Of a stretch of DNA of 64,000 nucleotides, positions 1-64,000 are shown piece after piece. The first letter of the stretch is position 1, and each line of letters starts with the position of its first letter. A model generated the notes under the pieces. That model had not been told where the DNA came from. It worked only from the letters and a program-made list of their open reading frames with translations, and did not search any database. The position numbers and the translations under genes were made by a program. Source of the stretch: Maribacter sp. MJ134 (lineage in GTDB: Bacteria; Bacteroidota; Bacteroidia; Flavobacteriales; Flavobacteriaceae). The stretch lies in contig NZ_CP034570.1 of assembly GCF_003970695.1 (NCBI RefSeq), positions 2,046,001 to 2,110,000 on the forward strand, read 5' to 3'.

Positions 1-242
1 CCCTCTACCTGTCCCAATCCTTTAGCCACCGGAACGGTTTTTCCGGCACTAGACAGCACCATGACCTCTTTAGACGTTAAACCACCGTACTCCTCTGCAC
101 GTATGGTATTCAAGGCCAAACGAATTTGGTCCGTACAGTGACAAATCATTTGATTCACGTTCATTTTTCCAAACATAGGTTTGGTATTAGCTGCTAACGT
201 ATCTATTCTATCAAAAAAATCATGAATCTCTTTTTCACTCAT
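1..242 (-). CDS. DUF1569 / DinB-like protein, N-terminal part (cut by window edge)
   Basis: Only the first 80 codons are in the window; the gene runs off the left end. Translation from the ATG at 242 begins MSEKEIHDFFDRIDTL and contains GKMNVNQMICHCTDQIRLAL, which resembles the opening helix and histidine of DUF1569 proteins, members of the DinB/YfiT-like four-helix fold where such histidines can bind a metal. The function of this family is not known. It is followed after 78 bp by the esterase gene on the same strand, with no terminator seen between them. The family call rests on motif memory over a short fragment. Confidence 0.6.
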   Translation of the reverse strand, partial: MSEKEIHDFFDRIDTLAANTKPMFGKMNVNQMICHCTDQIRLALNTIRAEEYGGLTSKEVMVLSSAGKTVPVAKGLGQVE

Positions 243-320
243 TACCCTTAGTTAAGGAAACAAAATTTGTTACCATGATCTAAAAAATAAATGATTATAC
301 ACTGTCAAAATTGAGGACCT

Positions 321-2054
321 TTATTTATATCTCCAGCTAGTCAAATCGGCTCCTGTCGGTGCACTCTCCGCAATACGTTTCATAATTTTAGGGACATACA
401 TGCTGTTATAGCGTAGCCTACTTATTGCATTAGGTTCTTCCGGGTCACCGTTCCAGCAGTGTTCTGCCCTATCGCCATAAAGTACTTCCCCGTCATAATA
501 AGGTTCTGATGTATTTTCTAAAAAATCTTCCATGAGATAGACGGCATTGTTGAGATAATAATTATCCATATCTCCACAATAAATATGTATTTTACCTTTA
601 AGGTCATCTCCAAGTTTATCCCAATCCCTTTCCAGAATATGTCTTAGGTCATAATTTTCTTTCCAATACTCCGCCACGGTATGGTCAATATCACCGCTCA
701 TCTTATCCCAAATACGAACCGGGTAACCGTCATCTCCCTGAGGAGAATAGGTCGCTTCCCAAATGTCCCATTGTTGCCCTGAACGCGACTTGTCTCCCAG
801 AACCAGCTCTAGATGATTTCCTTGAATCAAAGTTGATTGAATATTCCCCAAATAATCTCTATGCGCAGGAACCGCTAACTTTTTATGCGCACTATCATAG
901 TAGTAGGCGTTATCATCTTCGTAAATATTGGTTAAGCAATACGCTCTAAAATCTATTGGGTCCGGACACGCAGCAAAGCATCCATTATATTCTTCTGGAT
1001 ATTTCACCTGTACGGCCAGGGCTTCCCATCCACCGGTTGAGCCTCCATAAAGAAAGCGAGACCAACCTTCTCCCAAACCACGAAACTCTTTTTCGATATA
1101 GGGAATAAGTTCGTAGGTAATGGCATCACCATAGGGGCCCTGACTTGCCGAATTAACGGCATAGGAATCATCATAGTATGGGGTTGGATGCTGTATTTCT
1201 ATGATAATCATTCTTGGAAAATCTGGCTCGTTCCAACGCTTATAGAAATCATAGGCCTCCTGCTGCTGTATAACGTTATAGCCCTCTAAATTAAAACGCT
1301 CCGAATACTCCGGCTTCATTTCAGGGTCTGGTGGCGTTGTTCTAAAACCTCCAAAATCATCCGGAAAATGACCGTGAAAAACCATCAAGGGATACTTGGC
1401 CTCCGGGTGTTCGTTAAAACCTTTAGGTAAAAGAACATGGGCTCCCAAGTACATATCCCTTCCCCAGAATTCTGAAAGTTTTTCGGATTTTATTTTAATA
1501 TGTTTTATCCACTCCGTATCCTTTGGCTCTTCAATTGGAGGTATGACCTGATCCATTACCACTGCAACATTCTCAATACCTTTATCCACCACTCTTATCT
1601 TAAAGGGTTTGCTGTATAGATTCCCTGGCGAACTCTTCCATTGTTGACCTTCACCATTATCCATTGGAAGTTTGACCGTATGCCCAGTAATCAGATTAAA
1701 GGTTTCATACACATGTAGCAAGGCCTGTACGTTATACTCTCCCGGTGGCACATCACTTAGACTTGAATAGGGATAACCAAAAACCGTATCATCAAAAGTG
1801 ATAACATCTCCTGGTTTCATCTCGTCGACGTTCATCCCAAAAATCAATTGCCCATTTAGGCCATCATTAATTTGAAAACGAGGCTCTTTCTCATCATTAT
1901 TAGATAGCATTAAGAGCAGGCGACCATCTTTAGGGGTCTCACTAGCTGTATTAGCAAAGGAAACATTAATGGAAATAGCAGGGTCTTTTTTGTTCTCTTC
2001 ACAACTCACCAACAGAATACATCCTGCTAGCACACTAAATAATAATTTTTTCAT
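321..2054 (-). CDS. Esterase-like alpha/beta-hydrolase lipoprotein
   Basis: A 577-aa exported lipoprotein: the N-terminus has a short signal peptide ending LLVSC with the lipidated Cys at residue 18. Residues 20-180 form a beta-rich N-terminal region. From about residue 190 there is a putative esterase (esterase D / PF00756-like) domain: YPLMVFHGHF at 221-230, a nucleophile elbow GGSTGG at 337-342 (Ser339), a probable acid in CGDMDNYYL (about 493-501) and a probable catalytic His at 532 in RAEHCW. Likely anchored in the outer or inner membrane and acting on an ester substrate; the substrate cannot be read from sequence. The upstream neighbour is a divergent tiny lipoprotein. No regulatory site is clear. 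Confidence 0.75.
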   Translation of the reverse strand: MKKLLFSVLAGCILLVSCEENKKDPAISINVSFANTASETPKDGRLLLMLSNNDEKEPRFQINDGLNGQLIFGMNVDEMKPGDVITFDDTVFGYPYSSLSDVPPGEYNVQALLHVYETFNLITGHTVKLPMDNGEGQQWKSSPGNLYSKPFKIRVVDKGIENVAVVMDQVIPPIEEPKDTEWIKHIKIKSEKLSEFWGRDMYLGAHVLLPKGFNEHPEAKYPLMVFHGHFPDDFGGFRTTPPDPEMKPEYSERFNLEGYNVIQQQEAYDFYKRWNEPDFPRMIIIEIQHPTPYYDDSYAVNSASQGPYGDAITYELIPYIEKEFRGLGEGWSRFLYGGSTGGWEALAVQVKYPEEYNGCFAACPDPIDFRAYCLTNIYEDDNAYYYDSAHKKLAVPAHRDYLGNIQSTLIQGNHLELVLGDKSRSGQQWDIWEATYSPQGDDGYPVRIWDKMSGDIDHTVAEYWKENYDLRHILERDWDKLGDDLKGKIHIYCGDMDNYYLNNAVYLMEDFLENTSEPYYDGEVLYGDRAEHCWNGDPEEPNAISRLRYNSMYVPKIMKRIAESAPTGADLTSWRYK

Positions 2055-2154
2055 GGTAATAATTTCGTTGGTTCAACACTGGATAACATTACCTAAAAGG
2101 TACGGTATTCTTTTTCACCGTCAAATAAGAAATTAAGGATTAAAGCGTTTTAAG

Positions 2155-2174
2155 TAAATAGGTCTATCTATTTA
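2155..2174. repeat. Short inverted repeat upstream of the 47-aa lipoprotein
   Basis: TAAATAG (2155-2161) and CTATTTA (2168-2174) form a perfect 7-bp inverted repeat with a 6-nt spacer, ending 17 nt before the start codon at 2192. It could be an operator or simply a product of AT-rich sequence. Confidence 0.3.
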
Positions 2175-2191
2175 AATCTAAAAAACACCTC

Positions 2192-2335
2192 ATGAAAAAA
2201 ATAGTATTTGTCCTGAGTTTGCTTTGTGCGTTTGTGCTTTTAAGTTGTGATTACGATGACAGTAATGATATAGACATCCTGAAACCTGTAGATTCTACAG
2301 CCACTGGAATAAACACTCCAGACTTGGCTAACTAA
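2192..2335 (+). CDS. Very small lipoprotein (47 aa)
   Basis: ATG at 2192 opens a 47-codon frame, MKKIVFVLSLLCAFVLLSCD..., closed by TAA at 2333-2335. It has a lysine-rich n-region, a hydrophobic core and a lipobox LLSC with Cys19, followed by only 28 residues rich in Asp and Ser (DYDDSNDIDILKPVDST). Such entericidin-like or toxin-partner-sized lipoproteins are often missed because of length. It is the only plus-strand gene in the first 8.8 kb, lies between two divergently or convergently placed minus-strand genes, and its end abuts a hairpin that can act in both directions. No function is assigned. Confidence 0.6.
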   Translation: MKKIVFVLSLLCAFVLLSCDYDDSNDIDILKPVDSTATGINTPDLAN

Positions 2336-2364
2336 AAAGCCTCCAATCCAAAGACTGAAGGCTT
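2334..2364 (-). terminator. Terminator of the M13 peptidase gene
   Basis: AAGCCT (2337-2342) pairs with AGGCTT (2359-2364), with one mismatch and a further pair inside. On the minus strand the stem is followed by TTTTTAG. It lies between two convergent genes, 25 bp past the peptidase stop and touching the stop of the 47-aa lipoprotein, so it may serve both. Confidence 0.6.
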
Positions 2365-2389
2365 AAACTTATCATTTATTAGTTACGGA

Positions 2390-4435
2390 CTACCAAATTT
2401 TAACGCGTTCTTCCGGAGCTAAGTAAAGAGAATCCGTTTCCTTAATATCAAAGGCCGTATAGAATTCCGGTACGTTTCTTACAATACCATTAACCCTTAG
2501 AGCAGCTGGGGAATGCGGATCGGTACTGATCTGCACACGTATGGCCTCATCTCTTGCTTTATTTCTCCACGCCTGAGCGTAACCGATAAATACGCGTTGT
2601 TCTCCTGTAAAACCGTCCATTACCGGTGCCTCATCCTCACCTAAGGACATCTTATAGGCTTTAAGTGCTATGCTCAGGCCACCTAAATCGCCAATATTTT
2701 CGCCAAGTGTAAACTCACCGTTCACATTAAGGTCCGGCAAAACCTCATAACCGTTATACTGTTCTACCAAAGCACCCGTTCTCTTCTTGAACTCTTCCTT
2801 ATCGGCATCTGTCCACCAATTACGCATAGCCCCATCACCGTCAAAAGTGCTACCCATATCATCAAAACCATGACCTATTTCATGACCTATTACGGCACCG
2901 ATAGCTCCATAATTAACCGCATCTTCCGCATCTAAATCAAAAAACGGAGGTTGAAGAATAGCTGCCGGAAAGACAATTTCGTTCATGGTAGGATTGTAAT
3001 ACGCATTAACGGTCTGTGGCGTCATTCCCCATTCGTCCTTATCAATGGGTTGACCTAACTTGGCCAATTCTCTGTCATATTCCATTAAACTAGAACGTCT
3101 AAGATTTCCGAACAAATCATCTGGATTAATATCGATATCGTAAGATTTCCATTTATCGGGATAACCAATCTTAGGTGTGAACTTGCTCAATTTATCCAAG
3201 GCCTCTTTTTTGGTAGCCTCGCTCATCCAATCCAATTCTTTAATACTTACCTCATAGGCCTTGAGCAAGTTTTCCACTAGAGTTTCCATATGTTCTTTTG
3301 CCTCTGGCGGGAAATGTCTTTTTACGTACACTTTACCCACAACTTCCCCTAAAGTGCCGTTTACCGTAGATACACCACGTCTCCACATAGGCCGTTGTTC
3401 CTTTGTGCCCCGAAGCTCCTTGCTATAAAACTCCCAGTTCTGTTTGTCCAGCGCTTCGTTTAAACGAGAGGCGTTCGCATCTAGAACACTCCACTTTAAA
3501 TAGGTTTTCCAAGTTTCCAAATTGGTTGAAGTAATGATTTTATCCAACGCCTTTGTGTAATTCAACATAAGAACTCCTAACTTCTTTTGGTCTGCAAGAC
3601 CAGCTTCGGTAAGATAGTTTGTCCAGTTAAACTTGGGCATAATATTAGCTAAAGTATCTACCGAAAACATATTATATAATCCCACTAAGTCCCTCGTTTT
3701 TTCCTTTTCAAGATGTTTAGAAGCAATACTGGTCTCTAGGTCCATGACCGTTTTTGCTGCCTTTGAACCATTTGGAAGACCAGCCAAATCGAACATTTTT
3801 TCTATATGCTCAACATATTTTGTTTGTATTTCCTTTGAGCGTTCGTCATCTTTTAGATAATACTCGCGATCTGGCAGACCTAGACCTGCCTGCCAAGTAT
3901 AGACCGTATATATGGTGGGGTCCTTAAGGTCTTGATAAACAAACAAACTCAAAGGGGCATTTATACCGTACTTATTGGCGTATGCAAAATAGGTGGCCAA
4001 TTCGTCATAAGTACCTATGGCATCTACCTTATCGAATTCAGCTTTTAATGGAGTAACGCCAAGTTCGTTTCTTTTCTCCATATTCATGTAGGACTGAAAT
4101 AAATCTCCTACTTTTTGTTCATCAGAACCTTTTTCAAAATCCCCGGATGCAGATTCTTCAATAATCTTCTTTACATTCTCTTCTGACTCTTCATGGACGA
4201 TATAGCCTACTCCATAGGACGATTTGTCTGCCGGGATTTCCGTATTCTTTACCCAGGTGCCGTTTACATAGCCCGTAAAGTCGTTGCCAGGTTCAACTGA
4301 GGTGTCCATATATTCCTTGAGAATACCGGATGTCAGTTCCTTCTCGGGAGCCTCATTTACTTCTGATTTGCAGCCAATAGCTAGAAAAAGAGCAGCTACA
4401 CCAGTTACGCTTAAAATTCTTGATTTTCCATTCAT
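2390..4435 (-). CDS. M13 family zinc metallopeptidase (neprilysin/PepO-like) lipoprotein
   Basis: 681 aa, full length for the M13 family. A signal peptide ends LAIGC with lipidated Cys22, so the enzyme is membrane-anchored and extracytoplasmic. An N-terminal M13_N domain spans about 40-420 and the catalytic domain about 475-681. Visible motifs are NAYYNP (477-482), the zinc site HEIGH (518-522), the third zinc ligand in GENIGDLGG (Glu579) with Asp583, and the C-terminal VRNVPEFYTAFDI typical of the family. These enzymes cleave oligopeptides before hydrophobic residues. Transcribed alone: the folD terminator lies upstream and its own terminator downstream. Confidence 0.93.
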   Translation of the reverse strand: MNGKSRILSVTGVAALFLAIGCKSEVNEAPEKELTSGILKEYMDTSVEPGNDFTGYVNGTWVKNTEIPADKSSYGVGYIVHEESEENVKKIIEESASGDFEKGSDEQKVGDLFQSYMNMEKRNELGVTPLKAEFDKVDAIGTYDELATYFAYANKYGINAPLSLFVYQDLKDPTIYTVYTWQAGLGLPDREYYLKDDERSKEIQTKYVEHIEKMFDLAGLPNGSKAAKTVMDLETSIASKHLEKEKTRDLVGLYNMFSVDTLANIMPKFNWTNYLTEAGLADQKKLGVLMLNYTKALDKIITSTNLETWKTYLKWSVLDANASRLNEALDKQNWEFYSKELRGTKEQRPMWRRGVSTVNGTLGEVVGKVYVKRHFPPEAKEHMETLVENLLKAYEVSIKELDWMSEATKKEALDKLSKFTPKIGYPDKWKSYDIDINPDDLFGNLRRSSLMEYDRELAKLGQPIDKDEWGMTPQTVNAYYNPTMNEIVFPAAILQPPFFDLDAEDAVNYGAIGAVIGHEIGHGFDDMGSTFDGDGAMRNWWTDADKEEFKKRTGALVEQYNGYEVLPDLNVNGEFTLGENIGDLGGLSIALKAYKMSLGEDEAPVMDGFTGEQRVFIGYAQAWRNKARDEAIRVQISTDPHSPAALRVNGIVRNVPEFYTAFDIKETDSLYLAPEERVKIW

Positions 4436-4519
4436 AAGGTATTGTTTGATTTTAGTTACGCGTTAGACTATATAATAAACTGTACGTTACACTTTTAAAT
4501 GTTAAAAAGGGGTATGAAA

Positions 4520-4537
4520 AAAGCCCTTTCGGGCTTT
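4520..4537 (-). terminator. Rho-independent terminator of folD
   Basis: On the minus strand AAAGCCC-GAAA-GGGCTTT is followed by TTTC. The stem has seven perfect pairs with a GNRA-type loop. The folD stop codon TAA (4538-4536) is partly inside the left arm, so termination and the end of translation coincide. Confidence 0.85.
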
Positions 4538-5420
4538 ATTCTCTATTTCTGTGTCTTTCTCTTGCCAGCAAGGTGTTTTTTAGGAGCATAGCAATCGTCA
4601 TCGGTCCCACACCTCCGGGCACCGGGGTTATGTAAGATGCTTTTTTACTTACATTTTCAAAATCTACATCTCCTGTAATATAGTACCCTCTTTCCCTGCT
4701 ATCATCCGGAACTCTGGTGATGCCCACATCAATAACAACGGCATCATCCTTCACCATTTCCGCTTTTAGGAAATTAGGGACTCCTAGTGCAGAAATAACA
4801 ATATCCGCTTGGGATATAATCTGTGTTATGTTTTTGGTGTGGCTGTGTGTAAGCGTTACCGTAGAATTCCCTGGCCATCCCTTACGCCCCATAAGAATAC
4901 TCATAGGCCTACCTACAATGTGACTTCTACCAATAACAACCGTATGTTTTCCTTTGGTATCTACATTATAGCGTTCCAATAGTTCTAAAATACCGAAAGG
5001 TGTTGCAGGAATGAACGTACTCATATCCAAAGCCATTTTACCAAAGTTCGTAGGGTGAAAACCATCTACATCCTTATCTGGGTGAACGGCCATAATCACC
5101 TTTTGGGTATCTATCTGTTCCGGTAAGGGAAGTTGAACGATAAAACCATCAATATTGGCATCATCGTTCAGTTCGTTAATTTTCTTCAGAAGTTCCTGTT
5201 CCGAGGTAGTACTTGGCATTTTGACCAAAGTAGATTCAAAGCCTACACGCTCACAAGAACGCACTTTACTGCCCACGTAAGTAAGGCTGGCACCATCATT
5301 ACCCACGATGATAGCTGCCAAATGGGGTACTTTCTCTCCCCGTTCTTTCATTTTTGCGACTTCGGCAGCAATTTCTGATTTAATATCGTTAGATACTTTT
5401 TTACCGTCAAGAATTTCCAT
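4536..5420 (-). CDS. folD: Bifunctional methylenetetrahydrofolate dehydrogenase / cyclohydrolase
   Basis: 294 aa, the usual FolD length. It interconverts 5,10-methylene-THF and 10-formyl-THF using NADP. The catalytic Tyr48 and Lys52 are in YVGSKVRSCE; other family signatures are VQLPLPEQ, HPDKDVDGFHP, PATPFGILELLERY, the Rossmann loop VIGRSHIVGRP and the C-terminal PVPGGVGPMTIAML. Start ATG at 5420 gives MEILDGKKVSNDIKSE, standard for the family. It lies 35 bp downstream of ffh on the same strand with no terminator between them, so the two are probably co-transcribed. Confidence 0.97.
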   Translation of the reverse strand: MEILDGKKVSNDIKSEIAAEVAKMKERGEKVPHLAAIIVGNDGASLTYVGSKVRSCERVGFESTLVKMPSTTSEQELLKKINELNDDANIDGFIVQLPLPEQIDTQKVIMAVHPDKDVDGFHPTNFGKMALDMSTFIPATPFGILELLERYNVDTKGKHTVVIGRSHIVGRPMSILMGRKGWPGNSTVTLTHSHTKNITQIISQADIVISALGVPNFLKAEMVKDDAVVIDVGITRVPDDSRERGYYITGDVDFENVSKKASYITPVPGGVGPMTIAMLLKNTLLARERHRNRE

Positions 5421-5455
5421 TTTATTTTTTAAAGTTTTTCCTTACTACTAACAAA

Positions 5456-6784
5456 TCAACGCATATTCTGCATCATCTGCATCATCTTCTTGCCGCCACC
5501 GCCTTGCATCATTTTCATCATCTTACTCATCTGATCAAATTGTTTAAGCAACTGATTCACTTCCTTTACATCTCTACCACTTCCCTTGGCTATGCGTTTT
5601 TTACGGCTTGCATCTAACTTAGAAGGTGTGGACCGCTCATCCGGGGTCATGGAATGTATTATTGCTTCAATATGTTTAAAAGCATCATCATCAATATCCA
5701 GACCTTTTAGGGCCTTTCCGGCACCGGGTATCATACCCATAAGGTCCTTCATATTCCCCATTTTCTTAATTTGCTGTATTTGACTTAAGAAGTCATCAAA
5801 ACCAAATTTATTTTTGGCGATCTTCTTTTGAATCTTACGCGCTTCTTCTTCATCAAATTGCTCCTGCGCTCTTTCCACCAAAGAAATTACGTCTCCCATA
5901 CCCAGAATACGGTCGGCCATACGTGAGGGATAGAACACGTCAATCGCCTCCATCTTTTCTCCTGTACCAATGAATTTAATGGGTTTATCTACAACAGATT
6001 TAATGGAAATAGCCGCTCCACCTCTCGTATCACCATCTAACTTGGTCAGGATAACACCGTCAAAATTCAGAATATCGTTGAAGGCCTTGGCCGTATTTAC
6101 GGCATCTTGACCTGTCATAGAATCTACGACGAAAAGTGTTTCTTGAGGACTAATGGCCTTATGGATATTGGAAATCTCATCCATCATCTTTTCATCAACA
6201 GCTAAACGACCTGCTGTATCCACGATGACCACATTATGTCCGTCTGATTTGGCTTTTGCTATCCCGGCCTTTGCAATTGCCACAGGATCGTTGTTATCGC
6301 GGTCCGAATACACCGCAACCCCTATCTGCTCCCCAACCACGTGCAACTGGTCTATTGCCGCAGGACGATAAACGTCACAGGCAACCAATAATGGATTTTT
6401 AGATTTCTTAGTTTTAAGGAAGTTGGCGAGTTTTCCGGAAAATGTGGTTTTACCAGAACCCTGGAGTCCGGACATTAAAATCACCGAAGGGTTTCCTGAT
6501 AGATTAATCCCTTCAGAATCCCCACCCATGAGTTGGGTCAGTTCGTCCTTTACGATTTTAACCATTAACTGGCCCGGCTGTAGGGTCGTTAGGACATTTT
6601 GACCAAGTGCCTTCTCCTTAACCCTGTTGGTAAATTCCTTAGCTATTTTAAAATTAACATCTGCATCCAATAAAGCACGCCGTACTTCTTTAGTGGTCTC
6701 TGCTACGTTAATCTCCGTAATCTGCCCATGTCCTTTGAGTACATGAAGGGCTTTATCTAGCTTTTCGCTTAAATTATCAAACAT
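5456..6784 (-). CDS. ffh: Signal recognition particle protein Ffh (SRP54)
   Basis: 442 aa GTPase of the signal recognition particle, which targets nascent inner-membrane proteins to FtsY/SecYEG. The N domain (1-90) is followed by the G domain with P-loop GLQGSGKTT (106-114), DTAGR and TKLDGD, and the M domain from about 300. The tail is rich in methionine (MSKMMKMMQGGGGKKMMQMM), as expected for signal-peptide and 4.5S RNA binding. It heads the ffh-folD unit. A promoter-like site lies just upstream (6811-6842). Confidence 0.97.
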   Translation of the reverse strand: MFDNLSEKLDKALHVLKGHGQITEINVAETTKEVRRALLDADVNFKIAKEFTNRVKEKALGQNVLTTLQPGQLMVKIVKDELTQLMGGDSEGINLSGNPSVILMSGLQGSGKTTFSGKLANFLKTKKSKNPLLVACDVYRPAAIDQLHVVGEQIGVAVYSDRDNNDPVAIAKAGIAKAKSDGHNVVIVDTAGRLAVDEKMMDEISNIHKAISPQETLFVVDSMTGQDAVNTAKAFNDILNFDGVILTKLDGDTRGGAAISIKSVVDKPIKFIGTGEKMEAIDVFYPSRMADRILGMGDVISLVERAQEQFDEEEARKIQKKIAKNKFGFDDFLSQIQQIKKMGNMKDLMGMIPGAGKALKGLDIDDDAFKHIEAIIHSMTPDERSTPSKLDASRKKRIAKGSGRDVKEVNQLLKQFDQMSKMMKMMQGGGGKKMMQMMQNMR

Positions 6785-6810
6785 CTTTTTTTGAGATTTT
6801 ACAAGGAGAA

Positions 6811-6842
6811 CAAATTTAAGAATATCAGTTGTAAGTCTCTAA
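6811..6842 (-). promoter_or_regulatory. Candidate ffh promoter
   Basis: On the minus strand TAAATTTG (6818-6811) matches the Bacteroidota -7 consensus TAnnTTTG exactly, and TTAG (6842-6839) lies 20 nt upstream in the place of the -33 TTTG. The 5' leader to the ffh ATG would be about 20 nt. Confidence 0.5.
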
Positions 6843-6868
6843 GAAGTAGGCTAAAATCTGAAAAACAA

Positions 6869-6895
6869 AAGAGCACCCGCTATAAGGGTGCTCTT
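6869..6895 (-). terminator. Terminator downstream of the repeat lipoprotein gene
   Basis: AAGAGCACCC (6869-6878) and GGGTGCTCTT (6886-6895) form a perfect 10-bp stem. On the minus strand it is followed by TTGTTTTTC. It lies 124 bp past the stop of the 7020-8780 gene; the interval between them holds nothing I can identify. Confidence 0.8.
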
Positions 6896-7019
6896 TCTCT
6901 GGGATGTGGGGCAAAAAAGGTGTTACATTTTCATGAAAATTCCCAGTTTTTATAAACCTCCATCAACACCACCAACGAGGCCCAACTCTTTACTGCTGGC
7001 GGTGTATTTTTGGATGTTC

Positions 7020-8780
7020 TTATCTTTCCATAATCAAGATGTCTGTTGTACCATCTTCGTTTAAGCGTATTAGTTCAAGGCTAACGCTGGTCATTGAGAC
7101 AAATAACCAATCATCGGTTAATTCGTCAAAAGGCATGTTAGCTCCAAAATTCAAATACACTTTTAATCGTTCTTCACTATTCCTCAATACTCTCCATAGT
7201 CCCTCGCCAAAAGCTTCTCCACCCTCTTTGATAGAAATTTGGTGGTCCTCCATCAATTGAATGCTATAACCTCCATAAATCTCGGTTTTATTAATATCCC
7301 CTTCTATATAAGTAGTTACGCTCCAATCACCATTGATCAAAACCTCCCTTATTTGGGGAACAATGCGGTCATCCTCGTTATCATCGCAATTACGTTCGAG
7401 TACTAATTCATAACCTATTTCTTCAACTTCAAACTTTAGTCTCTTGTTCGCTAAATCGCGGACGGGCCATTCAAAGCTAACTCCAGGTTCATCTCCCATG
7501 GTAATGGCCATAACTAATTTTTGCTCTTCGTTAAAACCTATTTCCCACGTACCTTCGGAAGTATTCATTCCGTTACTAAGGGTTACCACCCCTTCCGACA
7601 TGAACTTAAACTCATAACCTAATAGCCTATCAATTTCCTCACCTTGGTTCTTCACCTTTTTGATAATCCATTCGCACTCCCTAAGGATTTCTCGCAATGT
7701 ATCCGGATTTGCAGGCACTACATCTTCCTCGCAAATTTGCTTCATTACGATTCTATTACTTTCGCCGTTAAAGAGCTTTATTCTATGGTCATCTATTTCG
7801 TAAACTTGCCACTCTAAGGTAAAATCTACTAAGGTTTCAAATTCCATCACTAGGACGGCTCCGTTATCACCTACTCTAGACTCCCAAGTACCTGTAACAT
7901 TCATACCTGCCCTATCCTTTACATTTACGGTACCATCTTCCATAAAATCGAAGATATAGTCTGTATACTGCGCAGTTTGCTCTACATCGTTACGTCTTAT
8001 CTCCTTAACATACCATGGACACTCCGTTAAGCAGAAATCCAAACGCTCTTCATCAAAATCATCATCATTGTAATCATCATCATCATCTTCGTCACAAGCA
8101 TCTTTCGCATCCTCTATGGCCCTAACCAGTTCTTCATTGCTATTGACCTCTAACGTAGTACCATCATACAATTTCAAAGAAATAGGAAAGTCAAAACTTA
8201 CAAGGTCATTGTCGTCAAGACCTCCAAAGAACCTTCTTAAATCCCTATCACTCTCCACTAAGACACTTCCCGTTTGCTGCAGATTAATATCGAAAATGAA
8301 CAAGGTCATTGGGTAAACAAAGTCTATACATTCAATATCTTCATCCTCTCCACCTTCCTTACACTGCGCGGCAAGTTCCCTCAGGTCTTCAATACCGTTT
8401 ATAGTAATTTCCGTGAAATCTCCGGTAGTAATCGTAATGGGGAAGAGAATTTCTAAAAAGTCTTCATCATTATCGATAGCGTCAAAAATTTCCTCTATTA
8501 TATGAAGGTCTTCCCTAGTATCTAAGGTCAGTTCAATTCCGTTTACCGTGACGGTATAGGGAAACTTAATATCAAAACAACTGGCTCCGTCTACTATATT
8601 ATCAAAAGAGCCGTCATTAGTGGATGTGTTCTTCACGAGGGTAGCTGTTGAGGAATTTGCCATTATGGCTTGTGGCTCCTCTCCTGTGTTTATCTCTTCA
8701 AATTCATCTTGGCAAGACGTAAAATTCAGTGCAACGACAAATAAGCTTATATACGCTGCATAATTCAAAAACTTTTTCAT
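7020..8780 (-). CDS. Repeat-built acidic lipoprotein of unknown function
   Basis: 586 aa. The signal peptide ends FTSC with Cys23 lipidated. After a low-complexity Ser/Thr/Asn spacer come four beta-type modules marked by FP or YP followed by x-[TS]-[VIL] and ending in a Glu/Asp-Leu helix start (FP at 73, 113, 198; YP at 156; spacing 40-43). An acidic linker (229-247, mostly Asp) leads to three lipocalin-like modules whose first Trp recurs every 115 residues exactly (Trp256, 371, 486), each with a GTWE/GLWR strand. No enzyme motif is visible. It is divergent from the ECF sigma factor gene with 88 bp between them, suggesting a surface component linked to that system; this is inference. Domain type is uncertain. 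Confidence 0.8.
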   Translation of the reverse strand: MKKFLNYAAYISLFVVALNFTSCQDEFEEINTGEEPQAIMANSSTATLVKNTSTNDGSFDNIVDGASCFDIKFPYTVTVNGIELTLDTREDLHIIEEIFDAIDNDEDFLEILFPITITTGDFTEITINGIEDLRELAAQCKEGGEDEDIECIDFVYPMTLFIFDINLQQTGSVLVESDRDLRRFFGGLDDNDLVSFDFPISLKLYDGTTLEVNSNEELVRAIEDAKDACDEDDDDDYNDDDFDEERLDFCLTECPWYVKEIRRNDVEQTAQYTDYIFDFMEDGTVNVKDRAGMNVTGTWESRVGDNGAVLVMEFETLVDFTLEWQVYEIDDHRIKLFNGESNRIVMKQICEEDVVPANPDTLREILRECEWIIKKVKNQGEEIDRLLGYEFKFMSEGVVTLSNGMNTSEGTWEIGFNEEQKLVMAITMGDEPGVSFEWPVRDLANKRLKFEVEEIGYELVLERNCDDNEDDRIVPQIREVLINGDWSVTTYIEGDINKTEIYGGYSIQLMEDHQISIKEGGEAFGEGLWRVLRNSEERLKVYLNFGANMPFDELTDDWLFVSMTSVSLELIRLNEDGTTDILIMER

Positions 8781-8868
8781 AACGATTTGGTATTATTAGT
8801 TCGTACCACCCTAAAACAACCTACTCTAAAAAAACCCTACCCGTTTTTTTAATTTTTTTCAAATATCT

Positions 8869-9399
8869 TTGAAAAAAATCCATCTTTTGGAAGTAGACCT
8901 CAACAAGGACGTATGCGAAGAGAGAATATACAGCACTATATTCCAAGAAAACGCCAAAACTATTTTCAACCATATTTTTTATAAGTACGGAAATGAAGAA
9001 AAAGCCCACGATGCGGTACAGGAAGCCTTTGTAAAACTATGGGAAAATTGCGCTAAGGTTCCTCCGCAAAAAGCAAAATCATATCTATACACTGTAGCGA
9101 ACAATTTATACTTGAATGTTATCAAGGCAGAAAAAGTTCGTTTAAAGTATGCGGATAAAACCCTAAAAACTACCAACGAGACCCCAGAATTTTTATTAGA
9201 GGAGCGCGAGTTTGAAGAAAAACTGGAAATAGCGTTAAACAGTCTACCGGAAAATCAACGTTCCACTTTCTTATTGAATAGAATTGATGGAATGAAATAC
9301 GCCCAAATTGCGGAGCTAGAAGGAGTAAGCGTCAAAGCAATCGAAAAAAGAATGCACCTGGCCTTAAAAAGTTTACGAGAAAAGATTGATGGGATTTGA
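8869..9399 (+). CDS. ECF-type RNA polymerase sigma factor (FecI-like)
   Basis: About 170 aa with sigma-70 region 2 (EEKAHDAVQEAFVKLWENC, AKSYLYTVANNLYLN) and region 4 (ALNSLPENQRSTFLLNRIDG, YAQIAELEGVSVKAIEKRMH). It should direct RNA polymerase to the promoters of the downstream receptor or of other loci when released by the FecR protein. No ATG start is available: TTG at 8869 or TTG at 8887 (giving MEVDLNKDVCEE). A perfect -7-like element TATCTTTG (8864-8871) overlaps the first TTG, which would favour the second start. It is followed by the heptamer repeat array and then the anti-sigma gene. Confidence 0.9.
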   Translation: MKKIHLLEVDLNKDVCEERIYSTIFQENAKTIFNHIFYKYGNEEKAHDAVQEAFVKLWENCAKVPPQKAKSYLYTVANNLYLNVIKAEKVRLKYADKTLKTTNETPEFLLEEREFEEKLEIALNSLPENQRSTFLLNRIDGMKYAQIAELEGVSVKAIEKRMHLALKSLREKIDGI

Positions 9400-9402
9400 T
9401 GG

Positions 9403-9464
9403 TTGATTCCTTCGACTACGCTCAGGACAAGGGTTGATTCCTTCGACTACGCTCAGGACAAGGG
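9403..9464. repeat. Two tandem 31-bp units of a dispersed Bacteroidota repeat
   Basis: A 31-bp unit occurs twice in perfect tandem (9403-9433 and 9434-9464). Its core CCTTCGACTACGCTCAGGAC, read on the other strand as GTCCTGAGCGTAGTCGAAGG, is a well-known dispersed repeat that yields spurious peptides such as LSVVEG and PERSRRN when translated. It begins within TGATGGTTGAT, the same sequence as the heptamer array that follows, as if inserted into it or expanded with it. Confidence 0.8.
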
Positions 9465-9466
9465 TC

Positions 9467-9585
9467 GATGGTTGATGGTTGATGGTTGATGGTTGATGGT
9501 TGATGGTTGATGGTTGATGGTTGATGGTTGATGGTTGATGGTTGATGGTTGATGGTTGATGGTTGATGGTTGATGGTTGATGGTT
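9467..9585. repeat. Heptamer tandem repeat, 17 copies of GATGGTT
   Basis: 119 bp made of 17 perfect copies of GATGGTT, followed by a partial copy (GAT). It fills most of the 262-bp gap between the sigma-factor stop (9399) and the anti-sigma start (9662). The opposite strand reads without stops in all frames as a TINHQPS repeat, so any ORF called there is spurious. Arrays of this purity are prone to slippage, so copy number may differ between isolates. Confidence 0.95.
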
Positions 9586-9661
9586 GATAAAAAATAATTT
9601 TCCCAAAAGAAAGTAGGGTTTTTTAAAATTAAGTTGTTATTAAAGTATAAAGCTAGAACTA

Positions 9662-10573
9662 ATGCAAGAAAATTACTTAGCAAAATGGCTGAATAATGAG
9701 CTTACAGATGCAGAACTCAAAGAGTTTAAACAATCTGAAGCGTATGCTACTTATAAGAAAATTATGGATTCCTCTGAAAGGATAGAGGCACCTGATTATA
9801 ATGTAGAGGAAGCTTGGGCCCAACTTGGAGAGCGTCGTGCTCAAAAGCAGCCTAAGGTGGTTAGCATAACTCCTTTCAAAAGCTTTTTACGTATTGCGGC
9901 CGCAGTTGCTGTGCTATTAGCAGGTTCTTACTTTTATCTGAATACTTTGGACGCGACTATAACTACCCAATATGCAGAAAGTAAAGAAATTGTGCTTCCC
10001 GATAGCTCTGAGGTTATCCTAAATTCAGATTCGCACTTATCGTATAATGAAAAGAACTGGGATGAAGAGAGAAATATCTCCTTAAAGGGAGAGGCATTTT
10101 TTAAAGTGGCCAAAGGAAAAAAATTCACGGTAAGCACAGACCAAGGAGCGGTTAGCGTTCTCGGAACTCAATTTAATGTTGAAAACAGAAAGGGCTTCTT
10201 TGAGGCTACCTGTTACGAGGGCATAGTAAGCGTTACTTATAATGGTAAAGAAATAAAATTACATGCAGGCAACTCCTTCCTATCCGTAAACGGGAAAATT
10301 ACCCAGTCCAAAGTTGCCGTAAATACTACACCTTCTTGGTTAAACAATGAAAGTACTTTTAAAAGTATTCCGCTTTCATATGTTTTTGATGAATTTGAAC
10401 GTCAGCACAATACCACCATTGAAACAAAAAATATAGATACAGCACAGCTGTTCACCGGAACCTTTAGTAATACGGATAAGGAGCTTGCCCTTAGAAGTAT
10501 CAGTGTTCCTCTTCAAATAAAGTTTAAATTAGAGGGGAATAAAGTGCTGTTCTATGGGGAAAGCGCACCTTAA
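9662..10573 (+). CDS. FecR-family anti-sigma factor
   Basis: 303 aa inner-membrane regulator. The cytoplasmic N-terminus (1-74, MQENYLAKWLNNELTD) should bind the sigma factor, one membrane segment spans about 75-93 (FLRIAAAVAVLLAGSYFYL), and the periplasmic part has the FecR domain (about 105-200; VLPDSSEVILNSDS, GEAFFKVAKGKKFTV, VLGTQFNV) and the C-terminal DUF4974 (about 230-300). In FecI/FecR systems the periplasmic part senses the N-terminal domain of a TonB receptor. The receptor gene overlaps its 3' end by 20 bp, so the two are translationally linked. Confidence 0.93.
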   Translation: MQENYLAKWLNNELTDAELKEFKQSEAYATYKKIMDSSERIEAPDYNVEEAWAQLGERRAQKQPKVVSITPFKSFLRIAAAVAVLLAGSYFYLNTLDATITTQYAESKEIVLPDSSEVILNSDSHLSYNEKNWDEERNISLKGEAFFKVAKGKKFTVSTDQGAVSVLGTQFNVENRKGFFEATCYEGIVSVTYNGKEIKLHAGNSFLSVNGKITQSKVAVNTTPSWLNNESTFKSIPLSYVFDEFERQHNTTIETKNIDTAQLFTGTFSNTDKELALRSISVPLQIKFKLEGNKVLFYGESAP

Positions 10574-13082
10574 TACGCTCACATCCTATTTACTTTCTCT
10601 TCTATTATTACTCTTCTGGGGCAATAGTAAAGCCCAAGATACGGCCAGTTCTAAAATTGCGGTCACCACGCTAATACAGGAATTAGAGTCTACCTATGGC
10701 ATTAAGTTTTCTTACGTAGACGAGGACTTAAAAGAAATAAGAGTTTCCTTTCCGAACGATTCCAACCTAGAGGTCATATTAAATGACATTAGAAAGCAAA
10801 CCCAATTAAAGATTGAAAAACTAAATAGTAGATACTATTCCATTTCCAAAAGCACCACCGTAGATATTTGTGCTCAGGTGCTGGACAACTATGAAAGTAA
10901 TACCATTCCCGGAGCTTCTGTACAGGTCTTAGGGAGTACCGTTGCTACAGTAACCAATTCAGAAGGTTCTTTCTCTTTTACGAATATTCCTAGGAAGTCC
11001 ATAATACAAGTGAAGCATTTGGGGTTTAAAACCTTATTTATTACCGCAGAGGAACTTGTGCAAGCCCAACCATGCAAAATATTAGCTCTTGCGCAGAATT
11101 ATCAAGAATTGGACGAGGTTATCGTCTATAAATTCCTAACGGACGGTTTGGCCAAACTAGAAGATGGAAGCGTGGAACTGAATACTGAAGAATTTGGAAT
11201 CTTACCTGGACTTATAGAACCTGATATTCTCCAAACGATACAGGCGCTTCCCGGTATAAGAAGTGTTGACGAAACGGTATCCGACATTAATATCAGAGGA
11301 GGTACAAATGACCAAAACCTTATTCTGTGGGATGGGATAAAAATGTATCAATCCGGTCACTTTTTTGGATTAATATCAGCGTTTAACCCCTATCTGACCG
11401 ATAAAATATCGGTGATAAAAAATGGAACGAGTGCAACTTACGGTGATGGAGTCAGCGGCGTTTTGGACATGAGAACAAAAAACAAGATTGAAACTACCAT
11501 TTTTGGAGGAGCCGGTTTTAATTTGATCAGTGGAGATGCCTATGCCCAAATTCCGATTAAGGAAAATTTAGCCGTCCAGTTTTCTGGCAGACGTTCCTAC
11601 ACGGACTTTTTGAATACACCAACATACAATACCTTTTCGGAAAAAGCATTCCAAGACAGTGAAATAGAGACCGATAGTGATTTCTACTTTTATGATTTTA
11701 CAGGAAAAGTGCTCTACGATATTAATCCGTACCAAAGAGTGCGTCTAAGTCTAATAAGTATTGACAATAGATTGGATTACTTAGAGACCAATGAAACCGG
11801 TAACCGTTCTATAGAAAGTAATTTAGATCAGACCAATCTCTCTTTTGGAGGAACGCTAGAGAGCGACTGGACGGATAGGTTTTCATCAAACCTAAATCTG
11901 TACTACACTAGATACCGTCTAAATGCCCTGAGTATTTCTAACGAGGCCAGACAGCGTCTCGTGCAGAATAATCGTGTAGTAGAAAAGAGTGCTAAACTAA
12001 GCACAAAGTACAAGTTTAATGAAAGTCTACAATGGACAAACGGCTATCAAGTAGTTGAAACAGGTATTCAAAATACAACCGAATTAAACGAACCAACATT
12101 CATAAGCGATATTAAAGGAGTGGTTTACACGCACTCGCTTTACTCCGAAATGAACTACAATTCTGCGAACCAAAAACTGGTAGCTAGGGCCGGTGCTAGG
12201 CTAAATTATATAGAAAACGTAAATACGTTTCAAAAGCTTCGTTTGGAGCCTAGGTTAAATATAAGTTATGAATTGGCACCCCATTTTAAAACAGAGTTGT
12301 TAGGCGAATTTAAAAGTCAGAGCACCAACCAAATCATAGATCTAGAACAGAATTTCTTAGGCATAGAAAAACGCCGTTGGGTTTTGGCAGATGAATCTAC
12401 ATTACCAGTCACTACAAGCAAACAGGGCTCGCTTGGTATTAACTATGATGAGAATAGCTTTTACTTTGGTATAGAAGGTTTTTTTAAAGAAGTGCAAGGA
12501 ATCAACGTAAATACACAAGGATTTCAGAATCAGGGTCAGTTCAACAGTGAAATAGGCGCATATACCAATAAGGGTGTTGAGGTACTGATTAATAAAAAGA
12601 ACAACTATTATAGCGCGTGGTTAAGTTATACCTATAACTTGAACAACTATACTTTTGAAACTTTGGCACCACCAAGTTTCCCCAACAATTTAGACATAAG
12701 ACACGCTATAACCCTTGCCGGAAATTACACCTACGGCAATCTTAAGATAGGCTTTGGATTGAACTACCGTTCCGGGAGACCTTTTACGGAACCGGATGAA
12801 GACAATCCTATCGATACGACTGTTTTTCCCAATGAGATTAATTATAGGGAGCCCAATAGCAGTCGTATATCCGAATATTTTAGGATGGATGCCTCCGCTA
12901 TTTATGATTTTAATTTAAATAAGCGAATTAAAGCCTCATTTGGCGCATCTATTCTAAACCTTACCAATAGAAGAAATACATTGAACACCTACTATCGCTT
13001 GAGCGATGCTAATGAGATAGAGCAAATTCAGCGGGTTTCTTTAGGGGTAACCCCAAATGCCAGTTTTAGGGTGTATTTCTAG
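10554..13082 (+). CDS. TonB-dependent receptor with STN signalling domain
   Basis: 842 aa outer-membrane receptor. Signal peptide to about 28, then an STN (secretin/TonB short N-terminal) domain at about 35-98 that would contact FecR, a carboxypeptidase-regulatory-like beta domain at about 104-190 (IPGASVQVLGSTVATVTNSE), a plug from about 215 (NIRGGTNDQNLILWDGIKMY, ISVIKNGTSATYGDGVSGVL) and a beta-barrel to the C-terminus ending in Phe (NASFRVYF). Ligand unknown: such receptors take up siderophores, glycans or peptides. The start lies inside fecR. Convergent with blh, with 13 bp between the stops and no hairpin seen. Confidence 0.92.
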   Translation: MGKAHLNTLTSYLLSLLLLLFWGNSKAQDTASSKIAVTTLIQELESTYGIKFSYVDEDLKEIRVSFPNDSNLEVILNDIRKQTQLKIEKLNSRYYSISKSTTVDICAQVLDNYESNTIPGASVQVLGSTVATVTNSEGSFSFTNIPRKSIIQVKHLGFKTLFITAEELVQAQPCKILALAQNYQELDEVIVYKFLTDGLAKLEDGSVELNTEEFGILPGLIEPDILQTIQALPGIRSVDETVSDINIRGGTNDQNLILWDGIKMYQSGHFFGLISAFNPYLTDKISVIKNGTSATYGDGVSGVLDMRTKNKIETTIFGGAGFNLISGDAYAQIPIKENLAVQFSGRRSYTDFLNTPTYNTFSEKAFQDSEIETDSDFYFYDFTGKVLYDINPYQRVRLSLISIDNRLDYLETNETGNRSIESNLDQTNLSFGGTLESDWTDRFSSNLNLYYTRYRLNALSISNEARQRLVQNNRVVEKSAKLSTKYKFNESLQWTNGYQVVETGIQNTTELNEPTFISDIKGVVYTHSLYSEMNYNSANQKLVARAGARLNYIENVNTFQKLRLEPRLNISYELAPHFKTELLGEFKSQSTNQIIDLEQNFLGIEKRRWVLADESTLPVTTSKQGSLGINYDENSFYFGIEGFFKEVQGINVNTQGFQNQGQFNSEIGAYTNKGVEVLINKKNNYYSAWLSYTYNLNNYTFETLAPPSFPNNLDIRHAITLAGNYTYGNLKIGFGLNYRSGRPFTEPDEDNPIDTTVFPNEINYREPNSSRISEYFRMDASAIYDFNLNKRIKASFGASILNLTNRRNTLNTYYRLSDANEIEQIQRVSLGVTPNASFRVYF

Positions 13083-13095
13083 CTGAACCTGAACA

Positions 13096-13998
13096 TTACT
13101 TTCTATTCAGTCTCGTTATAACCAACACGTGAGGAAAAGTAATAGCTGCTAAAAAAGAGAAAAATAACGCCAAGGACGTATTCACCTCTGCCCTAAACAG
13201 AAAGAGTATAATACCTATTCCAAGGACCGATATCGTCCAGTAAGGTAACGATGATAGCACATAACGTCTAACGCTAGTCAATCTCAAATTACCATATAAG
13301 TATTTGATTTGATCAACCATAGATGGTATGGAGTGCCATAAAATAAAATATATAGCAAATGCCCATAATAGAGAAGCCGTATGAAATACGATGTACAAAA
13401 CCAATATGTAAAAAGCCTGCTTAGGAAAATTGAACAACAAGGTTTTTTTAAAGTAACCAAAAGCAACCATTAATACGGTTACCGTTCCAAAAAACTTTAG
13501 TGCATAACCGTAGTAATTCAAAGGTATGTTCCTTCCAGAAATCTCAGTGATAATTGCGGAAACCTCGATAGCGTGCGCATTAAAAATCAAGAACAGGACG
13601 AACAGACCATATACCAGAAATAGCACCGAATTGAAAAAAGATTGTCCGGTTATTTTTGAAATCCAATGCTGTTCTCCAAAATGGTACCCACTAAAAATAA
13701 TGAAAAGCCCCAAAGCAATAGAAGGAAGGTAAAAGAAAAAAAGAATGCTGGTACCTACAAATAGTATATAATAAACCAAAGTGGTCACAAAACCGATTTT
13801 GGTATTGATGACCACGTTCGTTTTTTGAAGCAACTTTATATCATTGGCTCCATGAAGGATTCCAAAAGTTAAAATCAAAAAATAAGCTAAAAAGTCCTCT
13901 ATAGCAGGTTCAAAAAATACGGCCACCCAAAGGGAAAAAAAAGTAGCTACTATTATAAAGCTGCTCAAATTGATATTTTCAGCCCTGTCTTTTTTCAT
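13096..13998 (-). CDS. blh: Beta-carotene 15,15'-dioxygenase, Brp/Blh family
   Basis: 300 aa polytopic membrane protein that cleaves beta-carotene into two molecules of retinal, the chromophore of rhodopsins. The conserved histidines expected to bind iron are visible: His49 in GILHGANDIKLL, His106 and His111 in GYHFGEQHW, and His222 in LWHSIPSMVDQ. The gene is divergent from proteorhodopsin, which needs its product, with 108 bp between the start codons. The carotenoid synthesis genes (crt) are not in this window. Confidence 0.93.
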   Translation of the reverse strand: MKKDRAENINLSSFIIVATFFSLWVAVFFEPAIEDFLAYFLILTFGILHGANDIKLLQKTNVVINTKIGFVTTLVYYILFVGTSILFFFYLPSIALGLFIIFSGYHFGEQHWISKITGQSFFNSVLFLVYGLFVLFLIFNAHAIEVSAIITEISGRNIPLNYYGYALKFFGTVTVLMVAFGYFKKTLLFNFPKQAFYILVLYIVFHTASLLWAFAIYFILWHSIPSMVDQIKYLYGNLRLTSVRRYVLSSLPYWTISVLGIGIILFLFRAEVNTSLALFFSFLAAITFPHVLVITRLNRK

Positions 13999-14008
13999 AT
14001 ATCATAAT

Positions 14009-14030
14009 TATTTAAACTTTTGTTTAAATA
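14009..14030. promoter_or_regulatory. Inverted repeat 1 in the blh-proteorhodopsin spacer
   Basis: TATTTAAAC (14009-14017), spacer TTTT, GTTTAAATA (14022-14030): a perfect 9-bp inverted repeat ending 10 nt upstream of the blh ATG. Size and symmetry fit a dimeric repressor or activator site, but no regulator gene adjoins it. Confidence 0.5.
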
Positions 14031-14043
14031 TTTAACATTTTAC

Positions 14044-14062
14044 TTAAACAATAAGTGTTTAA
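14044..14062. promoter_or_regulatory. Inverted repeat 2 in the blh-proteorhodopsin spacer
   Basis: TTAAACA (14044-14050), spacer ATAAG, TGTTTAA (14056-14062): a perfect 7-bp inverted repeat sharing the TTAAAC half-site with inverted repeat 1. Just downstream, TAAATTTA (14070-14077) resembles a -7 element (TAnnTTTG) for the rhodopsin gene, without a clear -33 partner. Confidence 0.45.
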
Positions 14063-14106
14063 CTTTTTATAAATTTACCTAAACAAAATCAAAAAAATTA
14101 AAAATT

Positions 14107-14844
14107 ATGGAAAATTTAATGAGTTCTTTTTCTCTAGTGGCCAAACTGGCTACAGACGATTATGTTGGGTTCACATTCTTCGTGGGCTGCATGGCCATGA
14201 TGGCCGCTTCTGCTTTCTTCTTTCTTTCAATGAACAGTTTTGATAGGAAATGGCGTACTTCAATATTGGTTTCTGGTTTAATTACCTTTATTGCAGCCGT
14301 TCACTATTGGTATATGAGGGATTACTGGTCTGGTTTCGCAGAATCCCCAACCTTTTTTAGATATGTAGACTGGATTTTAACGGTACCGTTAATGTGTGTT
14401 GAATTTTTCCTTATTCTACGAGTGGCAGGCGCAAAAACTTCCTTAATGTGGAGACTAATCGCATTATCGGTTATTATGTTGGTCACCGGATATTTAGGAG
14501 AAGCTGTTTACAGGGACCAAGCTTGGTTATGGGGCTTAATTTCTGGAATTGCCTATTTTGTAATTGTATACGATATCTGGTTAGGAAAGGCGAAAAAATT
14601 GGCAGTAGAAGCTGGTGGGTCCGTATTAAAGGCTCACAAAACTTTATGTTGGTTTGTACTTGTGGGCTGGGCAATTTACCCAATCGGCTATATGGCAGGA
14701 ACTCCAGGTTGGTATGAAGGACTTTTTGGAGGTCTAGACCTAAATGTAGTATATAACATTGGAGACGCAATAAATAAAATCGGCTTTGGTCTAGTTATAT
14801 ATGGTTTAGCGGTATCACAAAGCGAAAAGACTTTGGAGGCGTAA
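14107..14844 (+). CDS. Proteorhodopsin, green-type proton pump
   Basis: 245 aa, seven membrane helices. The light-driven outward proton pump motif is intact: Asp88 (proton acceptor), Thr92 and Glu99 (proton donor) in RYVDWILTVPLMCVEF, i.e. a DTE motif, with the retinal Schiff-base lysine at Lys224 (DAINKIGFG) and the conserved His66 (AVHYWYM). The spectral tuning position is Met96 (equivalent to residue 105 of the first described proteorhodopsin), which is typical of green-absorbing flavobacterial forms. It is not of the NQ (sodium) type. Monocistronic: a strong terminator follows. Confidence 0.97.
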   Translation: MENLMSSFSLVAKLATDDYVGFTFFVGCMAMMAASAFFFLSMNSFDRKWRTSILVSGLITFIAAVHYWYMRDYWSGFAESPTFFRYVDWILTVPLMCVEFFLILRVAGAKTSLMWRLIALSVIMLVTGYLGEAVYRDQAWLWGLISGIAYFVIVYDIWLGKAKKLAVEAGGSVLKAHKTLCWFVLVGWAIYPIGYMAGTPGWYEGLFGGLDLNVVYNIGDAINKIGFGLVIYGLAVSQSEKTLEA

Positions 14845-14894
14845 GCTTCATAAGAGTATGGACGTACCTGCGTTCATTTTATGGTTGGTTAGTG

Positions 14895-14930
14895 AAACGC
14901 CACTCTTTTTTAGAGTGGCGTTTTATTTTA
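14895..14930. terminator. Bidirectional terminator between proteorhodopsin and argS
   Basis: AAACGCCACTCT (14895-14906) and AGAGTGGCGTTT (14912-14923) make a perfect 12-bp stem with a 5-nt loop. T-rich sequence follows on the plus strand (TATTTTA); on the minus strand the run is weaker. It starts 50 bp past the rhodopsin stop and touches the argS stop region, so it should serve both converging genes. Confidence 0.88.
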
Positions 14931-16712
14931 CATTCTATCAGGAACTGCTATCCCCAATAAGCTAAATGCCGTTTTTATCGTTTCCCCGACCTTATGGGAA
15001 AGTTGAACCCGAAGCACTTTTTTTGCGGAATCCGTTTCACCTAAAATGGAAACCTGTTGGTAAAATGAATTGAATTCCTTGACCAGATCATAGGTATAAT
15101 TGGCCACTAAGGCCGGACTATAATTTTCTGCCGCTAATTGAATGGTATCAGGGAACTGCTGTAATTGTTTGATCAATTCCTTTTCCTTTGGATGCAAGAT
15201 CAGTGCGGCATCAGGTACCATTGTTAGGTCTACACCTGTTTCATTGGCCTTTCTTAGTATGGATTGGATTCTGGCATACGTATACTGAATAAAAGGCCCT
15301 GTGTTTCCTTGGAAATCCACCGACTCTTCCGGGTCGAACAAAATGCGCTTTTTAGGATCTACCTTTAAAATATAATATTTCAAGGCGCCTAGACCAATCA
15401 TTTTATACAGCTCCTCTTTCTCTTTTTCGGAGTAATCCTCTAGCTTACCCAGTTCCTTTGAGATAGCCCCTGCAGTTTTGGTCATGTCCTCCATAAGGTC
15501 ATCTGCGTCAACTACGGTACCTTCCCTACTCTTCATCTTACCGCTAGGCAAATCCACCATTCCATAACTTAAATGATGTAATTTCTCAGACCATGAGAAA
15601 CCAAGTTTCTTTAAAATTAGAAACAGTACTTTAAAATGGTAATCCTGCTCGTTCCCTACCGTGTAGACCATGCCATTGATATCCGGATGGTCCTTTACTC
15701 TTTGTATGGCGGTACCAATATCTTGAGTCATATAAACAGCTGTGCCATCTGAACGTAGTACAATTTTTTCGTCCAGACCTTCATCCGTAAGGTCAATCCA
15801 AACGCTACCGTCCTCTTTTTTAAAGAAAACTCCTTTATCGAGTCCATCCGCTACAACGTCTTTACCTAGTAAATAGGTATCACTCTCATAATAAAGCGTA
15901 TCAAAATCTACGCCCAGGTTTTTATAGGTAATATCAAATCCTTTATAGACCCAACCGTTCATTGTCTTCCATAGGGACACGACCTCCTCATCACCAGCTT
16001 CCCATTTTAATAGCATTTCCTGTGCCGAAAGAAGTATAGGAGCCTCCTTTTCGGCCACCTTTTTATCAATTCCTTCGGCAACCATAGTCGCTATCTCCTC
16101 CTTATACGCTTTATCAAAAGCAACATAATAGTTGCCAACTAGCTTATCACCCTTGATGCCCGTGGTCTCCGGTGTTTCTCCATTACCAAACCGTTGCCAA
16201 GCCAGCATACTCTTGCAAATATGAATTCCTCGGTCATTTATAATTTGTGTCTTATATACTTTTTTACCTGAAGCCTTCAAAATTTCGGCCACCGAATACC
16301 CTAATAAATTATTTCGGATATGTCCCAAATGTAAAGGTTTGTTGGTATTGGGTGAAGAATACTCGACCATGATCGCATCGTCCGACGCCGTAACCAGACC
16401 AAAATCTTTTTCCGCTCTAATGGTATCAAAATAGGATACGTAAAACGAATCGGAAATAACAATATTCAAAAATCCCTTAATGACGTTATAATCTGAAACA
16501 GCGGTCACGTTTTCTTTCAAAAAAGCACCTATCTGCTCCCCTATTTGAACAGGGTTTCCTTTGATGTGCCTTAACATGGGAAAAACTACGATGGTAATAT
16601 CACCCTCAAAGTCTTTACGTGTAGGCTGAAATTCTACCGAGGGCAACGTTATTTCATAAAGCTCGGATATCCCTTTCTTAACGTTGGCACTAAGTACTTC
16701 TTGAATAGTCAT
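14928..16712 (-). CDS. argS: Arginyl-tRNA synthetase
   Basis: 594 aa class I aminoacyl-tRNA synthetase charging tRNA-Arg. The HIGH motif is HLGH (about 128-131, in NKPLHLGHIRNN) and the KMSKS-like motif is SGKMKSREGT; the DALR anticodon-binding domain is at the C-terminus (FIQYTYARIQSILRKA onward). The frame is open to 16745, but I chose the ATG at 16712 (MTIQEVLSANVKKG) because it matches the family N-terminus and because a -7-like TAGTTTTG (16740-16733 on the minus strand) lies inside the longer version. Confidence 0.95.
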   Translation of the reverse strand: MTIQEVLSANVKKGISELYEITLPSVEFQPTRKDFEGDITIVVFPMLRHIKGNPVQIGEQIGAFLKENVTAVSDYNVIKGFLNIVISDSFYVSYFDTIRAEKDFGLVTASDDAIMVEYSSPNTNKPLHLGHIRNNLLGYSVAEILKASGKKVYKTQIINDRGIHICKSMLAWQRFGNGETPETTGIKGDKLVGNYYVAFDKAYKEEIATMVAEGIDKKVAEKEAPILLSAQEMLLKWEAGDEEVVSLWKTMNGWVYKGFDITYKNLGVDFDTLYYESDTYLLGKDVVADGLDKGVFFKKEDGSVWIDLTDEGLDEKIVLRSDGTAVYMTQDIGTAIQRVKDHPDINGMVYTVGNEQDYHFKVLFLILKKLGFSWSEKLHHLSYGMVDLPSGKMKSREGTVVDADDLMEDMTKTAGAISKELGKLEDYSEKEKEELYKMIGLGALKYYILKVDPKKRILFDPEESVDFQGNTGPFIQYTYARIQSILRKANETGVDLTMVPDAALILHPKEKELIKQLQQFPDTIQLAAENYSPALVANYTYDLVKEFNSFYQQVSILGETDSAKKVLRVQLSHKVGETIKTAFSLLGIAVPDRM

Positions 16713-16732
16713 AAAACAGGTAATTAAGGCTG

Positions 16733-16740
16733 CAAAACTA
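16733..16740 (-). promoter_or_regulatory. Candidate argS -7 element
   Basis: TAGTTTTG on the minus strand matches TAnnTTTG exactly, 20 nt before the argS ATG. No TTTG is found at the -33 position, so this is tentative. Confidence 0.35.
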
Positions 16741-16769
16741 ATCATTTTTACACTTATTGCGCTATTCCC

Positions 16770-16800
16770 TTAGGTATCGATTTCCCTTTTATTAACTTTA
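16770..16800 (+). promoter_or_regulatory. Candidate promoter of the 141-aa gene
   Basis: TTAG (16770-16773), 19 nt, TAACTTTA (16793-16800): one mismatch in each element to TTTG-N19-TAnnTTTG. The leader to the ATG at 16815 would be under 10 nt. Confidence 0.4.
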
Positions 16801-16814
16801 AGGAAAAATGCAAA

Positions 16815-17240
16815 ATGTTAGTAAACGTATCTTACAATAATAAAGCGATAACCAAAAAAGTTGATGAAGCCGTAGGGAAACCTTTCACCTTAAAAGAGCG
16901 CTTTAGCATGGGTGGTATTGGTTCTCCAAAGTTGATTATTACAGAAACCAGTGTTGAAATCAGGAACCTGCTGATTCTAGATAATAATAGAGATACCTGT
17001 AATATTGAAATACGACCAAAAGGAATTATAGTGCGGTTTAGGTCTTTATTGGAAACTTTTGCATTGGTCATACCTTACTATAAGCTAACCATTTACAAGG
17101 GTCAAGCATCGGTCTATTCCATATATCGTGACAACTATTTTATTAAAGTGGAATCTGACACCAAAGCTGTACAAAAGTTCTTTAAGAAGCTTTTGGGTTA
17201 CAAAGCGGATAACGCACCGACTTCTGTTGATGATTTATAA
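16815..17240 (+). CDS. Conserved-looking hypothetical protein (141 aa)
   Basis: I do not recognise the family. There is no signal peptide and no long hydrophobic stretch, so it is probably cytoplasmic or peripheral. The sequence alternates short beta strands and charged turns (SPKLIITETSVEIRNLLI, CNIEIRPKGIIVRFRSLLET), with a Lys-rich region (AVQKFFKKLLGYK) near the C-terminus, suggesting a small PH-like or all-beta fold. It is divergent from argS and lies 21 bp before the SDR gene in the same direction, probably one transcript. Confidence 0.7.
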   Translation: MLVNVSYNNKAITKKVDEAVGKPFTLKERFSMGGIGSPKLIITETSVEIRNLLILDNNRDTCNIEIRPKGIIVRFRSLLETFALVIPYYKLTIYKGQASVYSIYRDNYFIKVESDTKAVQKFFKKLLGYKADNAPTSVDDL

Positions 17241-17261
17241 AATGTTTAAAATTCCCAAGTA

Positions 17262-18701
17262 ATGAAAATACTGTTGACAGGAGCCAATGGCTATATAGGC
17301 ATGCGACTACTTCCCCAACTACTAAAACAAGGGCATGAAGTGATCTGTGCCGTAAGGGATGCAGAACGCTTGTCCGTAGATGCTGAAACACGGAATCAAA
17401 TAGAAATAGTTGAGATCGATTTTTTAAAAGAAGTACAACCTGGACTACTTCCTACCGATTTGGATGCCGCTTACTTCCTGATTCATTCCATGAGCACTTC
17501 AACAACGGATTTTGATGAAATGGAAGCCAAGACCGCTGAGAACTTTAATTCCTATGTCCAAGAAACCAGTATAAAACAAGTCATCTATCTCAGTGGAATT
17601 GTAAATGATGCCAATCTTTCCAAGCATTTAAGGTCACGTAAAAATGTAGAGGAAATACTTTACCAAGGCAATTTTAGTCTCACGGTTTTAAGGGCGGGCA
17701 TCATAGTAGGTTCTGGGAGTTCCTCTTTCGAGATCATTCGTGATCTCTGTGAAAAACTTCCCTTTATGATTACCCCAAAGTGGGTATTGACCAAAACACA
17801 GCCTATAGCCATAAGAGATGTCATTAGCTTTTTAACAGGAGTATTGGGGAACACGGAAACGTACAACGATTCTTTTGATATTGCCGGCCCTGATATTCTT
17901 ACTTATAAAGAAATGTTGCATCAATATGCCAATGCCAGAGGGTTTAAAAATTGGATTTATACCGTCCCGGTCATGACACCGAAGCTTTCTTCCTATTGGT
18001 TATATTTCGTGACTTCCACTTCTTATACTTTGGCCTTGAACTTAGTGGATAGCATGAAAATTGAGGTGGTTGCCAAAGACAATCGCTTAGCCAATCTTTT
18101 AGAGATTACCCCACATACCTACCGTGAGGCCATAGACATGGCATTCGTAAAAATAGAACAGAATCTAGTAGTCAGTAGTTGGAAGGACAGTCTGATCAGT
18201 GGCCGTTTTAATAAAAATCTTGAAAAGTATATTCAGGTACCCAAATTTGGGGTACTTAGGGATGTACAAACCATGAAGATAAACAACCCCAAACAAGTCT
18301 TGAAAAACATTTGGAAAATTGGTGGCACCAATGGATGGTATTATGGTAATTGGTTGTGGAAAATCCGAGGATTTTTAGATAAATTGATAGGTGGTGTTGG
18401 TCTTAGAAGAGGTAGAACCCATCCCGATAAAATCTTTGCGGGTGATGCACTGGACTTTTGGAGAGTGCTTTTAGCCGATAAAAAAGGTAAACGACTATTA
18501 CTCTTCGCCGAAATGAAACTGCCGGGAGAAGCATGGTTAGAATTCAAAATTGATGAAAACAACGTTTTACATCAAACGGCAACCTTTAGACCGCGAGGTT
18601 TACGAGGTAGGTTATATTGGTACAGTATAGTACCACTCCACTATTTTATCTTTGGAGGTATGATACGGAACATAGCGAAGACCAGAAAAGGGGAAAACTA
18701 G
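17262..18701 (+). CDS. NAD(P)-binding SDR-family protein with C-terminal DUF2867 domain
   Basis: 479 aa. The N-terminal part (1-300) is an atypical extended SDR with the nucleotide loop TGANGYIGMRLLPQLLKQG (about 6-24), a YLSGIV strand and NmrA/complex-I-subunit-like features. The C-terminal part (about 320-479) is DUF2867, including LLLFAEMKLPGEAWLEFKI and the ending YWYSIVPLHYFIFGGMIRNI. This fusion is common in Bacteroidota and its substrate is not known. It follows the 141-aa gene by 21 bp; no terminator is seen in the 78 bp before the convergent molybdenum hydroxylase gene. Confidence 0.88.
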   Translation: MKILLTGANGYIGMRLLPQLLKQGHEVICAVRDAERLSVDAETRNQIEIVEIDFLKEVQPGLLPTDLDAAYFLIHSMSTSTTDFDEMEAKTAENFNSYVQETSIKQVIYLSGIVNDANLSKHLRSRKNVEEILYQGNFSLTVLRAGIIVGSGSSSFEIIRDLCEKLPFMITPKWVLTKTQPIAIRDVISFLTGVLGNTETYNDSFDIAGPDILTYKEMLHQYANARGFKNWIYTVPVMTPKLSSYWLYFVTSTSYTLALNLVDSMKIEVVAKDNRLANLLEITPHTYREAIDMAFVKIEQNLVVSSWKDSLISGRFNKNLEKYIQVPKFGVLRDVQTMKINNPKQVLKNIWKIGGTNGWYYGNWLWKIRGFLDKLIGGVGLRRGRTHPDKIFAGDALDFWRVLLADKKGKRLLLFAEMKLPGEAWLEFKIDENNVLHQTATFRPRGLRGRLYWYSIVPLHYFIFGGMIRNIAKTRKGEN

Positions 18702-18779
18702 TTTATCGGCGTTACCCGTTACACTAGAAATGTCAGCTTTAAAACATCTTAATAAACCAAGGTTCGTCCCAAAGAAAAG

Positions 18780-20942
18780 CTATGCTAATTTTAGTGGCAT
18801 TTCTCTCAACCGCTGTCCCGTAAGTCGGAATACCGCATTGGCAATCGCTGCACCAATGGGCCCTAGAGGAGGTTCTCCTACCGCACCGGGAGTATCTGTA
18901 CCTTGAAGCAGCACCACTTCAATCTCTTTAGGGGCATGTTTCATTAGCGCCATTTCATAAGGTCCGTAAATGGTCGGTGTCAAGACACCATCTTCCACTT
19001 CCATCTTTTCAAATAGGGCTGCGCTCATACCCATTATAATAGCTCCTTCGCACTGTGCGCGTACTTGGTCCGGATTCACTACAAGCCCCGGGTCCATGGC
19101 ACAGGTAACCTTATGAACTTTAATTTCATTTTCCAAAATGGACACTTCTACTACTTGTGCACATGGCGTGTTGGTGTCGGTTGAAACCGCAAGCCCCATA
19201 GCTTTGCCATCGATTACATCATCAGTATAGCCAGCATTTTCTATAACGGCTTCAATAACAGATTTCAGACGGTCTCCTCGTTCATCGTTCTGTATCTGCG
19301 CCAAACGGAATTCGGCAGGATTTCTGCCTGCTTTGATAGCCAGTTCATCCATAAAACTTTCTATTGCAAATGTATTTGCCAGCAATCCTAAACTACGCCA
19401 CCAACTAGTAGCAAAAGGCAGTTTAACACGCCAAGAAATAGCCCGATAATTTGGTATGGCCCCATACTGTATCATTCCACCCCGCCAAGCTCCTAAATCG
19501 GCACCAAGCACAGGTTCAGCTATACTTGGGACTATTGGGGACCCAAAGGCTACGTCACCACTAGATACATTGTGCTCTAGAGCTTCAACGAGTCCGTCCG
19601 GTAATAACTTTGCTTTCATGATATGGTGGGTGGGCGGCCTAAACGTATCGTTTTGAAATTCTTCTTTTCGGGTAAAGAAACATTTAACGGGTCTGCCCAC
19701 AGCCTTGGACAAAACGGCCGCCTGTATGCCATTTGGAGTGTGCAACCTCCTTCCAAAACCACCTCCTAGGAACGTAGGCACAATATTTACTTGCTCCACT
19801 TCAAAACCCAAACGATCCGCGATTTCTTTCCGGGTAAAATTAACGACCTGGGTAGACATCATGATAGTTGCACTATCCTCGGTAACAAAGGCTAGTGCCC
19901 CGTTAGGTTCTAATTGGGCATGCGCACCGATTGGGCTCCAGTAATCGGCAACGATAATATTTTCTCCCTCTTCTAAAACAGCTTTAGCATTCCCCTCTTT
20001 TTGGATGACGAAAGGTTTCCCCTCTCCAACGGTGACCATTGCTTTTATATCTGCGGTTTGAAGCGTTTGGTTACTTTCCCATTCCGCTTGTATTGCAGTC
20101 TTGGCATTTTCAGCCTCAATTAAGGAATTGGCTACGACTCCTACGAAATCGTCCTGCTTTACTATTTTCACCACTCCAGGCATGGCCTCAGCTTTGGAAG
20201 TATCAGCTCCCAAATACACCGAACCTATCCTAGAAGGACGCACCACAGCTCCGTAAAGCATATCTGGCATCGTAGCATCCATACCAAAAATGGGCGACCC
20301 AAAAACCTTATCCTCTAAATCTACACGGGCAATAGGTTTGCCCACAAATTTGTAATCCGATACCGGTTTTAATGTTGGGGTTTCGGGGATTTGCCATTCA
20401 CTGACCCCTTTAACAGCCTGTGCATAAGACATGGTCTTATCCGCAGCTGTAATCATCCCCTTATCAATAGAAACGGTTGAGGCATCAACTTGCATTTTTT
20501 TCGCAGCCTCCTGAACTATCATAACGCGCATGGTAGCCGCTAATTCTCGAAGCGGCATCCATAATGACGAAATAGATGTACTACCTCCTGTTGCGAAAGC
20601 ATCAATATTGCCCGAAGCGGAATCTGCATGTACTACTTGCATTTGCTCCATAGCAACTCCAAGTTCATCCGCAGCTATTTGCGCTAACCCTGTAAAAGTT
20701 CCTTGCCCCATTTCAACTTTAGGACTATGAAGTACAACGTTGTTATCCTTGGTTATCTCAAACCAAATAATCGGAGTTTCCGTATTTCCTTGATAGGGAG
20801 CGTCCGCCGTATTCACCATCCCCGCTATTTCCCTACGTATCGGGTTTCTGAACAAGTATGTCCCTACTGCTAAAACGCCCACCGTACCCAGACCTCCTCT
20901 CACCAGAAAAGCTCGTCGTGATAATTTTTTCTTACCTGCCAT
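18780..20942 (-). CDS. Molybdopterin-binding subunit of a xanthine-oxidase-family hydroxylase (IorB-like), Tat-exported
   Basis: 720 aa catalytic subunit. The N-terminus carries a twin-arginine signal (SRRAFLVRGGLGT, residues 8-20) plus a hydrophobic stretch, so the folded cofactor-loaded enzyme is exported to the periplasm. It resembles the isoquinoline 1-oxidoreductase beta subunit / periplasmic aldehyde oxidoreductase group: VEMGQGTFTGLAQIAADELG, GGGFGRRLHTPNG, and the catalytic glutamate Glu690 in GAVGEPPLGPIGAAIANA. The substrate (aldehyde or N-heterocycle) cannot be told from sequence. It is last in an operon with the 2Fe-2S subunit (3 bp upstream) and a diheme cytochrome. Confidence 0.92.
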   Translation of the reverse strand: MAGKKKLSRRAFLVRGGLGTVGVLAVGTYLFRNPIRREIAGMVNTADAPYQGNTETPIIWFEITKDNNVVLHSPKVEMGQGTFTGLAQIAADELGVAMEQMQVVHADSASGNIDAFATGGSTSISSLWMPLRELAATMRVMIVQEAAKKMQVDASTVSIDKGMITAADKTMSYAQAVKGVSEWQIPETPTLKPVSDYKFVGKPIARVDLEDKVFGSPIFGMDATMPDMLYGAVVRPSRIGSVYLGADTSKAEAMPGVVKIVKQDDFVGVVANSLIEAENAKTAIQAEWESNQTLQTADIKAMVTVGEGKPFVIQKEGNAKAVLEEGENIIVADYWSPIGAHAQLEPNGALAFVTEDSATIMMSTQVVNFTRKEIADRLGFEVEQVNIVPTFLGGGFGRRLHTPNGIQAAVLSKAVGRPVKCFFTRKEEFQNDTFRPPTHHIMKAKLLPDGLVEALEHNVSSGDVAFGSPIVPSIAEPVLGADLGAWRGGMIQYGAIPNYRAISWRVKLPFATSWWRSLGLLANTFAIESFMDELAIKAGRNPAEFRLAQIQNDERGDRLKSVIEAVIENAGYTDDVIDGKAMGLAVSTDTNTPCAQVVEVSILENEIKVHKVTCAMDPGLVVNPDQVRAQCEGAIIMGMSAALFEKMEVEDGVLTPTIYGPYEMALMKHAPKEIEVVLLQGTDTPGAVGEPPLGPIGAAIANAVFRLTGQRLREMPLKLA

Positions 20943-20945
20943 AAG

Positions 20946-21437
20946 CTATGCGTTTAAGTTTTCTGATTCCTCGGGAGATACACTAAGCTCAGCTGCCCTA
21001 TGTATCGCTTTCCTCATACGGTAATAGGTAGCGCATCGGCAAACATTAATGATGTTAACATCGATATCCTCATCAGTAGGATTTGGATTTTTCTTCAACA
21101 AGGCCGCAGTGGCCATTATAAAACCAGGTTGACAATAGCCACACTGTGGTACGACCTCCTCAATCCAAGCGCGCTGTACTGGATGAGGGTTGGCCTTTGT
21201 TCCCAATCCTTCTATAGTAGTAATCTCTTTTCCGTCGGCAAATTTGACAGCATAAGAACAGGAACGCACCGCCTCCCCTTCAACATGTAAGGTACATGCC
21301 CCACAAGCCGCTTTACCGCAACCGAATTTAGTGCCTTTCAGATTTAAGATGTCTCGAATGACCCATAATAAAGGAGTATCGGTATCAGCAATATCAATCG
21401 TATGATAATCGCCATTTACCGTCAAGGATATTTTCAT
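20946..21437 (-). CDS. 2Fe-2S subunit of the molybdenum hydroxylase (IorA-like)
   Basis: 163 aa. The plant-type 2Fe-2S site uses Cys40, 45, 48 and 60 ([13 protein letters not shown]), and the second, all-alpha site uses Cys99, 102, 133 and 135 ([27 protein letters not shown]). It passes electrons from the molybdopterin subunit to the cytochrome. I start at ATG 21437 ([10 protein letters not shown]); a GTG two codons upstream is less likely. It has no signal of its own and would be exported in complex with the Tat-signal subunit, as known for this family. Confidence 0.93.
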
Positions 21438-21445
21438 AATCACTT

Positions 21446-22054
21446 TTATTTAGATGGAATACTATGTCCTTCCTTAAACCACTTTTTAACCGCAGCTATA
21501 TATTCTTCTTTGGGAACGGGCGGTACTTCTCTAGGCACGCCGTTAGCATTTACCCCAGGTGCCCAAGCCCACAAGACTAGTTCGTGCTCCGTTAAATGAT
21601 GCATGGTTTCTTCTGGCGTCCTACCTCCATTTCTTTCGGGGTCCATCATGGACTCGGCAATTTCAATTTTACTCAACCCCTCCCAATACATGGAAGCCGG
21701 TGCCAGGGCCCATTCCGGCGCACCGGGCACTCCCGAGTATGAATTATTTTCGGATTGATGGCAAGTAATACATTGGGTAGCAGCGGAGCTTTCCTTATCC
21801 ATTCCCCTTCTAATTCCGAAATAGTGAGGGTGACTATCATCTCCCTGTTTGGGTATATTATCATTAGGATGGCAATTGACACACCGCTGATGCGATAGAA
21901 CGCGCATCATGGTATCAAAAGCGGTGTCCGCTTCGTCTTTCGTTTTTTCAGCTGTGGTTATTTCATATACAGAAGTGGATGGACCCCCGTTGGAAGCCAA
22001 AAGTATACCTACCAATAAAATAAATCCAAGGATGAGTATTCTTTGTGTTTTCAT
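21446..22054 (-). CDS. Diheme cytochrome c partner of the molybdenum hydroxylase
   Basis: 202 aa. An N-terminal hydrophobic segment (about 5-21, [15 protein letters not shown]) without a lipobox suggests a membrane anchor or signal peptide. Two heme c sites are visible: CVNCH (58-62) and CITCH (95-99), with further Met and His residues as possible axial ligands ([13 protein letters not shown]). As the first gene of the operon, 8 bp before the 2Fe-2S gene, it is the likely electron acceptor linking the periplasmic hydroxylase to the respiratory chain. Confidence 0.88.
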
Positions 22055-22163
22055 GGGGACGCAGGATTCTATATTTAAAGATTAATTTTCTTAAAAGTTA
22101 AGCAATCTTCAACAAGAACGCATGAAAAAAACCGTTTAATAAACTCCTTCACTTATTATTATA

Positions 22164-23099
22164 CTATGCCCTGGGCAAAAAAACCTCTGCCATCATACAA
22201 CGAGCACTTCCACCTCCACAGGTTTCTATGGTGTCCAGAGAACTATGTATTATCTCACAATGCTTTGTAATGGCCTTGAGCTGTTCTTGCTCCAAAGTAT
22301 TATAGGCAGCGGAACTCATTACCATAAAACGTTTTTCGTCCACACCGATGACCTGCAACATATTTCCAGCAAAATGGTGCATTTGTTCTTCTGTAATTCG
22401 TATAATTTCCTTGTTGTCCTTCTTTAAATGCGCTACCACATTTTTACGCTCTTTTTTATCGTCTATGGTATCCAAGCAAATGACGGCAAAAGTCTCTGCC
22501 ATGGCCATCATAACATTGGTGTGATATATTGGCATACGTTTACCATCCACAGACTGATTGGCCGTAAAAATGACCGGAAAACAATCAAAATCTTCACAGA
22601 ACTCAATAAAGAGATGCTCGTCCGCCCTTTCTGAAAGGGCACAATAGGCCTTTTGATTCACCCTATCCTTTAGGATGCTTCCCGTGCCCTCCAAGAAAAC
22701 ACCTTCTTCTTCTGCTGAGGTATAATCAACAATATTATTAATATGAAAACCGGCCTCTTCTAAAATATCAAAAATATCTTCTCTTCTTTCCTTTCTGCGG
22801 TTTTCTGCGAACATGGGATACACGGCAACGGTGCCACTAGCGTGAAAAGAGACCCAGTTGTTAGGGAAAATAGAATCCGGAGTGTCATTTTCCTCTTTAT
22901 CATCTACCACGATAACGTTAACCCCATTTTTTCGTAAGACGGTTACAAAATCATCGAACTCCTTTTGGGCTCGCTCGTTTATCGTATGGTTCTTTAAGTT
23001 AAGATCTTCTTGAAAATAATTATTTACCGCGGTTTGCTCGTTCATTCTAAAAGCAACCGGTCGTATCATTAAAATAGTATTGGTAATCTGCATATTCAT
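22164..23099 (-). CDS. ctlX: Amidinotransferase-fold hydrolase, CtlX type (citrulline utilization)
   Basis: 311 aa member of the guanidino-group-modifying superfamily. Visible signatures are TILMIRPVAFRMNEQTAVNNY, DSIFPNNWVSFH, a FLEGTGS loop (Glu/Gly of the active site), and the C-terminal CGGGSARCMMAEVFLPR with the probable nucleophile Cys301. Family members act on citrulline, arginine or related ureido/guanidino compounds. It lies 5 bp after the second hydrolase gene of the same fold, so the pair is surely co-transcribed. ATG at 23099 and ATG at 23093 are both possible starts. Confidence 0.85.
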   Translation of the reverse strand: MNMQITNTILMIRPVAFRMNEQTAVNNYFQEDLNLKNHTINERAQKEFDDFVTVLRKNGVNVIVVDDKEENDTPDSIFPNNWVSFHASGTVAVYPMFAENRRKERREDIFDILEEAGFHINNIVDYTSAEEEGVFLEGTGSILKDRVNQKAYCALSERADEHLFIEFCEDFDCFPVIFTANQSVDGKRMPIYHTNVMMAMAETFAVICLDTIDDKKERKNVVAHLKKDNKEIIRITEEQMHHFAGNMLQVIGVDEKRFMVMSSAAYNTLEQEQLKAITKHCEIIHSSLDTIETCGGGSARCMMAEVFLPRA

Positions 23100-23104
23100 T
23101 TTAA

Positions 23105-24016
23105 TTACTCCCTTATTAAGGGTAATGTACTACATCTTAATAGTCCTTCTTGTTTTGCTATTTCGGCATACGGTATTTCCTCAACGGTAAAACCTTCACT
23201 TCTTAGCCAATCATTTAATCTAGTAAAGCCTTTTTCCGAGACTACGGTGTTTGGAGAGATTGAAAACACATTACTGAACATGTGGTACATTTCGTCAGCA
23301 GTTATTTCAAAGATGTTTTCCCTACCGAAAAAATCCACCAGCCACTGGTATTCTTCTTCAACCAAGAAACCGTTTTTATGCAAGATAGCTTTTCCTTTTC
23401 CCAGTGGTTGAAAACAACAATCTAAATGTAATGCATTTTCCCTTGCGTTACTGGACTTTCTAAGCTCGAACGATTTTACGGTTTTTCTGGGAAACTGATT
23501 TCTCAAGTAGTCTACTGCATGTGAGTTGGTTCTGGCCGTTATCCATTCAGCGTAATCATCTGCCGTATATGTACCTACAAAAATATAATCCTTCCAGGGC
23601 ATGACATCTCCACCCTCTACATGTACCTCTTCCGGTGGATGCAAAATATGACCTTCATCTATCTTATCTAGTACGTGCAGAATAGCCTCTACTTCTTTTT
23701 CTCTTTCCGGTAAGATATTGGCTACTACAAGTTTATCCTCGATAACAAAGGCAATATCCCTTGAAAAGATTTGATTACACTGCTCTAAAACTTCAGGTCG
23801 GTACACTTTTACACCATATTTTTCAAATACCGCGGCAAACGCTTCCATTTCTTGTATCATATCGGCTTCTTTGGGATAAGTCCCAGCAAGTATATGTTCC
23901 AAAGACTTGGGGTCGTAGGCCTCTTCGGGTTTTGGTGTTGGACCACTACTTTTAGCTGTTCCCAAAACAACGGCCTTCAAAGGTGAAATCTCATCGTTGA
24001 TATTTAATCTGAGCAT
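23105..24016 (-). CDS. Amidinotransferase / dimethylarginine dimethylaminohydrolase-like protein
   Basis: 303 aa, same superfamily as the downstream gene but only distantly similar. Features: PLKAVVLGTA at the N-terminus, IFSRDIAFVIEDKLVVAN (active-site Asp), VHVEGGDVMPW (Glu-Gly-Gly-Asp loop), LHLDCCFQPLG with the catalytic His, and the ending GLLRCSTLPLIRE with the probable nucleophile Cys295. It could hydrolyse arginine, methylated arginines or agmatine-like compounds. First gene of a two-gene unit; the gltA terminator (24058-24085) separates it from gltA. Confidence 0.82.
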   Translation of the reverse strand: MLRLNINDEISPLKAVVLGTAKSSGPTPKPEEAYDPKSLEHILAGTYPKEADMIQEMEAFAAVFEKYGVKVYRPEVLEQCNQIFSRDIAFVIEDKLVVANILPEREKEVEAILHVLDKIDEGHILHPPEEVHVEGGDVMPWKDYIFVGTYTADDYAEWITARTNSHAVDYLRNQFPRKTVKSFELRKSSNARENALHLDCCFQPLGKGKAILHKNGFLVEEEYQWLVDFFGRENIFEITADEMYHMFSNVFSISPNTVVSEKGFTRLNDWLRSEGFTVEEIPYAEIAKQEGLLRCSTLPLIRE

Positions 24017-24057
24017 GATAAGTTTAGAATAAAATTAATTTCGATTTTAAACCAAAA

Positions 24058-24085
24058 AAAGCTCCTTTATAAATAAAAGAGCTTT
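24058..24085 (-). terminator. Terminator of gltA
   Basis: AAAGCTC (24058-24064) pairs with GAGCTTT (24079-24085) around an AT-rich loop that can pair further (CTTTAT/ATAAAAG partly). On the minus strand the stem runs into a TTTTTTT tract. Confidence 0.8.
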
Positions 24086-24111
24086 CATTGTTTTTATTAA
24101 AAGGTAGCAAT

Positions 24112-25398
24112 CTACCTGGCATCAAGTTCAACGAACGGACGCTCGGTTTCTCCGATATAAATTTGTCTTGGTCTGCCAATAGGTTCATTACGTAGCCTCA
24201 TTTCTCTCCATTGCGCTATCCAACCTGGTAATCTTCCCAAAGCGAACATTACGGTAAACATTTCTGTTGGGATACCCAAGGCCCTATAGATAATTCCTGA
24301 ATAGAAATCTACGTTAGGATACAATTTTCTATCAACGAAATATGGATCTTCCAAGGCTTCTTTCGCAAGTCCTTTTGCTATCTCAAGAATTGGATCATCA
24401 ATACCTAAGTCGTTAAGCACTTCTTCAGCTGCTTTTTTGATGATCTTAGCCCTTGGGTCAAAGTTCTTATATACCCTATGTCCAAAGCCCATTAGTCTGA
24501 AAGGGTCGCTCTTGTCCTTTGCCTTGGCCATATACTTTTTAGTATCACCACCATCTGCCTCAATAGCTTCCAACATCTCCAGAACCGCTTGGTTAGCACC
24601 ACCGTGTAATGGGCCCCATAAGGCGGAAATACCTGCGGATAGGGAAGCAAACAAGCCTGCATGCGAAGACCCAACAATACGCACGGTAGATGTAGAACAG
24701 TTCTGTTCGTGATCGGCATGTAATATTAATAATTGATCAAGCGCATCGATTACGATTTTATTTCTCTTATACTCCTGAGAAGGTTTTTTGAACATCATTT
24801 TATGAATGTTCTCTACGTAACCCAAGGTGTCATCACCATAATCCAATGGTAATCCTTTTTTCTTACGAAGTGTCCATGCTACCAGAACCGGAAATTTGGC
24901 CAGTATCCTTACAATAGCACCGTACATTTCGTCTTTTGAAGTTACATTTACCGAAATTGGATTAAAAGCGATCAGTGCACTTGTCAAAGAAGAAAGAACG
25001 CCCATAGGATGGGCTGATTTTGGAAAAGCATCCAAAATCTTTTTCATTTCTTCATCTACGTGAGATTCATTCTTTATGTCTATGTGAAAAGCTTCTAACT
25101 GCTCTTTGTTAGGTAATTCTCCAAAAATTAATAGGTAGGCCACCTCAAGAAAATCTGCTTTCTCAGCAAGTTCTTCTATGGCATACCCTCTATATCTCAG
25201 AATACCCTGCTCACCATCTAGAAATGTTATAGCACTTTCGCAAGACCCGGTATTCTTGTATCCAGGATCTATGGTAATAATCCCACCAGTACTGCCACGT
25301 AGCTGCTTGATATCTATGGCAAGTTCATCCTCGGTACCTTTTATAACTGGAAATTCATACTCTTTACCATCGTACTTTAAAGTAGCTTTATCTGACAT
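24112..25398 (-). CDS. gltA: Citrate synthase
   Basis: 428 aa, type II (hexameric-type) length. It condenses oxaloacetate and acetyl-CoA at the entry of the TCA cycle. Catalytic regions are visible: the histidine stretch LLILHADHEQNCSTSTVRIVG, the second active-site His in MGFGHRVYKNFDPRA, and the Asp-bearing NVDFYSGIIYRALGIP; RPRQIYIGET is the C-terminal arginine-bearing CoA/citrate motif. Single gene with its own terminator and a candidate promoter. Confidence 0.97.
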   Translation of the reverse strand: MSDKATLKYDGKEYEFPVIKGTEDELAIDIKQLRGSTGGIITIDPGYKNTGSCESAITFLDGEQGILRYRGYAIEELAEKADFLEVAYLLIFGELPNKEQLEAFHIDIKNESHVDEEMKKILDAFPKSAHPMGVLSSLTSALIAFNPISVNVTSKDEMYGAIVRILAKFPVLVAWTLRKKKGLPLDYGDDTLGYVENIHKMMFKKPSQEYKRNKIVIDALDQLLILHADHEQNCSTSTVRIVGSSHAGLFASLSAGISALWGPLHGGANQAVLEMLEAIEADGGDTKKYMAKAKDKSDPFRLMGFGHRVYKNFDPRAKIIKKAAEEVLNDLGIDDPILEIAKGLAKEALEDPYFVDRKLYPNVDFYSGIIYRALGIPTEMFTVMFALGRLPGWIAQWREMRLRNEPIGRPRQIYIGETERPFVELDAR

Positions 25399-25426
25399 AT
25401 ATCGTAATTACTTAGATTTAATTTTA

Positions 25427-25458
25427 ACGGTAAATTTACGGAAAAGTGATTGTTTTAA
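25427..25458 (-). promoter_or_regulatory. Candidate gltA promoter
   Basis: On the minus strand ATTG, 20 nt, TAAATTTA, close to TTTG-N19-TAnnTTTG (one mismatch in each element). It lies about 30 nt upstream of the gltA ATG. The same TAAATTTACC string occurs upstream of proteorhodopsin. Confidence 0.4.
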
Positions 25459-25527
25459 CAATTAAACGGGTAGCTTTAGATAATTATTAACACCTGATAT
25501 TTTTTAAGATAAAATAGGCTTTTATAA

Positions 25528-27063
25528 CTACAATAAATACAAGTCCTTATAATAGGCATCCAGTGATTTTTCCCATGTAAACCTCATTTTCTTAGCGTTG
25601 TTCTTAATCCTTTTCCACTTGGGCTGGTCGTTCTCCCAGATATCAAGGGCCTGGTCAAAACTCTTAACCATATTATTTATCTTTTCGTCATAGGTATTAC
25701 CATCGAACGCGAAGCCGGTTTTTAAGTGGGAGACCGTATCCTTTAAACCTCCAGTATGATGCACCAAACAAGGGTTCCCGTTGCGCATCGCCAACATCTG
25801 ACTTATACCACAAGGTTCAAAAAGGCTAGGCATAAAATAAAGGTCTGTCTCTAGATACATGGAATCTATCAAATCTTCTGACTGACCGTTCGTGAAAATA
25901 AAATTCTTATACTTATAACTCATGTTACGAAAATGTTCTTCGTAACCTGGATCTCCTGTTCCCAAGAGCATAAAAATTCCGCCTATTTTATCAAGTCGTT
26001 TTAACATCTTTTCCAATGCTTCCGGAGATCGCATAAAAAAGTAAAATTTTTGTTCTGTTAAACGGGCAACACTAGACACTATAAATTTGGGTCTATTACC
26101 TACGTATTCCATGATTTTCTCACCTGTATGGGCAAGAAAATTAGCTTTATACATTTTTGACTCATCTTGAAGCCATCCAAATAATGCTTTGACCGTATTT
26201 CTATAAAGCAAGCCCTTTTCCGCTTCTCTAATATTACCATAGTTGGACGCATTCAAAATTCCGAACAACCGCCCTTCATTATCTGCCTGTAGTAAATCAT
26301 TTTCCAAACTTTCCCCCCCAATAAATTCAGGTTTTCTACTAGGAAGCATCACGTCTTCCTTATAAGATGGAGAGACCGTATGTACGGCATCTGCCAGGCG
26401 AATACCAACTGCCATGAGATTAATACAATCCTGGTAACGCGGGTCCATCAAAGTCTTATGGTCAAGCTCTATTTCGGGAAACCAATTATTAACTGAAGCA
26501 TAATTATCGTAGAAGGGACGTATTCCCTGTATGGCCAAGTTGTGAATACTATAAACATATCGCATCTTCCTTAGACCTCTATAACTTGGGTGGTATTTCT
26601 TTAAAAATAACAAAGCACTTGAATGCCAATCGTGCATGTGTACAATATCCAAAGACCCGTAAGCCTCTACTCGCATAGATTCAGCGACTGCAGTATTAAA
26701 AACCATGAACTTCACAAAATCATTATAAAATGGCTCTGTTGGGTCGTCATGATAAATATGGGCAATACCACCTTCCTCTATTTCTGGATGGTGGATTACA
26801 TAATGTTTTATATTCGCATCGATTTTTTTCGGAACCACCTCATATAACTCAGCGGTGTAAGACGTACCTCTGAGCTGAAAATTTAAATTCATTTTAAATA
26901 CGCCTGATTTATGCAACCTAGAGTAGGAAGGAACCACAACATGGACCTTATCTCCTCGTTTGGAAATTTCTCTAGGGACATCACGGACAACATCGCCCAT
27001 TCCGCCCGCTTTACAATCTGGTATGGCATCATTCTCGGCAGCAACAAAAAGGAAATTATTCAT
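25528..27063 (-). CDS. glgA: Glycogen/starch synthase, GT5 family
   Basis: 511 aa two-domain GT-B glycosyltransferase that extends alpha-1,4-glucan from ADP- or UDP-glucose. The N-terminal Glyco_transf_5 domain has CKAGGMGDVVRDVP (the KxGGLGDV sugar-nucleotide loop), HMHDWHSSALLF and SIHNLAIQG; the C-terminal domain has LTEQKFYFF and SLFEPCGISQMLAMRNG with the conserved Glu of the retaining mechanism, then HHTGGLKDTV. No other glycogen gene (glgB/C/P) is adjacent. The gene symbol follows family; the protein is more diverged than the usual bacterial GlgA. Confidence 0.83.
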   Translation of the reverse strand: MNNFLFVAAENDAIPDCKAGGMGDVVRDVPREISKRGDKVHVVVPSYSRLHKSGVFKMNLNFQLRGTSYTAELYEVVPKKIDANIKHYVIHHPEIEEGGIAHIYHDDPTEPFYNDFVKFMVFNTAVAESMRVEAYGSLDIVHMHDWHSSALLFLKKYHPSYRGLRKMRYVYSIHNLAIQGIRPFYDNYASVNNWFPEIELDHKTLMDPRYQDCINLMAVGIRLADAVHTVSPSYKEDVMLPSRKPEFIGGESLENDLLQADNEGRLFGILNASNYGNIREAEKGLLYRNTVKALFGWLQDESKMYKANFLAHTGEKIMEYVGNRPKFIVSSVARLTEQKFYFFMRSPEALEKMLKRLDKIGGIFMLLGTGDPGYEEHFRNMSYKYKNFIFTNGQSEDLIDSMYLETDLYFMPSLFEPCGISQMLAMRNGNPCLVHHTGGLKDTVSHLKTGFAFDGNTYDEKINNMVKSFDQALDIWENDQPKWKRIKNNAKKMRFTWEKSLDAYYKDLYLL

Positions 27064-27134
27064 ATTCGGTGTTAGAGGGATTTTAATTATTGAATTGTAA
27101 AAAGGTAGTTATTTTTTTTGTGAATAGGCCAAAA

Positions 27135-27165
27135 AAAAAGCCTTTCTGAATTAGAAAGGCTTTTT
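27135..27165 (-). terminator. Terminator of eno
   Basis: AAAAAGCCTTTCT (27135-27147) and AGAAAGGCTTTTT (27153-27165) form a perfect 13-bp stem with a 5-nt loop. On the minus strand the stem is followed by further T residues. Confidence 0.9.
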
Positions 27166-27172
27166 AGAGGTA

Positions 27173-28489
<1,317 letters not shown>

Positions 28490-28503
28490 TTATTAATAGT
28501 GGG

Positions 28504-28511
28504 CAAAGATA
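28504..28511 (-). promoter_or_regulatory. Candidate eno -7 element
   Basis: TATCTTTG on the minus strand matches TAnnTTTG exactly, 39 nt before the eno ATG. No TTTG lies at the -33 position. Confidence 0.4.
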
Positions 28512-28572
28512 CGAAACACTCTTTTTAAAGAATTCTCTTAGGTACCGTAATTCCCAATAAAATAACGATAAT

Positions 28573-29700
28573 TTAAACTTCTAACGGCTCTTTTGTGTTT
28601 TTCGCAATTAAGTTGAAAAAATCATCGAAAAGATAGTCCGCATCATGAGGGCCTGGACTGGCTTCAGGATGGTATTGTACCGAGAAAACATTCTTGTCTT
28701 TCATCCTGATTCCCGCGACCGTCTTATCATTTAAGTGTACATGGGTAATCTCTAAATCCGTATTGGCCTCTGTTTCTTCTCGGTTAATCGCAAAACCGTG
28801 GTTCTGAGAGGTAATTTCTCCTTTCCCTGTCAGCAAATTTAAAACTGGGTGGTTGATACCCCTATGGCCATTATGCATTTTATAAGTCGATACTCCGTTA
28901 GCCAAGGCAATTACCTGATGTCCTAAACATATTCCAAATAAGGGCTTGTCTGTTTTTATGATATCCTTTGCCGTATTGATAGCATCTTTAAGAGGTTCTG
29001 GGTCACCAGGTCCGTTAGAAATAAAATAAGCATCAGGATTCCAAGACGCCATTTTATCAAAACTAGTATTATATGGAAACACTTTTATATACGCGTCTCG
29101 CTTAGCGAGATTTCTTAAGATATTCTTTTTAATACCAATATCCAAGGCAGATATTTTATACTTCGCATTTTCATCTCCATAGTAATACGGCTCACGGGTA
29201 GAAACTTTTGAAGCCAATTCTAAACCGTCCATACTAGGTACTTCTTTCAATTGTTTCTTTAGGCTTTCGATATTATCCACCTCCGTAGAAATAACAGCGT
29301 TCATAGCACCATTATCCCTTATATAATTCACCAAAGCCCTTGTATCAACATCGGATATGGCAAATAACCCGTTTTTATTTAAAAACTCCTCTAAACTGGC
29401 ATCCGCTATGGGCCTAGAGTATTCATAACTGAAATTTCTGCAAATCAATCCCGAAATTTTAATGGTTTCTGATTCTACCTCTTCCTTATTGGTGCCATAG
29501 TTACCAATATGTGCATTAGTAGTGACCATTAATTGACCAAAATAAGAGGGATCCGTAAAAATCTCCTGATAACCGGTCATTCCCGTATTAAAACAGACTT
29601 CCCCAAATGCAGTTCCCTCTTTATCCCCAACGGACTTACCATAAAAAATGGTACCGTCCGCCAATAATATTAACGCCTTTTTTCTGGATTGATATTTCAT
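28573..29700 (-). CDS. carA: Carbamoyl-phosphate synthase small (glutaminase) subunit
   Basis: 375 aa. It hydrolyses glutamine and delivers ammonia to CarB for carbamoyl phosphate (arginine and pyrimidine synthesis). The N-terminal CarA domain (GTAFGEVCFNTGMTGYQEIFTDPSY) is followed by a class I amidotransferase with the nucleophile Cys in FGICLGHQVIALANG and the His/Glu pair in SVQYHPEASPGP. carB is not in the window. It lies after the rplQ terminator, so it has its own promoter or is read through from the ribosomal run. Confidence 0.97.
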   Translation of the reverse strand: MKYQSRKKALILLADGTIFYGKSVGDKEGTAFGEVCFNTGMTGYQEIFTDPSYFGQLMVTTNAHIGNYGTNKEEVESETIKISGLICRNFSYEYSRPIADASLEEFLNKNGLFAISDVDTRALVNYIRDNGAMNAVISTEVDNIESLKKQLKEVPSMDGLELASKVSTREPYYYGDENAKYKISALDIGIKKNILRNLAKRDAYIKVFPYNTSFDKMASWNPDAYFISNGPGDPEPLKDAINTAKDIIKTDKPLFGICLGHQVIALANGVSTYKMHNGHRGINHPVLNLLTGKGEITSQNHGFAINREETEANTDLEITHVHLNDKTVAGIRMKDKNVFSVQYHPEASPGPHDADYLFDDFFNLIAKNTKEPLEV

Positions 29701-29742
29701 AAGTTTTCTATACTTTATTAATCGTTAACAAAAAAACATAAA

Positions 29743-29772
29743 AAAAGGATAAGCTATAAAGCTTATCCTTTT
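29743..29772 (-). terminator. Terminator of the ribosomal protein run, after rplQ
   Basis: AAAAGGATAAGC (29743-29754) and GCTTATCCTTTT (29761-29772) form a perfect 12-bp stem with a 6-nt loop. On the minus strand a TTTTTTT tract follows. It closes the roughly 17-kb minus-strand translation gene run. Confidence 0.9.
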
Positions 29773-29797
29773 ATAATTATCAATATTTATTGACATT

Positions 29798-30331
29798 TTA
29801 TTCTTCTGAGTCATCTGCTTTAGCCTCTGTATCAGTTTGAGCTTCTGCTTTAGAATCTGCAACAGCCACCGGAGGCGTTTCCGTCTTAGCTCCGCTACCT
29901 CTTCTACTTCTTCTTGTAGATTTTTTCTTAGGCTTGCCAGCATTGTACACTTCGTTGAAATCTACGAGCTCTATCATGGCCATGTCAGCATTATCACCTA
30001 GACGATTACCTAGTTTTATAATTCTAGTGTAACCACCTGGCCTGTCGGCAACCTTTTCAGATACCACGCTGAACAATTCAGTTACAGCATACTTATCCCT
30101 AAGACTCTTAAATACGATACGTCTGTTGTGCGTACCTTTTTCAGCAGATAAATTATTCTCTGCTTTTGATTTTGTAATCAATGGTTCTACAAATTGCTTC
30201 AGCGCCTTAGCTTTGGCAACAGTAGTATTGATTCTCTTATGCTCAATTAAGGAACAGGCCATATTGGCCAACATCGCCTTTCTATGTGCTGTTTTTCTTC
30301 CTAAATGGTTTATTTTTTTACCGTGTCTCAT
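29798..30331 (-). CDS. rplQ: 50S ribosomal protein L17 with acidic C-terminal tail
   Basis: 177 aa. Residues 1-117 are canonical L17 ([60 protein letters not shown]). The remaining 60 residues are a tail that is first Arg/Lys-rich ([13 protein letters not shown]) and then Ala/Glu/Asp-rich, an extension seen in other Bacteroidota. Last gene of the alpha-operon part, 57 bp after rpoA. Confidence 0.97.
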
Positions 30332-30388
30332 ATGTTTACTTTATCATCTTGCTACCAAACTCGACTGGCGAGGAGCAAAATATGATTA

Positions 30389-31381
30389 TTAATCCTTATC
30401 TAATTTATATTTTGACAAATCCATTCCAAAGCTAAGTCCTTTGTTAATAACAAGTTCTTCTAGCTCTGTCAACGACTTTTTACCGAAGTTCCTGAATTTC
30501 ATCAAATCGTTTTTATTGAAAGACACCAAATCTCCAAGCGTATCAACTTCTGCCGCTTTCAAACAATTCAAAGCACGAACGGATAAATCCATATCCACAA
30601 GCTTGGTTTTTAACAATTGTCTCATATGTAAGGACTCTTCATCATAAGTCTCCGTTTGAGCTATTTCGTCAGCTTCCAGCGTAATTCTTTCATCAGAGAA
30701 AAGCATAAAGTGATGTATTAACACCTTGGCCGCCTCAGTTAAAGCATCTTTTGGGTGAATAGAACCATCAGAAACAATCTCGAAAACCAACTTTTCATAA
30801 TCGGTTTTTTGTTCTACACGATAGTTTTCAATACTATACTTTACATTCTTAATTGGTGTAAAAATAGAGTCCACAGCGATAGTCCCCATTGGAGCTCCCG
30901 ACTTTTTGTTCTCTTCGGCAGGAACATAGCCCCTACCTTTATCAATCGTGATTTCCATGTTGATGCTAACCTTAGCATCCATATTACAGATGACCAAGTC
31001 AGGATTAAGCACTTGGTAACCAGAAATAAACTTCTGGAAATCCCCAGCGGTCAACTGATCTTTACCACTTACGGATATTGAAACAACTTCCGCTTCGGAA
31101 TCCTCGATTTGCTTCTTAAAACGAACTTGTTTTAAATTCAATATAATTTCGGTTACGTCTTCTACAACACCAGATATTACAGAGAACTCATGTTCTACTT
31201 TATCAATCCTTACGGATGTGATGGCATGCCCTTCTAATGAAGAAAGCAATACCCTTCTTAATGCATTCCCAACAGTTAATCCATAACCAGGTTCCAAAGG
31301 ACGAAATTCAAATTTCCCTTCGAAATCTGAGGAATCGATCATTATTACTTTATCGGGTTTCTGAAAATTAAATAATGCCAT
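30389..31381 (-). CDS. rpoA: RNA polymerase alpha subunit
   Basis: 330 aa. The N-terminal domain dimerises and nucleates core assembly ([35 protein letters not shown]). The C-terminal domain (from about 255) has the helix-hairpin-helix fold that contacts DNA and activators ([40 protein letters not shown]). Between rpsD (17 bp upstream) and rplQ, the standard alpha-operon place. Confidence 0.98.
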
Positions 31382-31398
31382 AATTGGATCAGTGTTGT

Positions 31399-32004
31399 TT
31401 ATTTAGAGTATAACTCGACTATTAATTGTTCTTTGATATTTTCAGGAATCTGAAGTCTTTCTGGAACCGATACGAATGTACCCTCCATTTTTTCTGAATT
31501 CCACGTCATCCATTCATAAACTGAGCTATTTGCAGCCAATGAATCCTGTATGTTTTGTAAGGATTTAGATTTTTCTCTTACCCCAACAACGTCTCCTGCT
31601 TTCAAAGAGTAAGAAGGAATGTTTACCAACTCTCCGTTAACAGTAATGTGTCTGTGTGATACTAATTGTCTAGCGCCACTTCTGGTAGGAGAAACTCCCA
31701 TTCTGTAAACAACGTTGTCTAAACGAGATTCACATAACTGAAGTAATACTTCACCTGTAACACCTTTACTCCTGTTAGCTTTGGAGAATAAATTACGGAA
31801 TTGCTTTTCCAAAATACCATACGTGTATTTTGCTTTTTGTTTCTCCATTAACTGCACGGAGTACTCCGATTTTTTACCACGACGTCTTGCGTTACCGTGT
31901 TGTCCTGGGGGATAGTTTTTCTTTTCGAAGGCTTTGTCGTCTCCGAATATCGCTTCTCCGAATTTACGGGCGATTTTTGATTTTGGTCCTGTGTATCTTG
32001 CCAT
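31399..32004 (-). CDS. rpsD: 30S ribosomal protein S4
   Basis: 201 aa. It is a primary 16S-binding protein and in enterics a translational repressor of its operon. Signatures: [20 protein letters not shown] and the S4 RNA-binding domain [36 protein letters not shown]. The 89-bp gap to rpsK upstream is larger than most in this run and could hold a leader element, though I see no clear structure. Confidence 0.98.
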
Positions 32005-32093
32005 TTTCTTAAATTATGAAAGTGAGATTATGAATTAAGGCTTATCCTTCGATAATCGTAATTACACCTTCTGTGAAATCTATTAATACTTAA

Positions 32094-32486
32094 TTAAACT
32101 CTTCTTCTTTTTGGAGGTCTACAACCATTATGAGGCATCGGAGTTACATCTATGATTTCCGTCACTTCAATTCCTGAATTGTGTAGGGCACGTATGGCAG
32201 ATTCTCTACCATTACCCGGTCCTTTTACATACACCTTTACTTTTCTTAAACCAGCTTCATGAGCTACTTTGGAACAATCTTCTGCAGCAACCTGTGCAGC
32301 ATATGGTGTATTCTTTTTTGAACCTCTAAATCCTAATTTACCAGCTGATGACCATGAGATTACATCACCCTTTTTATTAGTCAATGAAATAATAATGTTA
32401 TTAAATGAAGCTGTTACGTGAGCTTCACCAACAGAATCTACAACAACCTTACGTTTCTTAGTTACTTTTGTATTTGCCTTTGCCAT
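32094..32486 (-). CDS. rpsK: 30S ribosomal protein S11
   Basis: 130 aa. It forms part of the 30S platform near the Shine-Dalgarno/anti-Shine-Dalgarno helix. Signatures: [46 protein letters not shown] and the ending [18 protein letters not shown]. 9 bp after rpsM. Confidence 0.98.
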
Positions 32487-32495
32487 AACTATTTA

Positions 32496-32870
32496 TTATT
32501 TAGTAGCCTTCTTCTTGTTAGCAACTGTTTTACGCTTTCCTTTTCTAGTTCTAGAGTTATTCTTGGTACGTTGACCTCTTAAGGGTAAACCTGATCTATG
32601 GCGAATACCTCTATAACAACCAATGTCCATTAAACGCTTAATGTTCAATTGTGTTTCAGAACGAAGCTCTCCCTCGATGGTAAAAGCAGAAACAGCCTCC
32701 CTGATACGACCAATCTCATCATCGTTCCAATCAGAGACCTTAGTATCTTCACTAACTTGGGCTTTCTCTAATATTTCTTTAGACCTGCTTCTTCCAATTC
32801 CGAAAATATAGGTCAAGGCAATTACGCCTCTTTTCTGTTTTGGTATGTCTATACCCGCGATTCTTGCCAT
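32496..32870 (-). CDS. rpsM: 30S ribosomal protein S13
   Basis: 124 aa. Located in the 30S head at the intersubunit bridge. Signatures: [54 protein letters not shown] and a Lys-rich tail. 2 bp after rpmJ. Confidence 0.98.
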
Positions 32871-32872
32871 AA

Positions 32873-32989
32873 TTACCCTTGTCTTTGTTTAAATCTAGGA
32901 TTCTTTTTGTTGATTACGTACAACCTGCCCTTTCTGCGTACAATCTTGCATTCGGCACTTCTCTTTTTAACTGATGCTCTTACTTTCAT
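32873..32989 (-). CDS. rpmJ: 50S ribosomal protein L36, zinc-ligand-poor form
   Basis: 38 aa, too short for many ORF finders. The ATG at 32989 gives [20 protein letters not shown] and the frame ends NPRFKQRQG at a TAA (32875-32873). Of the usual four zinc ligands (Cys11, Cys14, Cys27, His33) only Cys14 remains; the others are Ser11, Asn27 and Phe33, so it cannot bind zinc in the usual way. It lies between infA (8 bp) and rpsM (2 bp). Confidence 0.95.
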
Positions 32990-32997
32990 CTTGTATC

Positions 32998-33213
32998 TTA
33001 GTATCTATAAGTAATTCTTGCTTTCGTAAGGTCGTATGGACTCATTTCCAATTTCACCTTGTCTCCAGGTAATAATTTAATATAATGCATGCGCATTTTG
33101 CCCGATATATGAGCAGTTACCACATGTCCATTTTCTAACTCCACACGAAACATTGCATTTGACAACGCTTCTATGATAGATCCATCTTGCTCTATTGCTG
33201 CTTGCTTAGCCAT
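32998..33213 (-). CDS. infA: Translation initiation factor IF-1
   Basis: 71 aa, single S1/OB-fold domain: [40 protein letters not shown] and [20 protein letters not shown]. It occupies the A site during initiation. Placed 3 bp after secY, as usual in Bacteroidota. Confidence 0.98.
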
Positions 33214-33216
33214 AAA

Positions 33217-34560
33217 TTATGCTACTTTTCTGTTTTTTCCTGATTTCATCAGACCATCATAATGCCTGTTCAAGAGATATGAATTTACCTGTTGTACAGT
33301 ATCAATGGCCACACCCACCATAATGAGCAATGATGTTCCTCCGTAAAATAATGCCCATCCTGCCTGCACATCTAAAAGCTTTACAACAATTGCCGGTAAT
33401 ACCGCTAGTAAAGCTAAAAATATTGACCCCGGCAAAGTAATCAAAGACATAATCTTGTCTAAGAAATCACCCGTTTCCTTACCTGGCCTAATTCCTGGAA
33501 TAAAACCACCACTTCTTTTTAAATCATCAGCCATTTTGTTAGTTGGAACCGTAATAGCCGTATAGAAGTAAGTGAATATGATAATTAATAGACCGAATAG
33601 AATGTTATATGCTAGTCCGAAGATATCAGCAAATTGCACCTGCATCCACTGACCGAACTCCGTATCATCAAAAGCACCACCAATCATACTGGGAACAAAC
33701 ATGATTGCCTGTGCGAATATGATTGGCATAACCCCCGAAGCATTAAGTTTCAAAGGAATGTACTGTCTGGAACCCATGATGTTCTTTTCATAGCCTCCTG
33801 ATGCAGTTCTACGAGCATACTGCACCGGAATTTGCCTAGTGGCCATTACTAAGAGAACACTAGCAAGAATAACCAAGAACCAAACAATTACCTCAATAAG
33901 TATGAACATCAATCCACCATTATTGTTCGTAGTCCTAGAAATGAACTCTTGAACAAAGGATTGAGGCAAGGTGGCGATAATACCGATCATTATTAATAAG
34001 GATATACCGTTACCGATACCTTTATCCGTTATTTTTTCTCCTAACCACATTGCGAAAACACATCCTGTTACCAAAATTATGACCGCAGGCACCATGAAGT
34101 CAAGTCCCTTCCCTAATAGGAAAGCACTATCTCTAACACCAAAAGCTTCTAAGCCATATAGATAAGCCGGTGCTTGTACAATACAGATACCGATGGTTAG
34201 CCATCTAGTTATCTGATTTATCGTTTTACGTCCGCTTTCTCCTTCTTTCTGTAACTTTTGAAGATAGGGAATTGCAATCCCCATTAATTGAACTACAATC
34301 GAAGCAGAAATATAGGGCATTATTCCAAGTGCGAAAACAGAAGCATTGGCAAAAGCCCCTCCTGTAAATGCGTTCAGCAAACCAAATATTCCTTGGTCCG
34401 TGCCATCTGCCAGTCCACCCAATTGTGTAGAATCAATACCTGGAAGTACAATTTGACAACCAAATCTATAAACCAATAAAAGACCTAAGGTAATAAGTAT
34501 TCTATTCCTTAGCTCTTCTATTTTCCAAATATTGGATATTGTATCAATAAATTTCTTCAT
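33217..34560 (-). CDS. secY: Protein translocase subunit SecY
   Basis: 447 aa with ten predicted membrane segments; the channel of the Sec translocase. Signatures: TLGLLLVYRFGCQIVLPGID, GIMPYISASIVVQLMGIAIP (plug/helix 2 region), KGIGNGISLLIM and the C-terminal DTVQQVNSYLLNRHYDGLMK. 14 bp after rplO in the spc-type cluster. Confidence 0.98.
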   Translation of the reverse strand: MKKFIDTISNIWKIEELRNRILITLGLLLVYRFGCQIVLPGIDSTQLGGLADGTDQGIFGLLNAFTGGAFANASVFALGIMPYISASIVVQLMGIAIPYLQKLQKEGESGRKTINQITRWLTIGICIVQAPAYLYGLEAFGVRDSAFLLGKGLDFMVPAVIILVTGCVFAMWLGEKITDKGIGNGISLLIMIGIIATLPQSFVQEFISRTTNNNGGLMFILIEVIVWFLVILASVLLVMATRQIPVQYARRTASGGYEKNIMGSRQYIPLKLNASGVMPIIFAQAIMFVPSMIGGAFDDTEFGQWMQVQFADIFGLAYNILFGLLIIIFTYFYTAITVPTNKMADDLKRSGGFIPGIRPGKETGDFLDKIMSLITLPGSIFLALLAVLPAIVVKLLDVQAGWALFYGGTSLLIMVGVAIDTVQQVNSYLLNRHYDGLMKSGKNRKVA

Positions 34561-34574
34561 GCTCTCGTTTATGC

Positions 34575-35027
34575 TTATAAACTTATTGCTTCACCACCGG
34601 CAGCTTCGATAGCGGCTTTTGCTGTAGCTGTAAATTTATGTACCGAAATTTTCAGTGATGCTTTTAACTCTCCACCACCTAAAATCTTCACTAACTCATT
34701 TTTTCTAACAAGTCCGTTCTCTATCAAAATATCTAAAGTAACAGTATCCTTGATAACCTTGTCATCAACAAGAGCTTGCAACCTGTCTAGATTAATGCCT
34801 TGATATTCCTTACGATTTATATTCGTGAAACCGAACTTAGGCACTCTTCTTTGCAAGGGCATCTGTCCACCTTCAAATCCTATTTTCTTGGAGTAACCCG
34901 ATCTAGATTTAGCTCCTTTATGTCCTCTTGCAGCAGTTCCACCTTTACCAGATCCTTGGCCTCTTCCCAGACGCTTACCATCTCTATTAACTGAACCTTC
35001 TGCAGGTTGTAGATTACTTAAATTCAT
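34575..35027 (-). CDS. rplO: 50S ribosomal protein L15
   Basis: 150 aa. Signatures: MNLSNLQPAEGSVNRDGKRL, GRGQGSGKGGTAARGHKGAKSR and FEGGQMPLQRRVPKFGF. I start at ATG 35027; a TTG one codon upstream would add a Met and is not needed. 11 bp after rpmD. Confidence 0.97.
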   Translation of the reverse strand: MNLSNLQPAEGSVNRDGKRLGRGQGSGKGGTAARGHKGAKSRSGYSKKIGFEGGQMPLQRRVPKFGFTNINRKEYQGINLDRLQALVDDKVIKDTVTLDILIENGLVRKNELVKILGGGELKASLKISVHKFTATAKAAIEAAGGEAISL

Positions 35028-35038
35028 CAAATATTTAT

Positions 35039-35218
35039 TTAAGCTTCTTCTGTAGAAACTAGATGTTTAACTTTATTTATCATTCCAAGAATATTAGGGG
35101 TGTCTTCATGCTCTACCACCTGACCAATTCTTTTTAAACCAAGAGCTTCTAACGTTCGCTTTTGATTTTGAGGTTTTTTGATGCTACTCTTTAACTGTGT
35201 AACCTTAATCTTTGCCAT
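35039..35218 (-). CDS. rpmD: 50S ribosomal protein L30
   Basis: 59 aa, one codon below a common 60-aa ORF cutoff. The ATG at 35218 gives MAKIKVTQLKSSIKKPQNQK and the family core TLEALGLKRIGQVVEHEDTP, ending at TAA (35041-35039). It sits between rpsE (10 bp) and rplO (11 bp), its normal place. Confidence 0.96.
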   Translation of the reverse strand: MAKIKVTQLKSSIKKPQNQKRTLEALGLKRIGQVVEHEDTPNILGMINKVKHLVSTEEA

Positions 35219-35228
35219 AATACCCTTC

Positions 35229-35753
35229 TTAACCTTTAAAAACTTTCTCTAAAGAAACTCCTCTTTGTTGTGCAACTGTTCTTGCATCCCTTAATTGTAA
35301 TAAAGCATCAAAAGTTGCCTTAACTACGTTGTGGGGGTTTGAGGAACCCTGTGATTTTGACAGTACGTCATGAACGCCAACGGCCTCCAGTACCGCTCTA
35401 ACGGCACCACCAGCAATTACACCGGTACCATGCGAAGCAGGTTGGATATAAACACGTGCTCCACCGAATTTACCTTTTTGCTCGTGTGGCAGCGTACCTT
35501 TATTCAAAGGGATACGAATCAAATTCTTTTTTCCGTCTTCAATTGCCTTTGCAATTGCCGTAGCCACTTCCTTTGATTTTCCAAGGCCATGACCAACAAC
35601 TCCGTTTTCATCTCCTACTACTACAATCGCAGAAAAGCCAAATGCCCTACCACCCTTTGTAACCTTAGTAACACGCTGTACTCCGACCAATCTATCTTTA
35701 AGATCTAAGCCGCCTGGTTTTACAGTCTCTACGTTTTTATATTTTTGAAACAT
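35229..35753 (-). CDS. rpsE: 30S ribosomal protein S5
   Basis: 174 aa. It takes part in decoding accuracy at the mRNA entry site. Signatures: [60 protein letters not shown] and [19 protein letters not shown]. 9 bp after rplR. Confidence 0.98.
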
Positions 35754-35762
35754 ACTCTTTTT

Positions 35763-36119
35763 TTAGAATTTTAGTCCCGCTTCCCTTGCCCCTTCAGCCA
35801 AAGCTTTAACTCTTCCGTGATATAAATTACCACCTCTATCAAATGCCACTTTATCGAAACCGGCTTTAACCGATTTTTCCGCTATGGCCTTTCCTACTAG
35901 GGTAGCTATCTCTGTCTTGTTCCCATTTACTGAAGCGATATCCTTATCTCTAGATGATGCCGCTACCAAAGTGATACCTTCTACATCATTAATTACCTGA
36001 GCATAAATTTCATTATTACTCCTAAAAACCGATAATCTTGGTCTTTCAGCAGTACCAACGGAAACCTTACGGATTCTTCTTCGAATTCTATACTTTCTCT
36101 GCGTTTTTGATAATCCCAT
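35763..36119 (-). CDS. rplR: 50S ribosomal protein L18
   Basis: 118 aa 5S rRNA-binding protein. Signatures: [40 protein letters not shown] and the C-terminal [20 protein letters not shown]. 10 bp after rplF. Confidence 0.98.
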
Positions 36120-36129
36120 AATGCTATAA

Positions 36130-36672
36130 TTAAGCTGATTTACCAGCCTTTCTTCTTAATATTTCACCTACAAACTTAACACCTTTTCCTTTGTAAGGCT
36201 CAGGCTTACGGAAAGATCTTATTTTAGCGGCTATATGACCGACTAACTGCTTATCATGTGAGGTTAATTTTACGATAGGATTCTTCCCTTTTTCCGATAT
36301 TGTTTCAACTTTAACCTCTGGAGCTAAATCAAAAACGATATTATGTGAAAAACCCAAAGCCAAATCCAATTTCTGACCTTGGTTGCTAGCACGATAACCT
36401 ACACCAACCAACTCCAATTCCTTTGTCCAACCTTTAGACACACCTTCGACCATATTCAAAATTAATGATCTATACAGTCCGTGCTTGGCCTTGTGTTCCT
36501 TTGAATCCGAAGGTCTGGTCACGAATGCCTCACCATCTTCTACCTTAACACTGACGCCAGAAAATTCTTGAGTTAACTCTCCTAATTTTCCTTTAACAGT
36601 AATGATGTTATCATTGATTTCTATTGTAACTCCTTCCGGAATTGCTATTGGATTATTTCCTATTCTAGACAT
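36130..36672 (-). CDS. rplF: 50S ribosomal protein L6
   Basis: 180 aa, two repeated L6 domains. Signatures: [40 protein letters not shown] and the C-terminal [20 protein letters not shown]. 19 bp after rpsH. Confidence 0.98.
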
Positions 36673-36691
36673 CTTCTAACTCTTTATTCTG

Positions 36692-37090
36692 TTAATATAC
36701 GTAACATAAAACCTCACCACCTACATTCTCTGCCTTGGCCTGCTTACTTGTCATTACTCCGTGTGATGTAGAGACTATGGCTATACCAAGACCGTTCAAT
36801 ACTCTTGGCAAATCTTCACTAGGAGCATATTTTCTAAGACCGGGCTTACTGATACGCTGTATCTTTTTGATTACAGGCTCCTTAGTCATCTTATCATATT
36901 TCAAGGCTATCTTAATAGTTCCCTGAACTTTATCATCCTCAAATTTATAACTAAGAATATATCCCTGATCGAACAATATCTTTGTTACTGCTTTTTTTAA
37001 GTTAGAAGCAGGAATCTCCACAACCCTGTGACCTGCTCTACTTGCATTTCTAACTCTAGTTAGATAATCTGCTATAGTATCTGTTACCAT
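36692..37090 (-). CDS. rpsH: 30S ribosomal protein S8
   Basis: 132 aa primary 16S-binding protein; in enterics it represses the spc operon. Signatures: DTIADYLTRVRNASRAGHRV and the C-terminal GIAIVSTSHGVMTSKQAKAE followed by GGEVLCYVY. The 69-bp gap to rpsN is one of the larger ones in the run. Confidence 0.98.
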   Translation of the reverse strand: MVTDTIADYLTRVRNASRAGHRVVEIPASNLKKAVTKILFDQGYILSYKFEDDKVQGTIKIALKYDKMTKEPVIKKIQRISKPGLRKYAPSEDLPRVLNGLGIAIVSTSHGVMTSKQAKAENVGGEVLCYVY

Positions 37091-37159
37091 TTATATATAA
37101 TTCGGTGACGGTTTTTAGCCATTTGCTAAACCTGAAACCAGTTCAACTTATTTATTTTA

Positions 37160-37429
37160 CTACCAGCTAGCCTTCTTAACACCCGGTATCAAACCCTTAT
37201 TTGCCATTTCCCTGAACATAACCCTGGAAATACCAAATGTTCTCATGTAACCTTTTGGTCTTCCTGTAAGCTTACACCGATTGTGCATACGAACCGGAGA
37301 TGCATTTTTAGGCAGTTTCTGTAGTGCTTCGTAATCACCAGCTTCTTTTAAAGCTTTTCTTTTTTCTGCATATTTAGCTACAGTCCTTGCCCTTTTTCTT
37401 TCACGGGCCTTCATTGATTCTTTAGCCAT
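37160..37429 (-). CDS. rpsN: 30S ribosomal protein S14, zinc-independent form
   Basis: 89 aa. This is the long form without the CxxC zinc ribbon: [20 protein letters not shown], then [20 protein letters not shown] with a single Cys, and the ending [11 protein letters not shown]. 1 bp after rplE. Confidence 0.97.
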
Positions 37430-37430
37430 A

Positions 37431-37982
37431 CTAGTTCTTTTTAAAAGGTAATCCCAATTCCGTTAATAATGACTTTGCCTCCTTATCTGTCTCTGCAGAA
37501 GTAACAAAGGTGATATCCATACCGTTGATTCTATTGATTTTATCAATATTTATCTCCGGAAAAATAATTTGTTCCGTAATACCCAAGTTGTAATTTCCTC
37601 TACCATCAAAACCCGTAGCCTTAATTCCTTGAAAATCCCTTACCCTTGGTAAAGCGGATGTAACAAGTCTATCTAAAAACTCGTACATGCGTTCACCTCT
37701 TAACGTAACCTTTGCTCCGATAGGCATACCCTTTCTGAGTTTAAAGGCCGCAACATCCTTCTTGGACATAGTGGCTATAGCCTTTTGACCTGTTATCATA
37801 GTCATTTCGTCTACGGCGTGATCAATAAGCTTTTTATCGGCTACAGCTGCACCAACCCCTCTGCTCACAACTATCTTTTCTAATTTAGGCACCTGCATTA
37901 CATTTTTGTAACCAAATTCCTCAGTAAGCGCAGATACAATGCGCTCTTTATATTCTTTCTTTAATCTTGAAACGTAAGTCAT
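37431..37982 (-). CDS. rplE: 50S ribosomal protein L5
   Basis: 183 aa 5S rRNA-binding protein at the central protuberance. Signatures: [60 protein letters not shown]. 2 bp after rplX. Confidence 0.98.
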
Positions 37983-37984
37983 AA

Positions 37985-38299
37985 CTAAATTACTTCATTA
38001 GATTTCTTAGAAAATCTCACTTTTTTTCCATCCCTCATATCATAACCTACTCTTGTGGTATCACCCGATTTAGGATCAATCAAAGACAAGTTTGACACAT
38101 GAATCAAAGCTTCTTTTTTTACAATGCCACCCTGTGGATTCTTAGCACTAGGCTTCTCGTGTTTAGAAACCATGTTTACGCCTTCCACTATAGCCTTATT
38201 CTTTTCTAGATTTACAACCATCACTTTGCCTTCGGAACCTTTATGATCTCCTGCAACAACTCTGACAGTATCTCCAGTTTTGATTTTTAACTTCTTCAT
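37985..38299 (-). CDS. rplX: 50S ribosomal protein L24
   Basis: 104 aa assembly-initiating protein with a KOW motif: [20 protein letters not shown], then [20 protein letters not shown]. 12 bp after rplN. Confidence 0.98.
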
Positions 38300-38311
38300 C
38301 TTATCTCTATC

Positions 38312-38680
38312 TTATAATACCTCAGGGGCCAATGAAACAATTTTCATGAACTGCTTATCTCTCAATTCTCGAGCTACAGGTCCAAAAACACGTGTACCCC
38401 TCATCTCCCCAGTAGGGTTAAGAAGAACGCAAGCATTATCATCGAATCTTATATAAGAACCATCAGGTCTTCTTACTTCTTTCTTGGTTCGAACAACTAC
38501 TGCCGTAGAAACTGCACCTTTTTTAATACCCCCATTTGGCGTAGCTTCCTTAACGGTAACCACAATTTTGTCTCCAATAGAAGCATATCTTCTTTTGGTA
38601 CCTCCAAGAACACGGATAGTTAAAACTTCCTTTGCTCCTGTATTATCCGCCACCTTTAGTCTAGATTCTTGCTGTAACAT
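38312..38680 (-). CDS. rplN: 50S ribosomal protein L14
   Basis: 122 aa. Signatures: [40 protein letters not shown] and [20 protein letters not shown]. 3 bp after rpsQ. Confidence 0.98.
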
Positions 38681-38683
38681 AAC

Positions 38684-38944
38684 TTATTTAGCTCTTTCTA
38701 AGATTTCTACTAACCTCCAACACTTGGTCTTACTCATAGGGCGAGTTTCCATTATTTTAACGGTGTCTCCCTCCCTACAATCGTTCTTTTCGTCGTGTGC
38801 AACGTATTTTTTCGTTTTTAAAACGAATTTACCGTACATAGGGTGTTTAACACGTTTTACCTCCGCAACAACGATGGACTTTTCCATTTTGTTACTGGTT
38901 ACAACCCCAACTCTCTCTTTTCTTAAATTTCTCTTTTCTTCCAT
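38684..38944 (-). CDS. rpsQ: 30S ribosomal protein S17
   Basis: 86 aa OB-fold 16S-binding protein: [40 protein letters not shown] and the end [20 protein letters not shown]. 13 bp after rpmC. Confidence 0.98.
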
Positions 38945-38957
38945 AAAGCAGAACCAG

Positions 38958-39149
38958 TTATTGGTTTTCCCTATTTGTTAATTCCGTAGCTAACCTCGCA
39001 ACAGTTCTTCTTACCTTTCTTATTTGTAAAGGGTTCTCCAAAGGAGTCACAAAGTGCGCCATTTTTAAATCCGCATGCTGCTTCTTATATTCAGCAAGTT
39101 TTTCCGTAAGTCCTTCAACAGACAATTCTTTAATTTCTTGTTTTTTCAT
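38958..39149 (-). CDS. rpmC: 50S ribosomal protein L29
   Basis: 63 aa two-helix protein near the tunnel exit: [40 protein letters not shown]. 12 bp after rplP. Confidence 0.97.
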
Positions 39150-39161
39150 AATTACCTACGA

Positions 39162-39590
39162 TTAATTCTCTACTGTATAATCTCTAGCTGTTATAAATTT
39201 TGTCTTAACAGGCAACTTTTGCGCAGCCAACCTTAATGCTTCTCTAGCAACATCAATAGGAACACCTGCCACCTCGAACATTATTCTCCCAGGCTTAACA
39301 ACTGCTACAAAATATTCAGGAGCACCCTTACCTTTACCCATACGAACCTCTAATGGCTTCTTGGTAATAGGCTTGTCCGGAAAAATTTTAATCCACAATT
39401 GACCCTCTCTCTTCATATATCTGGTCGCTGCGATACGCGCGGCTTCTATCTGACGTGATGTTAAAAAAGCAGCGTCTCCTACAGACTTGATACCGAACAT
39501 ACCATTAGAAAGTTGATGCCCTCTGCTGGCATTACCTTTCATACGGCCTTTCTGCATTTTACGAAACTTCGTTCTTTTCGGTTGTAACAT
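39162..39590 (-). CDS. rplP: 50S ribosomal protein L16
   Basis: 142 aa, near the A-site finger and central protuberance: [60 protein letters not shown]. 19 bp after rpsC. Confidence 0.98.
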
Positions 39591-39609
39591 TTCTTTACTT
39601 CTTTAAAAA

Positions 39610-40329
39610 TTACTTTCTACGGCGTGGTTTTCTAGGTCCGTCTTGTTTACCTGAACCCTTAGACTGACCTTTTTGCATGCCCACTAAAGGAGAAAGCTCT
39701 CGCTTACCATAAACCTCACCTTTCATAATCCAAACCTTTATCCCTAACTTACCGTAGGTGGTCTGTGCCTCATGTAAAGCATAATCAATATCCGCTCTAA
39801 AAGTAGATAGTGGAATTCTTCCATCTTTATAGGATTCCGAACGTGCCATTTCCGCACCATTCAAACGTCCTGAAATCTGAATCTTAATACCCTCGGCATT
39901 CATTCTCATAGCAGCTGCAATTGCCATTTTGATAGCTCTTCTAAAAGAAATTCTACTTTCAATCTGACGTGCAACACTTGCTGCAACAAGATTAGCATCT
40001 ACCTCAGGTCTTTTAATCTCGTATATATTAATCTGTACTTCCTTGTTGGTAATCTTCTTAAGCTCTTCCTTAAGTTTATCTACTTCCTGTCCACCTTTCC
40101 CGATGATAATACCAGGTCTTGCAGTTGTAACGGTTACCGTAATAAGTTTTAGCGTACGCTCAATAATAACTCTTGAAACACTAGCCTTCGAAAGCCTCGC
40201 GTGGATATATTTTCTTATCTTATTGTCCTCGGCAAGCTTATCACCATAATCATTACCACCATACCAGTTAGATTCCCAACCTCTAATGATTCCTAGACGA
40301 TTTCCTATTGGATTTGTTTTCTGTCCCAT
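39610..40329 (-). CDS. rpsC: 30S ribosomal protein S3
   Basis: 239 aa, with a KH domain ([20 protein letters not shown]) and a C-terminal S3 domain ([20 protein letters not shown]). Part of the mRNA entry channel. A basic tail ([15 protein letters not shown]) ends the protein. 1 bp after rplV. Confidence 0.98.
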
Positions 40330-40330
40330 T

Positions 40331-40738
40331 CTAGCTTTCTATATTATTTTTAGACCCCAACACTAAAGTAACGTGGTTAGAACGTTTTCTGATTCTATGT
40401 GCTCTACCTTGAGGTGCAGGACGAAGTCTCTTTAACATCGCACCACTATCAACCCTAATTTCAGCAACGACCAAGTCAGCATCTTCCAAACTCGCATCCT
40501 CATTCTTTGCTTGCCAGTTGGCCAAAGCGGACAACAGTAGCTTCTCTAACTTTCTAGAAGCCTCTTTAGGATTAAATCTTAAGATAGCCAAGGCCTTCTC
40601 TACCTTCTCACCACGAACCAAATCAGCAACAAGCCTCATTTTCCTAGGGGAGGTAGGGCAATTATTCAATTTTGCAAAAGCTACTTTCTTTTTCTCTGCC
40701 TTTATTCTTTCGGCCATTTGTTTTTTACGAACTCCCAT
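40331..40738 (-). CDS. rplV: 50S ribosomal protein L22
   Basis: 135 aa. Signatures: [20 protein letters not shown] and the tunnel-lining beta-hairpin region [20 protein letters not shown]. 3 bp after rpsS. Confidence 0.98.
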
Positions 40739-40741
40739 AGC

Positions 40742-41020
40742 TTACTTTTTACCTTTGTTTTTTGCACCCGCATGACCCCTGAACGATCTTGTTGGTGAAA
40801 ATTCTCCCAATTTATGTCCTACCATGTTTTCCGTTACGAAAACCGGTACAAATTGTCTTCCGTTGTGCACTGCTATCGTCATTCCTACGAAATCAGGAGT
40901 GATCATAGATGCTCTGGACCAAGTCTTGATAACAGACTTTTTGCCAGATGAAGCGCTTTGCTGGATTTTCTTTTCCAGACTATAGTGAACGTAAGGTCCT
41001 TTTTTTAGTGAACGTGCCAT
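40742..41020 (-). CDS. rpsS: 30S ribosomal protein S19
   Basis: 92 aa 30S-head protein: [60 protein letters not shown]. 13 bp after rplB. Confidence 0.98.
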
Positions 41021-41033
41021 TTCTTTCTACTTT

Positions 41034-41858
41034 TTATTTCTTTCTACGTTCTATTATATACTTATTGGTACTCTTCGTCTTCGAACGAGTTCTAAATCCT
41101 TTTGCAGGAATACCGTTTCTTGATCTTGGATGACCACCAGAAGCTCTTCCTTCACCACCGCCCATTGGGTGATCAACAGGGTTCATTGCTACAGGTCTAG
41201 TTCTAGGTCTTCTACCCAACCATCTACTTCTACCGGCCTTACCTGATACTAGCAATTGATGATCAGAATTGGATATGGCGCCAATAGTTGCCATACACGC
41301 CGACAAAATGAGCCTTGTCTCACCAGATGGCATTTTAACCGTCACAAATTTACCGTCCTTAGCCATCAACTGAGCAAAAGTACCAGCACTTCTTGCCATC
41401 ACAGCACCTTGACCGGGTCGTAATTCTATACAAGAAATTATTGTTCCTAAAGGTATTTCACTTAGTGGCAAAGCATTACCGATTTCCGGAGCAGCATTTG
41501 TACCAGAAGAAACTTTTTGATCCACTTGCAACCCATTTTGAGCCACGATGTATCTCTTCTCTCCATCAGAATATTCCAACAACGCGATAAACGCCGTTCT
41601 ATTAGGATCGTACTGAATTGATTTAACAGTAGCGACTACATCCTGTTTATCTCTTTTGAAATCGATAACACGATATCTTCTCTTATGCCCACCACCCTTT
41701 TGGCGCATGGTCATTTTACCTTGACTGTTTCTACCTCCGGACTTTTTTAACGGAGCAAGCAAGCTTTTCTCCGGCTTATCAGCAGTAATGGCGTCAAATC
41801 CGTTTACTACTCTAAAACGCTGTCCAGGAGTGATTGGTTTTAATTTTCTAACTGACAT
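41034..41858 (-). CDS. rplB: 50S ribosomal protein L2
   Basis: 274 aa, near the peptidyl transferase centre and needed for subunit association. The conserved C-terminal [20 protein letters not shown] includes the invariant His of the NPVDHPHGGGEG-type loop (here HPMGGGEG). 9 bp after rplW. Confidence 0.98.
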
Positions 41859-41867
41859 TTTTTGTCT

Positions 41868-42158
41868 TTATAGATTACTGTAAAAATCAATAATATCTCC
41901 TTCTACAACATCAACTATTGCCTTTTTAATGGCATTAGTTTTACCATGCTGTACACCAGTTTTTGTATATCTGGATTTTCTAGTAGGTCCGTAATTCATG
42001 GTACGAACTTTTTTGACCGATACACCATAAGCTGCCTCAACAGCATCCTTAATCTGAATCTTGTTGGCCTTTGGGTCAACTATGAAACCATAACGGTTGT
42101 TCAACTCGCTATCCGCGGTCATTTTTTCCGTTATAATTGGCTTTATCAACACACTCAT
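41868..42158 (-). CDS. rplW: 50S ribosomal protein L23
   Basis: 96 aa tunnel-exit protein where trigger factor and SRP dock: SVLIKPIITEKMTADSELNN, NKIQIKDAVEAAYGVSVKKV. 4 bp after rplD. Confidence 0.97.
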   Translation of the reverse strand: MSVLIKPIITEKMTADSELNNRYGFIVDPKANKIQIKDAVEAAYGVSVKKVRTMNYGPTRKSRYTKTGVQHGKTNAIKKAIVDVVEGDIIDFYSNL

Positions 42159-42162
42159 GGTT

Positions 42163-42795
42163 TTACTTATTATTTAAGTTCGACTCTATTCCTTCTAATG
42201 ACCCTTCCAACAATACCAAGCTATTCGCGTTGAGTATTTTGTAAGTACTTAATTCTGAATGAGTTACAACATCTGAACCCTTAAAATTACGCGAAGACAA
42301 ATATACGCCTTTATTTGAATCGCCCAACACAATTAAAGACTTTTTGTTTTCAAGCCCTAAAGACTTTAAAACCTGTACAAAATCTTTTGTTTTAGGTGTA
42401 TCAAAATCAAAGTCTTCTACGACTAAAATCGCCTTATCCTTTGACTTTAAACTCAGCGCAGATTTTCTAGCCAAACGCTTTAAGTTTTTATTCAATTTTT
42501 GGGTATAATCCTTAGGTCTAGGGCCAAATATACGTCCACCACCTCTAAAAATCGGGGATTTAATACTACCAGCTCTAGCAGTACCTGTTCCTTTTTGTTT
42601 CTTTATCTTTCTAGTACTACCTGCAATCTCTGCTCTTTCCTTGGACTTATGAGTACCTTGCCTTTGATGAGCCAAATATTGCCTCACATCCAGGTATACT
42701 GCATGATTGTTGGGCTCTATACCGAATACGTCCTCAGAAAGGTTTGCCTTTCTGCCCGTATCTTTGCCTTTTATATCTAAAACTGCTACCTTCAT
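42163..42795 (-). CDS. rplD: 50S ribosomal protein L4
   Basis: 210 aa. Signatures: [40 protein letters not shown] and [20 protein letters not shown]. Its ATG overlaps the rplC stop by one base (TAATG), so the two are translationally coupled. Confidence 0.98.
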
Positions 42796-43412
42796 TACTT
42801 CTCAATAGTTACGTAAGCGTTTTTATGACCAGGAACACAACCTTTTACTACTAAAAGATTCTTCTCTGGAACTACTTTCAATACTCTAAGGTTTTGAACA
42901 GTTACACGTTCACCACCCATTCTTCCGGCCATCCTCATTCCTTTGAAAACTCTCGCAGGATATGAAGCCGCACCTATAGAACCAGGAGCCCTAAGCCTAT
43001 TATGCTGACCGTGAGTAGCTTGTCCGACTCCACCAAATCCGTGTCTCTTAACAACCCCTTGGAATCCCTTTCCTTTGGATGTTCCAATAACATCAATAAA
43101 TTCACCTTCAACAAAAAGATCTACACCAACGGTGTCACCTAATTTGTAATCACCTTCAAAACCTTGGAATTCTACGACTTTTTTCTTGGGAGAAGCGCCT
43201 GCCTTTTTAACATGACCTAGTTCAGCCTTGTTAGCACGTTTTTCTGCCTTGTCATCGAAACCAAGTTGAAGGGCACTGTACCCGTCTACCTCTTCGGTTC
43301 TGACTTGGGTAACTACACATGGTCCAGCCTCTATAACGGTACACGGTATATTCTTACCATTCTCGTCAAAAATACTGGTCATGCCTACTTTTCTTCCTAT
43401 TAACCCAGACAT
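42795..43412 (-). CDS. rplC: 50S ribosomal protein L3
   Basis: 205 aa. Signatures: [20 protein letters not shown] and the loop near the peptidyl transferase centre [23 protein letters not shown]. First gene after the 218-bp gap that follows rpsJ, and so the head of the S10-type segment if that gap contains a promoter. Confidence 0.98.
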
Positions 43413-43457
43413 ATTTAAATATATTAATTACTATTACTAATTCTTTTACAAAAAAAT

Positions 43458-43479
43458 AGGGTCAAAATAATTCAACCCT
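43458..43479 (-). terminator. Weak hairpin with T-tract between rpsJ and rplC
   Basis: On the minus strand AGGGT, 12-nt loop, ACCCT is followed by ATTTTTTTG. The stem has only five Watson-Crick pairs plus a possible G-U. It may be a partial terminator or attenuator between the str and S10 segments. Confidence 0.3.
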
Positions 43480-43527
43480 GAATATATTTTTTCCGTTTTT
43501 CCCTCGCCCGCAGCTTAGGACATGTTT

Positions 43528-43548
43528 ATTCTGAACTTGTTTCAGAAT
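43528..43548. repeat. Dispersed palindromic repeat (CTGAAACAAGTTCAG type)
   Basis: ATTCTGAA (43528-43535), CTTGT, TTCAGAAT (43541-43548): 8-bp perfect arms. The core CTGAAACAAGTTCAG on the minus strand is a dispersed intergenic repeat I know from other Bacteroidota genomes. Confidence 0.6.
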
Positions 43549-43600
43549 CTTATTAACTTTCGACAGACAACTCGACTTAGCTCAGTGTTTGTTCGACTTA

Positions 43601-43623
43601 CGATTCTCAGAAATAGAGAATCG
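43601..43623. repeat. Palindrome just after rpsJ
   Basis: CGATTCTC (43601-43608), AGAAATA, GAGAATCG (43616-43623): 8-bp perfect arms, 8 bp past the rpsJ stop, with no T-tract. The neighbouring minus-strand string ACTGAGCTAAGTCGAG (43583-43568 region) is a degenerate form of the repeat core found at 9403-9464. Confidence 0.6.
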
Positions 43624-43630
43624 AACTTTG

Positions 43631-43936
43631 CTAAACCTTAATTTCTACTTCCACACCACTAGGCAACTCTAATTTCATCAGAGCGTCAATAGTTTTAGAA
43701 GAAGAGCTGTATATGTCCAACAATCTCTTATAAGAACTGAGTTGAAACTGCTCACGTGACTTTTTATTTACGTGAGGTGACCTCAATACCGTGAAAATTT
43801 TCTTGTGCGTTGGCAAGGGAATTGGCCCAGTAACAACAGCACCTGTAGTCTTTACCGTTTTTACAATCTTCTCAGCAGATTTGTCCACCAAATTATGATC
43901 GTAAGATTTAAGTTTTATTCTAATTTTTTGACTCAT
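43631..43936 (-). CDS. rpsJ: 30S ribosomal protein S10
   Basis: 101 aa 30S-head protein, also the NusE antitermination factor: [60 protein letters not shown]. It is 9 bp after fusA and is separated from the rest of the S10 segment by 218 bp. Confidence 0.98.
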
Positions 43937-43945
43937 GTCCTAAAT

Positions 43946-46078
43946 TTATGCTGTTATTCCTTTTGCCGCTTTAATAACTTCTTCAGATATATTAGAAGGT
44001 GTCTCGGCATAGTGTGAAAACTCCATTGTTGAGGTAGCACGTCCAGAAGAAAGTGTTCTTAAGGAAGTAACGTAACCAAACATTTCCGATAAAGGAACAG
44101 TACCCTTAACAACCTTGGCTCCGGCTCTGTCGCTCATATCACTAATCGTTCCTCTTCTTCGGTTCAAATCTCCAACGATATCACCCATGTTCTCCTCTGG
44201 AGTAATAACCTCCAATTTCATTATTGGTTCCATAATTACGGCACCTGCAGCCTTACCCGCAGCTTTATAACCCATCTTGGCAGCCAATTCAAACGAAAGT
44301 GCATCAGAATCTACAGGGTGGAAAGAACCATCTTTCAATACCACTTTCATGGTATCCATTTCAAATCCGGCCAAAGGTCCATTCTGCATTGCAGCTTTGA
44401 ATCCTTTCTCTACGGATGGAATAAATTCCTTAGGTATACGACCACCTTTTATCTCATCCACAAACTGCAACCCATCTCCTTCGAAATCATCATCGGCAGG
44501 GCTCATTTCGAAGACGATATCTCCAAATTTACCACGACCACCAGATTGCTTCTTATAAGTTTCCCTGTGCGCAGCCATTTTGGTCAACGCTTCCTTATAT
44601 TCAACTTGAGGCTCACCTTGATTAACCTCTACTTTAAACTCTCTTCGCAGTCTGTCTACAATGATATCCAAGTGAAGCTCACCCATCCCAGAAATAATAG
44701 TCTGGCCTGAAGCCTCATCGGTTTTAACTTGGAACGTAGGATCTTCTTCAGCTAATTTAGCCAAAGCCATACCTAGTTTATCCACATCAACCTTTGTCTT
44801 TGGCTCCACCGCGATACCTATTACAGGGTCCGGGAAATCCATACTTTCCAATATAATAGGATGCTTCTCAGAAGACATGGTATCTCCCGTCTTAATATCT
44901 TTGAAACCTACCGCAGCTCCAATATCTCCCGCCTCGATAAAATCGATAGCGTTTTGCTTATTAGAATGCATTTGATAGATTCTTGAAATTCTTTCCTTTT
45001 TACCGGATCGGTTATTCAGTATGTAAGAACCAGCGTCCAACCTTCCAGAATACGTTCTAAAGAATGCCAAACGACCCACAAAAGGATCTGTAGCAATCTT
45101 AAATGCCAAAGCAGCGAAAGGCTCCTTAACATCTGGTTTTCTAGAAATAGCCTTCCCAGTATCGGGATCCGTTCCAACTATGGCATCCTTATCTATAGGA
45201 GAAGGCAGATACCTACAAACAGCATCCAACAAGAACTGAACTCCCTTATTTTTAAAAGAAGAACCACAAATCATTGGTATGATAGCCCTGTCCATAACAG
45301 CAGCTCTTAATGCCGCATGCACTTCCTCTTCTGTAATGGAATCCTCGTCTTCGAAGAATTTTTCCATTAATTCCTCATCATATTCAGCAACAGCTTCTAT
45401 TAAAGCAGCTCTATACTCCTTCACTTCAGCTTTCATTTCCTCAGGAATATCGATAACGTCAAAAGTAGAACCGAAACCTTCATCATGCCATACGATAGCA
45501 CGGTTTTTGGCCAAATCCACAATTCCCTTGAAATCGGCTTCATCACCGATAGGCAAAACAATAGGAACAGCATTCGACCCTAACATCTCCTTCACCTGCT
45601 TACAGACCATAAGGAAATTAGAACCCTGACGGTCCATTTTATTTACGAAACCTATTCTCGGAACTTTATAGTTATCCGCTAACCTCCAGTTAGTCTCCGA
45701 CTGTGGCTCAACACCATCAACCGCACTGAATAAAAATACCAAACCGTCCAAAACACGTAAAGACCTGTTCACCTCGACGGTGAAATCTACGTGACCCGGG
45801 GTATCTATGATATTAAAATGATAACCTTTAGCATCAGCAGTAGGTTTACCGTTCTCGGTAGGGAAATGCCATTCACAAGTGGTAGCTGCAGAAGTTATGG
45901 TAATACCCCTTTCCTGCTCTTGCTCCATCCAATCCATTGTCGCGGCACCATCATGCACCTCTCCAATTTTATGACTTACACCTGTATAAAAAAGTATACG
46001 CTCTGTTGTTGTTGTCTTTCCAGCATCAATATGAGCAGCAATACCTATATTTCTTGTATATTTTAAATCTCTTGCCAT
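43946..46078 (-). CDS. fusA: Elongation factor G
   Basis: 710 aa translocase GTPase. P-loop [20 protein letters not shown] (about 11-30), switch [26 protein letters not shown] (in [10 protein letters not shown]), then domains II to V with the C-terminal [20 protein letters not shown]. 6 bp after rpsG. tuf does not follow it, which is the Bacteroidota arrangement. Confidence 0.98.
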
Positions 46079-46084
46079 TTCTGA

Positions 46085-46561
46085 TTAAAATCTAAAGTGG
46101 GAAAATGCTTTGTTCGCCTCGGCCATCTTGTGCGTATCTACTCTCTTCTTAACAGCAGCGCCTTCTTCTTTTGAAGCAGCTAGAATCTCAGCGGCTAATT
46201 TCTGCGACATACCTTTCTCGTTACGCTTTCTAGCAAAGCTGATTAGCCATTTCATTGCCGTAGAAATCTTTCTATCGGGTCTTATTTGCATTGGAATTTG
46301 AAAAGTAGCACCACCAACTCTTCTACTGCGGACCTCAACATGAGGCATAACGTTACTCAATGCATCTTTCCATAATTCTAAAGCTGTTTTTTCTTCATCC
46401 GTTTTCTTTGCATCCACAATATCTATTGCGTCGTAGAAAACACTGAAAGCCACAGATTTTTTTCCGTCCCACATCATCATGTTAACGAACCTTGTTACCA
46501 ACTGGTCGTTAAATCTTGGATCTGGTAAAAGAGGTCTTTTTTTCGCCTGTCTTTTTCTCAT
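46085..46561 (-). CDS. rpsG: 30S ribosomal protein S7
   Basis: 158 aa primary 16S-binding protein of the 30S head: [40 protein letters not shown], and the C-terminal [11 protein letters not shown]. 22 bp after rpsL. Confidence 0.98.
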
Positions 46562-46583
46562 TTCTTCTTTTTAAAAAGTGTTA

Positions 46584-46958
46584 TTACTTCTTAGGTCTTT
46601 TTGCTCCGTACTTAGATCTACGTTGTGTTCTACCGGCAACACCTGCGGTGTCCAATGCTCCACGAACGATGTGATATCTAACTCCTGGCAAATCCTTTAC
46701 TCTTCCGCCCCTTACTAATACTATCGAGTGCTCTTGAAGATTATGTCCCTCTCCTGGAATATAGGCATTCACCTCTTTTCCGTTGGTCAACCTAACCCTC
46801 GCAACTTTACGCATTGCTGAATTAGGTTTCTTTGGAGTGGTTGTGTACACACGTGTACATACCCCTCTTCTTTGTGGACACGAATCCAAAGCAGCCGATT
46901 TACTCTTCTTAGTAATTGTGGCTCTTCCTGTTCGTACTAATTGTGAAATTGTTGGCAT
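46584..46958 (-). CDS. rpsL: 30S ribosomal protein S12
   Basis: 124 aa decoding-centre protein. Conserved loops are [20 protein letters not shown] and [20 protein letters not shown]; the lysines linked to streptomycin resistance when mutated are the wild-type ones. First gene of the translation run, with an exact-consensus promoter upstream. Confidence 0.98.
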
Positions 46959-46981
46959 ACTATATAAATATGTATAAAATT

Positions 46982-46998
46982 ACCCTTTGTTTAAGGGT
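46982..46998. promoter_or_regulatory. Hairpin at the start of the rpsL leader
   Basis: ACCCTT (46982-46987), TGTTT, AAGGGT (46993-46998): a 6-bp inverted repeat lying right at the expected 5' end of the rpsL transcript. It might stabilise the mRNA or act in autoregulation. Confidence 0.35.
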
Positions 46999-47001
46999 CG
47001 G

Positions 47002-47032
47002 CAAATGTAGTAATATTTCCTAATAATTCAAA
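47002..47032 (-). promoter_or_regulatory. Promoter of the rpsL ribosomal run
   Basis: On the minus strand TTTG (47032-47029), 19 nt, TACATTTG (47009-47002): an exact match to the Bacteroidota primary sigma consensus TTTG-N19-TAnnTTTG. The leader to the rpsL ATG is about 40 nt. This is the best promoter match in the window. Confidence 0.8.
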
Positions 47033-47361
47033 CACCTGCCTAATTATTTTAAAACTTTTTTTCACCTCCCTATTTGAAACAAAAAAAAGACCTTTAGTAA
47101 GTACAAAAAAAGTCAGGCCAATTGCTTATTACCATCTATTAATCTTTTTAAATCGACAAACCTATTTTTTATAGAGTTTTACCTCTAATATTATCAAATT
47201 CTCAAAATCCATATTGTTACGTTATACATAGTAAAATTCAATAGCCGTTTCATTTATAACTTTGAAATAGTATCTGCATCCTTAAAGTTTTATTAAAATT
47301 AGTTTGGATTATTAACACATTATTATGATTTTTGCGCTTAGCTAATTCAAATAATTAAAAA
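47033..47361. other. Intergenic region upstream of the susC-like gene
   Basis: About 330 bp of AT-rich sequence with no gene. Besides the rpsL promoter at its left edge, it contains a second exact -7-like element TAACTTTG on the plus strand (47257-47264, no -33 partner) and the candidate SusC promoter described separately. I see no riboswitch-like or tRNA-like structure. Confidence 0.6.
47303..47334 (+). promoter_or_regulatory. Candidate promoter of the SusC/SusD operon
   Basis: TTTG (47303-47306), 20 nt, GATTTTTG (47327-47334): exact -33 and one mismatch in the -7 element. The leader to the ATG at 47362 would be about 20 nt. Confidence 0.5.
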
Positions 47362-50300
47362 ATGAGAACAAAACGAAATGGATTGTTAACGCTATTATTG
47401 GCGTTAATTGTGCATCTATCTTTCGCACAAGAAAAAACAGTTACCGGTACGGTTACTGACCAGGACGGACTTCCGTTGCCTGGGGTGAACATCGTTGTTG
47501 AAGGAACAACTAACGGTACCCAAACTGATTTCGATGGTAATTATTCCATCAGCGCTTCGCAGGGCCAAACACTTCTCTTTACCTATATAGGTCAGAAGGC
47601 AATGAGGCAAGCTGTAGGTTCAGGAAACACGGTAAACGTGCAAATGACCGAAGATGCTCAAGCCTTAGAAGAAGTAGTAGTTACTGCCCAAGGTATTAAA
47701 AAGTCAAAGCAAGCGCTGGGTTACGCCGTGGCTGAAGTTGGCAAAGAAGCTTTGGAGCAGCGACCTGAAGGTGACGTTGGTAGAATCCTAACCGGTAAAG
47801 CTTCTGGTGTAAACATTACAGCACAGAGTGGTCTTTCTGGATCTGGTACCAGTATCGTTATCCGTGGACTAAGTAGTTTTAGTGGTAGTAACCAACCGCT
47901 TTTTATTGTTGATGGCGTTCCTTTTGATAGTGGCACCAACGGACAGTCGCAAAGTGGTGAAGATAGTAGCTTTGTTGATGGGAATAACGGATCCAGTAGA
48001 TTCCTGGATTTAGACCCCAACAACATTGAAAACGTGAACGTACTTAAGGGTTTGGCAGCGGCCACCTTATATGGTACGGCAGGTCGTAATGGTGTTATCC
48101 TAATCACCACTAAAAATGGTGCTGCTGGCACTAGTGGTGGTGTAAAGAAAAATGAAATCACCGTAACTAGTTCATTATTCTTCAATGATATTGCTTCGCT
48201 TCCAGATTATCAGGATCAGTACGGAAATGGTTTCGACCAAGCTTTTGGATGGTTCTTTAGTAACTGGGGACCAAGTTTTGACAGAGACGGAGTCGCCGGT
48301 TGGGGTAACCAAGCAGCTATTGATGATGCAGGTACCTTAGCCCACCCATATTCAACTTCAACTTCAGCAATTAGAGCTGCGTTTCCGGAATTTGCCGGGG
48401 CACGTTATGATTGGAGACCATATGACAGTGTTGAAAACTTCTTCAGAACAGGTGTAGTAAAGAGTAACTCTGTTAACTTTAACGGGTCTTCAGAAGATGG
48501 TAAGGTTTCGTACAATGCCAACTTTGGTCACTTAGACGATGAAGGTTTTACACCTGAAAACGGTTTACAAAGGTATACGCTTGGTTTAGGTGGTAGAGCT
48601 ATCCTTTCCAATAAATTCACCGTTTCTGGAACTATGAACTTTTCGAATACAGATTTTAAATCACCTCCAATTGCTGCCAGTACGGGTAACAGCGTATTTG
48701 GTACGGGATCTTCATTGTTCGCTAACCTTTTCTACACCCCACGAAGTGTGGATATTCAAGGATTGCCTTTTGAAAATCCTATCACTAGAGGAAGTGTTTA
48801 CTATCGTCAGAACAACAGTATACAACATCCCTTATGGACTGTTAACAATGCTCAGACAAGACAGGTTACCAACCGTGTGTTCGGTAATGCAGCCTTAATG
48901 TATGATATTAATGACAACTTAAACCTTACTTATAGATTTGGTCTAGATGTGTACAGTGAAAACAATACAAACTCCCAAAACAAAGGAGGTATTGGTGGAA
49001 GTGTTGCAACGCAAAGCGGTATTCTACAAACATGGAACAACACAAACACTATCCTTGACCATAACTTTATCTTAACAGGACAGTACGAATTGTCCGAAAA
49101 AATTGGTTTCAGTTTCAATGCTGGTGCCACTACGAGAAGAGAAGTGTTCGATCAAAATGGTGTTGCAAGTTCTGGTCAACAAGCCTTTGGTGTGCTAAGA
49201 CACTTCAACTTTCAATTACAGGATGAAATTCAATTTTTCCAAGAAAGAAATATAGCAGGTCTTTACGGGCAGTTAGATTTTGATTACGATAGAAAAATTT
49301 ACTTAACGCTATCCGGAAGAAACGATTACGTATCTAACCTTGCAAAGGAGAACAGATCAATTTTCTATCCAAGTGCAAGTTTATCTTTAATTCCAACAAA
49401 GCTCATTGAAGGACTTCAGAGCCAAAATGGTATTAATTACATGAAACTGCGTGCGGGATACGGAACTTCTGCTAACTTCCCTACAGGATATCCTGTTGCG
49501 GCGACACTTGATTTAGATACACAGGATTTTCAAGATGGTGCTGGAAGAGATGTTACTACCAATACAAGTGCAGACCAATTGGGTAACCCTAATTTAAAGC
49601 CTGAACTTTTAGAGGAATTAGAATTTGGTTTGGAGACCAGATTGTTCAACAGTAGAGTCTCTCTTGATGCTTCTTACTATACAAGAACAACGAAAGACCT
49701 AATCATTGAACGTCCTTTAGATCCATCAACTGGTTTTATTCAAACACAGACTAACGTTGGTGAAATTAGTTCTTACGGTGTTGAATTAGATGCCACCGTA
49801 GATTTATTCAGAAGCGAAGAAGAAGGTGGTTTTAACTGGAGCATCAACTCAAACTTTACCGCTAATGAAACAGAAGTTGTAGACCTTGGTCTTGACACGG
49901 ACATTGTTGTATATGCCGGTTTTACTAACCTAGGTAATGCAGCCCGTGTAGGTGAGCCTTTAGGTGTAATCGTTGGTTCAAGAATCCAAAGAGATGAAAA
50001 CGACAACTTCATTGTAAACGGAGCAGGTAGTTATGCGGAAGAAAACGGAACTTTTACCATTGGTGACCCGAATCCAGATTGGTTATTAAATGTTGGTAAT
50101 AGTATCAATTATAAAAACTTTTCTTTCAACTTCTTAATGAACTATACCCATGGTGGGGATATCTATAGTAGAACTACTTCTGTTCTTCTAGGTAGAGGAC
50201 TTACCACGGATACCTTAGATCGTTTGAACAGTTTTATACTCCCTGGGGTAAAAGCAGATGGCACACCTAACGATGTAGCTGTAAACAACTCTACATTCTA

Positions 50301-50601
50301 CTTCAGTAACGTACTTTTCGGTCCTGATGAATTAGGTATTTATGACGCTTCTGTTATAAGATTACAAGAAGTTTCCCTTGGTTACTCTATGCCTTCAAAG
50401 TGGTTGGACAAAACACCTTTTGGGTCGTTAAGTTTCACGCTATCAGGTCAAAACCTTTGGTATGAAGCTATTAACATACCAAAAGGAACTAACTTTGATC
50501 CAAACGTTGCCGGTGTAGGTGTTGGTAATGGTAGAGGTTTTGATTACTTGAACGGACCAAGCTCAAGAAGGTACGGATTGAGTGTTAGAGCAACATTTTA
50601 A
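47362..50601 (+). CDS. SusC/RagA-family TonB-linked outer-membrane transporter
   Basis: 1079 aa. Signal peptide 1-22 (ending LSFAQ), carboxypeptidase-regulatory-like domain 24-98 (TVTGTVTDQDGLPLPGVNIV), a SusC signature ALEEVVVTAQGIKK (about 101-114), plug domain to about 240 (VRIL-type GRILTGKASGVNITAQSG, IRGLSSFSGSNQPLFIVDGV), then a large beta-barrel ending in Phe (YGLSVRATF). It imports an oligomeric nutrient with the SusD partner 18 bp downstream. No glycoside hydrolase or peptidase adjoins it, so the ligand is unknown. Confidence 0.95.
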   Translation: MRTKRNGLLTLLLALIVHLSFAQEKTVTGTVTDQDGLPLPGVNIVVEGTTNGTQTDFDGNYSISASQGQTLLFTYIGQKAMRQAVGSGNTVNVQMTEDAQALEEVVVTAQGIKKSKQALGYAVAEVGKEALEQRPEGDVGRILTGKASGVNITAQSGLSGSGTSIVIRGLSSFSGSNQPLFIVDGVPFDSGTNGQSQSGEDSSFVDGNNGSSRFLDLDPNNIENVNVLKGLAAATLYGTAGRNGVILITTKNGAAGTSGGVKKNEITVTSSLFFNDIASLPDYQDQYGNGFDQAFGWFFSNWGPSFDRDGVAGWGNQAAIDDAGTLAHPYSTSTSAIRAAFPEFAGARYDWRPYDSVENFFRTGVVKSNSVNFNGSSEDGKVSYNANFGHLDDEGFTPENGLQRYTLGLGGRAILSNKFTVSGTMNFSNTDFKSPPIAASTGNSVFGTGSSLFANLFYTPRSVDIQGLPFENPITRGSVYYRQNNSIQHPLWTVNNAQTRQVTNRVFGNAALMYDINDNLNLTYRFGLDVYSENNTNSQNKGGIGGSVATQSGILQTWNNTNTILDHNFILTGQYELSEKIGFSFNAGATTRREVFDQNGVASSGQQAFGVLRHFNFQLQDEIQFFQERNIAGLYGQLDFDYDRKIYLTLSGRNDYVSNLAKENRSIFYPSASLSLIPTKLIEGLQSQNGINYMKLRAGYGTSANFPTGYPVAATLDLDTQDFQDGAGRDVTTNTSADQLGNPNLKPELLEELEFGLETRLFNSRVSLDASYYTRTTKDLIIERPLDPSTGFIQTQTNVGEISSYGVELDATVDLFRSEEEGGFNWSINSNFTANETEVVDLGLDTDIVVYAGFTNLGNAARVGEPLGVIVGSRIQRDENDNFIVNGAGSYAEENGTFTIGDPNPDWLLNVGNSINYKNFSFNFLMNYTHGGDIYSRTTSVLLGRGLTTDTLDRLNSFILPGVKADGTPNDVAVNNSTFYFSNVLFGPDELGIYDASVIRLQEVSLGYSMPSKWLDKTPFGSLSFTLSGQNLWYEAINIPKGTNFDPNVAGVGVGNGRGFDYLNGPSSRRYGLSVRATF

Positions 50602-50619
50602 TTAAAAAAATATTTGATA

Positions 50620-52257
50620 ATGAAAAAAACAATTAAATACATAGCTGCTTTTTTTATTGCCGGAGCCCTTTTCAACTCCTGTGAGACAACTGAGCTAGAT
50701 CTGACTGAAGATCCAAATGCATTGACCCCTTCACAGGCTGACCCCGATTTCTACTTGAACGTTATTCAAGAGGATTTCGCAAGATTTACAGAATCTTTGG
50801 GAGAAACTATGGCAGAGGTTGTAAGAATAGAAAATATGTTCGGTAGAGATTACCAAAATGCATATGATCCTGCAAACTTTGACAACGAATGGGAAGAAGC
50901 TTATCAACAGATACTTCAGAACATTAAGGATATGAACGTTCTTACCAATGAGGCTGGTTTAACTAACCACACTGCAATGGGACAGTTCTACGAGGCTTAC
51001 ACCATATCTCTTTTAGTGGATTTCTTTGGTGATGTGCCTTATTCTCAAGCTTTACAAGCACCAGATATATTAAACCCGGTTCCTGACCCAGGTGCTGATG
51101 TTTATGCTGCTGCTATTGGGTTATTAGATAGTGCTATCGCTAACTTTAACGCTGGTGGTTCTGTTGATCCTCAGAATGACTTTTTCTACGACAATGATTA
51201 CGATCAGTGGATCTTAGCTTGTAACACCTTAAAATTAAGATTGTACAAGAATACTGGTAACAATGCCGCTTTCAATAGCATTATCGCTTCTGGTGACTTT
51301 ATCCAAGATTCAGCAGATGATATGCAGTTTCAGTGGGGAACTAATGAAGTTCAGCCTGATACACGTCATCCAGATTACGCCGACAACTATACTGTTACAG
51401 GTGGTGCTGATTATATGTCTATTTACCTAATGGAAATAATGGATCTTAGTGATGATCCCCGTATCAGATACTACTACTACAGACAAAATGCAACAGTACC
51501 TGGTTCAGATGGCACCCCTCCGAATGAAGAGACATTAGACTGTTCATTACAAGCGCCTCCTCCGCACTATGCCGCTGGTGGATTTACCTTCTGTACTTTA
51601 CCTAACGGATATTGGGGTCGTAATCATGGAAATGATGCCGGTACTCCTCCAGATGGTTTATTAAGAACTATTCCTGGCGTATACCCTGTTGGTGGTCTTT
51701 TCGATGATAGTAGTTTCGCTGAATCTGGTCTTGGAGCTGGTGGTGGTGGAAACGGTGTAACACCGATTCTTTTAGCGTCTACTGTTGATTTTTGGAGAGC
51801 TGAAGTAGCTACCGCAGGTGGTGCTGCTGCTGCGAAACCTTTCTTACTGGATGGTATAGCTAAATCTATCGCCAAAGTACAAACCTTTGGATCTAGAGAT
51901 CCAGGTGCAGATTTATCTACTGCACCTACAGAGGCTGACGTTGATGCATTTCTTGCTTCTATTGAAGCAGATTTCGACGCTGCTGACGACGAAGGTAAAT
52001 TGAACATATGGGCAGAACAATTCTTAGTTTCTCTTAAAGGAAACGGTCATGATGGATACAACATGTACAGAAGAACAGGTTTCCCAACAACAATGGAGCC
52101 AAATTTAGAGTTAGATCCTGGAGCTTTTATCAGGTCTTTCTTCTATCCTGCTAATGCAGCTAACACGAACTCGAACATCTCGCAAAAAACAACCGTTACA
52201 GTTCAAGTATTTTGGGATACTAACCCAGCTTCACCTGGTTTCCCTGTTGGTAACTAA
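50620..52257 (+). CDS. SusD/RagB-family nutrient-binding lipoprotein (SusD-like_2 type)
   Basis: 545 aa surface lipoprotein that caps the SusC barrel. Signal peptide ends FNSC with lipidated Cys21. The helical TPR-like part includes LTEDPNALTPSQADPDFYLN, MNVLTNEAGLTNHTAMGQFY and LLVDFFGDVPYSQALQAPD, the last a hallmark of the family. I start at ATG 50620; the frame is also open from a TTG two codons upstream. Gly- and Ala-rich loops in the middle (GAGGGGNGVTP) may form the binding surface. Confidence 0.92.
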   Translation: MKKTIKYIAAFFIAGALFNSCETTELDLTEDPNALTPSQADPDFYLNVIQEDFARFTESLGETMAEVVRIENMFGRDYQNAYDPANFDNEWEEAYQQILQNIKDMNVLTNEAGLTNHTAMGQFYEAYTISLLVDFFGDVPYSQALQAPDILNPVPDPGADVYAAAIGLLDSAIANFNAGGSVDPQNDFFYDNDYDQWILACNTLKLRLYKNTGNNAAFNSIIASGDFIQDSADDMQFQWGTNEVQPDTRHPDYADNYTVTGGADYMSIYLMEIMDLSDDPRIRYYYYRQNATVPGSDGTPPNEETLDCSLQAPPPHYAAGGFTFCTLPNGYWGRNHGNDAGTPPDGLLRTIPGVYPVGGLFDDSSFAESGLGAGGGGNGVTPILLASTVDFWRAEVATAGGAAAAKPFLLDGIAKSIAKVQTFGSRDPGADLSTAPTEADVDAFLASIEADFDAADDEGKLNIWAEQFLVSLKGNGHDGYNMYRRTGFPTTMEPNLELDPGAFIRSFFYPANAANTNSNISQKTTVTVQVFWDTNPASPGFPVGN

Positions 52258-52273
52258 TTAAATAAAAGAAAAA

Positions 52274-53131
52274 ATGAAAAAACTAAGTTTATATTTTTTA
52301 ACCTTTGCAACTGTCTTTTTCACGAGCTGTGAAAGCGATGACAAAATTGTAATAGATGTTATTGACGGTATAACCAGCAGTGCTATCTTAAGAACAAGAA
52401 GCATTGAAAGTGGTACTTTCAATAGGTTTGACACTTCATCGATTTTCTCTGTAACCGTAGAGCAACAAGATGAAGAGAATGGTGCCCTATTATCCTCTGT
52501 AGACGTCCTCGTATCTTTCGCGGACAACAAAGATGATGGTGTGGATAATTCTAAAGCAGAAGTAGCTTACACTACTATCCCTGCAAGCGAATTTAGCCCA
52601 AGTGAAAGAGGTCTTCCTCAAACGAACTTTACTGCTACCTTAGCTGAGGCTTTGGCTGCAGTTGGTTTGGTCGATGGACAATTTGACGGAGGGGATACCT
52701 TTAATTTTAGATTTGTTGTTAACTTAACGGATGGCACTTCTTGGTCAGCCGCCAATGGAAATGGAAACATCACCGGTGGTTCCTACTTTAGCTCACCTTA
52801 CCAGTATACTGCTGGGGTAGCTTGTATACCTGTTACACCAGTGTCTGGAACCTACAACCTTGACATGGAAGATACCTATGGAGATGGTTGGGACGGAGCA
52901 TTCTTTACAGTTTCTATTGATGGTGAAACTACGGATTACACTATAGAATCAGGTAGTGCTGCGAACTTTGATATTGTTGTTCCTGACGGAACAGAGGAGT
53001 TGACTTTCACCTATACTCCAGGAAACTTCGAAGAAGAGCATATTTGGGAATTAACTGCACCGACCGGAGAAACAGCAGCAGCTGGTTCACCTGGGCCTGG
53101 TGGAGATATTGTATTGAATATTTGCAATTAA
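52274..53131 (+). CDS. Hypothetical lipoprotein of the SusCD operon
   Basis: 285 aa. Signal peptide ends FTSC with lipidated Cys19. The N-terminal two thirds (20-180) are beta-rich without a known motif. The C-terminal part has MEDTYGDGWDGAFFTVSIDG (about 198-217), the Asp/Gly-rich DTYGDGWDG motif seen at the ends of many secreted Bacteroidota proteins and likely a calcium-binding beta-sandwich. It is 16 bp after susD and precedes the terminator, so it is the third operon gene and may be a SusE-like surface binding protein; that role is inferred. Confidence 0.8.
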   Translation: MKKLSLYFLTFATVFFTSCESDDKIVIDVIDGITSSAILRTRSIESGTFNRFDTSSIFSVTVEQQDEENGALLSSVDVLVSFADNKDDGVDNSKAEVAYTTIPASEFSPSERGLPQTNFTATLAEALAAVGLVDGQFDGGDTFNFRFVVNLTDGTSWSAANGNGNITGGSYFSSPYQYTAGVACIPVTPVSGTYNLDMEDTYGDGWDGAFFTVSIDGETTDYTIESGSAANFDIVVPDGTEELTFTYTPGNFEEEHIWELTAPTGETAAAGSPGPGGDIVLNICN

Positions 53132-53155
53132 ATATCCGAACAATAGAATAAGAGT

Positions 53156-53192
53156 AAAGGCCAAACTTTAAGAGTTTGGCCTTTCTTTTTTT
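53156..53192 (+). terminator. Terminator of the SusCD operon
   Basis: AAAGGCCAAACT (53156-53167) and AGTTTGGCCTTT (53173-53184) form a perfect 12-bp stem with a 5-nt loop, followed by CTTTTTTT. Confidence 0.92.
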
Positions 53193-53218
53193 AATATCTT
53201 ACCATCAAAAAATTTCTT

Positions 53219-54532
53219 ATGAAAAAGTTAAGCTATAGGCAATATTTAATGCCACTTTTCTCCTTCATACTACTATATTCTTGTGAAACAACAGAACCAA
53301 CGGTAGTAATACCTTCCGCTCCAGAGCAGGAGCAAACAGACCCAGCGGAACCTGAAGTGGAAAATGTAGGCCCTGTTCAGTTTTTCAATAAGTCTAAAAT
53401 GGATAATAATTATGTTTTGGTGAATGATGCCAAGGCCAACTCCGTGTATCTTATGGACAAAGATGGGGCTATCCTTTACGACTTTCCACTTAACGGAGAA
53501 CGATTAGGCAATGATGTTTTTCTATTGGACAACGGCCAACTTCTGGCCATGCTAGAATCTGCCGACCCCAAAATAGAAATTGGAGGTTTCGGTGGTAAAC
53601 TACAAATATTGAACGCTGACGGAACCATCGCCTGGAATTTTGATTATTCCTCTGATGACTATATACTTCATCACGATGCCGAAATGTTACCGAACGGTAA
53701 TATCCTTACTATGATATGGGAACGCAAGACCCCCGAAGAATCAATAGAAGCGGGTTATTCACTAAACGTTGAGACTTTTCCTGACGGTCTAATAGAAATA
53801 GACCCAGTTACCAACACTATCGTTTGGGAATGGCATGTTTGGGACCATGTTATTCAAGAGCACGATAGCACAAAATCCAATTTCGGAACTGTAGCTGATA
53901 ATCCACAACTAATCGATGTCAATTATGTAACCGATGAAAACGGGGATATCACACACGGCAACGCAATCTCATATGACCCTGTAAAAGACGTCATTTATTT
54001 AAGTGCCAACTTCTATAGTGAGGTTTGGGTAATTGACCATAGTACTACCTCAGAAGAGGCATCCTCGAATACCGGTGGGCAATACGGAAAAGGAGGAGAT
54101 TTAATATACAGATTTGGTAATCCGTCCGCTTATAAAAATACCCAAGGAGAGCGATTATTTCACAACAACCACTACCCTAACCTACTAGATGGAGCAGATG
54201 AAGGAAAAATGTTAATATTTTCTAACGGTGCAGAATTAGAGAAATCAACGGTCTATGAACTGAACTTACCTAACACCTTTGAATTACTACCTAACCTAAA
54301 TAATGAACCCGAGGTACTATGGGAGTTCTCTAATGATGAACTCTATTCCCCTAAAGTTTCAGGAGCAGTGAAGCTTCCCAACGGAAACATACTTATTACC
54401 GAAGGTGATTTCGGTATTTGGGAAGTTACTAAAGAAAAAGAAATAGTTTGGAAATATAGCCAAGATGGATTTTTTTGGAGAGCTTATCATTACGATAAAA
54501 ATGCCCCTGAAATTAAGTCTCTAGGGCTTTAA
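53219..54532 (+). CDS. Arylsulfotransferase (ASST)-like lipoprotein
   Basis: 437 aa. Signal peptide ends LLYSC with lipidated Cys22, then a Pro/Glu-rich linker (to about 50) and a beta-propeller resembling Arylsulfotransf_2. Repeated blades have the form VYLMDKDGAILYDFPLNG, QILNADGTIAWNF, IEIDPVTNTIVWEWHVWDH; HHDAEMLPNGNIL, THGNAISYDP and HNNHYPNLLDG bear conserved histidines, one of which would carry the sulfate in true ASSTs. Known members move sulfate between phenols in the periplasm; here activity is unproven. It starts 27 bp after the SusCD terminator. Confidence 0.8.
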   Translation: MKKLSYRQYLMPLFSFILLYSCETTEPTVVIPSAPEQEQTDPAEPEVENVGPVQFFNKSKMDNNYVLVNDAKANSVYLMDKDGAILYDFPLNGERLGNDVFLLDNGQLLAMLESADPKIEIGGFGGKLQILNADGTIAWNFDYSSDDYILHHDAEMLPNGNILTMIWERKTPEESIEAGYSLNVETFPDGLIEIDPVTNTIVWEWHVWDHVIQEHDSTKSNFGTVADNPQLIDVNYVTDENGDITHGNAISYDPVKDVIYLSANFYSEVWVIDHSTTSEEASSNTGGQYGKGGDLIYRFGNPSAYKNTQGERLFHNNHYPNLLDGADEGKMLIFSNGAELEKSTVYELNLPNTFELLPNLNNEPEVLWEFSNDELYSPKVSGAVKLPNGNILITEGDFGIWEVTKEKEIVWKYSQDGFFWRAYHYDKNAPEIKSLGL

Positions 54533-54559
54533 ACAAAACACACACGTTTCTTAAATTTA
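54528..54559 (+). promoter_or_regulatory. Candidate promoter of the secreted paralogue genes
   Basis: TTTA (54528-54531), 20 nt, TAAATTTA (54552-54559): one mismatch in each element. It overlaps the stop of the preceding gene and lies 25 nt before the first paralogue. Confidence 0.35.
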
Positions 54560-54584
54560 TATAACCCATTATCCAAAAGAAAAA

Positions 54585-55328
54585 ATGAAAAAAATAATAT
54601 TTATACTTCTAGCATTTTTTATCGCCCCTACACTACAATCTCAAAATCTCAGTACTGCACCAACAGGAGAAGCAGGATTATTTGGTGCCGCACAGGGGGG
54701 TAGCCCCATGCTCAACCTAGTCTTGATGGAACTAAGAACCAATGCTAAAAGTAGAGATTTAGGAGAAACAGTAGGTAGCCCCTACTCCACCGAAAACTTT
54801 GTGAAAAGTAAAATTTATTATGGGGACGAACCTCAAGGTGATTTCTTTATTCGCTATAATGCTCTTAACAGTGTCATTGAGATGAAAAAAACAGATTTAC
54901 CAGATGAAGAAGCGAAAAGGCTATATCCCGATAAGAAAATCAAAATTAAATATTTAAATAAAGAATTACGTTTTACTACCTACATTAACAAAAAGAACGA
55001 AACAAAAAATGGATATTTATCGCAAATAGCATCCGGCTCTAAGTACAAACTATACCATAGACTAGCGGTCAAATATTCGGAGGGTAAACCCGCGATTAAC
55101 TCTATGGTAGCAGATATTCCTAGTAGATTCGCTCATTTTGAAGAATATTATTATCAAAAAATAGGAGTAGACCGTATTGACTTTTTACCACAGAAAAAAG
55201 GTGGCTTCATTAAACAATTCGATAAAGAATTGCGGGAGAACATTAAAATCTATCTCAAAGAAGAAAATATAAACTTAGATCAAGAAGAAGATTTAATTAA
55301 GGCATTTAATCATATTAACGCTATGTAA
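54585..55328 (+). CDS. Secreted protein, paralogue family member A (247 aa)
   Basis: I do not recognise this family. Signal peptide 1-20 (ends LQSQ, no lipobox). Shared landmarks with the next two genes: GSPY (64-67), KIYY (76-79), FIRYNALNSVIEMKK (88-102), and the best-conserved block LYHRLAVKYSEGKPAINSMV (156-175) followed by ADIPSRF and EEYYY. The C-terminal third is Lys-rich and helical. No enzyme motif or membrane segment is visible, so it is probably periplasmic or extracellular. One base separates its stop from member B. Confidence 0.8.
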   Translation: MKKIIFILLAFFIAPTLQSQNLSTAPTGEAGLFGAAQGGSPMLNLVLMELRTNAKSRDLGETVGSPYSTENFVKSKIYYGDEPQGDFFIRYNALNSVIEMKKTDLPDEEAKRLYPDKKIKIKYLNKELRFTTYINKKNETKNGYLSQIASGSKYKLYHRLAVKYSEGKPAINSMVADIPSRFAHFEEYYYQKIGVDRIDFLPQKKGGFIKQFDKELRENIKIYLKEENINLDQEEDLIKAFNHINAM

Positions 55329-55329
55329 A

Positions 55330-56106
55330 ATGAAAACGTCCAAGATAATTATGTTCTCTTTTGTTTTACTTTTCTCTGTATCCATATGCGGACAGCAGGT
55401 AGGAGTAGCAAATTTTGGTGGTTCTGATGTAGAAAATGACCCCTTCGCAAATTTTCATCAGCAATTTACACCTATGATGACTAATTTATTTCAACTTGTA
55501 AGTAATAATAAAGATTTTATTGAGTATAACATTGGTTCCGATATTGGATCACCATACGTCAGTGATGAGTTCTTACCTGGCAAGGTATATTATGAAGATG
55601 AGCACCTAGGAAATTATTACTATCGTTTTAATGCTTATAATGGTGAAATTGAATTAAAGGCTACCCTACTAGAAGAAGAGCAAGAAAAGGCTTTGGTACA
55701 AGATGCCAAAGTAAAATTGGAAACTGCTCAGGGAACTTTGCAATACTTGAGTGTTGAAAACAAAAAAGGACAAATTGAAGAATCGTATTTAATTTCTGTC
55801 AACGAAACCAAGCAGTATAGCCTATTTGAAAGAATACGTATAAAATATACGGAAGGAAAAGAGGCTGCGAATTCAATGGTAACTGCAATTCCTAGCAGGT
55901 TTACTACCTACAGGGAGTATTACTATAAAGTGAAGGATATAAATCCCATTGTTCAAATTCCGAAACAAAAAAATAAATTTATCAAACACTTTGTTCCAAA
56001 GGAAAAATTAAATGAAATCAAAAAGTATTTAAAATCGAATGAAATAGATTTAGAAAATGGGAAAGACTTGATATCCTTATTTAATAAAATTCACGAAAAG
56101 GAGTAA
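55330..56106 (+). CDS. Secreted protein, paralogue family member B (258 aa)
   Basis: Signal peptide about 1-22 (ends SICGQ; the single Cys lacks a good lipobox context). It shares with member A GSPY (73-76), KVYY (85-88), YYRFNAYNGEIELK (97-110), LFERIRIKYTEGKEAANSMV (165-184), AIPSRF and REYYYK. Residues 110-125 are Glu-rich (LLEEEQEKALVQD), also found in member C. It is 1 bp after A and clearly in the same transcript. Function unknown. Confidence 0.8.
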   Translation: MKTSKIIMFSFVLLFSVSICGQQVGVANFGGSDVENDPFANFHQQFTPMMTNLFQLVSNNKDFIEYNIGSDIGSPYVSDEFLPGKVYYEDEHLGNYYYRFNAYNGEIELKATLLEEEQEKALVQDAKVKLETAQGTLQYLSVENKKGQIEESYLISVNETKQYSLFERIRIKYTEGKEAANSMVTAIPSRFTTYREYYYKVKDINPIVQIPKQKNKFIKHFVPKEKLNEIKKYLKSNEIDLENGKDLISLFNKIHEKE

Positions 56107-56221
56107 CTTATCGAGAAATCCATAATAATCCCTTCTTTTAAATATAATAAATTAATTATCAGCAGCTTGCGCTCTTTTTTTTCATAACTTAAGGATTCAT
56201 AATTAATTAAACCACAATCCT

Positions 56222-57025
56222 ATGAAAAAACAGTTTCTTACACTCATCTTAACATGTATCTGCGTAACAGTAACATTTGCACAGGTATCTCAGAGTACCG
56301 GCGATTTACGAGCACAGGCAACCACTTGCGGTGATTTAGACGCATTATTTACCCAGTCTGGTAGTTCCCTTCATAATTTAATGTATGCCGATGTGAACGC
56401 TTCTTCAACGGGAACAACGGTATCGGCGCAACAAATTAAGGGCTCTCCTTTCTTAGTTGATAATTTTCAAAAAAGTAACATCTATGTAAACGAGCAACTT
56501 CTTGGTTCTTTTTATTCTAGGTTCAACGCATACAGTCGAGAAATTGAAATTAAAAAGACCAATTTAGAAGAAGAACAATACAAGGCCTTGGTCAAAGATG
56601 AAAATATTAGAGTTGTTTTTGATGATAAAGAACTTCAGTACGCAAGTTTTATTGATGAAGATGGAAAAATAACTCAAGACTATTTAATAACAAAGTTATC
56701 AGGCTCAAATTACAACCTATATCAGCGCTATATTGTTAAATATGTTGAAGGGAAAGAGGCAGCAAATTCTATGGTAAATGCTATCCCTGCGCGTTTTTCA
56801 AATGCTACCGAGTACTACTTAAAGGATTTGAACTCTAATTTGGTGAGTTATATACCAACAAAGAAGTCTAAACTATTAAACTTGTTTAGCAGCGACCAAA
56901 AAATGCAGGTTGCAGCACTAATAAAGAAGAAGGGATTAAATCTAAAAAAAGAATCCTCTTTAGTACAGATTCTAACATTTGCGAATACGCTAAATACCGT
57001 AGACTTGGCTTCCCAGGGAAAATAA
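56222..57025 (+). CDS. Secreted protein, paralogue family member C (267 aa)
   Basis: Signal peptide 1-20 (ends TFAQ). Shared blocks: GSPF (74-77), NIYV (86-89), FYSRFNAYSREIEIKKTNLE (97-116), LYQRYIVKYVEGKEAANSMV (166-185), AIPARF and TEYYL. It has an extra N-terminal segment with a Cys (TTCGDLDALF, 35-44) not present in A or B. A 115-bp AT-rich gap separates it from B, so it may have its own promoter, though none matches the consensus. A strong terminator follows. Confidence 0.8.
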   Translation: MKKQFLTLILTCICVTVTFAQVSQSTGDLRAQATTCGDLDALFTQSGSSLHNLMYADVNASSTGTTVSAQQIKGSPFLVDNFQKSNIYVNEQLLGSFYSRFNAYSREIEIKKTNLEEEQYKALVKDENIRVVFDDKELQYASFIDEDGKITQDYLITKLSGSNYNLYQRYIVKYVEGKEAANSMVNAIPARFSNATEYYLKDLNSNLVSYIPTKKSKLLNLFSSDQKMQVAALIKKKGLNLKKESSLVQILTFANTLNTVDLASQGK

Positions 57026-57046
57026 TCAAAGGAGTATAAGAATTCT

Positions 57047-57087
57047 AAACCGCTCGGCTAATAACCGAGCGGTTTTTGTTTATTTTT
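57047..57087 (+). terminator. Terminator after paralogue C, directly upstream of rlmB
   Basis: AAACCGCTCGG (57047-57057) and CCGAGCGGTTT (57065-57075) form a perfect 11-bp stem with a 7-nt loop, followed by TTGTTTATTTTT. The T-rich tail ends 7 nt before the rlmB ATG. Confidence 0.9.
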
Positions 57088-57093
57088 ACATTT

Positions 57094-57834
57094 ATGGATA
57101 AAGCCACCCAGATATACGGAATTAGAGCTATAATTGAAGCCGTAAATACCAATGAAGAAATTGACAAAGTTTTTATTCAAAAGGGTTTAAGGGGTGATTT
57201 AATCAAGGAGCTAGAAGGGCTGCTTCGAAGAAATGAAATTAATGTCTCCTATGTGCCCCCTGAGAAACTGAACAGATTAACCAAAGGTAATCATCAAGGT
57301 GCCGTTGCTAATATATCCCCTATCGCCTTCTCTACTTTAGAGGAGCTAATCGAAAAAGTGCAACAAAAAGAAAAGCCTGCGCTATTCCTCCTTTTGGACC
57401 AGTTATCGGACGTTCGTAATTTTGGAGCCATTATCCGTACGGCGGAATGTTCTGGCGTGGACGGTATTATCATACAAAAGAAAGGTGCCGCCCCAGTTAC
57501 TGCGGATACCATAAAAACTTCCGCTGGTGCCGCATTTAAAGTTCCTATTGCAAAAGTGGACCATCTTAAGGATGCCGTCTTTTACTTACAGGCATCAGGG
57601 ATAAAGGTAGTAGCTGCCTCAGAAAAAACGAATACTTCAATCTATGATGTCTCCTTTAAACAAGATATTGCTATAGTCATGGGTGCGGAGGACAAAGGTA
57701 TTTCACCTTCTATCTTAAAAGCGGCGGATTATACCGCCAAACTTCCTTTATTAGGAGAAATAGAATCACTCAACGTTTCCGTGGCTTGTGCTCTTTTTCT
57801 ATATGAGGCAGTTCGTCAGCGCATGTATACTTAA
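57094..57834 (+). CDS. rlmB: 23S rRNA (guanosine-2'-O)-methyltransferase RlmB
   Basis: 246 aa SPOUT-class SAM-dependent methyltransferase. The N-terminal substrate-binding domain (IYGIRAIIEAV, KGNHQGAVANISP) is followed by the catalytic domain with LLLDQLSDVRNFGAIIRTAE, VMGAEDKGISPSIL and ESLNVSVACALFLYEAVRQR, which build the knotted SAM site. I start at ATG 57094; the frame is open from a TTG at 57076 that lies inside the terminator tail. Convergent with the rhomboid gene, with no base between the stop codons. Confidence 0.95.
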   Translation: MDKATQIYGIRAIIEAVNTNEEIDKVFIQKGLRGDLIKELEGLLRRNEINVSYVPPEKLNRLTKGNHQGAVANISPIAFSTLEELIEKVQQKEKPALFLLLDQLSDVRNFGAIIRTAECSGVDGIIIQKKGAAPVTADTIKTSAGAAFKVPIAKVDHLKDAVFYLQASGIKVVAASEKTNTSIYDVSFKQDIAIVMGAEDKGISPSILKAADYTAKLPLLGEIESLNVSVACALFLYEAVRQRMYT

Positions 57835-58578
57835 CTAAGAATCCCCTTCTTTCTTGCCCCTTTTATATACGTAATTAATTTTCACTTTATCGGGCGACTC
57901 TTCTGATTTTTCCACTGGAGTTTCTATGAAATTACCATTTTCATCAAACTGTTTTAGAAATTCATCTTCTTCCTCATTATAGTCCTCCCGTTCCCAATCA
58001 TATTTTTTAAGCTCCGGCAATGTGGCCCTAACAAATATGGCCAATAACAAACCGGTAACAAACCCACTCAAGTGTCCCTCCCATGAAATGCCTTCCTTTA
58101 CCGGAAATATATACCACAACAGACTACCATAGATAAATACAACCACTAAAGAAAGTGCTACCAGCCGATAGTACTTTGTATAAATTCCTTTGAAAAAAAT
58201 AAAACTGGCAAGAACATAGATAATACCACTAGCACCAATGTGGTAAGAGGGCCTTCCTATAAGCCATGTAAGGAGGCCAGATAGTATAATTCCTATAATC
58301 AAAACGCTCCAAGCAACTTTTCTATAAAAATAGAACAAGGCCGCTAATAAAATCGCCAAGGGAATGGTATTGTTATACAAATGTTCTAAAGAACCATGTA
58401 TAAACGGACTCATTACAACACCTCTTAATCCTAAAAGAGTCCTAGGATAAACTCCTAAATGATTTAGGTTGATGCCATTTGCCAATTCCATCCAATAAAA
58501 AGCCCAAATGAAAAGTACTGCTCCCAAGGGAACCAGTAATACGGCATTGGTAAACTTAAAATGTTGACTATCGTTCAT
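57835..58578 (-). CDS. Rhomboid family intramembrane serine protease
   Basis: 247 aa with six or more membrane helices. The catalytic dyad is Ser117 in YHIGASGIIYVL and His169 in WEGHLSGFVTG; Asn70 and His66 in HGSLEHLYNN match the oxyanion-site motif of helix 2. It cleaves single-span membrane proteins within the bilayer; the substrate is unknown. A charged cytoplasmic tail (EDYNEEEDEFLKQFDENGNF) follows the last helix. Its TAG abuts the rlmB stop. Confidence 0.93.
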   Translation of the reverse strand: MNDSQHFKFTNAVLLVPLGAVLFIWAFYWMELANGINLNHLGVYPRTLLGLRGVVMSPFIHGSLEHLYNNTIPLAILLAALFYFYRKVAWSVLIIGIILSGLLTWLIGRPSYHIGASGIIYVLASFIFFKGIYTKYYRLVALSLVVVFIYGSLLWYIFPVKEGISWEGHLSGFVTGLLLAIFVRATLPELKKYDWEREDYNEEEDEFLKQFDENGNFIETPVEKSEESPDKVKINYVYKRGKKEGDS

Positions 58579-58724
58579 AATCCTTAGCTACCCTTCTTAT
58601 CAAATTGTTGACCAAATTTTAAAATCGGTTAAATTGTCATATCCTCTGATATCAACAGCGGAAATCCATTGATATTGTACGAACGCGGAAGACCATTTCA
58701 AGAACTTTGTCCTATTTTTATACT

Positions 58725-60002
58725 ATGAACGAACCATTAGCGGAAAGAGTACGTCCTAAGACTTTGGAAGAGTATGTTAGTCAAACCCATTTGGTAGGGG
58801 AACAGGGTTCGCTTACCCATCAGATAAAGAAGGGGATTATCCCTTCCCTGATACTCTGGGGACCTCCAGGCACGGGAAAAACAACCTTAGCAAACATCAT
58901 CGCCGAAGAAAGTAAAAGACCTTTCTACGTGCTGAGTGCTATCAACAGCGGTGTAAAAGATATAAGAGAAGTTATTGAAAAGGCAAAGCAGGCAGGAGGG
59001 CTATTTACCGCAAAGAATCCTATACTTTTTATCGATGAGATACATCGCTTTAGTAAATCGCAGCAAGACTCTCTATTGGCAGCCGTTGAAAAAGGATGGG
59101 TTACCTTAATCGGTGCCACGACCGAAAATCCAAGCTTTGAGGTCATCCCCGCATTACTGTCTCGGTGCCAAGTGTACATCCTTAATGCATTTGGAAAGGA
59201 AGATTTAGAACAACTACTAGAACGCGCCTTGAAAAAGGATAAACAACTTGCCTCCAAAAAAATTGAATTAAAAGAGACCGAGGCCTTACTAAGGCTCTCA
59301 GGTGGGGATGGCAGGAAATTATTGAACATATTTGAACTTGTCGTCAATTCTGAGGATACGGACACCATTTCCGTAACGGATGAACTAGTGATGAAAAAGG
59401 TTCAAAAAAATACTGTTCTTTACGACAAGACTGGTGAACAGCATTACGACATCATATCGGCCTTCATAAAATCCATTAGGGGTAGTGACCCAAATGCAGC
59501 TGTATATTGGTTGGCCAGAATGATAGAAGGTGGCGAGGACGTAAAGTTCATTGCAAGAAGAATGCTCATTTCTGCTTCGGAAGATATAGGTCTTGCCAAT
59601 CCTACGGCACTGGTAATCGCGAACACTACCTTCCAAGCGGTAGCCACCATAGGATATCCTGAAGCACGAATTGTTTTAAGTCAGTGCGCAATTTACCTTG
59701 CGACTTCCGCAAAAAGCAATGCTAGTTACATGGCAATAGGCAAGGCACAACAAACCGTAAAACAGACCGGAAATCTATCGGTGCCCTTGCCGCTGAGAAA
59801 TGCGCCAACAAAACTGATGAAGGATTTAGGTTACGGAGACAATTACCAATATGCACATAACTATGATAATAATTTTGTTGCTGCTGAATATCTTCCAGAC
59901 GAACTGTCCGGTAGTTCTTTTTACGTACCTGGAAAAAACCAAAGGGAGGCTGCCTTGAGCGATTTTCTCAAAAAAAGGTGGAAGACAAAATATGATTTCT
60001 AA
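58725..60002 (+). CDS. rarA: Replication-associated recombination protein A (MgsA/WRNIP1-type AAA ATPase)
   Basis: 425 aa clamp-loader-like ATPase acting at stalled replication forks. Walker A GPPGTGKTT (46-54), Walker B FIDEIHRFSKSQQDSLL (from about 102), sensor GATTENPSFEV, arginine finger in LLSRCQVY, then the MgsA C-terminal domain (YWLARMIEGGEDVKFIARRM, SASEDIGLANPTAL). I start at ATG 58725 (MNEPLAERVRPKTLEEYV) rather than the TTG at 58707. Its stop overlaps the stop of the next minus-strand gene by 3 bp. Confidence 0.95.
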   Translation: MNEPLAERVRPKTLEEYVSQTHLVGEQGSLTHQIKKGIIPSLILWGPPGTGKTTLANIIAEESKRPFYVLSAINSGVKDIREVIEKAKQAGGLFTAKNPILFIDEIHRFSKSQQDSLLAAVEKGWVTLIGATTENPSFEVIPALLSRCQVYILNAFGKEDLEQLLERALKKDKQLASKKIELKETEALLRLSGGDGRKLLNIFELVVNSEDTDTISVTDELVMKKVQKNTVLYDKTGEQHYDIISAFIKSIRGSDPNAAVYWLARMIEGGEDVKFIARRMLISASEDIGLANPTALVIANTTFQAVATIGYPEARIVLSQCAIYLATSAKSNASYMAIGKAQQTVKQTGNLSVPLPLRNAPTKLMKDLGYGDNYQYAHNYDNNFVAAEYLPDELSGSSFYVPGKNQREAALSDFLKKRWKTKYDF

Positions 60003-60901
60003 AATTTGATGTTCAACTCTTGTTGCATCAATACATCTTCTTCATAATATTCAAAAATCCATTTATCCTCTTTCTGATACACGATACCGTTCTTAGTTTC
60101 GCCCTGAACCATATAGATGTTGTCCTTGGAGGTTTTTAACAACTTCATTCTTATTTTTGGCGCACTATCCACCAATTGAAATCCGCTAGGTAAAGACTGT
60201 GCGTATAAAATGTCATCTTTATTAGGCTTTCTTAACTGTAATTTTTTCGGAGCTGGTTTTTCCGCCATTGTAATATCAGAAGCAACAGGCTCCTTACTCT
60301 CGTAAAACTGATTCTCCGTAGTTGCCTCTTGGACAACCAGAGGTTCTTGCTTCATATCTACTTCTTCAAGTCCTTGAGCTTTGTTTTCATTGGATAACTT
60401 TTCGGTACGTTCCGGTAGCTTTTTTATATCATCCTTGAAACTCACCGTTATAGGTTCCGTAGTTTCGGATTGACCCTTATATGTATATTTCACCTGGTCA
60501 AAGGAACGCATAGACTCCTTTATGGCCTCGGTGTAGGCCTCTTTAAATGCCTTACTTCTGCTCTTACCTTGTAATGTTTTAAAGACAATCTCTCCATTGC
60601 AATCCTCTAGGGTTATTATTGTCTTGGTCGAAAACATCGAAGAATCATCAACGAGCGCCACTAAAAGCCCTAAACATCTGTTTTTAGTCAGTTCTTCCGG
60701 TAAGGCATCGTCATATATTACAGGGAAACCCTTTTGATCTAGAAGATATTTCACCAGGGTACTCGTCTTATGAGCATTCGGCTCCTTAAATACATCAAAC
60801 TTCTTGGGCACGATTATATACTTATAATCACTGATATTTTCCTGACCGTAGGTCATAAAGCTTAGAACTAAATACAATGCTACAATTACTCCTTTCAACA
60901 T
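59999..60901 (-). CDS. Secreted hypothetical protein (300 aa)
   Basis: I recognise no domain. Signal peptide about 1-19 (ends MTYGQ). Residues 24-130 form a compact region (KYIIVPKKFDVFKEPNAHKT, TIITLEDCNGEIVFKTLQGK) where VPKKFDFLKE-like openings are common among flavobacterial secreted proteins; 140-240 is a low-complexity Glu/Lys/Pro linker; 245-300 is a second beta-rich region (LKTSKDNIYMVQGETKNGIV). Last gene of the minus-strand cluster, 68 bp after the DUF5723 gene, and perhaps a partner of that barrel. Confidence 0.75.
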   Translation of the reverse strand: MLKGVIVALYLVLSFMTYGQENISDYKYIIVPKKFDVFKEPNAHKTSTLVKYLLDQKGFPVIYDDALPEELTKNRCLGLLVALVDDSSMFSTKTIITLEDCNGEIVFKTLQGKSRSKAFKEAYTEAIKESMRSFDQVKYTYKGQSETTEPITVSFKDDIKKLPERTEKLSNENKAQGLEEVDMKQEPLVVQEATTENQFYESKEPVASDITMAEKPAPKKLQLRKPNKDDILYAQSLPSGFQLVDSAPKIRMKLLKTSKDNIYMVQGETKNGIVYQKEDKWIFEYYEEDVLMQQELNIKF

Positions 60902-60969
60902 ATTAGAATTTTAGTGATACGCTAAAGAAATGAAAAAAACGTGCCAAAGAGTTACTTTGAGCTAAATCA

Positions 60970-62400
60970 TTATCTTTTGTTCCAAGATATGATATTTAAT
61001 CCTAACTGAAAAGAAGCATAATTAGACGCCGCAATATTTTGATAGGACAATAGATTATCTGCCATTGCATATAGGTTTACGGGTCCGGCTTGCAAGCTAA
61101 CACCTAAACCCAAGTTGGTAGCACTAAATTTATCTGCGGTATAGGTAGCTTTAAGGGCCATGATATTACCAAGTCTACGGAGGTAGAATCCTGTTACCGC
61201 TGCCTGTGGACCTCTAGGTCTATTTATGGCATATACGTGAACTCCGGCAGAATTCCGATATCTTGTCCTTGCATTACTTGAAAAAGCTGTAACGGAACAG
61301 TCACAATTTTCTTGTGAACCTATTGGTTTTCCAAAGTCATGTCTTAGTGAAGCGTTTATTTTAGTTGGTCTAAAAGTTACATAGGCCTTATTACTAGATT
61401 CAAAAGGCACCAATTCTTCTACCTCATCTACTAAATCTTGCCAAAAATCCCTATTTAGGTTCCCAAACTCTTCTAAAATGTTTATTTCAATACCTTCTAC
61501 ACTTGCATTACCTTCGAGACTATAACTTTGGGTATCTCCGCTATGGTACATAAATCCCAAATCAAGAACACTTCCCGTGATTACCGTTCTTTCACTTAAA
61601 TGATAACTAAAACCCAAGTCCACTCCTAATCCTAAATCACCACCGAACAAAGCTCTTTTGACAAGCGCACTTGCAACGTTATCATCGTCAGCCGCATTGT
61701 CCAAATCCCCGAACCCAGAACTTCTTAATTTAAGGTCCGCGCTAAGGGTCGTATTTAAGATATTATTTTGACCCTCCGTGTTTACGAGGTAGCCTTTGTT
61801 TCCCGTTGAGTTGTAATCTAATATTCCAGAATAAATCTTGCCTCTAACACCAATGGTTAAATCCTTGTCGATATTCTTATTTATCCCGAAGTGAAAAACA
61901 TTCACTATAGATCCCCTCATACTTAAATCTCCCAAATTGAACCTTCTATTCAGTTGGTTGGCATTTCCTTCAAATAATAGAATAGCGTAATCTTGAGGCC
62001 AATACGAAATATTATCAAACTCCAGATAAGCACCAAAGGAATAAAATATATCAGGATCAGAAGACCTGAAACCAACATTTAAAAACTCTAGTTGAACATT
62101 ACCGCTGAGCTCGTCTGAAGGCCCTAAACGATTGACCAGACGATTTCTTACCTTATCATTAATATCCAAACCATCGACCGCGAAAATGTCGTTTACAGCT
62201 GCGGCATTAGAGCCACCATAACCAAAAACACCAGAAAGTAAGGGAACTCCTCCATACCACCTGAAATCTGTTTCTACACCGGGATTAACCATTAAAGATT
62301 GTGGAATCTCACTAAAATCGTATAGCAATTGTTTGTTCTGTGCCAGCAGAAAGTGGCACCCGAAAAGGATTAAGATAAAATAGCCCCGGATTAATTTCAT
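60970..62400 (-). CDS. DUF5723 family outer-membrane beta-barrel protein
   Basis: 476 aa. Signal peptide about 1-20 (ends LLAQN). The body is a series of amphipathic beta strands with Gly and aromatic residues (DFRWYGGVPLLSGVFGYGGS, LGVDLGFSYHLSERTVITGS, MALKATYTADKFSATNLGLG) and ends SFQLGLNIISWNKR. This matches DUF5723, a barrel family confined to Bacteroidota with unknown function. Its ATG overlaps the upstream lipoprotein stop by 4 bp (ATGA), so the pair is coupled. Confidence 0.85.
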   Translation of the reverse strand: MKLIRGYFILILFGCHFLLAQNKQLLYDFSEIPQSLMVNPGVETDFRWYGGVPLLSGVFGYGGSNAAAVNDIFAVDGLDINDKVRNRLVNRLGPSDELSGNVQLEFLNVGFRSSDPDIFYSFGAYLEFDNISYWPQDYAILLFEGNANQLNRRFNLGDLSMRGSIVNVFHFGINKNIDKDLTIGVRGKIYSGILDYNSTGNKGYLVNTEGQNNILNTTLSADLKLRSSGFGDLDNAADDDNVASALVKRALFGGDLGLGVDLGFSYHLSERTVITGSVLDLGFMYHSGDTQSYSLEGNASVEGIEINILEEFGNLNRDFWQDLVDEVEELVPFESSNKAYVTFRPTKINASLRHDFGKPIGSQENCDCSVTAFSSNARTRYRNSAGVHVYAINRPRGPQAAVTGFYLRRLGNIMALKATYTADKFSATNLGLGVSLQAGPVNLYAMADNLLSYQNIAASNYASFQLGLNIISWNKR

Positions 62401-62939
62401 TTGGCTCGTAACATAAATTCACCCGCCGATCTCAACACCAATGACGGATTAGGAATACTAGATGTACTACTATTATCGCCAAGATTTCTAGCACTCAATC
62501 TAATCTTAGAGGTATTTCGCAGTATATCAAGACTTTTCCCGGAATCGCCGTAAGCAACCTCCCTGATTAAAAGAGCCGTAGGAGCGGCATCCATTTGAAA
62601 GAACTCAATATCTAGAACAGTGTCTGTTTCGTCCAAAAATTCTATACTGATCTCTACATCCTTACTGGTGGTATTTTCCAGTTCGTAAGTAATGACACCA
62701 CCTAAAACCCTATCTGCAAAAAATGCTTCTTCAAAAGCATCAAAATTAAATTCTTGGGTAAAGAAGCTTAACCCAACGATCCTATTGATAAGGCTTTCTT
62801 GTGCTTCAACATAAAAAATACTGGATTCAAAGGATGGGGTAATAGATAAATCATCGTATTGTCCTAAATCCAGCTCTTCAGAGCAAGAGACAAAACATCC
62901 CGTTAATAATAGTACCAAGACAATCCGTGAAATTTTCAT
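62397..62939 (-). CDS. Lipoprotein of unknown function coupled to the DUF5723 gene
   Basis: 180 aa. I start at ATG 62939 (MKISRIVLVLLLTGCFVSCS), which yields a proper signal peptide with lipobox FVSC; the frame is open ten codons further upstream. The mature part is beta-rich and acidic (GGVITYELENTTSKDVEISI, FLDETDTVLDIEFFQMD). Overlapping start and stop with the DUF5723 gene suggests the two act together, for instance as barrel and surface lipoprotein. Family not recognised. Confidence 0.8.
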   Translation of the reverse strand: MKISRIVLVLLLTGCFVSCSEELDLGQYDDLSITPSFESSIFYVEAQESLINRIVGLSFFTQEFNFDAFEEAFFADRVLGGVITYELENTTSKDVEISIEFLDETDTVLDIEFFQMDAAPTALLIREVAYGDSGKSLDILRNTSKIRLSARNLGDNSSTSSIPNPSLVLRSAGEFMLRAK

Positions 62940-63000
62940 TTCTAAAATCAAAAAAGTGTCCCTAACCACCGTTATGAACCTTGTTCTAGTACTAATAACT

Positions 63001-63690
63001 CTATAAATAGTTTTTTATTTCCCGTAAGTCGTTAATGATGGGACAATGCTCGTGCGAATCTTCACCGAGCGTACAAAAATGTAAGGCACCTAAACCACTG
63101 GCCTGTGCACCAAGTATATCGGCCTCAAGACTATCCCCAATCATTAAAGAGTTCGTAGCCTTTGTTTTAGCCTTATCTAAAGCCATTTCAAAAATTATCG
63201 GATTAGGCTTTTTAACGCCTGCCATTTCCGAATCGATAATTTGATCAAAATAACCATGGATACCCGATTTCCTTAGCTTCTTTTCTTGTATTTCCTGAAA
63301 ACCGTTGGTGATGATGTGCAATTTATAATTAGGTCTTAGATAATCCAAGATGTCGGTCGCATGAGGAAAGAGATGGTTAAAAGATGATAGGTGATTGATA
63401 TATTTTTCAGAAAGACTGTCTATAGTAGCATCTGAAATACCATACTCCAAAGTATCAAAGACCGTTTTAAGACGTTGGTATCGTAATTCCGTTTTTGTTA
63501 TTTTCTCTTCACGATATAATTTCCAAAAGGCAAAATTTGCAGGTACGTAGACTTCCAGAAAACGCTCTAAGGGAATATCAATCTCGTGTTCAACAAGAAT
63601 CTTCTTAAAAGTAAGTGCAGAATTTTTCTCAAAATCCCAAAGCGTGTGGTCCAGATCAAAAAAAACATCGGTAACGGTATCTTTATACAT
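63001..63690 (-). CDS. HAD-family pyrimidine nucleotidase, YjjG-like
   Basis: 229 aa. HAD motif I DLDHTLWDF with nucleophile Asp12 and Asp14, motif II in LHIITNGFQE (Thr), motif III Lys in AGVKKPNPIIF and motif IV SLMIGDSLEADILGAQASGL. The family removes phosphate from noncanonical pyrimidine nucleotides or similar small substrates. I start at ATG 63690 (MYKDTVTDVFFDLDHTLW); it overlaps the upstream gene by 8 bp, so the two are co-translated. It lies 61 bp before the lipoprotein gene. Confidence 0.88.
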   Translation of the reverse strand: MYKDTVTDVFFDLDHTLWDFEKNSALTFKKILVEHEIDIPLERFLEVYVPANFAFWKLYREEKITKTELRYQRLKTVFDTLEYGISDATIDSLSEKYINHLSSFNHLFPHATDILDYLRPNYKLHIITNGFQEIQEKKLRKSGIHGYFDQIIDSEMAGVKKPNPIIFEMALDKAKTKATNSLMIGDSLEADILGAQASGLGALHFCTLGEDSHEHCPIINDLREIKNYL

Positions 63691-64000
63691 TGTACTTCTC
63701 AAGGATTTCTTTATAAATGGATTTCCACTGGTATTTCCCTGTACTACCCAATAGTTCGTTGGAGAAAACGGTCACCATTTTTCCATTGACTTGTTGCACC
63801 TCATCATGAACATCCTTTATTTTGCTCATCATCGCAGTCCTATTTTTAAGGTTTACAAGTGCATAATCGTGTATGGCGAATGGGTGAATTTTTATGGGTT
63901 GTTGTACTTCCAAGGGAATATCGTAGAATTGAAACGAAGTACAGGTTCCGGCCCTAAAACCAACTTCACGGCTATATCCCATGGTATAATCGTCCGTAAA
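63683..64000 (-). CDS. Polysaccharide deacetylase-like protein, C-terminal part (cut by window edge)
   Basis: The frame is open through the window end: the first residues visible are FTDDYTMGYSREVGFRAGTC, and the ORF ends EYILEKYNV-like (KEILEKYNV) at 63683. The Asp-Tyr-Thr-Met-Gly and GFRAGTCTSFQFYD strings are typical of the final third of a Bacteroidota polysaccharide-deacetylase-fold family. About 105 residues are present. An internal ATG at 63982 is not the start. The deacetylase catalytic motifs would be outside the window, so activity cannot be judged. Confidence 0.75.
   Translation of the reverse strand, partial: FTDDYTMGYSREVGFRAGTCTSFQFYDIPLEVQQPIKIHPFAIHDYALVNLKNRTAMMSKIKDVHDEVQQVNGKMVTVFSNELLGSTGKYQWKSIYKEILEKYNV

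Follow-up and report, generated by a model that had tools for sequence, protein, structure and literature searches.

Three consecutive genes, A, B and C, lie downstream of a SusC/SusD operon in Maribacter sp. MJ134, and the locus raises the question of what their products are and whether they belong to the importer encoded upstream. The window analysed here is the whole stretch of 64,000 nucleotides. Its initial annotation described the three as secreted paralogues of 247, 258 and 267 aa; coordinates, strand and lengths proved exact, and Pfam and NCBIfam bear out that a SusCD operon and the gene of an arylsulfotransferase-like lipoprotein precede them, with a terminator-like hairpin separating the latter gene from that of a third lipoprotein, Lip1 (Table 1). 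Judged by sequence, the three belong to a nameless family of small proteins that is spread across the Bacteroidota and is predicted to be Sec-exported by type I signal peptides, and we give an even chance to the proposal that they serve as soluble periplasmic accessory subunits of the upstream SusC/SusD/Lip1 transporter-lid set.

Table 1. Features of the cluster, in positions of the window
Feature	Position	Strand	Match or remark
SusC-type TonB-dependent transporter, 1079 aa	47362..50601	+	TIGR04056 E=6.7e-169
SusD-like lid lipoprotein, 547 aa	50614..52257	+	PF12771 SusD-like_2 E=7e-40
Lip1, third lipoprotein, 285 aa, without named family	52274..53131	+	
Terminator-like hairpin between Lip1 and ASST-like gene	53156..53184	+	13 pairs
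Putative ASST-like lipoprotein, 437 aa, variable passenger of the cluster	53219..54532	+	PF05935 E=8.2e-19
Family gene A, 247 aa	54585..55328	+	signal peptide, N-terminal segment, core
N-terminal segment of A, residues 20-63	54642..54773	+	conserved in group A, mostly low pLDDT
Family gene B, 258 aa	55330..56106	+	
N-terminal segment of B, residues 22-72	55393..55545	+	conserved like the core in group B, low pLDDT
Family gene C, 267 aa	56222..57025	+	
Terminator-like hairpin before rlmB, closes the cluster	57047..57075	+	11 pairs, 7 G-C

The trio and its family

B and C are 38% and 33% identical to A, and with B as query a search of the genome retrieves A (E=9.6e-43), C (E=5.8e-38) and no further match at E<=10; a profile search of the same genome adds a fourth, remote paralogue (G000:C1:3470746-3471408, E=1.6e-6), which adjoins a CN_hydrolase gene and the gene of a Big_5-domain protein. 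The homology of the three supports the suggested origin by duplication, and a conserved core is supported as well. The ordered landmarks that had been described occur in all three, but two spacings had been misstated: the motif is [FY]NA-x4-IE-x-K, not x2, and 3-4 residues lie between RF and EYY. Each protein does carry a signal peptide, by inspection of type I, directly followed by Gln in 104 of 104 aligned members and also in 30/30, as expected for signal peptidase I substrates in Bacteroidota. The sequences of the three window proteins have no lipobox; among 121 relatives surveyed, 8 fit a crude, unchecked lipoprotein pattern. Obvious catalytic residues are likewise lacking, in agreement with the earlier reading that there is no catalytic motif.

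A profile search of Bacteroidota genomes, which had been recommended, uncovered a phylum-wide family without a name; relatives occur in at least 85 of 395 genomes, a lower bound as few candidates per genome were scored in part of the survey, and many genomes have single family genes. The picture of a local duplicated triplet is thus right as to duplication but too narrow, the family being large and phylum-wide and the duplications old, as each paralogue has orthologues of its own in other strains (SH-aLRT 99, 95 and 100 for A, B and C, in a quickly built tree with SH-aLRT support only and long-branch warnings). The orthologue groups comprise 15 (A), 14 (B) and 7 (C) rows of that tree, and the group tables are without L149, the family gene of which is hidden under an overlapping ORF.

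That no family is recognisable holds in Pfam, NCBIfam, PHROGs and PDB sequences. Matches to Glyco_transf_61 (E=0.0046, one protein only), YwhD (4/104 members) and the uncharacterised protein 3sy3 (E=0.0038, PDB sequences) were dismissed as short or weak, 25 of 36 stray families having been reviewed. Neither the trio nor 30 diverse members match the Pfam models of SusD, DUF4249 or their relatives, of Por_Secre_tail and its kin (the T9SS sorting domain) or of the FecR domain, nor the NCBIfam model of BamP (NF053692). Since the family is nameless, the literature was approached through the genes beside it and through terms, and gave no pointer to it.

The N-termini had been said to differ freely, which is true between the three window proteins (mean identity of the N-terminal segment 0.17) but not inside groups A and B, where the segment is conserved at 0.46 and 0.44, the latter close to the 0.45 of the core; identity is lower in group C (0.24) and in group D (0.27). 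This conservation disfavours the view that the segment is noise for groups A and B and does so more weakly for C and D, and the general idea that the ends are partner-specific is supported. In the AlphaFold2 models of A and B, two of the three window proteins, the segments are predicted to be mostly disordered on their own, and disorder together with conservation fits docking on a partner, though it does not prove it. The two models agree in a strand-rich core and three C-terminal helices. Foldseek against the PDB gave 0 matches at E<=0.001 for either model, and the best VIA-align values are Z 3.3 (rmsd 3.4, 85 aligned) and Z 2.8 (rmsd 2.3, 49 aligned), with several PH rows among Foldseek's candidates at Z 2-3; the searches used entire chains, beta core and helical tail together, so that a known fold in one part would be missable.

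Transporter genes beside family loci

Outside the Maribacter cluster, a TonB-dependent transporter gene lies within 3 kb on the same strand in 30 of 97 family loci and on the opposite strand in 4, compared with 1/40 and 0/40 control regions on the same contigs (Fisher p=9.9e-5 for 30/97 against 1/40), as scored with a transporter profile that was widened over test and control loci and may favour the test loci, because it was seeded from transporters next to family genes. The same is seen within 300 bases (13/97 loci against 0/40 controls, p=0.011) and with one locus per genome (15/68 against 1/40, p=0.0048), the only level at which kinship was handled, and 26 of the 68 genomes hold at least one family locus with a same-strand transporter. 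The 97 loci, one to four per genome, comprise 17 of a first batch of 20 (3 of rlmB type were excluded) and all 80 later ones; they were hand-picked from match lists, the 80 after the first links had been noticed though not by neighbourhood, each locus contributed a single family gene, the most central one, and the 40 controls were placed on contigs belonging to half of the 80 later loci. The family is co-localised with transporter genes beyond chance, in a minority of loci, and this same-strand recurrence is new.

Family gene and transporter share a single same-strand gene run in 28 of the 97 loci, and in 69 the run holds no transporter gene. By Pfam, the family gene precedes a transporter and DUF4249 gene in 12 loci, and in 13 it follows a transporter and a SusD gene (or another gene in that place), at times after further genes. 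In 13 loci the family gene and the transporter gene downstream of it are separated by -125 to +61 bases, and in several cases the gene ends overlap. The order SusC-SusD-Lip1-family gene is repeated in G107, from a distant family of the class, with HMM matches of 1.8e-305, 2.5e-138 and 1.2e-21 for the first three. L050 and L055 had been considered as further SusCD sets and both were dropped, the upstream genes of L055 being atpD and atpC (Pfam); L058 is not counted as SusCD evidence.

Other neighbours include tsaB-like/mscS genes, which recur, the pair atpD-atpC and, downstream in other loci, genes for gamma-glutamyltranspeptidase or a porin. Subtilisin-like genes stand directly upstream in L188, L196, L221 and L240 and adjoin the family gene in L182, Pfam finding a Por_Secre_tail domain in the subtilisin-like proteins of L188, L196 and L182. 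SusC-type genes number at least 20 in the window genome (24 of 65 candidates scored), with family genes at one of them, and across the phylum a family match lies within 5 kb of 5 of 36 Lip1-like places, among the matches listed.

Gene content and co-divergence of the home clusters

The SusC gene of the window carries CarbopepD_reg_2, Plug and beta-barrel domains (Pfam), while a Pfam scan of Lip1 gave nothing over the cut-off. The Lip1 gene is found by BLAST in 63 of 63 clusters showing SusD and rlmB, one of which, L148, is missed by the HMM count. The gene that follows would, from its sequence, encode a sulfotransferase-like lipoprotein. Hairpins similar to the one 3' of Lip1, which perhaps causes partial termination, occur in 67 of 74 intervals between Lip1 and the next gene, so that one simple operon is not assured; hairpins like that before rlmB occur in 52 of 68 such intervals.

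Across 40 complete rlmB-side clusters the pairwise distances of the first family gene correlate with those of SusC (r 0.83), SusD (0.83) and Lip1 (0.81), compared with 0.44 for RlmB and 0.45 for RarA, and the partial correlations of SusC, SusD and Lip1 given RarA were reached by 0/999 permutations. Group D, with 33 complete clusters, gives 0.76 for SusC and SusD, 0.86 for Lip1, 0.54 for RlmB and 0.51 for RarA, the partials being 0.84 for Lip1 and 0.74 for SusC and SusD when computed on upstream genes only and without permutations. Taking the nearest SusD on either side, r in group D is 0.47 and no better than the 0.50 of RlmB, and the partial is 0.35 (48 loci) instead of 0.74, as the nearest SusD sometimes comes from another SusC-SusD set; the partial of RlmB itself, 0.19, was likewise reached by 0/499 permutations. 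Further group-D partials are 0.70 for Lip1 (48 loci) and 0.73 for FG-GAP/UnbV (35 loci), and co-divergence of ASST with the family is low (r 0.37, 29 loci). These correlations used 40, 56, 48, 35, 29 and 33 of 73 loci, those without the gene on the contig being excluded.

Two-Lip1 clusters of group D have two family genes in 5/5 cases and one-Lip1 clusters in 6/44 (Fisher p=2.4e-4, kinship ignored), in counts that leave out L148 and every locus whose cluster contains a second SusC. Each of the 10 complete A-type clusters combines a single Lip1 with two to four family genes, so a simple one-to-one pairing does not hold. A dedicated pairing with Lip1 is weakened both by these clusters and by the few Lip1-like places, among those listed, with a family match. 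Service to ASST or FG-GAP proteins alone was rejected, as the FG-GAP/UnbV and ASST-like genes are both absent from 4/10 A-type and 10/53 D-type clusters and the correlation with ASST is low.

A periplasmic role and its alternatives

Gene locations suggest that a good part of the family works with outer-membrane nutrient importers. We propose that A, B and C stay in the periplasm, the place to which a type I signal peptide and the want of a lipobox would assign a partner of this kind. There a family protein may touch the transporter, at its plug or CarbopepD_reg domain, or a surface-bound lipoprotein partner in transit; the paralogue-specific N-terminus would be the part that docks, and the beta core would receive, hold or pass on the substrate that the transporter imports. 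As A and B occur together in 10/10 complete A-type clusters, they may act as a pair, with C an optional third. Where adjacency was all that had been seen before, the same-strand link with transporters now gives the functional role a testable context. For the family at large we put forward, tentatively, that it has a fold unseen in the PDB and supplies a periplasmic subunit, docked by its N-terminal peptide, to some SusC/SusD and transporter/DUF4249 systems.

Several known systems invite comparison. FecR-type anti-sigma proteins are partners of STN-domain transporters, and the family resembles them in gene position directly before a transporter, with a weak STN match in some loci; it differs in having no FecR match and a cleavable signal peptide. 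The levan and dextran SusCD utilisomes of Bacteroides thetaiotaomicron resemble the home cluster in that a SusC barrel and a SusD lid have system-specific partners encoded alongside (PMC7618045), yet those extra partners are described as outer-membrane or surface components, whereas a type I signal peptide without a lipobox would make the present proteins a periplasmic partner. For the DUF4249 protein BT2173 a partnership with the TonB-dependent transporter BT2172 has been proposed (PMC11003636); such a non-SusD transporter partner recalls the loci in which the family gene directly precedes a transporter-DUF4249 pair, although the family itself has neither a DUF4249 match nor a lipobox. BamP is exported and serves the BAM complex of Flavobacterium as a periplasmic accessory subunit, and its paralogues have folded domains in common while differing in a linker (PMC12611786), much as is proposed for the present family, but the family does not match NF053692 and its recurrent neighbours are transporter genes.

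Part of the evidence could be read otherwise. That group D co-diverges best with Lip1 (0.70; 0.84) and FG-GAP/UnbV, that two-Lip1 clusters have two family genes and that subtilisin-like genes precede or adjoin family genes would all suit periplasmic escorts or assembly factors that each look after a particular surface-exported client (Lip1, FG-GAP/UnbV, secreted proteases) and act outside the transport cycle; we regard this as rather unlikely, as the family gene persists where FG-GAP/UnbV and ASST-like genes are both absent and 12 loci have a plain family gene-transporter-DUF4249 order, DUF4249 proteins, however, possibly being surface lipoproteins themselves. A general envelope family that has nothing to do with transport, its SusCD links being incidental hitch-hiking in a few lineages, would explain the 69 loci without a transporter in the gene run, the recurrent tsaB-like/mscS sites and a site after atpD-atpC. 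The strand bias of 30 to 4 against controls of 1/40, kept with one locus per genome, the overlapping gene ends and a co-divergence closer to SusCD than to rlmB/rarA make it unlikely.

It is quite improbable that the proteins are released or cell-surface substrate binders, in the manner of an additional surface binding protein that lacks a lipid anchor: their neighbours are predicted surface lipoproteins and they are themselves small and, in the AlphaFold2 models, strand-rich, but the window proteins have no lipobox and neither the trio nor the 30-member set has a secretion tail by Pfam. The periplasmic subunit is our preferred reading.

SusCD and other TonB-dependent importers are central to nutrient uptake in Bacteroidota. 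With its genetic tie to a fair share of these importers, export without a lipid anchor and neither a named family nor a matched fold, the family is a candidate for a missing periplasmic importer part. If this is true, SusC/SusD and transporter/DUF4249 importers would have a dedicated component on their inner side besides those at the surface.

The trio and its family

The three consecutive ORFs reported by the initial annotation are present as described, with gaps of 1 base between A and B and of 115 bases between B and C, and their proposed origin by duplication was confirmed by alignment and genome search. The other two proteins are 38% and 33% identical to A, the mean column identity of the trio is 57%, and the genome search returned E-values of 9.6e-43 and 5.8e-38 between members. 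The shared landmarks are real in the trio, apart from two small slips in their spacing as first written. As a terminator-like hairpin lies downstream of C, rlmB, the next gene, is probably outside the cluster.

Coordinates of the trio and its surroundings in the window
Feature	Start	End	Strand	Length (aa)
SusCD cluster region	46085	57834		
SusC	47362	50601	+	
SusD	50614	52257	+	
Lip1 (third lipoprotein)	52274	53131	+	
Terminator-like hairpin after Lip1	53156	53184		
ASST-like lipoprotein	53219	54532	+	
A	54585	55328	+	247
B	55330	56106	+	258
C	56222	57025	+	267
Terminator-like hairpin after C	57047	57075		

The description of the trio as having no recognisable family held, with no credible match among Pfam, NCBIfam and PHROGs models or PDB sequences; a 104-member set gave none against Pfam and PDB, and a further 30-member set was likewise without a credible family match. 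By profile search the family is present in 37/60 near relatives and, across the phylum, in at least 83/395 genomes with one profile and at least 85/395 genomes (at least 40/171 genera) with a more diverse one. A glutamine directly follows the signal peptide in 104/104 members of one alignment (A4) and 30/30 of another (A5); this residue after the cleavage site, the Q-rule, marks signal peptidase I substrates of the phylum (PMC10653852; PMC5837995). Two other genomes (L183 and L184) each carry a group of four neighbouring family genes, split in L183 into two pairs by one intervening gene, indicating that amplification recurs in the family.

A and B were modelled with AlphaFold2 (mean pLDDT 85.9 and pTM 0.74 for A, 86.2 and 0.75 for B), and both models show an element order in which a run of beta-strands is followed by three C-terminal helices. 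Their core blocks score above 90 almost throughout, and the blocks after the signal peptide score 42-56, except that a single block of A reaches 73. Neither model matched a PDB entry at E<=0.001 in Foldseek, and the best VIA-align Z values were 3.3 and 2.8; the models are compatible with a new fold for the family.

In a tree of the core (115 rows), A, B and C fall into separate groups of 15, 14 and 7 rows with SH-aLRT values of 99, 95 and 100, beside a fourth group, D, of 70 rows, which marks A, B and C as old paralogues. A is followed by B in 10/10 complete A-type clusters, three of which also carry C; the window, which has all three, stands outside this count. The statement that the N-termini differ freely fits the window trio (identity 0.17 vs 0.37 in the core) and fails within groups A and B. 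There the N-terminal segment is 0.46 and 0.44 identical (C, 0.24; D, 0.27; core identities for A to D, 0.62, 0.45, 0.57 and 0.53), pointing to an N-terminus that is constrained inside each of these two groups.

Layout and co-divergence of the home cluster

At most of 74 loci in other genomes SusC-SusD-Lip1 come first, the family gene next and rlmB, rhomboid and rarA last, and the cluster also carries ASST-like and/or FG-GAP/UnbV genes or, rarely, a GSDH-type gene (Pfam); L175 and L176 are exceptions. The last family gene is followed by rlmB in 53 loci, an ASST-like gene in 11, a GSDH-type gene in one, SusC in one and other genes in three, the remainder being four contig ends and one locus without a separate family ORF. 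Among the loci in which BLAST labels show both SusD and rlmB (10 A-type, 53 D-type), Lip1 is found in 63/63, FG-GAP/UnbV in 0/10 A-type and 39/53 D-type, ASST in 6/10 and 26/53, and neither passenger in 4/10 and 10/53. In group D the family gene and Lip1 vary in copy number in step, two family genes occurring in 5/5 clusters with two Lip1 genes vs 6/44 with one; A-type clusters (10/10) combine a single Lip1 with two to four family genes. As in the window, a hairpin stands directly after Lip1 in 67/74 intervals at L104-L177 although the cluster goes on beyond it, compared with 11/80 before family genes in other contexts, and thus the family genes and SusC-SusD-Lip1 may be transcribed partly separately.

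In the window and many relatives (L104-L177) the SusCD cluster lies between rlmB/rhomboid/rarA and a conserved gene run, which in the window we take to be fusA-like, rpsG-like and rpsL-like ORFs, so that a fixed place holds exchanged passenger genes. Passengers of ~1120 aa with FG-GAP repeats and a UnbV_ASPIC domain adjoin SusCD at L039:7042-10413 and similar loci. A metagenome record titled Nocardioides (L128) carries a Muricauda-type cluster with a family gene nearly identical to that of L130; the contig is probably mis-binned.

Across 40 complete loci, distances of the first family gene correlated with those of SusC (0.83), SusD (0.83) and Lip1 (0.81), and at 0.44 and 0.45 with RlmB and RarA. 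Within 33 complete group-D clusters the values were 0.76, 0.76, 0.86, 0.54 and 0.51 in the same order, and given RarA the partial correlations were 0.74 for SusC, 0.74 for SusD, 0.84 for Lip1 and 0.22 for RlmB. An earlier group-D count, which took the nearest SusD on either side in 48 loci, gave lower SusD values (r 0.47, partial 0.35; Lip1, 0.72 and 0.70; RlmB, 0.50 and 0.19). The partial correlation of FG-GAP/UnbV with the family was 0.73 (35 loci), and the correlation of ASST was low (r 0.37, 29 loci).

Transporter genes beside other family loci

We surveyed 97 hand-picked loci in 68 genomes, drawn from sites and families beyond those of the home cluster, a sample only partly corrected for relatedness. 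A TonB-dependent transporter lay within 3 kb on the same strand in 30/97 and on the opposite strand in 4/97, compared with 1/40 and 0/40 in control regions placed opposite on the same contigs; when each genome contributed a single locus, same-strand transporters were found in 15/68 (p=0.0048). Family gene and transporter share one same-strand run in 28/97 loci. Twelve of these runs have the order family gene-transporter-DUF4249, with DUF4249 confirmed by Pfam in five genes; all six transporters of this type that were scanned carry CarbopepD_reg_2 and Plug, and 3/6 have an STN match below the cut-off. Thirteen other runs read transporter-SusD (or a gene of 474-545 aa in its place)-family gene, with or without further genes before the latter, and in L223 and L248 the third gene of the run matches BT_3987-like_N; in L233, L265 and L272 the family gene precedes the transporter. 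A genome from another family of the class (G107) has a SusC-SusD-Lip1-family gene set and, after it, a second set of SusC-SusD-lipoprotein-subtilisin-family gene.

Subtilisin-family (S8) peptidase genes also adjoin family genes in L188, L196, L221, L240 and L182, the peptidase bearing a Por_Secre_tail domain in L188, L196 and L182.

Against a transporter link, 69/97 surveyed loci have no transporter in a same-strand run, and stand-alone sites include tsaB-like/mscS and atpD-atpC neighbourhoods. Of the SusC-type genes in the window's genome, which number at least 20, one was seen to have family genes beside it, and a family match lies within 5 kb of 5/36 Lip1-like places, among the matches listed. 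Our odds for a transporter link are unchanged: the survey signal shrinks but persists when each genome contributes a single locus, and recounting group D favours the link. The partners of SusCD named in the abstract on utilisomes (PMC7618045) are outer-membrane components, and a DUF4249 protein has been proposed as a transporter partner (PMC11003636). The simplest account, drawn from sequence and gene order, is that the family would consist of periplasmic proteins, a good part of which serve particular TonB-dependent transporter-lid systems, perhaps by acting on the imported ligand, the transporter or the lipoproteins; in the window, A, B and C would be three old paralogues serving one SusC/SusD/Lip1 system.
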